This document shows, piece by piece, positions 1 through 37,708 of a DNA stretch of 37,708 bases (its first letter is position 1; each line of letters opens with the position of its first letter). The DNA is from Caldithrix sp. Its GTDB lineage: Bacteria; Zhuqueibacterota; Zhuqueibacteria; Oceanimicrobiales; Oceanimicrobiaceae. The translations under genes were made by a program, and so were the position numbers. The stretch is taken from assembly GCA_004356825.1 (NCBI GenBank), contig SMXC01000039.1, forward strand, positions 1-37,708, in the 5' to 3' direction. Under the pieces are notes generated by a model. The model was not told the origin of the DNA, searched no databases, and saw nothing but the letters and a program-made list of their open reading frames with translations.

Positions 1-434
1 AATGAAATAAATCGGCGGATTAAAGCAGGTAAGGAGTTTGAAGATCTAATTGGATTATGGGGAGTCACTTCGTTAGATAATTTACTCAGCCTCAATGGTG
101 AGTTGCGCAATCAGCAAACGATTCCAACGTATCTTATTTGCAAAGTATTAAACGAGGAGCTCATTTCGAAAGAAGTGAAGGCCCTGCAAAAAGATGTTGT
201 TCTTTCGGTTAAAGAAAGCAGAGTGACGGAAATTCCAGCTATATTAAAAGAGATTCCAGACAAGCTCTATTTACAATTGATTCGTTACATTTGAAAACTT
301 TGGCAAGGGTCGAGGATGATAGTGATTTCAGTAAAAACCGAAGCAACCTGTATCTCAATCCCTGGCATTTTTTCTATATTTCTTCGGTGCTGAATTCATT
401 AAACGATCCTGAAGTTTCGAAGCTCTACTTATAG
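1..434 (+). pseudogene. 5' part of an interrupted gene of unknown function
   Basis: The frame is open from the first base of the window, so the true start lies upstream. It reads to a TGA at 292-294. A second frame, open from about 228, continues as plausible protein (DSLHLKTLARVEDD, then NPWHFFYISSVLNSLND) up to a TAG at 432-434. One extra T in the run at 270-272 would join the two frames as KLYFTIDSLHLK. The protein is hydrophilic and helical with no signal peptide or recognised motif. I do not recognise the family. The piece after the TAG (435-980) is in the same frame, so all three pieces are probably one gene. Confidence 0.5.
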
Positions 435-980
435 AAAGGCCGTTTAATACTTAATTCTATTGATGATCACCAGAACCCGAAGATAGTCGAACAAAAGGAA
501 TTATTAGAGTCGGTTTATACAGCAATTCACTATGGAAAGTCCGTGAGTTTTTATTTCGATCCAACCGTGTTAATTAATATACAGAAAAAGTTGAAGCGGA
601 TACGCAGGGTAAAAGAGTCAACCCATGGGCACAGGGCATATAGCCCGATGGTTGAAAAGAGCTTGAAAGAGCGATACCGTCATCAACGCGTTTTTTTAAA
701 GAAAGGCAAACTGGATACAGAGCAGATAGTTTACCTTAAACAAGTCCATTCTCTCTATCGGTTGCTCGAGTCTTCAAAAGAGAGGGACCGATTGATTTAC
801 AGGTTGAATATCCCGCCAATCAAGGTAAAAGGTTTAAATAAACCTGTGCAACCCTCCGCTTCTCAAAAGAGCCTTAATCCGCCAAAAGGAGCCGATCAGC
901 CTCAACGCCTACCAGAGGCACAGTTGAAAATCAACAGTCTTAAAATCCTTGCTTTTTTAGAACAAAAGGATTATTATTAA
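435..980 (+). pseudogene. 3' part of the same interrupted unknown gene
   Basis: Directly after the in-frame TAG at 432-434 the same frame continues (KGRLILNSIDDHQNPKIVEQ) to a TAA at 978-980. The first usable start inside it is GTG 543, which would give 145 residues, but it has no Shine-Dalgarno sequence and the protein-like reading begins well before it. The fragment is very basic (clusters KKLKRIRRVKES, KSLKERYRHQR) with a proline- and glutamine-rich stretch near the end. No family was recognised. It may still be translated from 543 as a short protein. I read it as the tail of a gene disabled by a frameshift and a nonsense codon, or affected by sequence errors. Confidence 0.45.
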
Positions 981-1064
981 AATAATCACTTGGCCTAGAT
1001 TCGTTCTCATTTCATAAGCTGGATTTCAACCGAACAGCGAGTTCAATTTTTTTTGGAGGAAACG

Positions 1065-1706
1065 ATGCGAACAGTTCTTTCAACCTTGATTTTGGTGTTT
1101 CTCTTAGCAAGCCAGAGTTTTGCTGAAGAGGGTGTCAATAAAGTAAAAAAATCAAAGCTGAAGATAGATAAGATTGGCACGGTAACCAGTGAAATAAATG
1201 AAATCATAACTGCAAATATTAAAGCATCAAAAAGCAAAAACAAGGGCAAATGGCAGGGCATTAGTGGCAAGATTTTCGGCAAATTTTATCCGAAAGGCTC
1301 AGACGAAATCATTAATGTGAGTGAAAATAAAATTCATAAAATAAACCGCAAGAAAAAGAAATGCGAGACCCGGCCACTTGTAACTGAAGAGACCAAGGAA
1401 GCGCAAAAGAGTTTTAAAAGTATTATGAAGCAAATGCGAACAGGGCAAGATAAGCGTAAAGATTTAGATGAAGAAGAGAGGGAAAGCAATATTGAAATTC
1501 TTGCTCAGAAATTTGTAGTAGATAAATTAAAGGGTGAGGTAACGCGTAATGGTTTTATGTGTAATCAATTCTTAATCACTTTTTACACAAAATCGCGCAA
1601 TAAGCAAACGGGTTTGGTAAGACTTGACAGTGCCTCTGTCAAAACTGATATGACAAAAATGACGGCTGAAATTCGTAAAGCGGTGGAAATAGAGCGGGCT
1701 TTCTGA
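1065..1706 (+). CDS. Secreted DUF4412-like protein, N-terminal part (ends at an in-frame TGA)
   Basis: Start ATG 1065 is chosen because GGAGG (1055-1059) sits six bases upstream and a signal peptide follows at once (MRTVLSTLILVFLLASQSFA). The mature part is lysine-rich. A segment SENKIHKINRKKKKCETRP, an acidic helix with repeated KQM, and later VTRNGFMCNQFLITFYT resemble DUF4412-type periplasmic proteins, where a KIYxLDxKKKTY strand is followed by an NGYxCxxY strand. The frame stops at TGA 1704-1706 but resumes immediately in the same frame for another 146 codons, so this is probably the first 60 percent of one protein. Function unknown; the likely location is periplasmic or outer-membrane associated. 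The family call is moderate and based on pattern only. Confidence 0.6.
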   Translation: MRTVLSTLILVFLLASQSFAEEGVNKVKKSKLKIDKIGTVTSEINEIITANIKASKSKNKGKWQGISGKIFGKFYPKGSDEIINVSENKIHKINRKKKKCETRPLVTEETKEAQKSFKSIMKQMRTGQDKRKDLDEEERESNIEILAQKFVVDKLKGEVTRNGFMCNQFLITFYTKSRNKQTGLVRLDSASVKTDMTKMTAEIRKAVEIERAF

Positions 1707-2147
1707 AAAAACTATTTCGAGAAATTGGGATTGCAATTCGATTTTATGAAGCAAGACTTGTTGGGAGGGGGGTACCTGGAAAAAATCAAGCAGGCGAACA
1801 AGAACCTGGATGTTTCTTTCGCCGATCAGCCCAATATAGCGGAACAAATTAGCAAGCTCGATAATTTTTACCCTATCGTGACCCACGGTGAAATGTACAG
1901 TATTGTTCTGAATGCCGGGCAGGATACCCAGGGAGAAAAAGATACCGGCGACTCTGACAAGACGGGTGTCACAGATATCAAGAAGAAGGGTTTTGGCTTC
2001 GCGAAAGGCCTATTTGGAAAAAAGAAAAAGGATAAACCAACCGGGCCAGTGCCTTTTTTAGTGTTCGATGATGAGCTGATAAAACTGACTGTGGGTGATT
2101 TCACCGATGCATTACATCCTCCATATAAATGTAAAGTGAAAAATTAA
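1707..2147 (+). pseudogene. C-terminal continuation of the DUF4412-like protein after the in-frame TGA
   Basis: The reading frame of the preceding gene stays open after TGA 1704-1706 (KNYFEKLGLQFDFMKQDLL) to TAA 2145-2147. The first internal starts, TTG 1725 and ATG 1746, have no Shine-Dalgarno sequence, and the residues before them already look coding, which argues against an independent gene. The piece has a glycine patch (LLGGGYLEK), a lysine-rich linker (KKGFGFAKGLFGKKKKDK) and a final strand ending with Cys. The likely history is a point mutation creating TGA, a sequencing error, or readthrough. Selenocysteine insertion is unlikely (see rejected items). Confidence 0.5.
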
Positions 2148-2330
2148 TCCGAATATTCCTCAACCGAAAAGAGACAGAGAAATGGAAAAACAGAAATTGA
2201 ATTCACTATTTTTTTGGTGAGTTGAGAAAAGCATGTTTTGAAAACCAGATTTCTTCTCTACTCTAAGGGTCTCTGCGCTGAAATTTATGAATAATCCTGA
2301 TTAAATCGGTTGTAACATTTTTGAAACATC
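2148..2330. other. Intergenic region with a decayed repeat remnant
   Basis: No gene is visible. It contains a degenerate pair of arms (AAGAGACAGAGAAA near 2168 and TCTCTACTCTAAGGGTCTCT near 2254) followed by AAATTTATGAATAAT at 2281-2295. The last motif recurs with one mismatch at 23901-23915, at the end of another repeat element. I therefore read this as an old copy of the same intergenic repeat. Confidence 0.35.
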
Positions 2331-3941
2331 ATGCGCTACCGACAAGACTTGAAACTCCAAATTGAAGGTATCCTTAAAAAGCCGTTTTCATTTAGGTACG
2401 CCTGGGCAGCGTCCGTGGTATTTCACTTCTTATTTCTACTGGCAGGCTCGCTGATTCTAAGTCTTTTTGAATCCTCTCCTTTCCATAAACCACCGCTGGT
2501 ATTTGATTTTGCTTTCTTTCCTGTTGATGAATTTGACCCTTCGTCCTCCCGGGCCGATTTCAGAAAAATAACCGACGAGCTAAAAGCAAACCTACCTCCG
2601 GAATCTAAAGCCTCTGAACCAAGAGTACCCCACCGTCAAAATTTGGCTTCGCAAATTGAGCAGTTGGCTGAACCAGTTGATAAGTCTGCAGAATCCGAAG
2701 CTAAAGCGGAAAATAAAGCCAGCGTAAGAGAAAAGCTGGCCAGTACTCTGGAACCGACATTATTGCTAAGACCAAAAATCATTTCGGATCGTCCCCGACA
2801 GGTTTCCATCAAGATTCCAATGAATCGGAAACAGCAAAAAATGCTGCGTAAGAAATTCAAAAAATGGGCGCAGGATTTTAATAAAATGCACTTGCCTGAT
2901 TCAACGTTAGTCTGGCAACACAAAGGGACCGAGTATACTGCAAAGTTTTTTCATGAGGCAGCCAAAACTTCTATGGACATCGATGCGCTTGTGATAGAAA
3001 TAAGCACAGAAGACAACGGTACTAAGTTAACCTCGGAACTTCGCATGAAACGCCTGGCTTTTTCTCATTTTGCTCAGTTCATCGATTACTGGGACCCCGC
3101 TGTTGCCATTCACGACGATGTTCTCGAAGGCCGGTTTCATTCAAATACTAAAATTAGTCTTTTGAACAGCCGGGGTGTCAAACCTAAGTTTCAAGGTAAG
3201 GTGACGACCGCATCGTATGACATCCATATCAGCCAGAGTGGATTTCCATATCTCGATCAAAAGGACGTATTTCTCGGCGGGCTTGAAACCGGCGTCAAAG
3301 CGATAAGATTACCGAAAAAGTTTCTGCCCTTATCAAACGATTCAACTATTTCAGAGAGTAATATTCATACATTTCAAGAGGAGACCTGGATTACTTTTCG
3401 AGGCGAGGGGGGTTATACCTGGAAAATTGACTCTCCTCAGAACGAAGAACATCGACAGAATTACTCAGAGCAGCCGTATTTTATCATTGGAAGCAAAAAA
3501 AAGAAGCTGCATTTAAAAGGGGTTCTTAGAGGTAAGGTACTTGTTTACTCGCCTGGCAAGATTATCATAGATGGCGACATAACTTACACGCGTCACCCGG
3601 AAATCTCCTTCACCGCAGAAGATTACCTCGGCATTGTCAGTGACAAGGACGTTGAAATTGCACATCCATCGGTTACCGGTCCGGGAGATTTAAACATTTT
3701 TGCTGCAATTTACGCCAAAGGACGGTTTCGTGTTCGCCACCGGAGTGGAAAACGAGGTGCGACTCTTTTTATTTACGGAAGTTTGACCGCCGGTTCATTG
3801 TCAGCAACTGAACCGCGTTATGCTACCAGAATTCGCACGGATAAACGTCTGGAAGACCAACGGCCGCCTAACTTCCCGATGACCGATCGCTATGAAATCC
3901 TGGACTGGGATGGCCAATGGCAGCTTAAGGCGAACGAATGA
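2331..3941 (+). CDS. Inner-membrane-anchored protein with TonB-like N-terminus and DUF4900-like C-terminus
   Basis: 536 residues. Residues 22-46 form a single membrane helix preceded by basic residues. It contains S28-x3-H32, the spacing of the Ser-His pair in the TonB helix that contacts ExbB-ExbD. Residues 50-165 are a charged, proline- and alanine-rich linker, as in TonB-type proteins. The remainder is predicted periplasmic. The last 150 residues (GKVLVYSPGKIIIDGDI, then EDYLGIVSDKDVEIA, NIFAAIYAKGRFRV, LFIYGSLTAGS, DRYEILDWDGQW) match the strand pattern I know from DUF4900 proteins, which are often linked to pilus or surface assembly. Its stop overlaps the next start (ATGA at 3938), so the genes are translationally coupled. 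Function unknown; a surface-structure or energy-transducing role is inference. Confidence 0.6.
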   Translation: MRYRQDLKLQIEGILKKPFSFRYAWAASVVFHFLFLLAGSLILSLFESSPFHKPPLVFDFAFFPVDEFDPSSSRADFRKITDELKANLPPESKASEPRVPHRQNLASQIEQLAEPVDKSAESEAKAENKASVREKLASTLEPTLLLRPKIISDRPRQVSIKIPMNRKQQKMLRKKFKKWAQDFNKMHLPDSTLVWQHKGTEYTAKFFHEAAKTSMDIDALVIEISTEDNGTKLTSELRMKRLAFSHFAQFIDYWDPAVAIHDDVLEGRFHSNTKISLLNSRGVKPKFQGKVTTASYDIHISQSGFPYLDQKDVFLGGLETGVKAIRLPKKFLPLSNDSTISESNIHTFQEETWITFRGEGGYTWKIDSPQNEEHRQNYSEQPYFIIGSKKKKLHLKGVLRGKVLVYSPGKIIIDGDITYTRHPEISFTAEDYLGIVSDKDVEIAHPSVTGPGDLNIFAAIYAKGRFRVRHRSGKRGATLFIYGSLTAGSLSATEPRYATRIRTDKRLEDQRPPNFPMTDRYEILDWDGQWQLKANE

Positions 3942-4333
3942 GTGATATTACAAAGTTGCTCGATGAGCCGGGTGTTTCTATTGCGGTGGTTGGCGCTACT
4001 GATAATTCATCCAAATACGGCCATGTCATCTATCGCGATCTCAAGCAGAAGGGTTTCACAGTTTACCCGGTGAATCCGCAAAGAACCTCTGTTGATGGCG
4101 ATCCTTCATTCTCGAATGTTGGGGACATGCCTGGTAAACCTACCCTTGTCAATTTCGTTGTCCCTCCATCAACAACACTGAGTGTTTTACAACAATGTCT
4201 TGATTTGGATCTCATGAATGCTTGGGTTCAGCCCGGCGCAGAAAGTCCGGAAGTAATCGCCTTTTTGCAGCAAAACAGTTTTAATTATATCGCTACTGCT
4301 TGCATCATGGTGGCCACTCGATTAAAGGCATGA
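3938..4333 (+). CDS. CoA-binding domain protein (YccU-like)
   Basis: 131 residues, about the full length of the stand-alone CoA_binding_2 family (Rossmann fold related to the succinyl-CoA synthetase alpha N-terminus). The nucleotide-binding start is VSIAVVGATDNSSKYGHVIYRDLKQ, followed by GFTVYPVNP and later NFVVPP and NAWVQPGAES, the usual order. The family binds CoA; its cellular role is not established. It overlaps the upstream gene by four bases and the downstream amidohydrolase start lies in its stop codon (ATGA at 4330), so the three are co-translated. The protein ends a little early, at a CIMVATRL segment where homologues often have CxxxxH. Confidence 0.85.
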   Translation: MSDITKLLDEPGVSIAVVGATDNSSKYGHVIYRDLKQKGFTVYPVNPQRTSVDGDPSFSNVGDMPGKPTLVNFVVPPSTTLSVLQQCLDLDLMNAWVQPGAESPEVIAFLQQNSFNYIATACIMVATRLKA

Positions 4334-5250
4334 GATATTTTTTAACAGTTCTGTTTGCAATACTTATTTTCGGCCATTTAGGGGTTTTCACTGTTTGTTC
4401 CAACACCGGCGAGGTCGCACAATCTCAGAAAAATAGTGACCCTGGATGGTCGGAATATGAAGTCATCGATATTCACGCGCATATCGGCAGTTTTCGCGGC
4501 TTCGACTTGAAAACCGAGACGCTGCTCAGCAACATCCGCCGTTTCAATATTCGCCTCGCCTTAATTTCAAACATTGACGGCGCCCACCTGCCTGGTACAA
4601 CTCTCAATCTAGACGAAAACTCGGCTAATCAAATAACGCTGCAAACGGTTCAGGAGTATCCAGGCTTGCTTCGCGCTTTGGCCTGGGCACGGCCAACTGA
4701 TCCCGATGGCTCGCCGGCAAACATTGAGCCCTTTCTGCGAGATCATGGATTTGTCGGCGTCAAGCTCCATCCGGAAATGAATCAGTTTGCTGCCGACGAC
4801 ACCCTTGTCGATGGCTATCTGGAACTGTGTGCGAAATATGAAGTGCCGGCGGTTTTTCACTGCGGCGCAGTGGGCAGTAATTCCGGCCCCGAAAAAATCT
4901 ACACGGCTGCAAAAAGGCACCCAACGGTTGCGGTTATATTTTATCACATGGGATTTACCGGCGCGTACCAGCAAGCGATTTCAGTCGTCAAAGAATCTAT
5001 TGTGGCAAAGGACGCTAATCTTTACCTGGGTACCGCTCAGGCAGATCCGCACTTTGTGCTGGCGGCGGTCAAAGAACTCGGTGCCGACCGTGTTCTTTTC
5101 GGAACAGATGCAACGTACTACGGCCAAAATCATTATGAAGAATACACTGACTTTGTGAAATTACTTCACGAGAATTTGAGCGAAAGTGACTTTGCCAAAG
5201 TAATGCATGGAAACGCAATTAAACTATTTCGATTTGAGTTTCTACAGTAG
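4330..5250 (+). CDS. Exported amidohydrolase (amidohydrolase_2 / TIM-barrel metal-dependent hydrolase)
   Basis: The start is ATG 4330, overlapping the previous stop; it opens a 20-residue hydrophobic signal (MRYFLTVLFAILIFGHLGVF). A Cys follows at 23, but the preceding residue is Val, so this is not a standard lipobox. The catalytic barrel shows the expected order: VIDIHAHIG (metal ligands H49, H51), GVKLHPEM (K145, H147), VFHCG (H177), FYHMGF (H206) and VLFGTDATYYG (D260). Length 306 fits the family. Substrate unknown: the family includes decarboxylases and lactonases acting on small carboxylates. Export is unusual for it but consistent with the N-terminus. Last gene of the overlapping trio 2331-5250. 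Confidence 0.85.
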   Translation: MRYFLTVLFAILIFGHLGVFTVCSNTGEVAQSQKNSDPGWSEYEVIDIHAHIGSFRGFDLKTETLLSNIRRFNIRLALISNIDGAHLPGTTLNLDENSANQITLQTVQEYPGLLRALAWARPTDPDGSPANIEPFLRDHGFVGVKLHPEMNQFAADDTLVDGYLELCAKYEVPAVFHCGAVGSNSGPEKIYTAAKRHPTVAVIFYHMGFTGAYQQAISVVKESIVAKDANLYLGTAQADPHFVLAAVKELGADRVLFGTDATYYGQNHYEEYTDFVKLLHENLSESDFAKVMHGNAIKLFRFEFLQ

Positions 5251-5332
5251 GTCGACTTTAACAGAACCAATCAAAACCCTCCTTTTTTTTGCCCGGATCA
5301 ACCTGGTTTTTATGGGAAAATGTCACACATAA

Positions 5333-5715
5333 ATATTCTTTGGTTATTTTTTCACACTGCCGGGGATATTAATAACACCCGGATTGGGCACGGATGAGCT
5401 ATATTTGTTGAGTTTGACAACTTACCGGCGGCAGGCGGTTTATATTTTCCTTAATCGCGGAATCGATCCCCTCGAAGCGATTCGGGCCAGCAGTAAAATT
5501 ACCTATGGCAAGAAGTGGGCAATTTTCTGGGAAGCTTCTTGCTGGGTATCACTATGTATGTTAGCGGCTTTGTTCTCGTTATTGTTTTTGGCAGGACCAT
5601 GCCGGCCTTGGCTGTCATCATGGGATTTGTCGCGTCTGTTGCCTTTATTTCGGTCTCTCTCGGGCCGGCGGCTCATATTTACGGAACCTGGAGCCAGGAA
5701 TTGGAGGCCGCTTAA
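5333..5715 (+). pseudogene. Truncated, frameshifted membrane protein (YciC/DUF975-like)
   Basis: The frame open from 5333 reads a membrane segment (GYFFTLPGILITPGLGTDEL) and then GIDPLEAIRASSKITYGKKWAIF, the characteristic cytoplasmic loop of YciC/DUF975-type multi-pass proteins, where a conserved A-[IL]-x-x-S-x-x-[IL]-T-x-G-x-x-W motif precedes the next helix. The frame then becomes nonsense. Continuation lies one frame over from about 5518: LGSFLLGITMYVSGFVLVIVF, a second helix and a terminal HIYGTWSQELEAA, ending with TAA 5713-5715. One extra T in the run at 5523-5526 restores KKWAIFLGSFLLG. The N-terminal part is missing: TAA at 5330-5332 and no start or Shine-Dalgarno sequence upstream. 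Confidence 0.55.
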
Positions 5716-5803
5716 TTCCGTATGGACCTTGCAGGTCAAACCCCGCGAGGTCTAATGGGTTTTGAACCCCGCTCGGTTATGGGTGCATCAAGAGTAGCCG
5801 TGC

Positions 5804-5841
5804 AATCCCCGATATTCGCCAGGTGCCGGGGATTAGTTTTT
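5804..5841 (+). terminator. Candidate rho-independent terminator
   Basis: An 8-bp stem, AATCCCCG (5804-5811) with CGGGGATT (5827-5834), encloses a 15-base loop and is followed by AGTTTTT. It would end transcripts reading through the broken membrane-protein gene before the response-regulator promoter region. The long loop makes it a moderate candidate. Confidence 0.5.
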
Positions 5842-5865
5842 GTGCCTGAGATAGGATCATACCTT

Positions 5866-5891
5866 TCTTATAATTATTCTCTTATAATTAT
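5866..5891. repeat. 12-bp direct repeat upstream of the response regulator
   Basis: TCTTATAATTAT occurs at 5866-5877 and again at 5880-5891, a 14-bp period, just upstream of a -35-like TTGACT at 5895. Two direct half-sites next to a promoter could be a regulator binding site, for example for the response regulator itself. They could also be a chance AT-rich duplication. Confidence 0.35.
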
Positions 5892-5894
5892 CCA

Positions 5895-5921
5895 TTGACT
5901 CTCTTAGAAAATTGTTATCAT
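5895..5921 (+). promoter_or_regulatory. Weak candidate promoter for the response regulator
   Basis: TTGACT (5895-5900) and TATCAT (5916-5921) each match the sigma-70 consensus at five of six positions, but the spacer is only 15 bp. The gene starts about 70 bp downstream at 5990. Confidence 0.3.
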
Positions 5922-5989
5922 GTTCTGAATGAAGTCGTTTTAGTTGCCGATAAGTGATGTAGCGTGCGATGAGGTATTGAGAAATTATT

Positions 5990-6377
5990 ATGGAATCGAA
6001 ACCGAAAAAGGTTTTACTTATAGATGATGAACCTGGACAACGCCGTCTTCTAAAAAAAATGTTTTTGGAAGGAGGCGACTTTGAGGTGGTTGAAGCGATG
6101 GATGGACTTGATGCTTTGAACATTCTTTTGAGGGAGAAACTCCGGCCTGACCTGATGCTCGTAGACTTGACGATGCCTTTTATTGACGGCTTGGAGTTTC
6201 ATTCGTATCATCAAAAGCAAGCCGGAACTCAGCAACCTGCCCATTATTATCTGCTCCTTAGTGGAAAGCGTAGAAACAGTTCGGGAAATTGCGCAACATG
6301 GGATAAAAGACTTTTTGACCAAGCCGGTAGAAAAGGTAGCATTATCAAGAAAAATTCTTAGTATCCTTCCTTATTGA
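5990..6377 (+). pseudogene. Single-domain response regulator, frameshifted
   Basis: CheY-like receiver. The first frame gives VLLIDDEPGQRRLL with the acidic pair D12-D13, then LMLVDLTMPFIDGLEF with phospho-acceptor D59. The reading then breaks. The rest is one frame over: FIRIIKSKPELSNLPIIICS (the conserved Ser/Thr), VREIAQHGIKDFLTKPVEKV (the conserved Lys) and a final helix ending at TGA 6375-6377. Removing one T from the TTT at about 6198-6200 restores EFIRIIKSK, giving a normal receiver of about 128 residues with no output domain. No kinase gene is adjacent, so the partner is unknown. As written, the frame ends early at 6361 and loses the Lys switch; the gene is either inactive or the sequence has an error. 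Confidence 0.75.
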
Positions 6378-6456
6378 CTCTTCAGGGAGATTTAAGTAAT
6401 GTTTAAATTGCAAGTTTAAATTGCATTTGTTTTCATGGTTTTTTATATTAAAAATA

Positions 6457-6720
6457 ATGCCTAATAAGAAATTAGACAATCTCGGTGACTTGGGAGAAGC
6501 CACCCGGTTGATCAACGACTTCAAATTTGTAAAAAATGAATACTTTGGCCTCAAACATAAACACTTGTCCTTGATCGCGAAAGATACCGAAAGCGTCGAT
6601 GATGATTACTGGGAGGACGAAAGCTTCGAAAATGAGCTCAAACTGTTCGAGCAAAGAAAAAAGCTATATGCGGAGGCTCAAGAACTATACAAGAGCTTGA
6701 AAGAAAAATTGCAACGCTAA
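6457..6720 (+). CDS. Small acidic coiled-coil protein, unknown function
   Basis: 87 residues from ATG 6457. The frame is open further upstream (to TTG 6421), but the reading there is hydrophobic and irregular. No clear Shine-Dalgarno sequence. No signal peptide or membrane helix. An acidic middle (DTESVDDDYWEDESF) is followed by a strongly helical, heptad-like charged end (LKLFEQRKKLYAEAQELYKSLKEKL). Probably a cytosolic alpha-helical protein. I do not recognise a family. Its position between the response regulator and the ferredoxin gives no clear functional hint. Confidence 0.6.
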   Translation: MPNKKLDNLGDLGEATRLINDFKFVKNEYFGLKHKHLSLIAKDTESVDDDYWEDESFENELKLFEQRKKLYAEAQELYKSLKEKLQR

Positions 6721-6855
6721 AGAGAAAACGAACCTGGACACAGATGGCACAAAGTCTGCTTAGGTTATAGAAACATCTTTCGAGCGGTTAGCAGTCAATA
6801 TTCTAATATCTTGGTGAATTCTGTGTTCATTTAAAAAAACTGGAGGAATCGACAA

Positions 6856-7260
6856 ATGCCCTTTCTGGATCCCAAATACGAAAAAGCTGCCACGTTAAGA
6901 GTTCAGCGTCGACCGAAACAGTTGGCCGTGATCGATCAGGGTGGCTGCACCGGTTGCATGGTTTGTGTGGATTTCTGTCCCGTGGATTGCATTGAGTTGG
7001 TTCCCGGTCCGGATCCCGATAATCCGAATGTTCACAAGTTAGTCGAGATTGACCTGCCGCTCTGTATCGGCTGTACCCTTTGTGCGAAATACTGCCCCTG
7101 GGATACCATCGAGATGTTTTCTTTTGATGATGCTTATAAAATTGCGCCTGATTGGACGCTTCGAGAGGTTGTCGCTGAGCAATGGGGGCGGGAGCCCGTA
7201 CAAGAGGCGCCGGCGGTTCGGCCCCGACGAAGAGATCTGGAGAGGAAAGCAGAAGAATAA
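6856..7260 (+). CDS. Dicluster 4Fe-4S ferredoxin
   Basis: 134 residues, with GGAGG at 6842-6846 upstream of ATG 6856. Two complete cluster motifs: C31TGCMVCVDFCP (Cys 31, 34, 37, 41) and C70IGCTLCAKYCP (Cys 70, 73, 76, 80), each of the CxxCxxCxxxCP type, so two [4Fe-4S] clusters are expected. An additional Cys45 follows the first motif. N-terminal extension of 25 residues; a C-terminal tail of about 45 residues is rich in Arg, Glu and Pro (APAVRPRRRDLERK). It is a soluble electron carrier; no oxidoreductase partner lies beside it, so the redox partner cannot be named. A terminator-like hairpin follows at 7290, suggesting a single-gene transcript. Confidence 0.9.
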   Translation: MPFLDPKYEKAATLRVQRRPKQLAVIDQGGCTGCMVCVDFCPVDCIELVPGPDPDNPNVHKLVEIDLPLCIGCTLCAKYCPWDTIEMFSFDDAYKIAPDWTLREVVAEQWGREPVQEAPAVRPRRRDLERKAEE

Positions 7261-7289
7261 AAATACTTTAAACCCATCTTTGAAATTTT

Positions 7290-7319
7290 ACCCCATCTCG
7301 TGATAATAAGATGGGGTTT
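7290..7319 (+). terminator. Rho-independent terminator after the ferredoxin gene
   Basis: A 9-bp stem, ACCCCATCT (7290-7298) with AGATGGGGT (7309-7317), has a 10-base loop. It is followed by a short T-rich stretch (TTTGTTAT) and preceded by AAATTTT. It separates the ferredoxin from trpS. Confidence 0.65.
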
Positions 7320-7341
7320 GTTATGAATAGAGAGGTGTCAG

Positions 7342-8373
7342 TTGTCAACTGATTTAGACCGAGTTTTATCCTGCATCCAGCCAACTGCCGACATGCACTT
7401 CGGAAATTATTTCGGTGCAATTGAAAATTGGGTTAAACTCCAGGATAGGTATAAATGCATCTATGGTATTGTCGATCTTCATGCCATAACCATTCCCTAT
7501 GAGACTGGGGTTTTGCAGGAAAACACCAAAAGAATGTTCATCGACCTGATGGCTTGTGGCATCGATCCTGAAAAATCAATCCTCTTCGTGCAATCACTGG
7601 TCCCGGAACATACGGAGCTTTGCTGGATATTCAACAGCATTGCCTCTTATGGTGAACTCACCAGGATGACCCAATTCAAAGATAAATCACAGCAGCTCGG
7701 CGAAACAAATGAATTTATTTCTGCCGGACTCTTTACCTATCCAATTTTACAGGCCGCGGATATTCTTGCTTATCGGCCTAAATTTGTTCCGGTCGGGAGA
7801 GACCAGGGACAACATCTGGAGTTATCACGAAATATTGCACAAAGATTTAATCATAAGTACGGTGAATATTTTTCACTACCCGAAACGCTTTTTACCGAGA
7901 CTCCAAAGATTATGTCTTTAAGCGATCCGGTTAAAAAGATGAGCAAAAGCCTGGGGCCAAATCACTTTGTGGCTTTATTTGAGGATGAAGAAAAAATTCG
8001 CTCAGCGGTGAAATCGGCTGTTACGGATAGCGGTGACGCCATGGCGACGGGAGAAATGAGTCCCGGGGTTGCTAATCTCTTTGAGATCCTGAAAGCCTGC
8101 GGCAAAATGGCTGAACATAAGAATTTGCGCAACGACTTCACGGCAAAGAAGTTGAAATATGTGCATTTAAAACAGGCAGTTGCTGACTGCCTGGTTGAAC
8201 TCGCAGCAAAATTAACAGAAAAACGCCAAGAAATCTTAGGCACCGGAAAAAGTGTGGAAGATCTGATGTACGACATGTCCGGTGAAGCAAGAAAAATAGC
8301 AGCGGAAACTCTTAGAGAGGTTCGTGATTTAACAGGCTTGCTGAAACATGGCCACGATAGAAAGAAGAATTAA
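7342..8373 (+). CDS. trpS: Tryptophan--tRNA ligase
   Basis: Charges tRNA-Trp with tryptophan in the cytosol; class I synthetase. The start is TTG 7342, supported by GAGGTG (7332-7337) at the right distance and by the homologous N-terminus DRVLSCIQPTADMHFGNYFGA. The HIGH signature appears as H19-F-G-N22, and KMSKS is intact at residues 199-203. Other family hallmarks are GIVDLHAITIPY, QSLVPEHTEL and PVGRDQGQHLELSRNIAQRFN. 343 residues is normal for bacterial TrpRS. The 3' end overlaps the DUF309 gene by 26 bases, so the two are likely co-transcribed. TTG as start for an essential gene may lower expression. Confidence 0.97.
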   Translation: MSTDLDRVLSCIQPTADMHFGNYFGAIENWVKLQDRYKCIYGIVDLHAITIPYETGVLQENTKRMFIDLMACGIDPEKSILFVQSLVPEHTELCWIFNSIASYGELTRMTQFKDKSQQLGETNEFISAGLFTYPILQAADILAYRPKFVPVGRDQGQHLELSRNIAQRFNHKYGEYFSLPETLFTETPKIMSLSDPVKKMSKSLGPNHFVALFEDEEKIRSAVKSAVTDSGDAMATGEMSPGVANLFEILKACGKMAEHKNLRNDFTAKKLKYVHLKQAVADCLVELAAKLTEKRQEILGTGKSVEDLMYDMSGEARKIAAETLREVRDLTGLLKHGHDRKKN

Positions 8374-8791
8374 GGAAGCTGATTTTTCGAACCTGTCCGA
8401 ACCTCAAATGAGTGATCAGGATTGGGAAGATTTTAACGAAGGCATTGTACTATTTAACAGCGGCAAGTTTTGGGAGTCCCATGAAGCCTGGGAAGAAGTC
8501 TGGAAGCGGCATCCGGAGAACAGCCGGATCTTTTTTCAGGGTTTGATTCAAGTGGCTGCCGGGTTGCACCAATTGCGGCGCAATATTTACCATGGCGTAG
8601 AAAAACATTTTCGAAACGCCCTGTGGAAACTGGAACCCTTTCAAGCTGTTTTTCTAGAGATAGACGTTAAATCTCTTGTGGAAATTATTAAAGAGGGGCA
8701 GAAAGAGCTGGCGCGATTAGGTGAAAAGAATTTAGATAATTTTAGTTCACGCTTAATTCCAAAAATTATAAAAGCAATTAACAGCACTTGA
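8348..8791 (+). CDS. DUF309 family protein
   Basis: 147 residues. The core matches DUF309, a small all-helical family: FNEGIVLFNSGKFWESHEAWEEVWK (conserved H-E-x-W-E) followed by RIFFQGLIQVAAGLHQLRRN and a final helix pair. The biochemical role of the family is unknown; the conserved His/Glu/Trp cluster suggests a binding or catalytic pocket. ATG 8348 lies inside the end of trpS (26-base overlap in another frame), with no clear Shine-Dalgarno sequence, so translation is probably coupled to trpS. The first 22 residues are a family-variable extension; a later start at ATG 8408 (MSDQDWEDF) is possible. Confidence 0.85.
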   Translation: MATIERRIKEADFSNLSEPQMSDQDWEDFNEGIVLFNSGKFWESHEAWEEVWKRHPENSRIFFQGLIQVAAGLHQLRRNIYHGVEKHFRNALWKLEPFQAVFLEIDVKSLVEIIKEGQKELARLGEKNLDNFSSRLIPKIIKAINST

Positions 8792-8821
8792 CCGATGTTC
8801 TTAAAAATTCAATAGTATGCT

Positions 8822-9853
8822 TTGAAACTCATAAACGCCTCACTCCTTTGTAGCTGTCTTTTGGGCTGTGCCGATCAAACCCCTTTGCTACAACCTCATC
8901 GCGGCCTGTCATTATTATCGCCGGAAATAAAATCCGAAATAGAGAAGGTGGAAAGATCCGTTGTGGGAATTAATACGGAGTTGACTTACGAAATTCAGAG
9001 GTTTGAATATCTAATCAAAAATGGAGAGTTGGTGGCAGACCCGACCAGCCCGCTTAAATACAAACTCGCGACAAATGGCAAAGGGATTAAAGTTGAAACG
9101 GACAAGAGGACGCTTTCAGGCGGCGGGTTGATTATCGATATCGATCATATGAATTCAAAATATACCATCCTGACGAGCAGTCATTTGGTGTCTCCCGAGG
9201 ACTCCACGGACATCTATTATGTTGATGAGAAAGGTGCGAAAACGGATATTTTGTTTTCACGTTATCTTTTAAAATTTAAACGAATTTCAGTGCGAAGTGG
9301 CAGCGTTTGGTCCGCGGAAGCAGAAATAATTTCGGACAGCCCTAAAAGTGATTTAGCCATCATTCAGGCAGAAACCAACAATAGACTCGGGAAGGAATTT
9401 GAGAATGAAATGGGATATAATATTAACCTGAGTTGGGGAGATTGGGTTTTTCTTTTTGGCTACCCCAAAGGAATCAAACAGCTGACTGGCGGTTGGGTTA
9501 GTAAATCTCCCTACCCACGCACCCGGGCTGTGGATGCGGTGGTAAGATTCGGATATTCAGGAGGCCCGGTTTTTTCACTTACAAAAGATAACACGCAATT
9601 AGCGTTTGTGGGAGTCATCAAAAGCGTTCCACGGACGAACCTCGATTATATTGCCCCCGGTAAAACATTACCCGTGGGATCTTCTTTGACAAGTGAAGAC
9701 TTGTCTGACTTATCTGTTAAGAGAGAAATTTTAGTAAATTATGGTACGGCCTACTTTGTTGATGGCAAATCGATTAAATCGTTTCTAAAGTCATCCCGGA
9801 ATGCGATGAATGATTCCGGCATTTCATTAGCCCCAAAATTTTATGGAAATTAA
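8822..9853 (+). CDS. Trypsin-like serine protease lipoprotein
   Basis: Start TTG 8822; the ATG just upstream (8817) reaches a stop after one codon. The N-terminus MKLINASLLCSCLLGC is a lipoprotein signal with lipobox L13-L-G-C16, so the mature protein is membrane-anchored in the periplasm or outer leaflet. The chymotrypsin-fold triad is visible: TSSH121LV, KSD177LAII and GYS246GGPVF. The region SGGGLIIDIDHMNSKYTILTSSHLV is the typical approach to the His. No PDZ domain, unlike DegP/DegQ; 343 residues with a helical stretch before the protease domain. Quality control or processing of envelope proteins is the likely role by family. Adjacent genes do not identify a substrate. Confidence 0.85.
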   Translation: MKLINASLLCSCLLGCADQTPLLQPHRGLSLLSPEIKSEIEKVERSVVGINTELTYEIQRFEYLIKNGELVADPTSPLKYKLATNGKGIKVETDKRTLSGGGLIIDIDHMNSKYTILTSSHLVSPEDSTDIYYVDEKGAKTDILFSRYLLKFKRISVRSGSVWSAEAEIISDSPKSDLAIIQAETNNRLGKEFENEMGYNINLSWGDWVFLFGYPKGIKQLTGGWVSKSPYPRTRAVDAVVRFGYSGGPVFSLTKDNTQLAFVGVIKSVPRTNLDYIAPGKTLPVGSSLTSEDLSDLSVKREILVNYGTAYFVDGKSIKSFLKSSRNAMNDSGISLAPKFYGN

Positions 9854-9905
9854 TTAGAAAGTAACCCGCCTCAATTTCTAACAGCTCTCCTTCGATTTAT
9901 TGACC

Positions 9906-11000
9906 ATGAATATTTTACGGACGCAAAAACTGACTAAAGAACTGATTGCAATTGATTCGGTCACCGGCAATGAAAGTGAGATTGCCAGTTTTGTAAAAGA
10001 CGAGCTCAGGCATCGTGGAATGACCGTACAAACTTTTCAGGTTGCGGCTGAACGGATGAATATCTTCGCAAGTTGGCATGATGAACCTGCGAAAATTCTT
10101 TTCAACACACATCTCGATACGGTACCGGAGCAATATGGACCTTTCGAAGACGACAAACGAATTTACGGCCGCGGCGCTTGCGATACTCACGGCATCTTGG
10201 CTGCACAGTTGGAGGCTTTGCAAGATTTGCATGCAGAAGGAATTGCCGGGCTTGGCATTTTGCTGGTTGTCGGGGAAGAGAAACACCACGACGGAGCTTT
10301 GCACGCCGCGAAGTGTGATGACATTTTAGAGCCGCAGGTGCTGATTGTTGGAGAACCCACGGAAAACAAACTTATGGAATCTCAGAAAGGCAGGCTCAAA
10401 GGAAATCTTTCTGTTTATGGCGTCGAAGGGCATTCCGGCTACCCGGAAAAATTCGATTCTGCAGTGGAAAAACTTTTTCTTGTTCTCGATGCTTTATGGC
10501 AATCCCCCTGGCTAAAAAACGAATCGGTTCAGGGGACGACTATGAATGCAACCATGCTCCAGGGCGGCGACATTGATAATCAAATTCCGGCAATGGCCAA
10601 GACCCGCTTGATGTTCCGCTGCGCTGAGCCCTGTTCAGTTGTGAAAAAAAGGGTCAGTCATTGCTTAAATAGTTTAGAAAAGACTTTGCCCGAATTTCGA
10701 GGGGGTAAATCACACTTTGAGCTTTATTGGGATCCGGCGCAAAATGATCCGATTGCGAACCTTTCCACTTTGCCTGGTTTTGCGACCGGCGCGGCTGCTT
10801 TTAACACAGACATCGCTTATTTTGGCTGGAAAGAATGCAAAACCTTTCTCGTTGGTCCCGGTTCTATTCTGCAGGCACATAAAGATTTAAAGGACAATGA
10901 CTGGGGAAATGCCGAGTGGATTTACAAAAAGGATCAAATTGCAGGTGTGAGATTATATAAAAAAATGATTCATACAGTACTGCCATCCTTGAAAAGTTAG
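9906..11000 (+). CDS. M20 family metallopeptidase / deacylase (ArgE-DapE-LysK type)
   Basis: Cytosolic zinc-dependent amidohydrolase that removes an acyl or aminoacyl group. I chose ATG 9906 rather than TTG 9900. Metal-site motifs in order: FNTH69LD71TVP, GRGACD93THG, VVGE124E125KHHDGA, IVGE150PTENK, and a C-terminal GPGSILQAH with the last metal His. The lid/dimerisation domain follows at about 170-280 (VEGHSGYPE, QGGDIDNQIP). 364 residues is normal. Candidates are N-acetyl-ornithine, N-acetyl-lysine or N-succinyl-diaminopimelate deacylase, or a dipeptidase. The neighbours are not amino-acid biosynthetic, so I do not choose. Confidence 0.85.
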   Translation: MNILRTQKLTKELIAIDSVTGNESEIASFVKDELRHRGMTVQTFQVAAERMNIFASWHDEPAKILFNTHLDTVPEQYGPFEDDKRIYGRGACDTHGILAAQLEALQDLHAEGIAGLGILLVVGEEKHHDGALHAAKCDDILEPQVLIVGEPTENKLMESQKGRLKGNLSVYGVEGHSGYPEKFDSAVEKLFLVLDALWQSPWLKNESVQGTTMNATMLQGGDIDNQIPAMAKTRLMFRCAEPCSVVKKRVSHCLNSLEKTLPEFRGGKSHFELYWDPAQNDPIANLSTLPGFATGAAAFNTDIAYFGWKECKTFLVGPGSILQAHKDLKDNDWGNAEWIYKKDQIAGVRLYKKMIHTVLPSLKS

Positions 11001-11071
11001 TAACATTTCAATCCTCCCCTCTTAAATCCTTTTACCAAATTGCAACGTCTATTAAAATCGTTATACAAAAC

Positions 11072-11100
11072 TTGACATTGAAAAAGCAATACGCTATTAT
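11072..11100 (+). promoter_or_regulatory. Strong sigma-70-type promoter for the acyl-CoA desaturase
   Basis: TTGACA (11072-11077), a 17-bp spacer and TATTAT (11095-11100) form a near-consensus promoter 78 bp upstream of the gene at 11178. It shares extended sequence with the promoter at 20539 (CTTGACATT, then AAA, CAA and CG at similar spacing). Confidence 0.75.
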
Positions 11101-11177
11101 TAGCCTTTATTTAATTCATCAGGCGGGCGAGAAAGGCGTCCTTCATAGCCAATTCGGGCTCTGGTAAATATTAAAGA

Positions 11178-11918
11178 ATGGCAATTGCACTCTTCTTTGC
11201 TGGGCACTGGTTTTCGTCTTTATTTTGCCAAACTTTCTTTTTACACAGGTATGCGGCACATCAAATGTTCACAATGACGAAATTCTGGGAAAGGTTTTTT
11301 TATATCGCGACCTTTATTACCCAGGGGTCCTCCTATCTGTCTGCGAGGGCCTATGCGATCATGCACCGCATGCACCATGCTTACAGCGATACCGAACGTG
11401 ATCCGCATTCACCGTATTTCTTCCGCAGTGTTGTGGCAATGATGTGGAGATCGAAGGCAATTTACTATGATTTAGTCACCAAAAGAATGCAGCCGGGAGA
11501 TAACTTTGAAAAGAATTGTCCCGATTGGAAAAGCTTCGATATTTTTGCAGACCGTTTTCTGCTCAGGCTTGCCTGGGGAGGATTGTATGTTTTATTCTAC
11601 GTTTTTTTTGCGTCCGCCTGGTGGATGTACCTGCTGCTGCCTATTCATTTTTTAATGGGGCCTGTTCAGGGTGCAATTGTAAATTGGTGCGGCCACAAAT
11701 ATGGGTATGTCAACTTTAAAGATACCGACGATCATTCAAGGAACTCTTTACCGTTTGATTTTATAACCATGGGTGAGCTGTTTCAAAATAATCATCACAA
11801 ATTTCCCAGCCGGCCGAATTTCAAAGCAAGATTCTTTGAGTTTGATCCCACTTATCCGATTATGAAAGTTCTTAGCTGGGTTAGAATTATTCATTTTTCC
11901 AAGCCACCGCAGAAGTAA
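11178..11918 (+). CDS. Membrane fatty acid / acyl-CoA desaturase
   Basis: Integral di-iron desaturase inserting a double bond in acyl chains. Histidine boxes: H23RYAAH28, H63RMHH67, then NWCGH173KYGY and QNNH206H207KFP. The third box has Gln in place of the first His of HxxHH, giving QNNHH; I believe this also occurs in some Bacteroidota-like members, so it need not mean inactivity. Several hydrophobic segments (1-20, 35-50, 128-165). 246 residues is on the short side for the family. It has a strong promoter of its own (11072) and a perfect terminator (11953), so it is a monocistronic unit, as expected for an enzyme controlled separately to adjust membrane fluidity. Start ATG 11178 has only a weak Shine-Dalgarno sequence. 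Confidence 0.9.
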   Translation: MAIALFFAGHWFSSLFCQTFFLHRYAAHQMFTMTKFWERFFYIATFITQGSSYLSARAYAIMHRMHHAYSDTERDPHSPYFFRSVVAMMWRSKAIYYDLVTKRMQPGDNFEKNCPDWKSFDIFADRFLLRLAWGGLYVLFYVFFASAWWMYLLLPIHFLMGPVQGAIVNWCGHKYGYVNFKDTDDHSRNSLPFDFITMGELFQNNHHKFPSRPNFKARFFEFDPTYPIMKVLSWVRIIHFSKPPQK

Positions 11919-11952
11919 TCTTCTTTTGAGGTGGTTGGTTCCTCCTCCAAAT

Positions 11953-11981
11953 AAAAAGGCCGTCCTTTGACGGCCTTTTTT
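11953..11981 (+). terminator. Rho-independent terminator after the desaturase
   Basis: A 12-bp stem, AAAAAGGCCGTC (11953-11964) with GACGGCCTTTTT (11969-11980), has a four-base CTTT loop and ends in a T run. The A run on the other side means it could also stop minus-strand transcripts. Confidence 0.9.
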
Positions 11982-12255
11982 AGTATCTGACGAGTTGTTT
12001 TCTGCAAATTTTTGGCAGGAAATTGCAAATAACAAGACTCAAAAAAAATAATCAAATTCAAAATATCAATGACCAAAAAATCGCCTATCTATAGGTCGGT
12101 TTATAATGGGTTTGTGTTTTAAAATTATTGAGATTTGGGATTTTGTTTATTGGAATTTCTGGTTTATCCAGGTTAGGTTATCTGCTCAGTTTAAGAAACT
12201 ACCTTACAGTCTGGATTGTTCGGCATAAGCTTCTTGAGCTAGGCCGAAAGAAAGC
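11982..12255. repeat. AT-rich intergenic region with repeat-like sequence
   Basis: No gene seen. The left part (about 12007-12080, A-rich, CAAATTCAAAATATCAATGA) and the right part (about 12110-12165, T-rich, GAGATTTGGGATTTTGTTTA) are loosely complementary around a small palindrome, CCTATCTATAGG (12084-12095), like the arms of a degenerate inverted repeat. GGTTTATCCAGG at 12161 begins a 22-bp motif that recurs at 14483-14506 on the far side of the two minus-strand genes. Confidence 0.4.
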
Positions 12256-13170
12256 TTAGGCAAAGTACAAGAATAACTTATTTTTTTTACCTCGCTTCTT
12301 GACCGTTGTTTTTTTGCCGCCTTTCTTCACGGTGGTCTTTTTCCTGCCCTTCTTGACGGTTGTTTTTTTGCTTCCTTTCTTCACCGTTGTTTTTGTGCGG
12401 CCCTTTTTAACAGTTGTTGACTTTCTCTTGACCATTGTCGTTCTTCTGACTTTTGTCCCTCCTTTGCCTGTCCGAGTCACCGTTGTCTTCTTTTTTACTA
12501 AAACAGAGGAACGCGGTTTGTAAGTGACCCTGTTCACAGTTCTCACCCGGCTGGTTCTGGTGACTGCGAAAGTCGTTCTTCTTGTGAACCTAACTGTCCG
12601 GGTTCGGTAAACACCAACTGTAACGTGATGGTAGGGATGCCACCAACGTGGGTAAACGCCGAAATAAAATGCGGAACGGTAAGGCCGGTAGTAGGGACGA
12701 TACATCCAACCAATCAGTGGCCAGGTGTGAATGTGAACGACTGTCGGTGTGACATAATAATCAGCGCCGTAAATCACCTCATTGCCGTGAACCTGCATGT
12801 TGTACTGCTCTTCGCCGCTTTTCTCAACTTCGATGGTACAAACATCCTGAAATTCGTCTTTACCCAGGGCCGCTTGCAGAATGATGAGGTGATTATCATC
12901 AGCGACCTCTTCTACGACGCGGATAAAATCGACATTTCCGTCACCATCGAGATCGAGATTGTTGACACCCGTGTCAGGATCGTTTAAAGATTTCTCGAAT
13001 TCTTCCAGGTTTTCCGCGTCTTTGAACAGTTCACTCACAACGTGTAAGTCTAAACCCTCGGCCGCTTCTGAAGTCGGAGCCACAATTGTGACATCGTCTT
13101 GAGCCGTGCCGCTGGCGAAGCTGAAGATAACGAAAAGCATAGTGAGTGCGAATGCTAAGCTGGTTTTCAT
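12256..13170 (-). CDS. Secreted protein with EF-hand-like motif and basic Lys/Thr repeat tail
   Basis: 304 residues with a signal peptide (MKTSLAFALTMLFVIFSFASG) and a GGAGG ribosome site before ATG 13170. Domain order: acidic region 24-70; a calcium-loop-like D73-L-D-G-D-G-N-V-D81; a strand region ending QDVCTIEVEK; a Tyr/Trp/Pro-rich stretch (WMYRPYYRPYRS, YPRWWHPYHH) at about 145-185; then Arg/Thr/Val-rich sequence. Residues 250-295 hold five near-perfect 9-residue repeats of the type KKTTVKKGR, encoded by a 27-bp tandem repeat (12286-12423). The N-terminal part resembles unnamed Bacteroidota-type exported proteins. The basic tail suggests binding to acidic polymers (polysaccharide, LPS, nucleic acid); that is inference. 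Function unknown. Confidence 0.8.
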   Translation of the reverse strand: MKTSLAFALTMLFVIFSFASGTAQDDVTIVAPTSEAAEGLDLHVVSELFKDAENLEEFEKSLNDPDTGVNNLDLDGDGNVDFIRVVEEVADDNHLIILQAALGKDEFQDVCTIEVEKSGEEQYNMQVHGNEVIYGADYYVTPTVVHIHTWPLIGWMYRPYYRPYRSAFYFGVYPRWWHPYHHVTVGVYRTRTVRFTRRTTFAVTRTSRVRTVNRVTYKPRSSVLVKKKTTVTRTGKGGTKVRRTTMVKRKSTTVKKGRTKTTVKKGSKKTTVKKGRKKTTVKKGGKKTTVKKRGKKNKLFLYFA

Positions 13171-13280
13171 TTGTGCCTCCTTACCTTTGTCCCAAAAAGG
13201 AGTTTTGAAAATCAGTTATTTTTCCATTAATTTCTCTTTGCTTTCAATCAAGACAAAACAAATACAAGGGTGATTTTGAC

Positions 13281-14252
13281 CTAAACATCTACAACCACTT
13301 TCAATCCGGCTCTCTCTTTCCTTACAACCCTTGAAAAAAGAGAAATGTTTTTATCAAAAAGGAATTGAAATAGCAATTTTGTCCATGACGTATGATAAAC
13401 CAATGAATCATAATATCCAGCGGCGATGCTCCGAATTTGCGGAAGCCGGTTCCAGGGAATGGATGGGAAATCATGATGTTCATTATGGTAGCCCACATTA
13501 AAAGCCAAAAGATTGAGCGGGCCATAATAGCTGTAAGTTTCCTGGGGAGGACTAACAATGTAATGTTCTTGAATCCAGCGTGCACCGAGTGGATGCAGTC
13601 CTATTGAAAAAACCAGCGAGAAAAGTAAATAGAAAAGAGCGTTGGCTCCCCAGATCGTGAAAATAAGAAAATCAAAACTGAATATGATTAGAACATTTGT
13701 CCAGGTCCAGACACTTGAGAATTTGATTTCCCTTAAGCGCGGCGGCCGCAAAGATTGGAAAAGCGGGAAAAAAAGTAGCCAGAGGGCCTTGCCGATCGCC
13801 GTGTTTCCCGTCAGTCTCGCTTCCCACTTGCTGGGTAGGTCTGCATCGAGGTCATAGACTCCTTGAAAGGAATGATGTTTGAGGTGATAGCGTCTAAAAG
13901 AAATGCCACTCGGAAAAGCGTTCGGCAGGTCAGAAAAAATAGCGGCCAGTAAGTTAAAAAAGCGGCGTTTGAAAATGAGGTCGTGAGTGCATTCATGAAT
14001 CATAACGAACAGAGCGTGATTAGCAAATGCTCCTAAAAAGTATGCGATGGTTAGGACTAGCCAAAAACTTTGATTCCTTAATGAGTAGGCCAGGGAGATT
14101 TGAAGCCCAACCAGCCCCAGGATGAAAAAAAAGGTGCCTGGATTGCGCCCAATTAATTGCCTGATTTCGGGGTGTTTTTTCAATATTTCCTTTGTGCGTT
14201 GGCGATGCGGCTCACCTTCCGCTGAAGAATAAAAATTTAATTTGTTATCCAT
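13281..14252 (-). CDS. Sphingolipid delta-4 desaturase-like fatty acid desaturase (DES1/DEGS1 family)
   Basis: 323 residues with a strong Shine-Dalgarno sequence (GGAGGAGGAGG) before ATG 14252. Three histidine boxes: H86ECTH90, H123LKHH127 and H256NEHH260. Beyond the boxes the protein has the specific signatures of eukaryotic dihydroceramide delta-4 desaturases: an N-terminal KKHPEIRQLIGRNP segment like the lipid-desaturase N-terminal domain; SFRRYHLKHH with DLDADLP after it; GLHPLGARWIQEHY; and ETYSYYGPLNLLAFNVGYHN running into the third box, then IAAGYYDSL. From memory this last block is almost identical to human DEGS1. Expected substrate: the sphingoid base of dihydroceramide, in the inner membrane. 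No serine palmitoyltransferase lies in the window. Substrate assignment is by homology only. Confidence 0.85.
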   Translation of the reverse strand: MDNKLNFYSSAEGEPHRQRTKEILKKHPEIRQLIGRNPGTFFFILGLVGLQISLAYSLRNQSFWLVLTIAYFLGAFANHALFVMIHECTHDLIFKRRFFNLLAAIFSDLPNAFPSGISFRRYHLKHHSFQGVYDLDADLPSKWEARLTGNTAIGKALWLLFFPLFQSLRPPRLREIKFSSVWTWTNVLIIFSFDFLIFTIWGANALFYLLFSLVFSIGLHPLGARWIQEHYIVSPPQETYSYYGPLNLLAFNVGYHNEHHDFPSIPWNRLPQIRSIAAGYYDSLVYHTSWTKLLFQFLFDKNISLFSRVVRKERAGLKVVVDV

Positions 14253-14394
14253 ACCTCCTCCTCCTATGAAATTTGGATACCGTGGTTACGTTAATTACCA
14301 TGATGGGTCGATGACTGAACAAGATAAAAAATTCAAAAGTTTTTTCAAAGAGAAAAAGGATGAATTGCTTTAAATTCTAGCTGAAATCTTTTTT

Positions 14395-14506
14395 ATGCTT
14401 GATGCTTGATGCTGGCATTAACTCCATCCAGCCTCCAGTATCCAGTATCCAGCATCCAGTATTAGATTCCTCAGTTGGTTCCGGTTTATCCAGGGTTAGG
14501 TTTATC
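14395..14506. repeat. Intergenic 7-bp satellites in inverted orientation plus a dispersed 24-bp motif
   Basis: Three 7-bp units of ATGCTTG/ATGCTGG (14395-14415) are followed, after ten bases, by five units of ATCCAGY type (14426-14460). The second set is related to the reverse complement of the first (ATGCTGG / CCAGCAT), so the region could fold as a hairpin. GGTTTATCCAGGG begins the 24-bp motif at 14483-14506 shared with 12161-12182. The rest of the 357-bp gap 14253-14609 shows no gene I would support. Confidence 0.6.
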
Positions 14507-14609
14507 AGAAAGACGGCTCTCTGAAAATTTTATTGCTGCTACGATGTTTTCTTTTGAATTTTTAAGTATTTTTTTTAAATTAACTGCTCATTGATAAACA
14601 ACGATTATA

Positions 14610-16448
14610 ATGGCCCCGATTAATCAATTCAATTTAAAGACTCTCGTTATTTATCTTTTCCTTTTTCTGGGCTCCTCGTTATTTGCCCAGGATGTCAGAG
14701 TGGAAGATCTGCAATTCAAAGGCAACAAAAAAATGTCATCAGGGAAATTAGAAAGGGCAATTCAAACGCAATCCAATCCCTGGTACCGCTCATTCTTGTT
14801 TTGGATAGATTCGAAAATATTTAATGAACAGAAATTTTTAAATGATTTGCTGAGGGTAGAAAAGTTTTATCAACAAGAAGGATTTCTGCAAGCCCGGGTC
14901 ACGGATTACCAGATAAATTATAATGACAAAGGCGATGAAGTTAAGCTGGTCATTTTTGTTGACGAGGCTGAACCGACTAAAGTAAGTTCTGTGCATTTCA
15001 TTTATCCCAATGAACCTGAAGAGGATTTTTCCTCTGAAAAAATGCGAAAAATCGTGAGGCTAAAAGAGGGTAAGCGTTTTCGAGAAGCGGATCTAAAAAC
15101 CGATTACAATAAAATTATCGCGCGCTTCAACAACCGGGGGTATCCGTATATTCAGGCGAAAGTCAAACCGATTATAGATAAACAAAACAATTTGGTGGTT
15201 CTGGAATGGCAGCTCGATCCAGGTCCGTTTTGTACGTTCGGTGAAATTAAATATACGGGTAACAACAGCGTTTCAAATAGCGTCATCCGTCGTGGTTTGG
15301 GGTTTAGACCCGGCCAAACATTTGCTCAAAAAAAATTACGTAATGCCCAAAGCCAGGTTTACAGATTGGAGCTTTTTCAATTTGTCAGCCTGAGAGCAAG
15401 CGATCTCGAACAACAGCCCCGGGAAATTCCGATCGAGGTTCGGGTTAAAGAATCGGTTTTGCGCACGCTCAAATTTGGAGCCGGTTTTGGCTCTGAAGAA
15501 AGGTTCCGGACATTTTTGCAGTGGCGCCACAGGAATTTTTTGGGTGGAGCCAGAATCCTGCGTGCCAAAATAAAACATTCAACCCGGCTTCTGCCCGTTG
15601 AAATGGAGCTGGAGCTTAGCCAGCCTTATTTCCTGGATAACCAGAATGATTTGATTATCAAACCGTTCTTCATTATTCAAGATGAGTTAAGTTTCAAGGC
15701 CCGCCGTATCGGTATTGAAATCGGTGTCAATCGGCAAATTACCCCCAAAACGAACCTTTTTGTTTCAACCAGGGTTGAGCGGGACACCGTAAGTCTAAAG
15801 GGCGCCACCATCGCGCCGGAAGTTGAGGATTTATATAGCAAATCCGTTCTGAAGCTTGGATTTCGCCGCAGTACCACAGATGCTTTGTTCTCGCCAACCC
15901 GCGGCTCGATCTCGACGTTTGTAATCGAAGATGCCGGAAGATTTTTGAAGACTAAGTTTGAATACATCAAACTGTCCGCCGAACATAAAATTTATTACCA
16001 GTCCAATCCCGGTGAGGTTTTTGCGCTACGATTATTTGCAGGGACCATGTATCGACGTGCAGGGCAAACGGAAACACCGCCCGAAGAACGTTTTTTTTCC
16101 GGAGGCAGTTTTTCAGTACGCGGCTGGCAGCGGCAGCTATTGGGTCCGGTTCGCCCGGATTCAAGCGGGATAATACCTGAAGGAGGAAACAGCATCATCG
16201 AAGGGAGTTTGGAGATCAGAAAAACTATTTATAAAAAAGTTTCCGGCGTAATGTTTCTTGATTTCGGCAACGTCTGGCGGGAGTGGAATGGGTTCGATTT
16301 TTCGGACTTGCACTCGGCCATTGGCGCCGGCTTAAGATATGACACGGTCATTGGGCCTGTCCGCATCGATTTTGCCTGGAAAGCCAATCGGCAAGAGCAT
16401 GACACCCGGAATTATGAAATTCATTTTAGCATCGGCCAGGCATTTTAA
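14610..16448 (+). CDS. Omp85-family outer membrane protein (TamA/BamA-like)
   Basis: 612 residues with a signal peptide (FNLKTLVIYLFLFLGSSLFA). The periplasmic part, about 27-290, contains POTRA repeats: VRVEDLQFKGNKKMSSGKL opens the first, VSSVHFIYPNEPEEDF and FGEIKYTGNNSVSNSVIRRG open later ones. The last 320 residues are a 16-strand-type barrel with the Omp85 loop signature SFSVRGWQRQ (VRG[FYW]) and a terminal strand ending in Phe. The immediately downstream TamB-like gene makes a TamA role, helping insert or transport envelope components together with TamB, more likely than the essential BamA role. No Shine-Dalgarno sequence precedes ATG 14610. Confidence 0.9.
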   Translation: MAPINQFNLKTLVIYLFLFLGSSLFAQDVRVEDLQFKGNKKMSSGKLERAIQTQSNPWYRSFLFWIDSKIFNEQKFLNDLLRVEKFYQQEGFLQARVTDYQINYNDKGDEVKLVIFVDEAEPTKVSSVHFIYPNEPEEDFSSEKMRKIVRLKEGKRFREADLKTDYNKIIARFNNRGYPYIQAKVKPIIDKQNNLVVLEWQLDPGPFCTFGEIKYTGNNSVSNSVIRRGLGFRPGQTFAQKKLRNAQSQVYRLELFQFVSLRASDLEQQPREIPIEVRVKESVLRTLKFGAGFGSEERFRTFLQWRHRNFLGGARILRAKIKHSTRLLPVEMELELSQPYFLDNQNDLIIKPFFIIQDELSFKARRIGIEIGVNRQITPKTNLFVSTRVERDTVSLKGATIAPEVEDLYSKSVLKLGFRRSTTDALFSPTRGSISTFVIEDAGRFLKTKFEYIKLSAEHKIYYQSNPGEVFALRLFAGTMYRRAGQTETPPEERFFSGGSFSVRGWQRQLLGPVRPDSSGIIPEGGNSIIEGSLEIRKTIYKKVSGVMFLDFGNVWREWNGFDFSDLHSAIGAGLRYDTVIGPVRIDFAWKANRQEHDTRNYEIHFSIGQAF

Positions 16449-16472
16449 CACCCGCGGCCTCGCCACAAATTA

Positions 16473-16492
16473 AGTCCCTCCTTGGAGGGGCT
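16473..16492. repeat. Short palindrome between tamA-like and tamB
   Basis: AGTCCCTCC (16474 region) pairs with GGAGGGGCT across a two-base TT (seven to nine pairs, one G-U), followed by CAGGGCTGGGTT. There is no T run, so it is not a classical terminator. It resembles REP-like palindromes seen between genes in Bacteroidota-like genomes and may tune the ratio or mRNA stability of the two genes. Confidence 0.45.
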
Positions 16493-16536
16493 CAGGGCTG
16501 GGTTCTGATTCGCTTTAAGTAAATACAATCATTTAA

Positions 16537-19500
16537 ATGAAAAAAATTAGCAAATACATTTCTATTTTTTTCCTCGGACTTGTTGTTTTGATTCTCGTGG
16601 CCGGGATTTTCACCCAAACGTCTATTTTTAGAAATTGGTTGAAAAACAGGGCAATCGCGGCTTTAGACGCGGAATTTGGTTCAAAGACCTCCGTGCAATC
16701 TCTTAATGGAAATTTGTTTACCTACTTTCAGATTGAAAATTTTGCAGTTGAATTAGAAAACAAGCCATTTGTGAAAATCAAACGGGCCTTGTTCCATTAC
16801 AGTCCGATCGGGCTGTTTTTTAAAAGAATTGTGATTCGGGAAATTATTCTTGAGTCGCCCGAAATCAATTTGGTACAGGATGAAGAAGCGACCTGGAATT
16901 TTTCCAGATTTTTTAAAAGCTCCAAGTCCGATTCTGAGACAGAAACAACCATCTCAGAATTTGGTTGGAGTCTGATTGCTCCAATGATTCAAGTCCGGTC
17001 CGGAGCTGCAGACATTCAAACCTTAAATGATATTTCAGTACGGGTGCCGGCCAGAATTCGAGGTTTTAATTTAGATCTTGGCGTCTGGCTGCAGAAAAAC
17101 CAGATTAAAGTTTCATTGCAGAATTTGAACTTTGAAACGTTTGAACCGGCTTTGTCCGTTCGAACCGTGCAATCTGAAGTAAATCTGGACTCTGTAAACT
17201 TTCATGCCAGGGGTATTGTAATTGAAACCGGAAACTCAAAGTTTTCTGCAAACCTGGGTGTGAAAAATTTTGAAAACCCGGTTTTAAATGTTTTAATGAA
17301 AGGTCACCCGATTTCATTGTCTGAAATCAGAGGTATATTTCCCGATTTGCAACTTTACGGCCGGCCAAGGATTGAGATCGAAGCTGAAGGACCCCTCGAT
17401 GCTTTGAAGATAAAAGGATTTGTGGAACTTGGCAGCGGCAGGATAGATGTTGCCGGGAAACTTCAGGTCTTGCGGATGCCTTATGAATACGATTTGACCG
17501 GCAAGATCTTACATTTGGATTTATCCGAAATCACCAGGCAGCCGGAACTTGAAAGCGACTTGAATTTTCAATTTCGGGTTCAGGGCCAGGATATTGAATG
17601 GGGAAAAATACGAGGTTTTGCATCGGTTGATTTTGATAGCAGTCGTTTTTATCAAATGCAAATTGAACCGTCCGGCTTCGACTTTGTTGTTAACGAAGAT
17701 ACTTTGAATTTTTCTCTCGAAGCTCTTACCGAAGGGACAAAAAGTAAATTAAATGGTTGGGTTGTTTACAATTCTTCGCGCCTGGAATACCTGATTAGCG
17801 GTCAGATCCGGTCTTTAACGATAGAACGTTTTTACCCAATAGAAGGTTTGTCAAGTAACTTGGCCATTGATGTTGAATTGCAAGGCCAGGGCAAGGATTT
17901 CGATTCCATGTCCGGCTTTGCCGATTTTAGACTATTGCCTTCAAAGATTAATAATGTCCCGATTGACTCAGCCCGATTTAAGCTAAATTTAGAAAACGGT
18001 GTCTTAAGTTTGAATCGATTTGCAATTGAATCGCCTTTGGGGAAAATTTCAGCGCAGGGGGACATTTCATTTAAGCAAGATAATTCACTGGCATTGGAGG
18101 CGGACTTTCTGGATTTTTCCCTGCTTTCTGAGTCATTGCCCCTGGATTCTATTCACGGTAAAGGAACTCTTTCCGCGCAGGCAAAAGGTCCGATGGACTC
18201 GCTCCAAATTCTGGCAAGCTTTGAATTGGAGCAGGTCGGTACGAAGGATATCACAGTTGGAAAATTCAAAGGTGATTTTTCCGGTTTGTTTTCAGAGGCT
18301 GGAATGTTTTTTGATCTTAAAGGTCAGGCAAATGAGGTTTCAGCTTCCGGGGTAGACATAAAAGTTGTAGAATTGAACTTGAGTTATTCCGACTCTCTTT
18401 CTCATTTTGAAATTTTTCTTAAGCAAAGTGATTTGCTGAAAATTGCAACGAACGGAAAATTAAGATTAACGGAAGATGAAACCAATATTACTTTTGATAA
18501 CTTGAATATTGATTACTTAGGCCAAACATGGAAAAAGGCCAATGAACCGTTCGCGCTTCGAATCAAGGGCTCCCAATACAACTTCTCACAATTTAATCTC
18601 GTTTCCGGAGAGCAGACCATTTCATTGTCCGGAAGCCTGGACCCTGAAAAGCAAAGTAATTTAAGATTCAATCTTGCAAATTTTGATGTTTCGAGATATG
18701 ATTCCTTATTTGTTCAGGAAATTGATTTTGAAGGCCTGATGAACTTTGGATTTGAATTAAAGGGTACGTTAAACGACCCGGAATTGCATGCTGAAATACA
18801 ACTGGGTAAAGGGAGTTATTATAAAGTGCCATTCGATAGTTTTACCGGGGAGTTTGATTACAGCCAGCAAATCTTCAACTGGAGCTGCCAGCTTTCTAAA
18901 ACCCCGGGTGACAGTTTGATGGAATCGAGCGGTCACTTGCCTATGTTTCTTTCCTTAAACCCTTTTGAGCAGAAAATTATCGAAGATGAACAGTTAGTGG
19001 GCAAGCTGAGCAGCAGGGGTCTTGACCTGTCGCTTTTCCAGGCCTTTACGCCGGGTGTGAAAAATATTAAAGGCAAACTGATTGCCGATGTTGTCATTAG
19101 TAACACTCTGAACGATCTAAAAGGCGCAGGTCCTATCCGATTAATTAATGGCGAATTTACAGTTCCAGAGATGGGCACAAAATACAAAAACGTAAATGTG
19201 GTTTTGCTGTTGCAGGGTAATAAAGCAATTCTACGGGATTTCCGTCTGCGGTCAGGCGACGGCTATTTAAAAATTATCGAGGGCGCGCTTTCAGTTTCTG
19301 AATATAACCTCGAAAATTTCGTGGCAAGGTTCAAACTCAAGGATTTTCAGTTGATGAAGAATAAGAAAATGGATGCGAGAGTTAGCGGTGAAATTGCCCT
19401 TTCAGGAAGCATTCAATTTCCGCAGATTTCCGGAAACCTCACCATGGATCAGGCGAGGATTAATTATGAAGAATGGTTTGAAGAAGATACGGCAGTGCTT

Positions 19501-20400
19501 CTGACAGCAAAACCGTTTTTTGTGATTTCAGAAGAGTCGACTGAATTTGACTCAAGCGGTGCGCTGCAATTTCAGAAGACATTTCAGCGGACCGAGACCA
19601 GCATAACGGAGCTGCCGTTTTATAAGAATTTGCGCGGCGAAATTACCATCCGTTTTCCTAGAAACGCCTGGATACGCAGCAGTAGTGTCAATATTGAAAT
19701 TAATGGCGACCTGGCAGCTACCAAAGAAGGACAGGACATCGTTTTGTTTGGTTCACTTTCGACCCTGCGCGGGTTTTATCAATTGCTCGGCAGAAGATTT
19801 GAAATTGAGGAGGGCGAGATAGTTTTTAAAGGAAAGCCGGAACCCGATCCGGACGTTTCAATCGAGGCAGTACATGAGTTTAGAGATGATTCCGGACAGG
19901 ATTCCGAGATCCACGAATTTAAAGTTTTGGTTTCCGGGACTTTAAATTTACCCACATTCCGGTTTGAGTTGGATGGTCAGGAAGCGAAACAGGAAGATGT
20001 GATCTCAGTGTTATTATTTGGCCAAAAATACGAACACCTGACTGCCGGCCAAAGTGCCGGGGTTTCAGGTAATTCCGGGCTGGACAACCGGGCTACCGGA
20101 ATCCTGACCACGCAAGCCTTAAGCAAATTAACGGGTACAATAGGTCAAAAATTAGATTTGGATGTCATTCAGTTCGAACGCGGTAAAGACTGGAAAGATA
20201 CAAAAGTCCGGGTCGGTAAATATTTGACTCCGGAAGTGTTTGTGAGCGTCAGCCAGGATTTCAGCACGGAAGGCAATCGGCGCGTTGAACTGGAATATGA
20301 AATCCCGCTAAAAATTCGATTGATCAACCTGTTTTTGCAGGCTTCTACCGACGGAAGAGAAAATTCTGCACTGGATATCATCTGGAAATTTGAGTGGTGA
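16537..20400 (+). CDS. tamB: Translocation and assembly module protein TamB
   Basis: 1287 residues. An N-terminal membrane anchor (residues 7-27, ISIFFLGLVVLILVAGIFTQ) is followed by an AsmA-like start (FGSKTSVQSLNGNLFTYFQIENF, IREIILESPEINL). A very long repetitive beta-rich region of alternating short strands follows, as in the bridge-like hydrophobic groove of AsmA/TamB proteins. The C-terminal DUF490 domain (about 950-1287) includes NAWIRSSSVNIEINGDL, GRRFEIEEGEIVFKG and a final EFW-type aromatic end (IIWKFEW). It spans the periplasm from inner membrane to the Omp85 partner encoded 88 bp upstream; the family is implicated in barrel assembly and in phospholipid transport between membranes. 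No frameshift in almost 3.9 kb. Confidence 0.93.
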   Translation: MKKISKYISIFFLGLVVLILVAGIFTQTSIFRNWLKNRAIAALDAEFGSKTSVQSLNGNLFTYFQIENFAVELENKPFVKIKRALFHYSPIGLFFKRIVIREIILESPEINLVQDEEATWNFSRFFKSSKSDSETETTISEFGWSLIAPMIQVRSGAADIQTLNDISVRVPARIRGFNLDLGVWLQKNQIKVSLQNLNFETFEPALSVRTVQSEVNLDSVNFHARGIVIETGNSKFSANLGVKNFENPVLNVLMKGHPISLSEIRGIFPDLQLYGRPRIEIEAEGPLDALKIKGFVELGSGRIDVAGKLQVLRMPYEYDLTGKILHLDLSEITRQPELESDLNFQFRVQGQDIEWGKIRGFASVDFDSSRFYQMQIEPSGFDFVVNEDTLNFSLEALTEGTKSKLNGWVVYNSSRLEYLISGQIRSLTIERFYPIEGLSSNLAIDVELQGQGKDFDSMSGFADFRLLPSKINNVPIDSARFKLNLENGVLSLNRFAIESPLGKISAQGDISFKQDNSLALEADFLDFSLLSESLPLDSIHGKGTLSAQAKGPMDSLQILASFELEQVGTKDITVGKFKGDFSGLFSEAGMFFDLKGQANEVSASGVDIKVVELNLSYSDSLSHFEIFLKQSDLLKIATNGKLRLTEDETNITFDNLNIDYLGQTWKKANEPFALRIKGSQYNFSQFNLVSGEQTISLSGSLDPEKQSNLRFNLANFDVSRYDSLFVQEIDFEGLMNFGFELKGTLNDPELHAEIQLGKGSYYKVPFDSFTGEFDYSQQIFNWSCQLSKTPGDSLMESSGHLPMFLSLNPFEQKIIEDEQLVGKLSSRGLDLSLFQAFTPGVKNIKGKLIADVVISNTLNDLKGAGPIRLINGEFTVPEMGTKYKNVNVVLLLQGNKAILRDFRLRSGDGYLKIIEGALSVSEYNLENFVARFKLKDFQLMKNKKMDARVSGEIALSGSIQFPQISGNLTMDQARINYEEWFEEDTAVLLTAKPFFVISEESTEFDSSGALQFQKTFQRTETSITELPFYKNLRGEITIRFPRNAWIRSSSVNIEINGDLAATKEGQDIVLFGSLSTLRGFYQLLGRRFEIEEGEIVFKGKPEPDPDVSIEAVHEFRDDSGQDSEIHEFKVLVSGTLNLPTFRFELDGQEAKQEDVISVLLFGQKYEHLTAGQSAGVSGNSGLDNRATGILTTQALSKLTGTIGQKLDLDVIQFERGKDWKDTKVRVGKYLTPEVFVSVSQDFSTEGNRRVELEYEIPLKIRLINLFLQASTDGRENSALDIIWKFEW

Positions 20401-20466
20401 AAGAGTTGTAATACATTTTAAAAAAATGCCATTATGTGTATCATTTTTCTGCAATTCCGTTTTCTT

Positions 20467-20482
20467 AACAGTATATACTGTT
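20467..20482. promoter_or_regulatory. Perfect 16-bp palindrome, candidate operator
   Basis: AACAGTATATACTGTT is exactly self-complementary. It lies 56 bp upstream of the -35 element at 20539 in an otherwise empty region (20401-20754), a plausible dimeric regulator site for the 20755 operon. No T run follows, so it is not a terminator. Confidence 0.45.
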
Positions 20483-20538
20483 TGAATTTGAGACGATTGA
20501 GTTTTTTTGATACATTGTGGCAGCGAATAAAAATTTAC

Positions 20539-20567
20539 TTGACATTATTAAAAACAAGCGTTATTTT
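20539..20567 (+). promoter_or_regulatory. Sigma-70-type promoter for the 20755-23485 operon
   Basis: TTGACA (20539-20544), a 17-bp spacer and TATTTT (20562-20567). The element plus spacer (CTTGACATTATTAAAAACAA) resembles the 11072 promoter. The 5' leader to ATG 20755 would be about 180 bases, long enough for leader regulation, though I see no known riboswitch. Confidence 0.65.
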
Positions 20568-20754
20568 AAGTACAGGCACTTGATTAAATAGAGCTTACCA
20601 CGACGCTTTCGCACCCGCCTCTTTGATTATCACCAATTCGAACTCAATTACGAAGAATCCACTACTTCTGCAAGTTTATTCGACCAAAATATGAAAAATC
20701 TTGGCGGGTATGCTTGAGGGTAGATATCTTGGGTGTACAAGGATTGGAGGCCAA

Positions 20755-21561
20755 ATGAAACAAGGTGGAAAACTTAAGCTAGACCAGCTTATCAAAAAGT
20801 TTCGATTAAATGATAACTGGATTGATCAAAACCAGATTGATGAACTTTTATCTTTTGGTTCTAAAGTGGTTCCGCATTTGGAAAAAATTCTCGCGGATGT
20901 TAATAGTCAGAGGCATCGCTTTGATGTAAAAATTCCGCCAAAAAACCCGGGATGGTTTGTGCCTTTATACTCCCTTTATTTGTTGGCTCACCTGGGTTCT
21001 GAAGATTCTCTCGACACGGTGCTGGAGTTTCTTTCCCAAAAACAAGAGACTCTGGATTATTGGTTACATGATTTTCTAAATGAAGACATTTGGGAAGTCA
21101 CCTATTTGCTGGGCGGAAATCAATTAGAGAAATTACAGGAGTTCGTTCTCAATAAAGAACTCGACTGCTTTGCCCGGCTTGCCGTCTGCACCGCTTTGAT
21201 CCAAACCGCTTTGAATTTCCAGAAGAAGAAGCGCACAGTTTCCAGGATTTTTACAGAACTTTTGAAGTCAGAAAATGAAGATTCGGAATTTATTGGCCTG
21301 TTGGTAAGTGAGCTAATGGATCTCCAGGACCAGGTTTTGAAACCGCTTATGCTAAAAGCATTAGAGACGAATGTTGTCTGGTCAGGGATCATCAGTTCCG
21401 GGGAAGTCAATTCCGGATTCAAAAAGAAGTGTACTCGAAGAATTGTGCCGCTCGATTTGCCGCAAAGAGTTGAACATTTTAAACAATACGCTTATCGTTC
21501 AACAACGTCATCCCGCACTTCCCGCCAGGAAAAACGACGCATTCTGGAGGAGTCGCTTTAA
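20755..21561 (+). CDS. DUF1186-like helical repeat protein
   Basis: 268 residues from ATG 20755, chosen because GGAGG (20746-20750) sits directly upstream; the open frame extends further 5' without support. The protein is all-helical with no signal peptide. VVPHLEKILADVNSQ, then PLYSLYLLAHLGSEDSLDTVLEFL and WLHDFLNEDIWEVTYLLGGNQLEKL, follow the helix pattern of DUF1186 proteins (HEAT-like). The C-terminus lacks the SEC-C zinc motif that some members carry and ends in a basic Ser/Arg-rich tail. Function unknown; the family is probably a protein-binding scaffold. First gene of a four-gene operon; the next starts 11 bases after its stop. Confidence 0.65.
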   Translation: MKQGGKLKLDQLIKKFRLNDNWIDQNQIDELLSFGSKVVPHLEKILADVNSQRHRFDVKIPPKNPGWFVPLYSLYLLAHLGSEDSLDTVLEFLSQKQETLDYWLHDFLNEDIWEVTYLLGGNQLEKLQEFVLNKELDCFARLAVCTALIQTALNFQKKKRTVSRIFTELLKSENEDSEFIGLLVSELMDLQDQVLKPLMLKALETNVVWSGIISSGEVNSGFKKKCTRRIVPLDLPQRVEHFKQYAYRSTTSSRTSRQEKRRILEESL

Positions 21562-21572
21562 TCCAACCTGAA

Positions 21573-22325
21573 ATGGAGAACCTGAAATTCACGCTCATCC
21601 AGTGTCGCAATCCCGATGATCCGATGCGTGAGCAGGAGATCCAGTGTTTTAGTCAAGCTTTAAACTTTCCCGGTGCTATTGTAACCGGCGTAAATATCCT
21701 CGAAGAAATACCGCATACAAAGCTTTTCGAGCAATCCGATGCAATATTAATTGGCGGTTCCGGAGACTACGGTGTCATTGATGAGCATGCCTTTCTGCAC
21801 CCATTATTTAAATTTCTTGGCGATGCCTGTGAGGCGGGTTTTCCTATGTTTGCATCCTGTTTTGGATTTCAGGCTTTATGTCAGGCGCTGGGAGGAAACG
21901 TTATCAGGGATTCAAAAAACACGGAGGTTGGGACTTATAAAATCCAGTTGACAGATGAAGGGAAAGTTGACCCTTTGTTTAGCGAGTTACCGGAACAATT
22001 TTATGCTCAGGTGGGCCATAAGGATCGCGCCGACAAACTGCCGATCGGAGCGGTGAACCTGGCGTTTAGCGATAAAGCGCCCTGTCAAGCGTATAAAATC
22101 AAAAACAAACCAATTTATGCGACACAGTTTCATCCCGAATTAACCATGGCACAAAACCGCGAGCGTTTTGAGATTTACATTGACGGATATACCCATGACA
22201 AAACCGGCATGGATGCTGAGTTGATTAGAAACTCATATCGAGAGTCGAGGGAAACTTATCGGCTCTTACCGTTGTTTGTTGAAAAAGTTTTGTTAGCTGA
22301 AAAAACCGGAATGGCTAATAATTAA
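21573..22325 (+). CDS. Class I glutamine amidotransferase domain protein
   Basis: 250 residues. The catalytic triad of the class I GATase fold is complete: nucleophile elbow FASC96FGFQAL, and YATQFH187PE189L. Early AILIGGSGDYGV and later YAQVGHKDRADKLP are as in stand-alone amidotransferases related to the GMP synthase N-terminal domain. It would release ammonia from glutamine or hydrolyse a gamma-glutamyl bond; without a fused synthetase domain the acceptor is unknown. A C-terminal extension of about 50 helical residues follows the His-Glu motif. In an operon with DUF1186, SDR and a small unknown protein. Confidence 0.88.
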   Translation: MENLKFTLIQCRNPDDPMREQEIQCFSQALNFPGAIVTGVNILEEIPHTKLFEQSDAILIGGSGDYGVIDEHAFLHPLFKFLGDACEAGFPMFASCFGFQALCQALGGNVIRDSKNTEVGTYKIQLTDEGKVDPLFSELPEQFYAQVGHKDRADKLPIGAVNLAFSDKAPCQAYKIKNKPIYATQFHPELTMAQNRERFEIYIDGYTHDKTGMDAELIRNSYRESRETYRLLPLFVEKVLLAEKTGMANN

Positions 22326-22350
22326 GTTTAAGTAAAGGTAAAAAACTTCA

Positions 22351-23064
22351 ATGAATCTCAAAGACAAAGTTGCGATCCTTTCCGGGAGTACCGGCGCCCT
22401 CGGTACCGCGGTTACCCAATCTTTTCTCGATGCCGGCGCCAGGGTTGTGGCTTTGTACAGCAGAGAATCGAGTCTTGAATCGCTTAAAACGAAAGTAACT
22501 CAGAATTCAGAGCGTTTGTCTGCAATCAGGACTGATGTTCTGAACGAGGCAAGTGTTCAGGGAATGGTCAAGGAAGTTTTAGAAAATCACCGAACGATCG
22601 ATATATTAGTTAATCTGGTTGGCGGATTTTTTGGCGGCGTCTCCATTGTTGAAACAAGCGAAGAGCAGTGGGACAAAATGATGGGCTTGAATTTGAAATC
22701 GGTATTTTTATGCTGCCGGAATGTTTTGCCGGCAATGATGAAACAAAAATCGGGTAGAATTATTACAATGGGTAGCAGAAGCGGCGTCAATGCAGTTTCC
22801 GGAATGTCTGCTTACTCCGCTTCAAAAGCCGGTTTGATTAATTTTACGGAAGCTTTGGCGGCAGAGGGACGTGCCCGGAATATCACCGCTAATGTGGTTA
22901 TTCCGAGTATCATGGATACTTCCGACAACCGCAAAGCCATGCCGGACGCCAATTTTGCTAACTGGGTAAAAGTGGAAATGATTGCAGAAACTATTTTGTT
23001 TTTATGTTCAGAGACGGCAGGCGATATTAACGGCGCGGTGATTCCCGTTTACGGAAAGTCATAA
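22351..23064 (+). CDS. Short-chain dehydrogenase/reductase (SDR)
   Basis: 237 residues; NAD(P)-dependent oxidoreductase of the classical SDR size. The cofactor loop is SG12STGALG, a spacing variant of TGxxxGxG. LVNLVGG replaces the usual NNAG. Catalytic Ser lies in MGSRSG (S142 or S144) and Y155SASK159 is intact. The C-terminal segment SETAGDINGAVIPVYGKS matches the family GxxxxVDGG region but ends PVYGKS instead of VDGG. An Asp at TDVLNE contacts the adenine in homologues. Substrate unknown. Third gene of the operon; short spacings to both neighbours. Confidence 0.9.
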   Translation: MNLKDKVAILSGSTGALGTAVTQSFLDAGARVVALYSRESSLESLKTKVTQNSERLSAIRTDVLNEASVQGMVKEVLENHRTIDILVNLVGGFFGGVSIVETSEEQWDKMMGLNLKSVFLCCRNVLPAMMKQKSGRIITMGSRSGVNAVSGMSAYSASKAGLINFTEALAAEGRARNITANVVIPSIMDTSDNRKAMPDANFANWVKVEMIAETILFLCSETAGDINGAVIPVYGKS

Positions 23065-23071
23065 ATAATAA

Positions 23072-23485
23072 ATGAGCTTGAGGAATGTGAGTGAAACCGA
23101 GTTAAAAACACTTTTAGAAGACTGCAAGGCTTCAGATGCATTTAAGCGTGCCGTTCGCGCTTTTGCAGATGGCAAAGAATCGCAATTGATTCAATATTCC
23201 CCTCGCTCTCCGAAAGTTAAAGTTGAACGAGTTCTGATGAAACTCCTGGAAGCGTACCCTGACGAACAAATTACTGAAGTCAATATTCAGGGATCTTCGT
23301 CTTGTTCGGGATACATGGGTACGCTCAATTTTGGTCCCAACCAGACAAAAATTTCCTTCAGTTGGGACTGCGAGTGGAAAGCAAAGCAAGAAGGATTCAT
23401 AACATGGTACGGCGCTCCCGATCAAATAAAAGCCGCAAGCCAATTTGGCTACCAATGCTTTGAAAAATTTGAAGTGATTGAGTAA
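23072..23485 (+). CDS. Small conserved-looking protein of unknown function
   Basis: 137 residues from ATG 23072, seven bases after the SDR stop, so probably the last gene of the operon. The N-terminal half is helical (ELKTLLEDCKASDAFKRAVRAF). The C-terminal half looks beta-rich with aromatic and Cys residues (SSSCSGYMGTLNF, SFSWDCEWKAKQ, FGYQCFEKFEV). No signal peptide or membrane helix. I do not recognise the family. The three C-terminal Cys could bind metal or be incidental. Confidence 0.7.
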   Translation: MSLRNVSETELKTLLEDCKASDAFKRAVRAFADGKESQLIQYSPRSPKVKVERVLMKLLEAYPDEQITEVNIQGSSSCSGYMGTLNFGPNQTKISFSWDCEWKAKQEGFITWYGAPDQIKAASQFGYQCFEKFEVIE

Positions 23486-23679
23486 CTCAATATATTGCCT
23501 TCCACCCTTCTTTCCAGCGTGATGGAAATTGATAACCCTCCTAATTTCTACATTTGTTATAATCCTCATTTTAACCTTATTTATAAAACTTCAGGCTCAG
23601 GATCTCCACAACATTCACCTTGCTTTTTATCCGAACTTTTTGTAAAATTGGAACCTTAGTTAGCTTGAATAATTCATGA

Positions 23680-23915
23680 ACCACAAAGACACAAAGGCAC
23701 AAAGGCACAAAGGCACAAAGGCACAAAGGCACAAAGGCACAAAGGCACAGAGGTTTGATTATATTGGAGATATTGAACAGATGTCAGCGTAATCAATTTC
23801 GATTTCAAAAACTTTGTTTTGAACCCACTCTCGTTATAAATCTTTTATTCTCTGTGTCCCTTCTGCTACGCTCAGGACTGGCTTAGTGCCTCTGTGGTAA
23901 AATTTTATGAATAAT
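23680..23915. repeat. MITE-like intergenic element with imperfect terminal inverted repeats
   Basis: The left end ACCACAAAGACACAAAGG (from 23680) matches, imperfectly, the reverse complement of the right end (TTAGTGCCTCTGTGGT at about 23884-23899, read back as ACCACAGAGGCACTAA). The right end is followed by AATTTTATGAATAAT (23901-23915), nearly the same as 2281-2295. There is no ORF inside. A third weak relative lies at 6735-6760 (GGACACAGATGGCACAAAG). This occupies most of the 428-bp gap 23486-23913, which otherwise holds no gene. Confidence 0.5.
23682..23753 (+). repeat. 8-bp tandem repeat (CACAAAGG)n
   Basis: Nine consecutive 8-bp units: CACAAAGA, seven perfect CACAAAGG (23690-23745) and CACAGAGG. 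The perfect core indicates recent slippage expansion within the left arm of the intergenic element. Confidence 0.95.
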
Positions 23916-24882
23916 GCGGGTTAGCTTGAAAATCAAACTGTATACCTCCAAATTTATGTTTGTTGAAAGAAGTACCGAATCTGAAAGTGCGAAACTCACG
24001 GAAAAAAACAAAGGTGTTGCAACCCCCCGTCTTCTAAGCCAGCTTCGACTCGTCGATATTGCCATAATTATACACCTTAGCGCGGTAGCAATTCTTTTGA
24101 TTTTTTTCCATCAAGGTGTTGAAAATTGGCCGTTTTTTATACTGGGCAATTTTGCATTTATCGTAGGTTTGATTTACTATATTCAGCTCGCCGATAGAAA
24201 ATCCTCCAAAATTCTAACCTTCTTCAGAGACTGCTATCCCTTTTTTATTTTCACGTTTGTGTTTAAGGAAATAGCGCTTGTTATCAACATACTATTTCCC
24301 TTCTGGTTGGAGTCCCATTTAATCAGCTGGGATTTAATTGTTTTTGGGATTCATCCAACCGTATGGGTGCAGCAATTTTACCGGCCCTGGTTAACGGAAT
24401 TGATGGCATTCTCATATTGGTCTTACTACATTCTCTTTCCAGTTTCGGGCTTCACTTTATATTTCCAAAAAGACAAATCTCTTTATTTTTCCTTCGTTTT
24501 CCGCTTATCTGTCACCTTGTTGACCTGTTATTTTTTGTACTTGTTTTTGGGCGCCCGCGGCCCGCATGAAACCCTGGCGTCTTTGCATTTAGAACGTGAC
24601 TATGTTTTTATATTCGATAAGTTCGTTAAATCTATTCAGGACGCCGCTTCGATTTCCGGAGCTGCCTTTCCCAGTTCACACGTGGCCGCGGTATGGGTCG
24701 TCCTGATTTATTTGTTTCGTTTCAAAAAGTGGCTGGGGTTGACGCTTCTCCCGCTGATTCTGGTTTTGACAGTGTCAGTTGTCTATTTGCAATATCATTA
24801 CGCAGTCGACCCAATTGCCGGTATTTTAGTGGTTTGTATCACTTATCCGCTTGCCGGAATTTTGGAAAAAAGATTCTCGTAA
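23914..24882 (+). CDS. PAP2_3-type integral membrane phosphatase/phosphotransferase (Aur1/IPC-synthase-like)
   Basis: 322 residues with about six to eight membrane helices. Catalytic motifs of the PAP2 superfamily: FLGAR215GPHE, FPSSH256VA and YLQYH295YAVD299. Before them, a region with DCYPFFIFTFVFKEIALVIN, WDLIVFGIHPTVWVQQ and WLTELMAFSYWSYY is characteristic of the PAP2_3 subgroup that includes yeast Aur1 (inositol phosphorylceramide synthase). The classical C3 Arg is missing (SVVYLQYH), as I expect for that subgroup. Likely acts on a phospholipid or polyprenyl phosphate head group. Start ATG 23914 overlaps the repeat element and has no Shine-Dalgarno sequence; ATG 23956 (MFVERS) may be the real start. 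Confidence 0.82.
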   Translation: MRVSLKIKLYTSKFMFVERSTESESAKLTEKNKGVATPRLLSQLRLVDIAIIIHLSAVAILLIFFHQGVENWPFFILGNFAFIVGLIYYIQLADRKSSKILTFFRDCYPFFIFTFVFKEIALVINILFPFWLESHLISWDLIVFGIHPTVWVQQFYRPWLTELMAFSYWSYYILFPVSGFTLYFQKDKSLYFSFVFRLSVTLLTCYFLYLFLGARGPHETLASLHLERDYVFIFDKFVKSIQDAASISGAAFPSSHVAAVWVVLIYLFRFKKWLGLTLLPLILVLTVSVVYLQYHYAVDPIAGILVVCITYPLAGILEKRFS

Positions 24883-24950
24883 ATCATGCTGGCATGTATA
24901 TTGATACGCTCTTAAGGACTATTGAACATAATTTCTTTTCATTATATTAA

Positions 24951-25946
24951 ATGCATTTTATTTTTCGAATTTTTTCTATAGGTTTTGTAACTTTTACACT
25001 AACGACTACAACGTTTTCGCAAACAACCCTTGCCGGCGGACGCGGAATGTTCCGGGTTTTTTCTGCACAGACCATCCAGGCAGGCTCAATCTTCTTCAAT
25101 TCTTCTTATTTATCATTTTTTAAAGCTTCGGGGAATGACCGGACTTTTAACTTGAGCTTAACCTACGGGGTCACGAACAACGTAGAACTTACTGCCCTAG
25201 CCGTGCCTTATCAAGACGATCAAAAACATAATTGGGGGCCGCCCGGCGATACGCAACTGGGAATTAAATGGCGTCTGCCCCTGGCAAGCTCACGATTTTC
25301 GGCGGGATTGAGAGGGCTGGTCATCCTGCCGACCGCACTTCAGCACAATGCGCCACTTGAGCCGTATTCTTCAGATCAAGTGGCCTGGGGGATCATGGGG
25401 TTACTCTCTTTTGATTTGACCAATTCTTTCGGACAACTCCCGCTTAAGATACACGCGAATTTCGGTTATTTGGATCACAATATTGAAACTCTACTGTCTA
25501 AGGATGGTACAGATCAATTGCTTCTTGGGTTTGGATTTAAGTTTTCCGCTCATCCTTTTATCATTTATACTGAATACACGGGAGAATTTTTTCTAGGTAA
25601 TAGCGCAATTAATTTTGGTGACAATTCTATGCGGCTTGGCCAGGGCTTTAAATTTCTAGGCCCGTTTAATCTAATTGTTGACTTTGGTTTGGAAATTGGC
25701 CTGAGCCACGGTTTGAAAAGTTCGCCGCAACCGCTTCATAAATATGCTGACTGGAAAATTTTCACCGGATTAGCTTATCATTTCAAAATGAGCAAAGTTC
25801 ACGGTTACGCTGCTAAAGAAACGAAAATTGACCGCAAAAAGGAGCGCAAAGCACTGGAAGCTCTCAAGGAAAAAAGAAAAAATGTGGATCAAGATCTAAA
25901 AGAAAAACGTAAGACCTTAGAAAAAGGAACTAAAAAAAATCAATAA
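24951..25946 (+). CDS. Outer-membrane beta-barrel protein with basic coiled-coil tail
   Basis: 331 residues. Signal peptide (MHFIFRIFSIGFVTFTLTTTTFSQ). Residues 25-285 alternate polar and hydrophobic strands with turns (FNLSLTYGVTNNVELTALAV, DTQLGIKWRLPL, LKIHANFGYLDHN, FIIYTEYTGEFF) typical of a small outer-membrane barrel. The last 45 residues are a lysine-glutamate helix (DRKKERKALEALKEKRKNVD) that would hang in the periplasm, so the barrel does not end in the usual terminal aromatic strand. First gene of the block that continues into the TPR and ExbB/ExbD genes; eight bases separate it from the next start. Could be the outer-membrane component of that machine (inference). Confidence 0.75.
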   Translation: MHFIFRIFSIGFVTFTLTTTTFSQTTLAGGRGMFRVFSAQTIQAGSIFFNSSYLSFFKASGNDRTFNLSLTYGVTNNVELTALAVPYQDDQKHNWGPPGDTQLGIKWRLPLASSRFSAGLRGLVILPTALQHNAPLEPYSSDQVAWGIMGLLSFDLTNSFGQLPLKIHANFGYLDHNIETLLSKDGTDQLLLGFGFKFSAHPFIIYTEYTGEFFLGNSAINFGDNSMRLGQGFKFLGPFNLIVDFGLEIGLSHGLKSSPQPLHKYADWKIFTGLAYHFKMSKVHGYAAKETKIDRKKERKALEALKEKRKNVDQDLKEKRKTLEKGTKKNQ

Positions 25947-25953
25947 AAGAAAT

Positions 25954-26610
25954 ATGAAATTCTGCAGCCAAAATCTCCCTATCCTGAGCTTCTGCTTTCT
26001 GGTGGTTATTCTTGGTACTGCCCGCAATTCTTCTGCTTTGCAAATTGCACCTCTGGATTCCAATAAAACTTTTGCGGTCTCAATTATTCAACAAGAAATG
26101 ACGATCGAGGAGCTCGAAGCTGCTGCCAGGAAACTACACAAATCAGCAACCAAGAAATTTAAGCGGGAAGCGTATTGGACCAGTTCGGTTGATTTGATTG
26201 CGGTTCTCGATTTTCATCCCGGGTTTACCAGATCCGATGAAATAACCTATCTACTGGCAAATTGTTTTTACGAAATGGGGATGTATGAAAGCGCAGATAA
26301 GATGCTGCGGCATTTGCTTAAAACCTATTCGAAAACTCTTTTGGTAGCAGAGGCCATTCTTGGATTGCAAAAGATTTGGTATCAAAAAAATGATTACCAG
26401 ACAAGTTTGAAATTTTACAAAGCTCTTGAGTCGCATTACTCCGATCAAAATGGAATTGATGAGTCGCGGTACTATGCCGGACAAACTTATTTTCAACTGG
26501 AAGAATACAATCTGTCGTTAAGTATTCTGAGCCGAATCAAACAAAAGAGCGATTTTTATCCATTTGGGTTGTATACAATCGGACTGATGAACCTAAAAAA
26601 AAAAACATAA
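25954..26610 (+). CDS. Exported TPR protein, N-terminal part (frame lost in a poly-A run)
   Basis: 218 residues with a signal peptide (LPILSFCFLVVILGTARNSSA). From residue 45 helical repeats of TPR type begin (EITYLLANCFYEMGMYESADKML, AEAILGLQKIWYQKNDYQTSLKFY, DESRYYAGQTYFQLEEYNLSLSIL). The frame ends artificially at LMNLKKKT-stop where an 11-base A run (26595-26605) occurs. Adding one A gives LMNLKKKNIREALTNFITVTQ and continues into the piece ending at 27353, making one protein of about 466 residues. Periplasmic; by position a structural part of the ExbB/ExbD-linked complex. Confidence 0.75.
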   Translation: MKFCSQNLPILSFCFLVVILGTARNSSALQIAPLDSNKTFAVSIIQQEMTIEELEAAARKLHKSATKKFKREAYWTSSVDLIAVLDFHPGFTRSDEITYLLANCFYEMGMYESADKMLRHLLKTYSKTLLVAEAILGLQKIWYQKNDYQTSLKFYKALESHYSDQNGIDESRYYAGQTYFQLEEYNLSLSILSRIKQKSDFYPFGLYTIGLMNLKKKT

Positions 26611-27353
26611 GAGAAGCCTTAACCAACTTCATAACCGTCACACAGGCTTCTGTAAAGACCCCCGAACGGCGGGAATTAGTTAATGCTGCCCGGTTGACAA
26701 CGGGTTATATTTATTTTGAATTATCAAGCCACCAAAAAGCACTAAAACTTTTACGGGCTATTCCATCTGAATTTTATGATTATCCGGAAGTGCTTTTAGC
26801 TATTGGATGGTCGGCGTTAAAGTTACAGGATTATCAGGCTGTACTTAGCGCACTCAGAAGGCTTGTGATAAATTATCCAAATTACTTTAATTTGGAAGAA
26901 GCTCATTTTGTAATTGGTCAATGTTATTTGAAACTCGGATATTATGATTTTGCCATAAAAGAGTACAACGAAATAACTAAGAAAAAGCCAAAACCAATTG
27001 ATTACTCAGCCAGGCTTGAGCAAACGAACCAGGAGTTGGCGATTCAAGGAAAACTTTTGGAAGAACTGAGTTCGGAGCTAATTGTCTTAGAAGCGCGGCT
27101 TCTACTTGAAAAGACGCTCACCGCAAGCAACGGCTCAATCGATTTTGTCTCGGTAGACGAAAGGGAGATGCAGAAGAAAAGCCAGGCTTTAAATGAAACC
27201 CTGGTGCAAGAACGCCAAAATCTGGATATTCTTAAAAATGCTTTATTAGATTTGAAAAAGCAGATTGAAAAAGACCAAATCTACAAGGACTGGCGGGCTT
27301 ATGCAGACTATGGCAAAGCCAGGGCTCTTTTTTTGAAAAGTGTCCCTCAATAA
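26607..27353 (+). CDS. C-terminal part of the frameshifted TPR protein
   Basis: Open frame one base off from the N-terminal part. It begins IREALTNFITVTQASVKTPERRELVNAARL and carries more TPR-like repeats (TTGYIYFELSSHQKALKLLR, LLAIGWSALKLQDYQAVLSAL, AHFVIGQCYLKLGYYDFAIKEY), then a long coiled coil (about 27020-27290) and a short end. There is no start codon with a Shine-Dalgarno sequence near the junction. Independent translation is therefore unlikely; it belongs to the gene starting at 25954. Transcriptional slippage on the 11-A tract could restore the frame in a fraction of transcripts. Confidence 0.7.
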   Translation: MREALTNFITVTQASVKTPERRELVNAARLTTGYIYFELSSHQKALKLLRAIPSEFYDYPEVLLAIGWSALKLQDYQAVLSALRRLVINYPNYFNLEEAHFVIGQCYLKLGYYDFAIKEYNEITKKKPKPIDYSARLEQTNQELAIQGKLLEELSSELIVLEARLLLEKTLTASNGSIDFVSVDEREMQKKSQALNETLVQERQNLDILKNALLDLKKQIEKDQIYKDWRAYADYGKARALFLKSVPQ

Positions 27354-27361
27354 AAAGTATG

Positions 27362-27425
27362 GCCGCCGAAGTAGCTACACTTCGGGGAGGCGTGGAACTC
27401 TGCTGAGTTCCGCTACCGGTGCGGC
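27362..27425. repeat. Structured intergenic element, candidate three-way junction
   Basis: Two perfect 7-bp hairpins stand side by side: CCGAAGT (27366-27372) with ACTTCGG (27379-27385), loop AGCTAC; and GGAACTC (27394-27400) with GAGTTCC (27405-27411), loop TGCT. They are enclosed by GCCG (27362-27365) with CGGC (27422-27425). It lies between two TPR genes of one operon. A REP/BIME-like repeat, an mRNA-processing site or a structured RNA are all possible. No T run, so not a simple terminator. Confidence 0.6.
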
Positions 27426-27464
27426 GAATTCTAACTAGACAGGAATTTTGAAAACCGTTTTTAA

Positions 27465-30335
27465 ATGATACTAAAAAATCATAAAATCCTGGGTGTGGGT
27501 TGCCTGATTTTGAGCTTCGTTTTTTCTTTTTCCACTTTGCATAGTCAGGAATCTCCCGGCCATGACATCAAGCAGTTCCGTAATCTAACTGAAGCGATTA
27601 AAGGTTCTGAGGAGTTGCTTGCAAAATATCGCGACAGCGATTTTACTCCGAACGTGATGTTTCAGCTGGTCGAGCTTTATGCAAAACGGTCGGTTCTAAA
27701 ATTCCAGCGTGAAATGCTGGTTTTTGAACAAGCCGAGAACAATTTTGAAAGAGGTCTTCTGAAAACGGAACCAAACCTGCCCCGAATCGATTACAGCGCT
27801 GCTATTAAACTGGCTGCTGAACTGCTGCAAAAATTCCCCAATGTCGGCTTTCGCGACAAAGTCATATACCGAATTGCCTATTGCCAGCTTGAAACGGGAA
27901 ATGGCAAAAAGGCCATGGAGTATTTTGATCAGCTCGCCGAGGAAACAAACGACAAGCAGTTGCTCGAGGAATCCTATTTTCGATTGGGCGAGCACTATTT
28001 TGAAACAAAAGCATATGATAAAGCGGTCGTTTATTACGATCGTCTCTTGAGCAGTTGGGACAGCCCTTACTTTGATATGGCGCTATACAAATTGGGGTGG
28101 TGCTATTACAACGTCGACGATTTTTCTCAATCTATCGGAACATTTTTATTTTTGATTGAGGATTCGAAATTATTAGAGCGTCTTGAAACCGAACTGGGAA
28201 AAACAAAAGCTGACCTACGCGATGAAGCGATCAAGAACATCTCCATCAATTTTGCTGAGTTTGGCGGCGCTGCCAAGGCTGGTGAATTTTTAAAGGAATA
28301 TAAAGATAAGGATTTTACAGAAGAAATACTGCAGCATCTGGCGGAGATTTTCAAAAAACGAAATTTTTATGAAGAGGCTGTTGAAACTTTGAATGTTCTT
28401 ATTGGCTTTTATCCGTATAAACCAAAGTCGGCAATAGCCCAGAAAGCAATTGTTGATAATTATGAGTTGGCTGGTGAAAAGGGGAGGGCGGACGTAGAAC
28501 GGGCAAAATTAGTCGACCAGTATGGGCCGGGCAGTCCATGGTTAAAGCAAATTCCAGCGGGCAAAGTTCGGCAGGAAATTTTAGGGATTGCTGAGGAATT
28601 CTTGTACACCCTCGGTTCTGAAGCACATGAAAGAGCGCGGCAATCTGCAAACAGTGTCGCAAGTTATGAACTTGCGATCATTAAATACAAGGAATTTATT
28701 GAGAAATTTGAATTTTCAGATAGAGCTCAAAAAGTACAATTTTACCTGGCGGAGTGTTTTTACGAAACCGGAAAGTTCAGAGAGGCCGCCGAATCTTACT
28801 ATGACGTAATCTTGAAATATCCCAATTCGGAATTACGAGAAATATCAGCATACAATCAAGTGCTCGCTTATGATCATCTCCTGCAAAAAGATACGGTCAT
28901 CGATTCGACGGAATTCCATCTATTTAATTTTCTGGGTAAAGGGAAAACTCAAAAAGACACTTTAAATGTTCTAAATAGCAACCAGGCACAGTTGCTGCAA
29001 GCCTGCAATGATTTTTATTTATTTCATTCCGAGAGTCCCAACCTCCCCGAGGTTTTAATGAATTATGCTCAAATTCTTTACGAACTTGAATATATCCCCC
29101 TGGCAAGGGAAGTCTACCAAAAAGTCGTTGAGCATTCACCTGCCAATCCTATGTTGCCACAGGCCTATATGATGATGGCACAGTGTGATTTTAAACAAGA
29201 ATATTACTTGGAAGCGGACTTGTTATTCCAAAATGTTGTCAAATTATTTCCGGATTCTTCACGATATGTTTCCAAAGCAAACAAAATGATTGCCTCGTCG
29301 AGATTTAAAAATGCGGAGATGCATTTGCAAAAAGGGGACAGTACTCTCGCTGCTCAGGAGTTCGAGAAGATTTCGACTTTAACCGCGGATCCTGCAATCG
29401 CAGAACAGGCTCTATTCGAAGCTGCTCTGCAATACGAAAATATCGGTCGTAAAAATAAATCGGTTGAACTTTACGAAATGATGTCGCTGCAATTTCCCGG
29501 GTCTCATCTTATTGATGAATCTTTCTTTAAAGCTGGCGTTTTAAGCGAAGAGTTGGAAAATTGGCAGCGGGCTGCTACGAACTATCTAGCCTTGTTTAAG
29601 CACGATCCTAACTCCAGATACGCTTCAAGAAGTCTGTTTTTTGCGGCAAAATGTTATGAAACCGCTGGTGATTTGAGTAAAGCAAGAACCTATTTTCAAG
29701 AATATATTATCAATTACGCGGTTGATCCCGATCGTTATGTAGAAGCCGCTTTTAGACGAGGCGAAATCGCTTATAATCAAAATTCGCTTGAAACAGCTCT
29801 AAAAGATTTTCAGTTTGTGATCGATGCGCATCAGAAATTTGTTGAGCAAAATATTTCTATCGAAAGTTACGTTCCGGCCAACGCACAGTTCCTAATCGCT
29901 GAAATTTTTTTCAAATCCTTTGACAAAATCAAACTGAAACCTCCTCTTAAACGGAATCTCAAACGTAAGAGGTCGGCTTTTGCAAAAGTCATCAAAGCCT
30001 ACACAGAAGCTGCTAAATTTAAGGTCGCGGATTGGACAACAGCGTCTTCCTATAAAATTGGCGTGACCTTTGAAGCGTTCGCCGATGCCGTGTTTAAATC
30101 ACCGCGTCCCAGGAATTTATCCGACGAAGATTTAAACAAATATGATGATAAATTATGGGAAACGGTTGTTCCCTTTAAAGAAAAAGCGCTGGAAACCTAT
30201 CGGGCAAACTTGAAACAGGCCGTGGAAAACAGCATTGAAAATAATTGGGTTTTGCAGAGTAGGAAACGAGTAGAGGCTTTAGTGAACGAGCTAGGGCTTG
30301 CGCAGGTAAAATTAAGTCAGAAGGGCGGCTCATGA
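27465..30335 (+). CDS. Large periplasmic TPR protein
   Basis: 956 residues with a signal peptide (GVGCLILSFVFSFSTLHSQ). Almost the whole length is TPR-type helical repeats, for example DKVIYRIAYCQLETGNGKKAMEYF, LEESYFRLGEHYFETKAYDKAVVYY, DMALYKLGWCYYNVDDFSQSIGTF, VQFYLAECFYETGKFREAAESYY and RSLFFAAKCYETAGDLSKARTYF. The repeat style (S-x-F/Y-x-L-A/G near A-C-Y-E) is that of YbgF/BamD-like and Glt-type periplasmic scaffolds. Its stop overlaps the start of the next gene (ATGA at 30332). By context a scaffold of the ExbB/ExbD-driven complex, comparable to the TPR subunits of the Myxococcus Glt machinery; that role is inference. Confidence 0.85.
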   Translation: MILKNHKILGVGCLILSFVFSFSTLHSQESPGHDIKQFRNLTEAIKGSEELLAKYRDSDFTPNVMFQLVELYAKRSVLKFQREMLVFEQAENNFERGLLKTEPNLPRIDYSAAIKLAAELLQKFPNVGFRDKVIYRIAYCQLETGNGKKAMEYFDQLAEETNDKQLLEESYFRLGEHYFETKAYDKAVVYYDRLLSSWDSPYFDMALYKLGWCYYNVDDFSQSIGTFLFLIEDSKLLERLETELGKTKADLRDEAIKNISINFAEFGGAAKAGEFLKEYKDKDFTEEILQHLAEIFKKRNFYEEAVETLNVLIGFYPYKPKSAIAQKAIVDNYELAGEKGRADVERAKLVDQYGPGSPWLKQIPAGKVRQEILGIAEEFLYTLGSEAHERARQSANSVASYELAIIKYKEFIEKFEFSDRAQKVQFYLAECFYETGKFREAAESYYDVILKYPNSELREISAYNQVLAYDHLLQKDTVIDSTEFHLFNFLGKGKTQKDTLNVLNSNQAQLLQACNDFYLFHSESPNLPEVLMNYAQILYELEYIPLAREVYQKVVEHSPANPMLPQAYMMMAQCDFKQEYYLEADLLFQNVVKLFPDSSRYVSKANKMIASSRFKNAEMHLQKGDSTLAAQEFEKISTLTADPAIAEQALFEAALQYENIGRKNKSVELYEMMSLQFPGSHLIDESFFKAGVLSEELENWQRAATNYLALFKHDPNSRYASRSLFFAAKCYETAGDLSKARTYFQEYIINYAVDPDRYVEAAFRRGEIAYNQNSLETALKDFQFVIDAHQKFVEQNISIESYVPANAQFLIAEIFFKSFDKIKLKPPLKRNLKRKRSAFAKVIKAYTEAAKFKVADWTTASSYKIGVTFEAFADAVFKSPRPRNLSDEDLNKYDDKLWETVVPFKEKALETYRANLKQAVENSIENNWVLQSRKRVEALVNELGLAQVKLSQKGGS

Positions 30336-30673
30336 GCGGACAGTCATTACAAATAAAACTGATAGTAATTTCTATTTTCATGTTGATTGCTTTTTGGGCG
30401 GTGCCGGTTGTTGCCCAGGAAAGCGTCAGCGTAAAACGGGACAGTATTCAAAAAGTCGTTGCTCTCGAATTGAAAACAAAGAAATCAGATGTGAAAATAT
30501 TTCTCGATAAAATTGAAATTTTGGGGAGAATAGAAAAACCGCAGACCGTGTTTATCATCCCGGGCAAAAATCCGATAGTCGACGATATTCTAATCGATCG
30601 CTCGTTTTTTAGAGAAATTTTCCGCACGATTGAAATCGATCAAATTCGTAAAGAGATAGAAGATAGAAGATAG
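30332..30673 (+). CDS. Small exported protein of unknown function
   Basis: 113 residues. Start ATG 30332 overlaps the previous stop. A hydrophobic signal (LIVISIFMLIAFWAVPVVAQ) precedes a beta-rich domain of about 75 residues (VALELKTKKSDVKIFLDKIEILGRIEKPQTVFIIPGKNPIVDD), then a helix RSFFREIFRTIEIDQIR. The mature domain looks like a periplasmic adaptor. No family recognised. It sits between the TPR scaffold and the TolQ/ExbB gene and is probably part of the same complex. The stop codon lies inside a 7-bp tandem repeat (30655-30689), so repeat-number change would alter the C-terminus. Confidence 0.75.
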   Translation: MSGQSLQIKLIVISIFMLIAFWAVPVVAQESVSVKRDSIQKVVALELKTKKSDVKIFLDKIEILGRIEKPQTVFIIPGKNPIVDDILIDRSFFREIFRTIEIDQIRKEIEDRR

Positions 30674-30689
30674 AAGATAGAAGATAGAA
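30655..30689 (+). repeat. 7-bp tandem repeat (GATAGAA)5 spanning a stop codon
   Basis: Five perfect GATAGAA units run across the end of the small exported protein gene; TAG of the third unit (30671-30673) is its stop. Slippage by one unit (7 bp) would shift the last codons. Confidence 0.95.
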
Positions 30690-30754
30690 ATTCGATATCG
30701 AAGTTATTTTTAGAGAAGCTGAGTTAACACTAAAAAATAAACAGGAGGTTCAAA

Positions 30755-31378
30755 TTGGAGTACATTAATATTGCCTTTAAAACCGGGGGACCTTTTATGT
30801 ACATCATCCTGGCTACTTTGATCATTGGTCTGGCAATTATCATTGAGAGATTTATTTTTATCAATATAAAGAACCGCATTGATACAACCAAATTTGTTAA
30901 TAAAATAATCGAATTCATCCAGAGCGGAAAGGTGTCGAGCGCGGTTGACCTGTGTAGGATTTCCAACGCCGCCCTGCCGACCATTACCAAAGCCGGGTTG
31001 CAGGAATACAACAAAGGGCCCAAGGAGATTCAAAGCGCTTTCGAACTGGCGGCAATGTCTGAAATTCCAAAGCTGGAAAAACGCACTCATTATCTTTCGA
31101 TGATCGCCAATGTCGCGACTCTGCTGGGACTGCTCGGGACCATTGTCGGTTTAATTCAATCCTTTCAGGCTGTAGCTGGTGCTGATTCGTCTCAAAAAGC
31201 GGCGCTGCTTTCCGCAGGTATCTCCGTTGCTATGAACACGACCGCGTTTGGTTTGATGGTCGCAATTCCCAGTATGGTTTTCCACTCTTATATTCAATCG
31301 AAAACCAATTCGATTATCGATGAGATCAATGAAAACATTGCCCGGATTTACCAACGTCTCATTAGCTCGAAGGCCTGA
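30755..31378 (+). CDS. MotA/TolQ/ExbB proton channel family protein
   Basis: 207 residues. TTG 30755 is the start: AGGAGG (30743-30748) is ideally placed and there is no ATG before the first helix. Three membrane helices: residues 14-36 (YIILATLIIGLAIIIERFIF), about 117-140 (VATLLGLLGTIVGLIQSF) and 150-175 (ISVAMNTTAFGLMVAIPSMVF). The family signature LLGLLGTIVGLIQSF and the A-M-N-T-T-A-F-G-L motif with channel Thr residues are intact. Forms the pentameric stator around two ExbD-type helices and couples proton flow to work in the periplasm. Two different ExbD genes follow directly (3 bp and 3 bp gaps). Confidence 0.95.
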   Translation: MEYINIAFKTGGPFMYIILATLIIGLAIIIERFIFINIKNRIDTTKFVNKIIEFIQSGKVSSAVDLCRISNAALPTITKAGLQEYNKGPKEIQSAFELAAMSEIPKLEKRTHYLSMIANVATLLGLLGTIVGLIQSFQAVAGADSSQKAALLSAGISVAMNTTAFGLMVAIPSMVFHSYIQSKTNSIIDEINENIARIYQRLISSKA

Positions 31379-31380
31379 TT

Positions 31381-31836
31381 ATGAATCTGAAAAAAAACCT
31401 GCATCGAGAAAGCCGCTACGAGGAAAATGAGCTCAATATTACTCCGGTGATGAACATATTCCTGATCTTAGTGCCATTCCTGCTATTGACGGCGGTGTTT
31501 GTGAGAATATCAATTCTTGAGTTTTCACTTCCGACCTCCACTCAGGCTGGTGAAGCGCAAAAATCACAAAAGAATCTTGTGGTTACAATCTTGGCAATTT
31601 CCGAAAAGGGCTTCGAGTTAACAACCAAGGGGATGAAAATCCCTTTCATTGAAAAAAAAGAAAATAATTTTGACTTTCAAACTCTTGTTGACAAACTAAA
31701 AAAAATCAAAAAAACGCACGTGCAAACGGAAGATATTATTTTGGCGCCGCATGTTTCGACTAAATATGATACGATCATCAAAGTCATGGATCGCTGCCGG
31801 GAGAATGGCTTTTTTAATATTTCAATTTCAGGTTAA
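31381..31836 (+). CDS. ExbD/TolR family protein, Asp-to-Asn variant
   Basis: 151 residues: a short cytoplasmic N-terminus (ESRYEENELNITP), one membrane helix (about 22-44) and a periplasmic domain with the ExbD-type strand/helix order ending DRCRENGFFNISISG. In ExbD/TolR the helix begins TPLIDV with an essential proton-carrying Asp (Asp25 in E. coli ExbD). Here the sequence is ITPVMN25IFLILVPF, with codon AAC at 31453-31455. The subunit therefore cannot carry the proton at that position. The second ExbD gene has the Asp, so the pair probably works as a heterodimer inside the ExbB-like pentamer. RGD-like sorting signals absent. Confidence 0.9.
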   Translation: MNLKKNLHRESRYEENELNITPVMNIFLILVPFLLLTAVFVRISILEFSLPTSTQAGEAQKSQKNLVVTILAISEKGFELTTKGMKIPFIEKKENNFDFQTLVDKLKKIKKTHVQTEDIILAPHVSTKYDTIIKVMDRCRENGFFNISISG

Positions 31837-31838
31837 AA

Positions 31839-32363
31839 ATGTACTTCAATTTTGAAGAAGATAACGAGCATTTATTTGTCGTTAAACCCCGAAGGTCGAA
31901 GTCGATCAGTGCCTTTACTTTGCGATTGACCGCCATGATCGATATGTTTACGATTCTCTTGGTTTTCCTCCTGAAGAGCTTTTCTGTGGAAGGCGAAATC
32001 ATGAGCGTGGCTCAGGATTTACGCCTCCCGGAATCTACCGCCCAGACTCCCCCCAAAGCCGCCCCAATTTTGGTGGTGACCAATGAATGGATTATTCTGG
32101 ACGGCACGCCGGTCGAGAGAGTCGAGACCGTGCTAACTCAGCGGGACAACATGATCAATTCTCTGAAAATACAACTTCAGCAAATTCGCGCCTTTTCCGA
32201 AAGCCTGGGGCAATTGAACGCCAAGATGCGCTTCAAGGGAAACATCGCCATCCAGGGAGATAAGGAAATTTCATTTGGACTTTTAAAGAAGATTATGTTC
32301 ACCTGCGGTCAGGTGGGGTTTAATGATATGTTGTTAGTGGTAAATCAGGCGGAAGAAAGTTAA
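31839..32363 (+). CDS. ExbD/TolR family protein with canonical Asp
   Basis: 174 residues. The N-terminal cytoplasmic part is longer and basic (VVKPRRSKSISAF). The membrane helix LRLTAMID35MFTILLVFLLKSF has the proton-binding Asp (GAT at 31941-31943) in the expected place. The periplasmic domain carries an insert with a coiled-coil stretch (QRDNMINSLKIQLQQIRAFSESLGQL) before the usual FKGNIAIQGDKEISFGLLKKIM and terminal GFNDMLLVV. Three bases after the first ExbD and eight before the FHA protein, so the stator genes are co-expressed. Together with the Asn-type partner it would form an asymmetric ExbD dimer. Confidence 0.92.
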   Translation: MYFNFEEDNEHLFVVKPRRSKSISAFTLRLTAMIDMFTILLVFLLKSFSVEGEIMSVAQDLRLPESTAQTPPKAAPILVVTNEWIILDGTPVERVETVLTQRDNMINSLKIQLQQIRAFSESLGQLNAKMRFKGNIAIQGDKEISFGLLKKIMFTCGQVGFNDMLLVVNQAEES

Positions 32364-32370
32364 AATTTTA

Positions 32371-33687
32371 ATGGCAAAATCGGTTAAACAACTTCTGGTA
32401 AAAATAGAGCAGTCCGGTAAAGTTACCCACCGTCGGTTGAGAAAACGGGACCGCCTGACCATTGGCCAGCATCCCAACAACGATGTGACCATTTACGGTG
32501 AACATTTCCCCAAACGCCATGCCTTGTTTTCGAGAAAAAATAATCACTTCCAGCTGAATCTAAATAAGCATATGCGGGGAGAAGTTCATGCCGGGAAATC
32601 ACGTTTATCTTTCCATGATATGATCGCCCATCATTTGCTTCCCCTAAATAAAGATGGTTTTACTTATCCAATTACAGTGGGTAAAAAGGGGTTCATTGTC
32701 GCCGGCGATGCTAAAATTACGTTTCAATTTGTTGAAGGGGTTCCGGAAGCGGCACAATCGCTGCCAAAATTCAACGGCTATTCATGGACCTATGCGACCT
32801 TTAAGGATTTGGGTCGCGACCTACCCTTTAAAATCATCTTGATTCTAATGATCGTTTTGCATGCTTTCATTTTAAGATACATGAATACGTTGCCAACCGA
32901 TATCAGGCCTCAAGTTAATGCAAGCAAGATTCCTGAGCGGCTGGCAAGAATTATCGTCAAAAACAGACCAGTCAGGTTTGAAGAAGAGGATTCTAACGCG
33001 AGAAGAGGTCGCGAAGGCGCAGAAGAAACTGATATTGAGAGCAAAGCCCAAAAAGGCGATGGGGCTCCAGTCGAAAGGCAGGGACTTCTTGGCTTGCTTA
33101 CCGGCATCGGTGGAACGGGTCAGTCCAGTCCACTGGCCGATTTTTTACTGGACAAAGGCCTCGTGAAAGAACTGGACGAAGTGATGTCAACCACCGCTCT
33201 TCAAATTGGCAGGAATCCCGGCAACGGCAAAGCAGGCGATGATTTAAACGACCTGATTGCAGCGAGTGAGGCCGGTGGCGGCATTGAAGATATTCTCGGG
33301 GACGTCGATCAGGTTGAATCAGTGTCATTTGGCGAAAAAGGCCGGATTAGCGTCGATAGAATTGGCAGCATGACCGGCAGCGGCACTGGCCTCGGCAGAC
33401 GCTCCGAAGATTCAGTGCGGAAGGTCATGCTGAACTACACCGGAAGGTTGACTTATATTTACAACAAGTATTTGAAGCGCCAGCCTGACCTGGGCGGCAA
33501 AATAGTGGTTGAAGTTGTAATTGCCGCCAGTGGTGCTGTTTCGAGTGTGAAGCTTATTTCTTCGAGTTTGAACAAACCCGAGTTCGAACGCGAGATTTTG
33601 CGCTTCGTCCGCAGGTGGAAGTATGAAGCCATAGACGAAGGAACAGTGACGGTGACTTATCCGCTGGTTTTTAATAAGATCAGCTAA
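32371..33687 (+). CDS. FHA-domain / TonB C-terminal protein (AgmX/PglI, GltG-like)
   Basis: 438 residues in three parts. Cytoplasmic residues 1-122 form an FHA-like fold: RLTIGQHPNNDVTI, FPKRHALFSRKNNHFQL. The usual pThr-contacting Arg (GR) is Gln and the Ser of SxxH is Pro, so phosphopeptide binding may be lost. A single membrane helix at 152-171 (PFKIILILMIVLHAFILRY) has His164, like the TonB helix. PERLARIIVKN follows, then a Gly-rich flexible periplasmic linker, and a TonB C-terminal domain at about 345-438 (VRKVMLNYTGRLTYIYNKYL, GKIVVEVVIAASGAV, EREILRFVRRWKY, TVTYPLVF). This is the layout of the Myxococcus gliding proteins GltG/PglI and GltJ/AgmX. It would carry force from the ExbB-ExbD stator across the periplasm. 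Confidence 0.88.
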   Translation: MAKSVKQLLVKIEQSGKVTHRRLRKRDRLTIGQHPNNDVTIYGEHFPKRHALFSRKNNHFQLNLNKHMRGEVHAGKSRLSFHDMIAHHLLPLNKDGFTYPITVGKKGFIVAGDAKITFQFVEGVPEAAQSLPKFNGYSWTYATFKDLGRDLPFKIILILMIVLHAFILRYMNTLPTDIRPQVNASKIPERLARIIVKNRPVRFEEEDSNARRGREGAEETDIESKAQKGDGAPVERQGLLGLLTGIGGTGQSSPLADFLLDKGLVKELDEVMSTTALQIGRNPGNGKAGDDLNDLIAASEAGGGIEDILGDVDQVESVSFGEKGRISVDRIGSMTGSGTGLGRRSEDSVRKVMLNYTGRLTYIYNKYLKRQPDLGGKIVVEVVIAASGAVSSVKLISSSLNKPEFEREILRFVRRWKYEAIDEGTVTVTYPLVFNKIS

Positions 33688-33690
33688 TTT

Positions 33691-34314
33691 TTATTTCTCA
33701 ACCTTTTCCCGAATCTCCTCCAGAATTCCTTCCAGCCAGTCCACATCCCGATCAATGTCATAATGGTCGGTATCGATTACCAGGACATTCCATCCCTGTG
33801 AGATTTTTTTAATCCAGTTGTCATAGCCGATGTTCAATTGCGCCAGGTACTCCCGGTCGATATCGCGTTCGTAGCTGCGGCCGCGCTTGCGAATCCGGCT
33901 GATGAGCGTCCAGGTTGAGGCTTTCAGGTAAACGACCAGCCCCGGCTTTTGCAAAGATTCGGCCATTGCTTCATACAAATGTTGATAAGATCGGTAATCC
34001 CTCTCCGGCATAAGTTCACGCGAGTAAAGAATTTCGACAAAAATCTCGGCATCTTCATAGATCGTTCGGTCCTGCACACACGGTTTTTCACTCTTTTGAA
34101 TTCGCAGGTGATCTTTAAATCGTTCGGTAAGAAAAAAGATTTGTGAGTGGTATGCCCAGCGCCGCATGTCCTGATAAAAATCCTCGATATACGGATTTTT
34201 TACTTCCGGTTCACAGAAAATTTGCCAGCCAAATCTTTCTTTAAGAAGTTTGGTGAGTGTTGTTTTGCCAACCCCGATGTTGCCCGCAATGGCGATGTAG
34301 TTTGATTGAAACAA
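33691..34314 (-). CDS. Deoxynucleoside kinase
   Basis: Phosphorylates deoxynucleosides in the cytosol (salvage). P-loop NYIAIAGNIGVGKTTL, then CEPEVKNPYIEDFY, the DRS-type motif QDRTIYEDAEIF, and an Arg-rich lid RIRKRGRSYERDID. With TTG 34314 as start the protein is 208 residues, the family size, and the P-loop lies right at the N-terminus as usual. The frame is open upstream to ATG 34494, adding 60 residues. That extension is encoded partly by an intergenic palindrome (34336-34366) and overlaps the divergent sigma-factor start, so I consider it non-coding or doubtful. Convergent with the FHA gene, only three bases apart, no terminator between. Confidence 0.88.
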   Translation of the reverse strand: MFQSNYIAIAGNIGVGKTTLTKLLKERFGWQIFCEPEVKNPYIEDFYQDMRRWAYHSQIFFLTERFKDHLRIQKSEKPCVQDRTIYEDAEIFVEILYSRELMPERDYRSYQHLYEAMAESLQKPGLVVYLKASTWTLISRIRKRGRSYERDIDREYLAQLNIGYDNWIKKISQGWNVLVIDTDHYDIDRDVDWLEGILEEIREKVEK

Positions 34315-34335
34315 TATTTGATTTGACCCTTTGGG

Positions 34336-34366
34336 CGTAGGGGCGGTTCGCCGAATTGTCCCTACG
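34336..34366. repeat. REP-like palindrome upstream of the deoxynucleoside kinase
   Basis: Arms CGTAGGGGCGGTTC (34336-34349) and GAATTGTCCCTACG (34353-34366) pair over 14 positions with three G-U pairs and a three-base loop. GTAGGGGCG-type palindromes are common dispersed intergenic elements in many environmental bacteria. It marks the gap between two divergent genes. Confidence 0.7.
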
Positions 34367-34444
34367 TGATGATAATCCTTGAAAAATTCAATAATAATTT
34401 CTTTATTTCTATTGCAAAATGCAAGTGCTTTTTGGTGCATTGAT

Positions 34445-34473
34445 GCAAACCGTTTTCGATTTTTCCGGTCTAA
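34445..34473 (+). promoter_or_regulatory. Candidate ECF-sigma (RpoE-like) promoter
   Basis: GCAAACC (34445-34451), a 16-bp spacer and GTCTAA (34468-34473) resemble the RpoE-type layout (GGAACTT, N15-16, GTCTAA) and lie just upstream of the ECF sigma gene, as for autoregulated ECF operons. The transcript would start only about six bases before ATG 34486, so it would be almost leaderless; no Shine-Dalgarno sequence is present there. Confidence 0.45.
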
Positions 34474-34485
34474 TAAGATTGAACG

Positions 34486-35061
34486 ATGAATCATGACGAA
34501 AAAGCTTTAATCAAAGAAGCCCAGAGGGGCAATATTTTGGCATTTGAATCGCTTGTAAAAAATTATGACAGGCATGTTTTGCAGCTTGCTTACAACATGG
34601 TGAATAACGCTCAGGACGCGGAAGATATCTACCAGGAAGTGTTGGTGCGGGTTTATAAAAACCTGCATCGGTTTGAATTCAAGAGCGAGTTTTCTACCTG
34701 GCTTTACCGGATCGTAGTGAATTATTGCATAAATTTTAATAAAAAGAGACGTCGTCTTAAAGCTTATTCTATTGACAAGGAGTTTCAAAATGGCGATGAA
34801 AACTGGGAAAAAACTGTCAGGTCTGAAGAGCAAAACCCGGAGGAGTATTTTCTGAATGTGGAATTATCCAGGGAAATCGAAACAGCTTTGCAACAGTTAT
34901 CACCTAAGCAAAAAACTGTTTTTATACTGCGCCACTATCATGGGCATAAACTTAAAAAAATTGCTGGTATAATAAAATGCTCGGAAGGGACGGTTAAAAA
35001 TTATCTTTTTCGGGCGACCCAAAAAATGCAGCGGCAGTTAAAGGAATATTCAAGCATTTAA
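34486..35061 (+). CDS. ECF-type RNA polymerase sigma factor
   Basis: 191 residues, normal ECF size. Region 2 (about 24-90): FESLVKNYDRHVLQLAYNMV, DAEDIYQEVLVRVYKNLHRF, FSTWLYRIVVNYCINFNKKRRR, which binds core and the -10 element. Region 4 (about 135-188): LQQLSPKQKTVFILRHYHGHKLKKIA, then CSEGTVKNYLFRATQKMQ, the -35 helix-turn-helix. The next gene, 10 bases downstream, encodes a zinc anti-sigma factor, so this is a classic sigma/anti-sigma pair. The likely targets include its own operon with the DUF4097 proteins. Start ATG 34486 lacks a Shine-Dalgarno sequence. Confidence 0.93.
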   Translation: MNHDEKALIKEAQRGNILAFESLVKNYDRHVLQLAYNMVNNAQDAEDIYQEVLVRVYKNLHRFEFKSEFSTWLYRIVVNYCINFNKKRRRLKAYSIDKEFQNGDENWEKTVRSEEQNPEEYFLNVELSREIETALQQLSPKQKTVFILRHYHGHKLKKIAGIIKCSEGTVKNYLFRATQKMQRQLKEYSSI

Positions 35062-35071
35062 AGGAAGTATT

Positions 35072-36049
35072 ATGAAACAAAGCGACCACTTAGAGCAACA
35101 GATTCCTCTTTATCTCTACGGCGAGTTAGAGAAAGTAAAGAAGGAGGAGTTTGAGGTGCATCTTAACTCATGCCAACATTGTCGGGAACAATTGGAAGAA
35201 ACGCGCGCCTTGCATAATACTCTGAGTAAAAAAGCAAGTTTTGAACCTTCCGAACCTCTGATGTCAAAATTGCGAAGCGAGTTGCGGGAGCGTCTGCGCG
35301 AGGAGCGCAAGGACGAATTTAAACAAAGTTGGTGGGAAAGATTTTCAGAAAAAATTTCTGAACGAGGTGGCGGGATGCAACTGGCTGGAGCACTCGCCTT
35401 CTTGATTGTTGGTATTCTAATCGACCGGGTTGTTTTTTTACCAGCTAACACAGGGACTCAATTAGAAGGAGAATTTACCGCTGAGGTGCAGGACGAAAGT
35501 AGTTTGCCGTTTATGTCGAGCGTCGATTTAATTCAATATGATCCGAAGTCGGGGAATATTACTGTGCAGTATAAAAGCATCCAGGATGTTTCGCTGCGGG
35601 GAAATGTTCAGGATCCGTCAATTCGTAAAGTGCTGGCACACGCAATTCGGATGGAGGAGCACCCGGGACTCCGCTTGGCTGCGGTGAAAGCCTCTGGTGC
35701 AAAATCTTTTTCAGACGAAGAGCTCGAAGATGCGCTCATTTACGCGATGAAAAATGATGAAATCGACGGAGTTCGTCTGAAAGCGGCTAAAGTCTTAACG
35801 AATTTGCCTATTAATGAAAAAATAAAAAGAGCCTTCATTCGCGTTCTAATAAGAGACGCAAATTCAGCTATTCGAATCGAAGCCTTGAATGCTTTGAGTG
35901 GAATCAAAGGTGAGGCGGACGTTCGTCCTATTTTCCGGAATGCTTCGCAGGATGATGAGAACGAATTCGTTCGCTTGCAAGCATCCAAAGCACTGGAAAG
36001 ATTAGAGAACCCTAACATTCAAAACATCAAAAATCGGCAAAGGAGATAA
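35072..36049 (+). CDS. Zinc-finger anti-sigma factor fused to HEAT repeats
   Basis: 325 residues with AAGGAAG before ATG 35072. The N-terminal zinc anti-sigma domain shows H30LNSC34QHC37 (HxxxCxxC) after IPLYLYGEL, and holds the ECF factor at the inner face of the membrane. One membrane helix at 102-123 (MQLAGALAFLIVGILIDRVV). The periplasmic part, about 185-320, consists of HEAT-type repeats: RKVLAHAIRMEEHPGLRLAAVKAS, DALIYAMKNDEIDGVRLKAAKVL, RAFIRVLIRDANSAIRIEALNAL, RPIFRNASQDDENEFVRLQASKAL. HEAT repeats would provide a protein-binding sensor surface in the periplasm. Ligand unknown. The next gene begins four bases after its stop. Confidence 0.92.
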   Translation: MKQSDHLEQQIPLYLYGELEKVKKEEFEVHLNSCQHCREQLEETRALHNTLSKKASFEPSEPLMSKLRSELRERLREERKDEFKQSWWERFSEKISERGGGMQLAGALAFLIVGILIDRVVFLPANTGTQLEGEFTAEVQDESSLPFMSSVDLIQYDPKSGNITVQYKSIQDVSLRGNVQDPSIRKVLAHAIRMEEHPGLRLAAVKASGAKSFSDEELEDALIYAMKNDEIDGVRLKAAKVLTNLPINEKIKRAFIRVLIRDANSAIRIEALNALSGIKGEADVRPIFRNASQDDENEFVRLQASKALERLENPNIQNIKNRQRR

Positions 36050-36052
36050 ACA

Positions 36053-37327
36053 ATGAAAAAACGTTCGGCACATTTAATGCTTTTAATCTTGGCAATTTTC
36101 TTAACGACTTCTGTATTTGCGCAAGAGCTTACAAAACGTGGCAGGTATTATGTTGCGGAGATAACGAAAACCTTTAAAGTAGAGGAGGGGGGTAAATTAA
36201 TTATTGATGATGTGCGCGGGGACATTCGGGTTACGACCTGGGACAAAAAAGAGGTTTTCGTAAAAGAGTTGAAGAGAATGGATGTTTATACTGAGGAGGA
36301 AGCCAGGACCGTTCTTGAAAAGTCCAAGTCAAGTTATCGGCAACGCGGAAATACCATTGAGATTGGCGGTGAATACTACTCGCGGGACTGGATCAAAAGT
36401 GAGTTTGATGTGATCGTGCCCAAGGTTTTTGAGGTTGACATCCAAACCCGGGGCGGCGATATCAGCGTCAGCCGATTAAAAGGCGAAGTGAGACTGAAAA
36501 CCTCAGGCGGTGATATCATTCTCGAGGAAATCGATGGCGAGGTAGATGCCCATACCTCAGGCGGTGACATCGAGGTGATTAATTCGACCAAAAGTGTTCG
36601 AATTAAAACTTCCGGCGGAGATATTGAGCTTGAGAATATCGGCGGACCATTAACTGCCAAAACTTCCGGTGGTAATATTGTGCTGAGAAATTCCAAAAGC
36701 CGGATGGATTTGCACACTTCAGGCGGAAGCATCGAAATTAAAGATGCCGGAGGGCATGTCAAAGCACACACCTCCGGCGGTGACATTGAAGTGATTAATA
36801 CTCAAGGGGATGTTGAAGTTCACACTTCAGGCGGCGATATCGACTTGCACAACATCGGCGGCAGGTTGGATGCCTCAACCTCGGGTGGAGATGTTAAAGG
36901 AGATATGATCGCTGGCAGTGTTAAGACGTCAACCTCCGGCGGCGACATTAATTTGAGAGATGTCAGGGGCGGTGTCGAAGCCAAAACCGCCGGCGGGGAT
37001 ATTTCAGTTGAAATTACTCTCGAGGATTTTGAAAAGAACCACGGTGTGGATTTGCACACAGCCGGTGGTGAGTTAGTTCTTTACATCCCGGAAAATTTAC
37101 CGGCGACCATTCGAGCCGAAATCAAAATTACGGATCGCTGGGATGATTACAATATTTATTCTGATTTTCCACTCACGACTACTGAGGATACCGGAGAAAA
37201 GCAAAGATCAAGACGGCATCGCAGAAGAAGATCGATTCGCAGTAAGGGGGATATTAATGGCGGCGGCGATCTTATTGAACTTTACACGGTAAATGGTGAC
37301 ATTCACATTAAAAAACTGAGAAAGTAG
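36053..37327 (+). CDS. Exported DUF4097-family repeat protein
   Basis: 424 residues. Signal peptide (MKKRSAHLMLLILAIFLTTSVFA). The N-terminal domain (30-125) has KTFKVEEGGKLIIDDVRGDI and the DVIVPKVFEVDIQTRGGDI entry typical of DUF4097. Residues 132 to about 330 hold eleven 18-residue repeats of T-S-G-G-D-I-x-[LV]-x-x-I-x-G-x-[VL]-x-[AI]-[KH], a right-handed beta-helix pattern; the repeat is visible in DNA as a 54-bp period (36446-37040). A basic patch (QRSRRHRRRRSIRSK) near the C-terminus precedes a last strand pair. Periplasmic or surface located. Encoded with an ECF/anti-sigma pair and followed by a second DUF4097 gene, so probably part of an envelope-stress output or sensor. Confidence 0.9.
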   Translation: MKKRSAHLMLLILAIFLTTSVFAQELTKRGRYYVAEITKTFKVEEGGKLIIDDVRGDIRVTTWDKKEVFVKELKRMDVYTEEEARTVLEKSKSSYRQRGNTIEIGGEYYSRDWIKSEFDVIVPKVFEVDIQTRGGDISVSRLKGEVRLKTSGGDIILEEIDGEVDAHTSGGDIEVINSTKSVRIKTSGGDIELENIGGPLTAKTSGGNIVLRNSKSRMDLHTSGGSIEIKDAGGHVKAHTSGGDIEVINTQGDVEVHTSGGDIDLHNIGGRLDASTSGGDVKGDMIAGSVKTSTSGGDINLRDVRGGVEAKTAGGDISVEITLEDFEKNHGVDLHTAGGELVLYIPENLPATIRAEIKITDRWDDYNIYSDFPLTTTEDTGEKQRSRRHRRRRSIRSKGDINGGGDLIELYTVNGDIHIKKLRK

Positions 37328-37339
37328 GTGGAGAAAATT

Positions 37340-37708
37340 ATGAAAAAATCCTATATTTTAATAAGCCTTTTTCTTGGCGGGCTGATTGTAAGTCAGGTAA
37401 ATGCGCGTGAATTTGAGCAGCGCATCGAGAAAAGCTTCAGAGTTAAAAAAGGCGGTACGCTTTATTTAGATTCAGACAAAGGGTCTGTCGAGGTTCGCAG
37501 CCATGCCGGAGAAAAAGTTAAAGTTCTGGTTTTCCTGGAAGCAGATGTGCGCAGTCAAGAGCAAGCCCAAGCTTGGTTTGACCGATTTGATATTCGTTTT
37601 GAGCATCGCGGCGAAGATGTCAAAATAATTGGCGAATGGCTTGATCGCCGGTCACACCGCAGGAATCGTCTGCATGTTCATTATGACATTCAAGTGCCTA
37701 AAGAGTAC
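37340..37708 (+). CDS. Second DUF4097-type exported protein, cut by the window end
   Basis: Starts at ATG 37340 with GGAG at 37329-37332 upstream, 12 bases after the previous stop; 123 codons are visible and the frame is open to the last base. The signal peptide is KKSYILISLFLGGLIVSQVNA. The following EFEQRIEKSFRVKKGGTLYLDSDKGSVEVRSHAGEKVKVLVFLEADV matches the DUF4097 N-terminal domain of its neighbour, and HYDIQVPKEY corresponds to FDVIVPKVF. The repeat part would follow beyond the window. Fifth visible feature of the sigma-factor operon; probably a paralogue of the gene at 36053. Confidence 0.88.
   Translation, partial: MKKSYILISLFLGGLIVSQVNAREFEQRIEKSFRVKKGGTLYLDSDKGSVEVRSHAGEKVKVLVFLEADVRSQEQAQAWFDRFDIRFEHRGEDVKIIGEWLDRRSHRRNRLHVHYDIQVPKEY

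Follow-up and report, generated by a model that had tools for sequence, protein, structure and literature searches.

The window analysed here, the whole stretch of 37,708 nucleotides, is contig 156 of a 4.36-Mb MAG whose closest named relatives are MAGs of candidate division KSB1. It hosts an operon in which one ring gene is followed by two adjoining ExbD paralogues, the arrangement of AglRQS-type motors. The features discussed below are:

25954..27353, + strand: TPR protein, the first of two that precede the motor genes (TPR_6/TPR_2 matches), whose frame breaks at the A11 tract of 26595-26605
27465..30335, + strand: exported TPR protein of 956 aa in a GltD/GltE-like gene position (TPR families), kept upstream of the motor in KSB1
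30332..30673, + strand: small exported protein of 113 aa in a GltF-like gene position, present in 55 loci
30755..31378, + strand: ring subunit of the ExbB/TolQ/AglR type (PF01618, 105.6 bits; alignment)
31381..31836, + strand: ExbD1, the Asn-type paralogue, in the AglQ position, 151 aa (PF02472, 81.8 bits; 54/54 Asn in the class; AF2/Foldseek match to TolR 5by4 and ExbD 8pek)
31453..31455, + strand: codon AAC of Asn25, at the essential-Asp position of ExbD1
31474..31476, + strand: codon CCA of Pro32 in ExbD1, which covaries with Asn25
31839..32363, + strand: ExbD2, the Asp-type paralogue, in the AglS position, 174 aa (PF02472, 47 bits; 53/53 Asp; groups with myxobacterial AglS-type proteins)
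31941..31943, + strand: codon GAT of Asp35 in ExbD2, the sole transmembrane carboxylate remaining in the axle pair
32371..33687, + strand: GltG-like force transducer with one TM helix and a TonB_C / AgmX-PglI C-terminus (NF033768; TonB_C)

The order of TPR protein, small exported protein, ExbB, Asn-type ExbD1, Asp-type ExbD2 and TonB_C/AgmX-type transducer is conserved in the KSB1 class. No match was found in Pfam or NCBIfam for the 113-aa exported protein. The transducer scores 85.5 bits against NF033768, the AgmX/PglI C-terminal domain (cut-off 40), and 73 bits against the GltG equivalog NF033760, whose cut-off is 650. Its N-terminus is weakly FHA-like, but the match (E 0.0057) is below the cut-off, so we do not assign an FHA domain to it.

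Some observations concern the flanks of the motor genes. The A11 tract is the only A or T homopolymer run of at least 9 in the window, and it splits the upstream TPR gene into two frames. The orthologue in a genome of the same genus (G010, locus L149) is likewise split at a poly-A tract, and that of G005 (L153) is split and has an A10 tract; the orthologues at L150-L152 and L154 are in frame. The tract is possibly a site of poly-A slippage, or else a frameshift or an assembly error. Downstream of the operon, as assigned by eye, the gene at 34486-35061 is sigma-factor-like and that at 35072-36049 is putatively anti-sigma-like, of the zinc-finger/HEAT kind; from 36053-37327 onward to the end of the window at 37708 there are exported proteins with regular HTSGGDI-type repeats.

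The two ExbD genes are as the original prediction described them, and both products belong to the ExbD/TolR family, with 81.8 and 47 bits against the PF02472 cut-off of 25.4. It had placed Asn25 where E. coli ExbD has Asp25, and a phmmer alignment to solved ExbD chains agrees, with Asn25 on the essential Asp of the TPFID motif. The sequence around Asn25 is NITPVMNIFLILVPFLLLTAVFVRI, and the transmembrane helix holds no acidic residue. Asp35 of the second protein, also part of the prediction, was read directly from its codon. The essential transmembrane Asp of ExbD/TolR proteins is absent from ExbD1 and present in ExbD2. In an AF2 model of ExbD1 (pLDDT 71) there is a single TM helix, 21-49, and Foldseek matches the predicted periplasmic fold to TolR (5by4, E 2.2e-5) and ExbD (8pek, E 2.1e-4). 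A model of ExbD1 and ExbD2 fused by read-through (pTM 0.57) folds the two domains well, with pLDDT mostly above 90 in each, and shows no readable interface.

Most genomes of the class have an orthologue of ExbD1. An alignment of homologous pairs, the check suggested with the original prediction, contains no class orthologue with Asp: position 25 is Asn in all 54 distinct proteins, at identities down to about 40%. Their ExbD2 partners have Asp in 53/53 same-operon cases, as does one further partner from a second operon. Asn25 and Pro32 are among the small set of columns that are invariant across the 54 orthologues, and the periplasmic residues M136, D137, C139 and R140 are conserved to the same degree as the helix. 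The Asn/Asp (N/D) pattern also holds for orthologues from genomes of the phylum that lie beyond the class (L125-L127). Judged from these alignments, the conservation of the pairing is almost certain.

The genome that hosts the window has seven ExbD matches. Two are the N/D pair described here and two form an Asp/Asp (D/D) pair on contig 187; the others are two Asp-type genes that stand singly and one N-type gene, with which contig 32 ends. The gene on contig 32 is part of a second, divergent N/D operon (G000:C32; L004, L067) with the order ExbB, Asn-type ExbD, Asp-type ExbD and TonB-like protein, which is cut by the contig end and is complete in a genome of the same genus (L072). This second operon spans most families of the phylum, several of them without the first.

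The Asn is part of a wider signature. In the ExbD1 set of 112 distinct proteins (86 with Asn, 2 with Ser and 24 with Asp, conventional ExbDs included), a Pro seven residues on (+7) is found in 88/88 Asn/Ser proteins and 0/24 Asp proteins, with a Fisher p of about 6e-25 when ancestry is ignored. The Asn codons are mixed, with 46 AAT and 40 AAC, which indicates codon drift under a preserved amino acid.

The ring subunit shares in this signature. On the basis of the motif, we take the relevant ring positions to be those of E. coli ExbB T148, E176 and T181. The ExbB of the window keeps Thr129 (31139-31141) and Thr163 (31241-31243), has Val158 (31226-31228) in place of the TM3 Glu of conventional ExbB, and carries Asn161 at 31235-31237. 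In the alignment the channel Thr equivalents of T148 and T181 are found in 107/107, an Asn three residues past the lost Glu in 87/107, and the TM3 Glu itself in 0/79 Asn/Ser operons vs 11/16 Asp operons. T148 and T181 are listed with D25 as shared residues of proton transport (PMC12965293; PMC6778125). The covariation of Asn, Pro and Glu is striking, yet it may reflect few events, since trees built from such short proteins have weak support: they would imply 4-5 changes of state, and one origin of the Asn is possible. The link between the Asn and the loss of the Glu is inseparable from shared ancestry, with one independent pair on supported branches.

A profile of ExbD1 was also searched over 388 genomes spread across the domain, and the loci were fetched and read; the search is biased to Asn-type proteins and therefore does not measure how common they are in two-ExbD operons as a whole. 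The Asn (rarely Ser) form occurs in 22 of these genomes, from 16 families outside the phylum (Asn at L089-L096, L098, L101, L102, L105-L110, L113, L115, L118 and L119; Ser at L111 and L112), which rules out that it is found only in KSB1. An Asp-type partner adjoins every one of these genes save that of L089, where no partner was recognised. The same search returned D/D pairs at L099, L100, L104, L114, L116 and L117, and no N/N pair was seen among the loci read. At L111 and L112, where Ser takes the Asp position, the Pro at +7 is still there. One genome, G114, holds both an N/D operon without the ring Glu (L096) and a D/D operon with it (L116). At L101 (4256-7716), in another phylum, two ExbB genes flank the ExbD pair and the transducer of an N/D operon.

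The original prediction set a local feature against E. coli ExbBD, a frame that proved too narrow: the Asn is widespread, and the apt comparison is with the two-ExbD motors of the AglRQS/Glt type. Our literature searches, which covered open-licence papers and are weak evidence of absence, found no description of Asn-type ExbD pairs. For the comparison we used G109, whose GltG scores 1033 bits, above the NCBIfam equivalog cut-off; it is therefore taken as a gliding myxobacterium, and its ring-ExbD-ExbD operon (L117) as AglRQS. Across 50 loci of its myxobacterial phylum, Asp is found in AglQ in 50/50 and in AglS in 49/49, and the TM3 Glu of AglR in 48/50; the AglR of these D/D motors likewise carries the ring Asn after the Glu position. 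In trees of these short proteins, which are weakly supported, the KSB1 ExbD2 groups with AglS and ExbD1 falls on the AglQ side. In Myxococcus xanthus, the AglQ D28N mutant has lost proton conductance and motility, and its machine is paralysed (PMC3858216). The fixed state of KSB1-type ExbD1 is thus the residue that kills the motor of its relative. According to a review, AglQ and AglS both carry Asp, and the choice between homo- and heterodimers is undecided in Myxococcus (PMC9389320).

On balance we lean towards the reading that the operon encodes a proton-driven 5:2 motor with a heterodimeric axle and one proton site, a natural variant of the AglRQS/Glt type. The heterodimer of ExbD1 and ExbD2 is the firmer part, and is quite probable. 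The axle would consist of two different proteins, with its single proton-binding Asp on ExbD2 and with ExbD1 as a fixed partner whose Asn (rarely Ser) is always neutral and whose helix is kinked by the Pro. The ring has kept both channel Thr and lost the TM3 Glu, which would leave the ExbD2 Asp as the one conserved titratable group in the region of the proton site. Each proton would load and unload this Asp, and the Asn helix would substitute for the protonated state. With one loading Asp and an Asn stand-in, the repeat would be one ring subunit, i.e. 72 degrees and 5 protons per turn, as against half a subunit, 36 degrees and 10 per turn. The GltG-like transducer and TPR/envelope partners would receive the force.

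Published cycles bear on this proposal from both sides. In the Santiveri model, rotation is permitted only with both sites neutral, and MotB D22N mimics protonation (both per PMC9389320). A permanent Asn would meet half of the both-neutral condition, such that protonation of the Asp could free a step and deprotonation could lock the axle, with a 72-degree repeat. Other points count against our reading. The turnstile cycle requires two alternating, proton-swapping sites, with 36 degrees per proton, and an entirely new model would be required for 5 ions per turn (PMC9389320). The D/D M. xanthus motor does not tolerate a single Asn, that of AglQ D28N (PMC3858216), the fused ExbD1-ExbD2 model shows no readable interface for a heterodimer, and the link of Asn to the lost Glu could stem from shared ancestry. 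One-proton-site stepping is, in our judgement, somewhat short of an even prospect. It is with similar caution that we suggest a widespread class of 5:2 motors with a heterodimeric axle, a single ion-binding carboxylate, 72-degree steps and 5 protons per turn, in which a different gear ratio would be reached by differentiation of the dimer. V-ATPase rings that have lost half their carboxylates are comparable in principle to a one-site axle.

Several other explanations have been considered. One is that the Asn is a local mutation, a sequencing error or a mark of a decaying duplicate, and its probability is negligible. Its presence in every class orthologue rules out error and local mutation, and mixed codons, invariance and an intact fold rule out a decaying duplicate. 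The original prediction had doubted decay, and that doubt is borne out by the invariant Asn, the covarying Pro32, the loss of the ExbB TM3 Glu, the Asp partner in every recognised pair, the recurrence across families (86 distinct proteins) and the predicted ExbD/TolR periplasmic fold. There is thus strong support for two paired ExbDs that share one protonatable site, and not for decay or error; the fixed heterodimer with an asymmetric stroke or halved proton use, which the prediction also put forward, is a hypothesis built on it. It is improbable that the two paralogues form separate homodimers, with D/D as the motor and with N/N competing for the ring as a complex that is inactive, regulatory or a plug. 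Although even for AglQ/AglS the dimer state is undecided (PMC9389320), the genes are strictly linked one to one within an operon that almost always has a single ExbB gene, and the loss of the ExbB Glu tracks the Asn partner, as though both meet one ring.

Two further explanations were weighed. The proton-carrying group may have moved to the ring or the transducer, as in GldLM, with the Asn of ExbD1 as part of an altered path and not simply a one-site motor. GldL E49 is a precedent (PMC8986121), and a ring Asn past the lost Glu is frequent; but the ExbD2 Asp and both ring Thr are invariant, the ring of N/D operons loses a carboxylate, and the same ring Asn occurs in D/D myxobacterial AglR, which makes this very unlikely. 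A better case, still an unlikely one though it fits the data, can be made for a heterodimer in which the Asn-type ExbD1 is a structural or docking subunit, its periplasmic domain bound to peptidoglycan or the GltG-like transducer, and the ExbD2 helix rocks or pistons without full rotation. The periplasmic residues M136, D137, C139 and R140 of ExbD1 are as conserved as its helix, the Pro at +7 should alter that helix, and structures have led to the proposal that ExbD helices move by translation (PMC6778125). Docking alone leaves unexplained why the residue is Asn and not any neutral one.

The reading that we prefer, a heterodimeric axle with one proton site, is of wider interest. Current 5:2 models assume that the two proton sites are equivalent and that a turn takes 10 ions, and the N/D operons, which look like natural one-site motors, challenge them. 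The N/D state is kept over large evolutionary distances and in many uncultured bacteria, at the position where a change from D to N kills the Myxococcus motor. With these operons one can ask if an axle needs its two sites, if pairs of the AglQ/AglS type must be heterodimers, and which published cycles can accommodate a partner that is permanently neutral.

Among known systems, the TPH-vWA/TolQ-like pairs share with KSB1 heterologous axle genes beside a TolQ-like ring, but an Asp is reported in each vWA monomer (PMC12204202), unlike in ExbD1. In GldLM, the 5:2 motor of type IX secretion, the two axle helices likewise do not both carry the essential carboxylate (PMC8986121). Its carboxylate is on the ring, whereas that of KSB1 is on one axle chain, and we claim no sequence relation. 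TonB-ExbB-ExbD and TolQ-TolR share the Pfam MotA_ExbB and ExbD families, the ring Thr, the Asp and the periplasmic fold. They have a single ExbD or TolR, and so an Asp on both axle helices where KSB1 has one; the NCBIfam equivalogs of the TonB system are not reached by ExbD1 (27.1 vs 152.95) or ExbB (45.8 vs 206.2).

The closest likeness is to AglRQS and Glt/Nfs of M. xanthus. Both have one TolQ-like ring gene, an identical order of the two ExbD paralogues, TPR proteins and a GltG-like transducer of the TonB_C/AgmX-PglI type. The parts list of that machinery comprises GltD/GltE (TPR), GltF (89 aa, exported), GltG (FHA, TonB) and AglRQS (PMC3169522). The gene content of the KSB1 operon resembles this list, the FHA and TPR matches being weak evidence of homology. 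The residues rule out that the two are the same: AglRQS has Asp in AglQ as in AglS and Glu in AglR TM3, whereas the KSB1 operon has an N/D pair with Pro at +7 and Val158 in place of the Glu. Unlike those of AglRQS, the KSB1 motor genes lie within the transducer operon.
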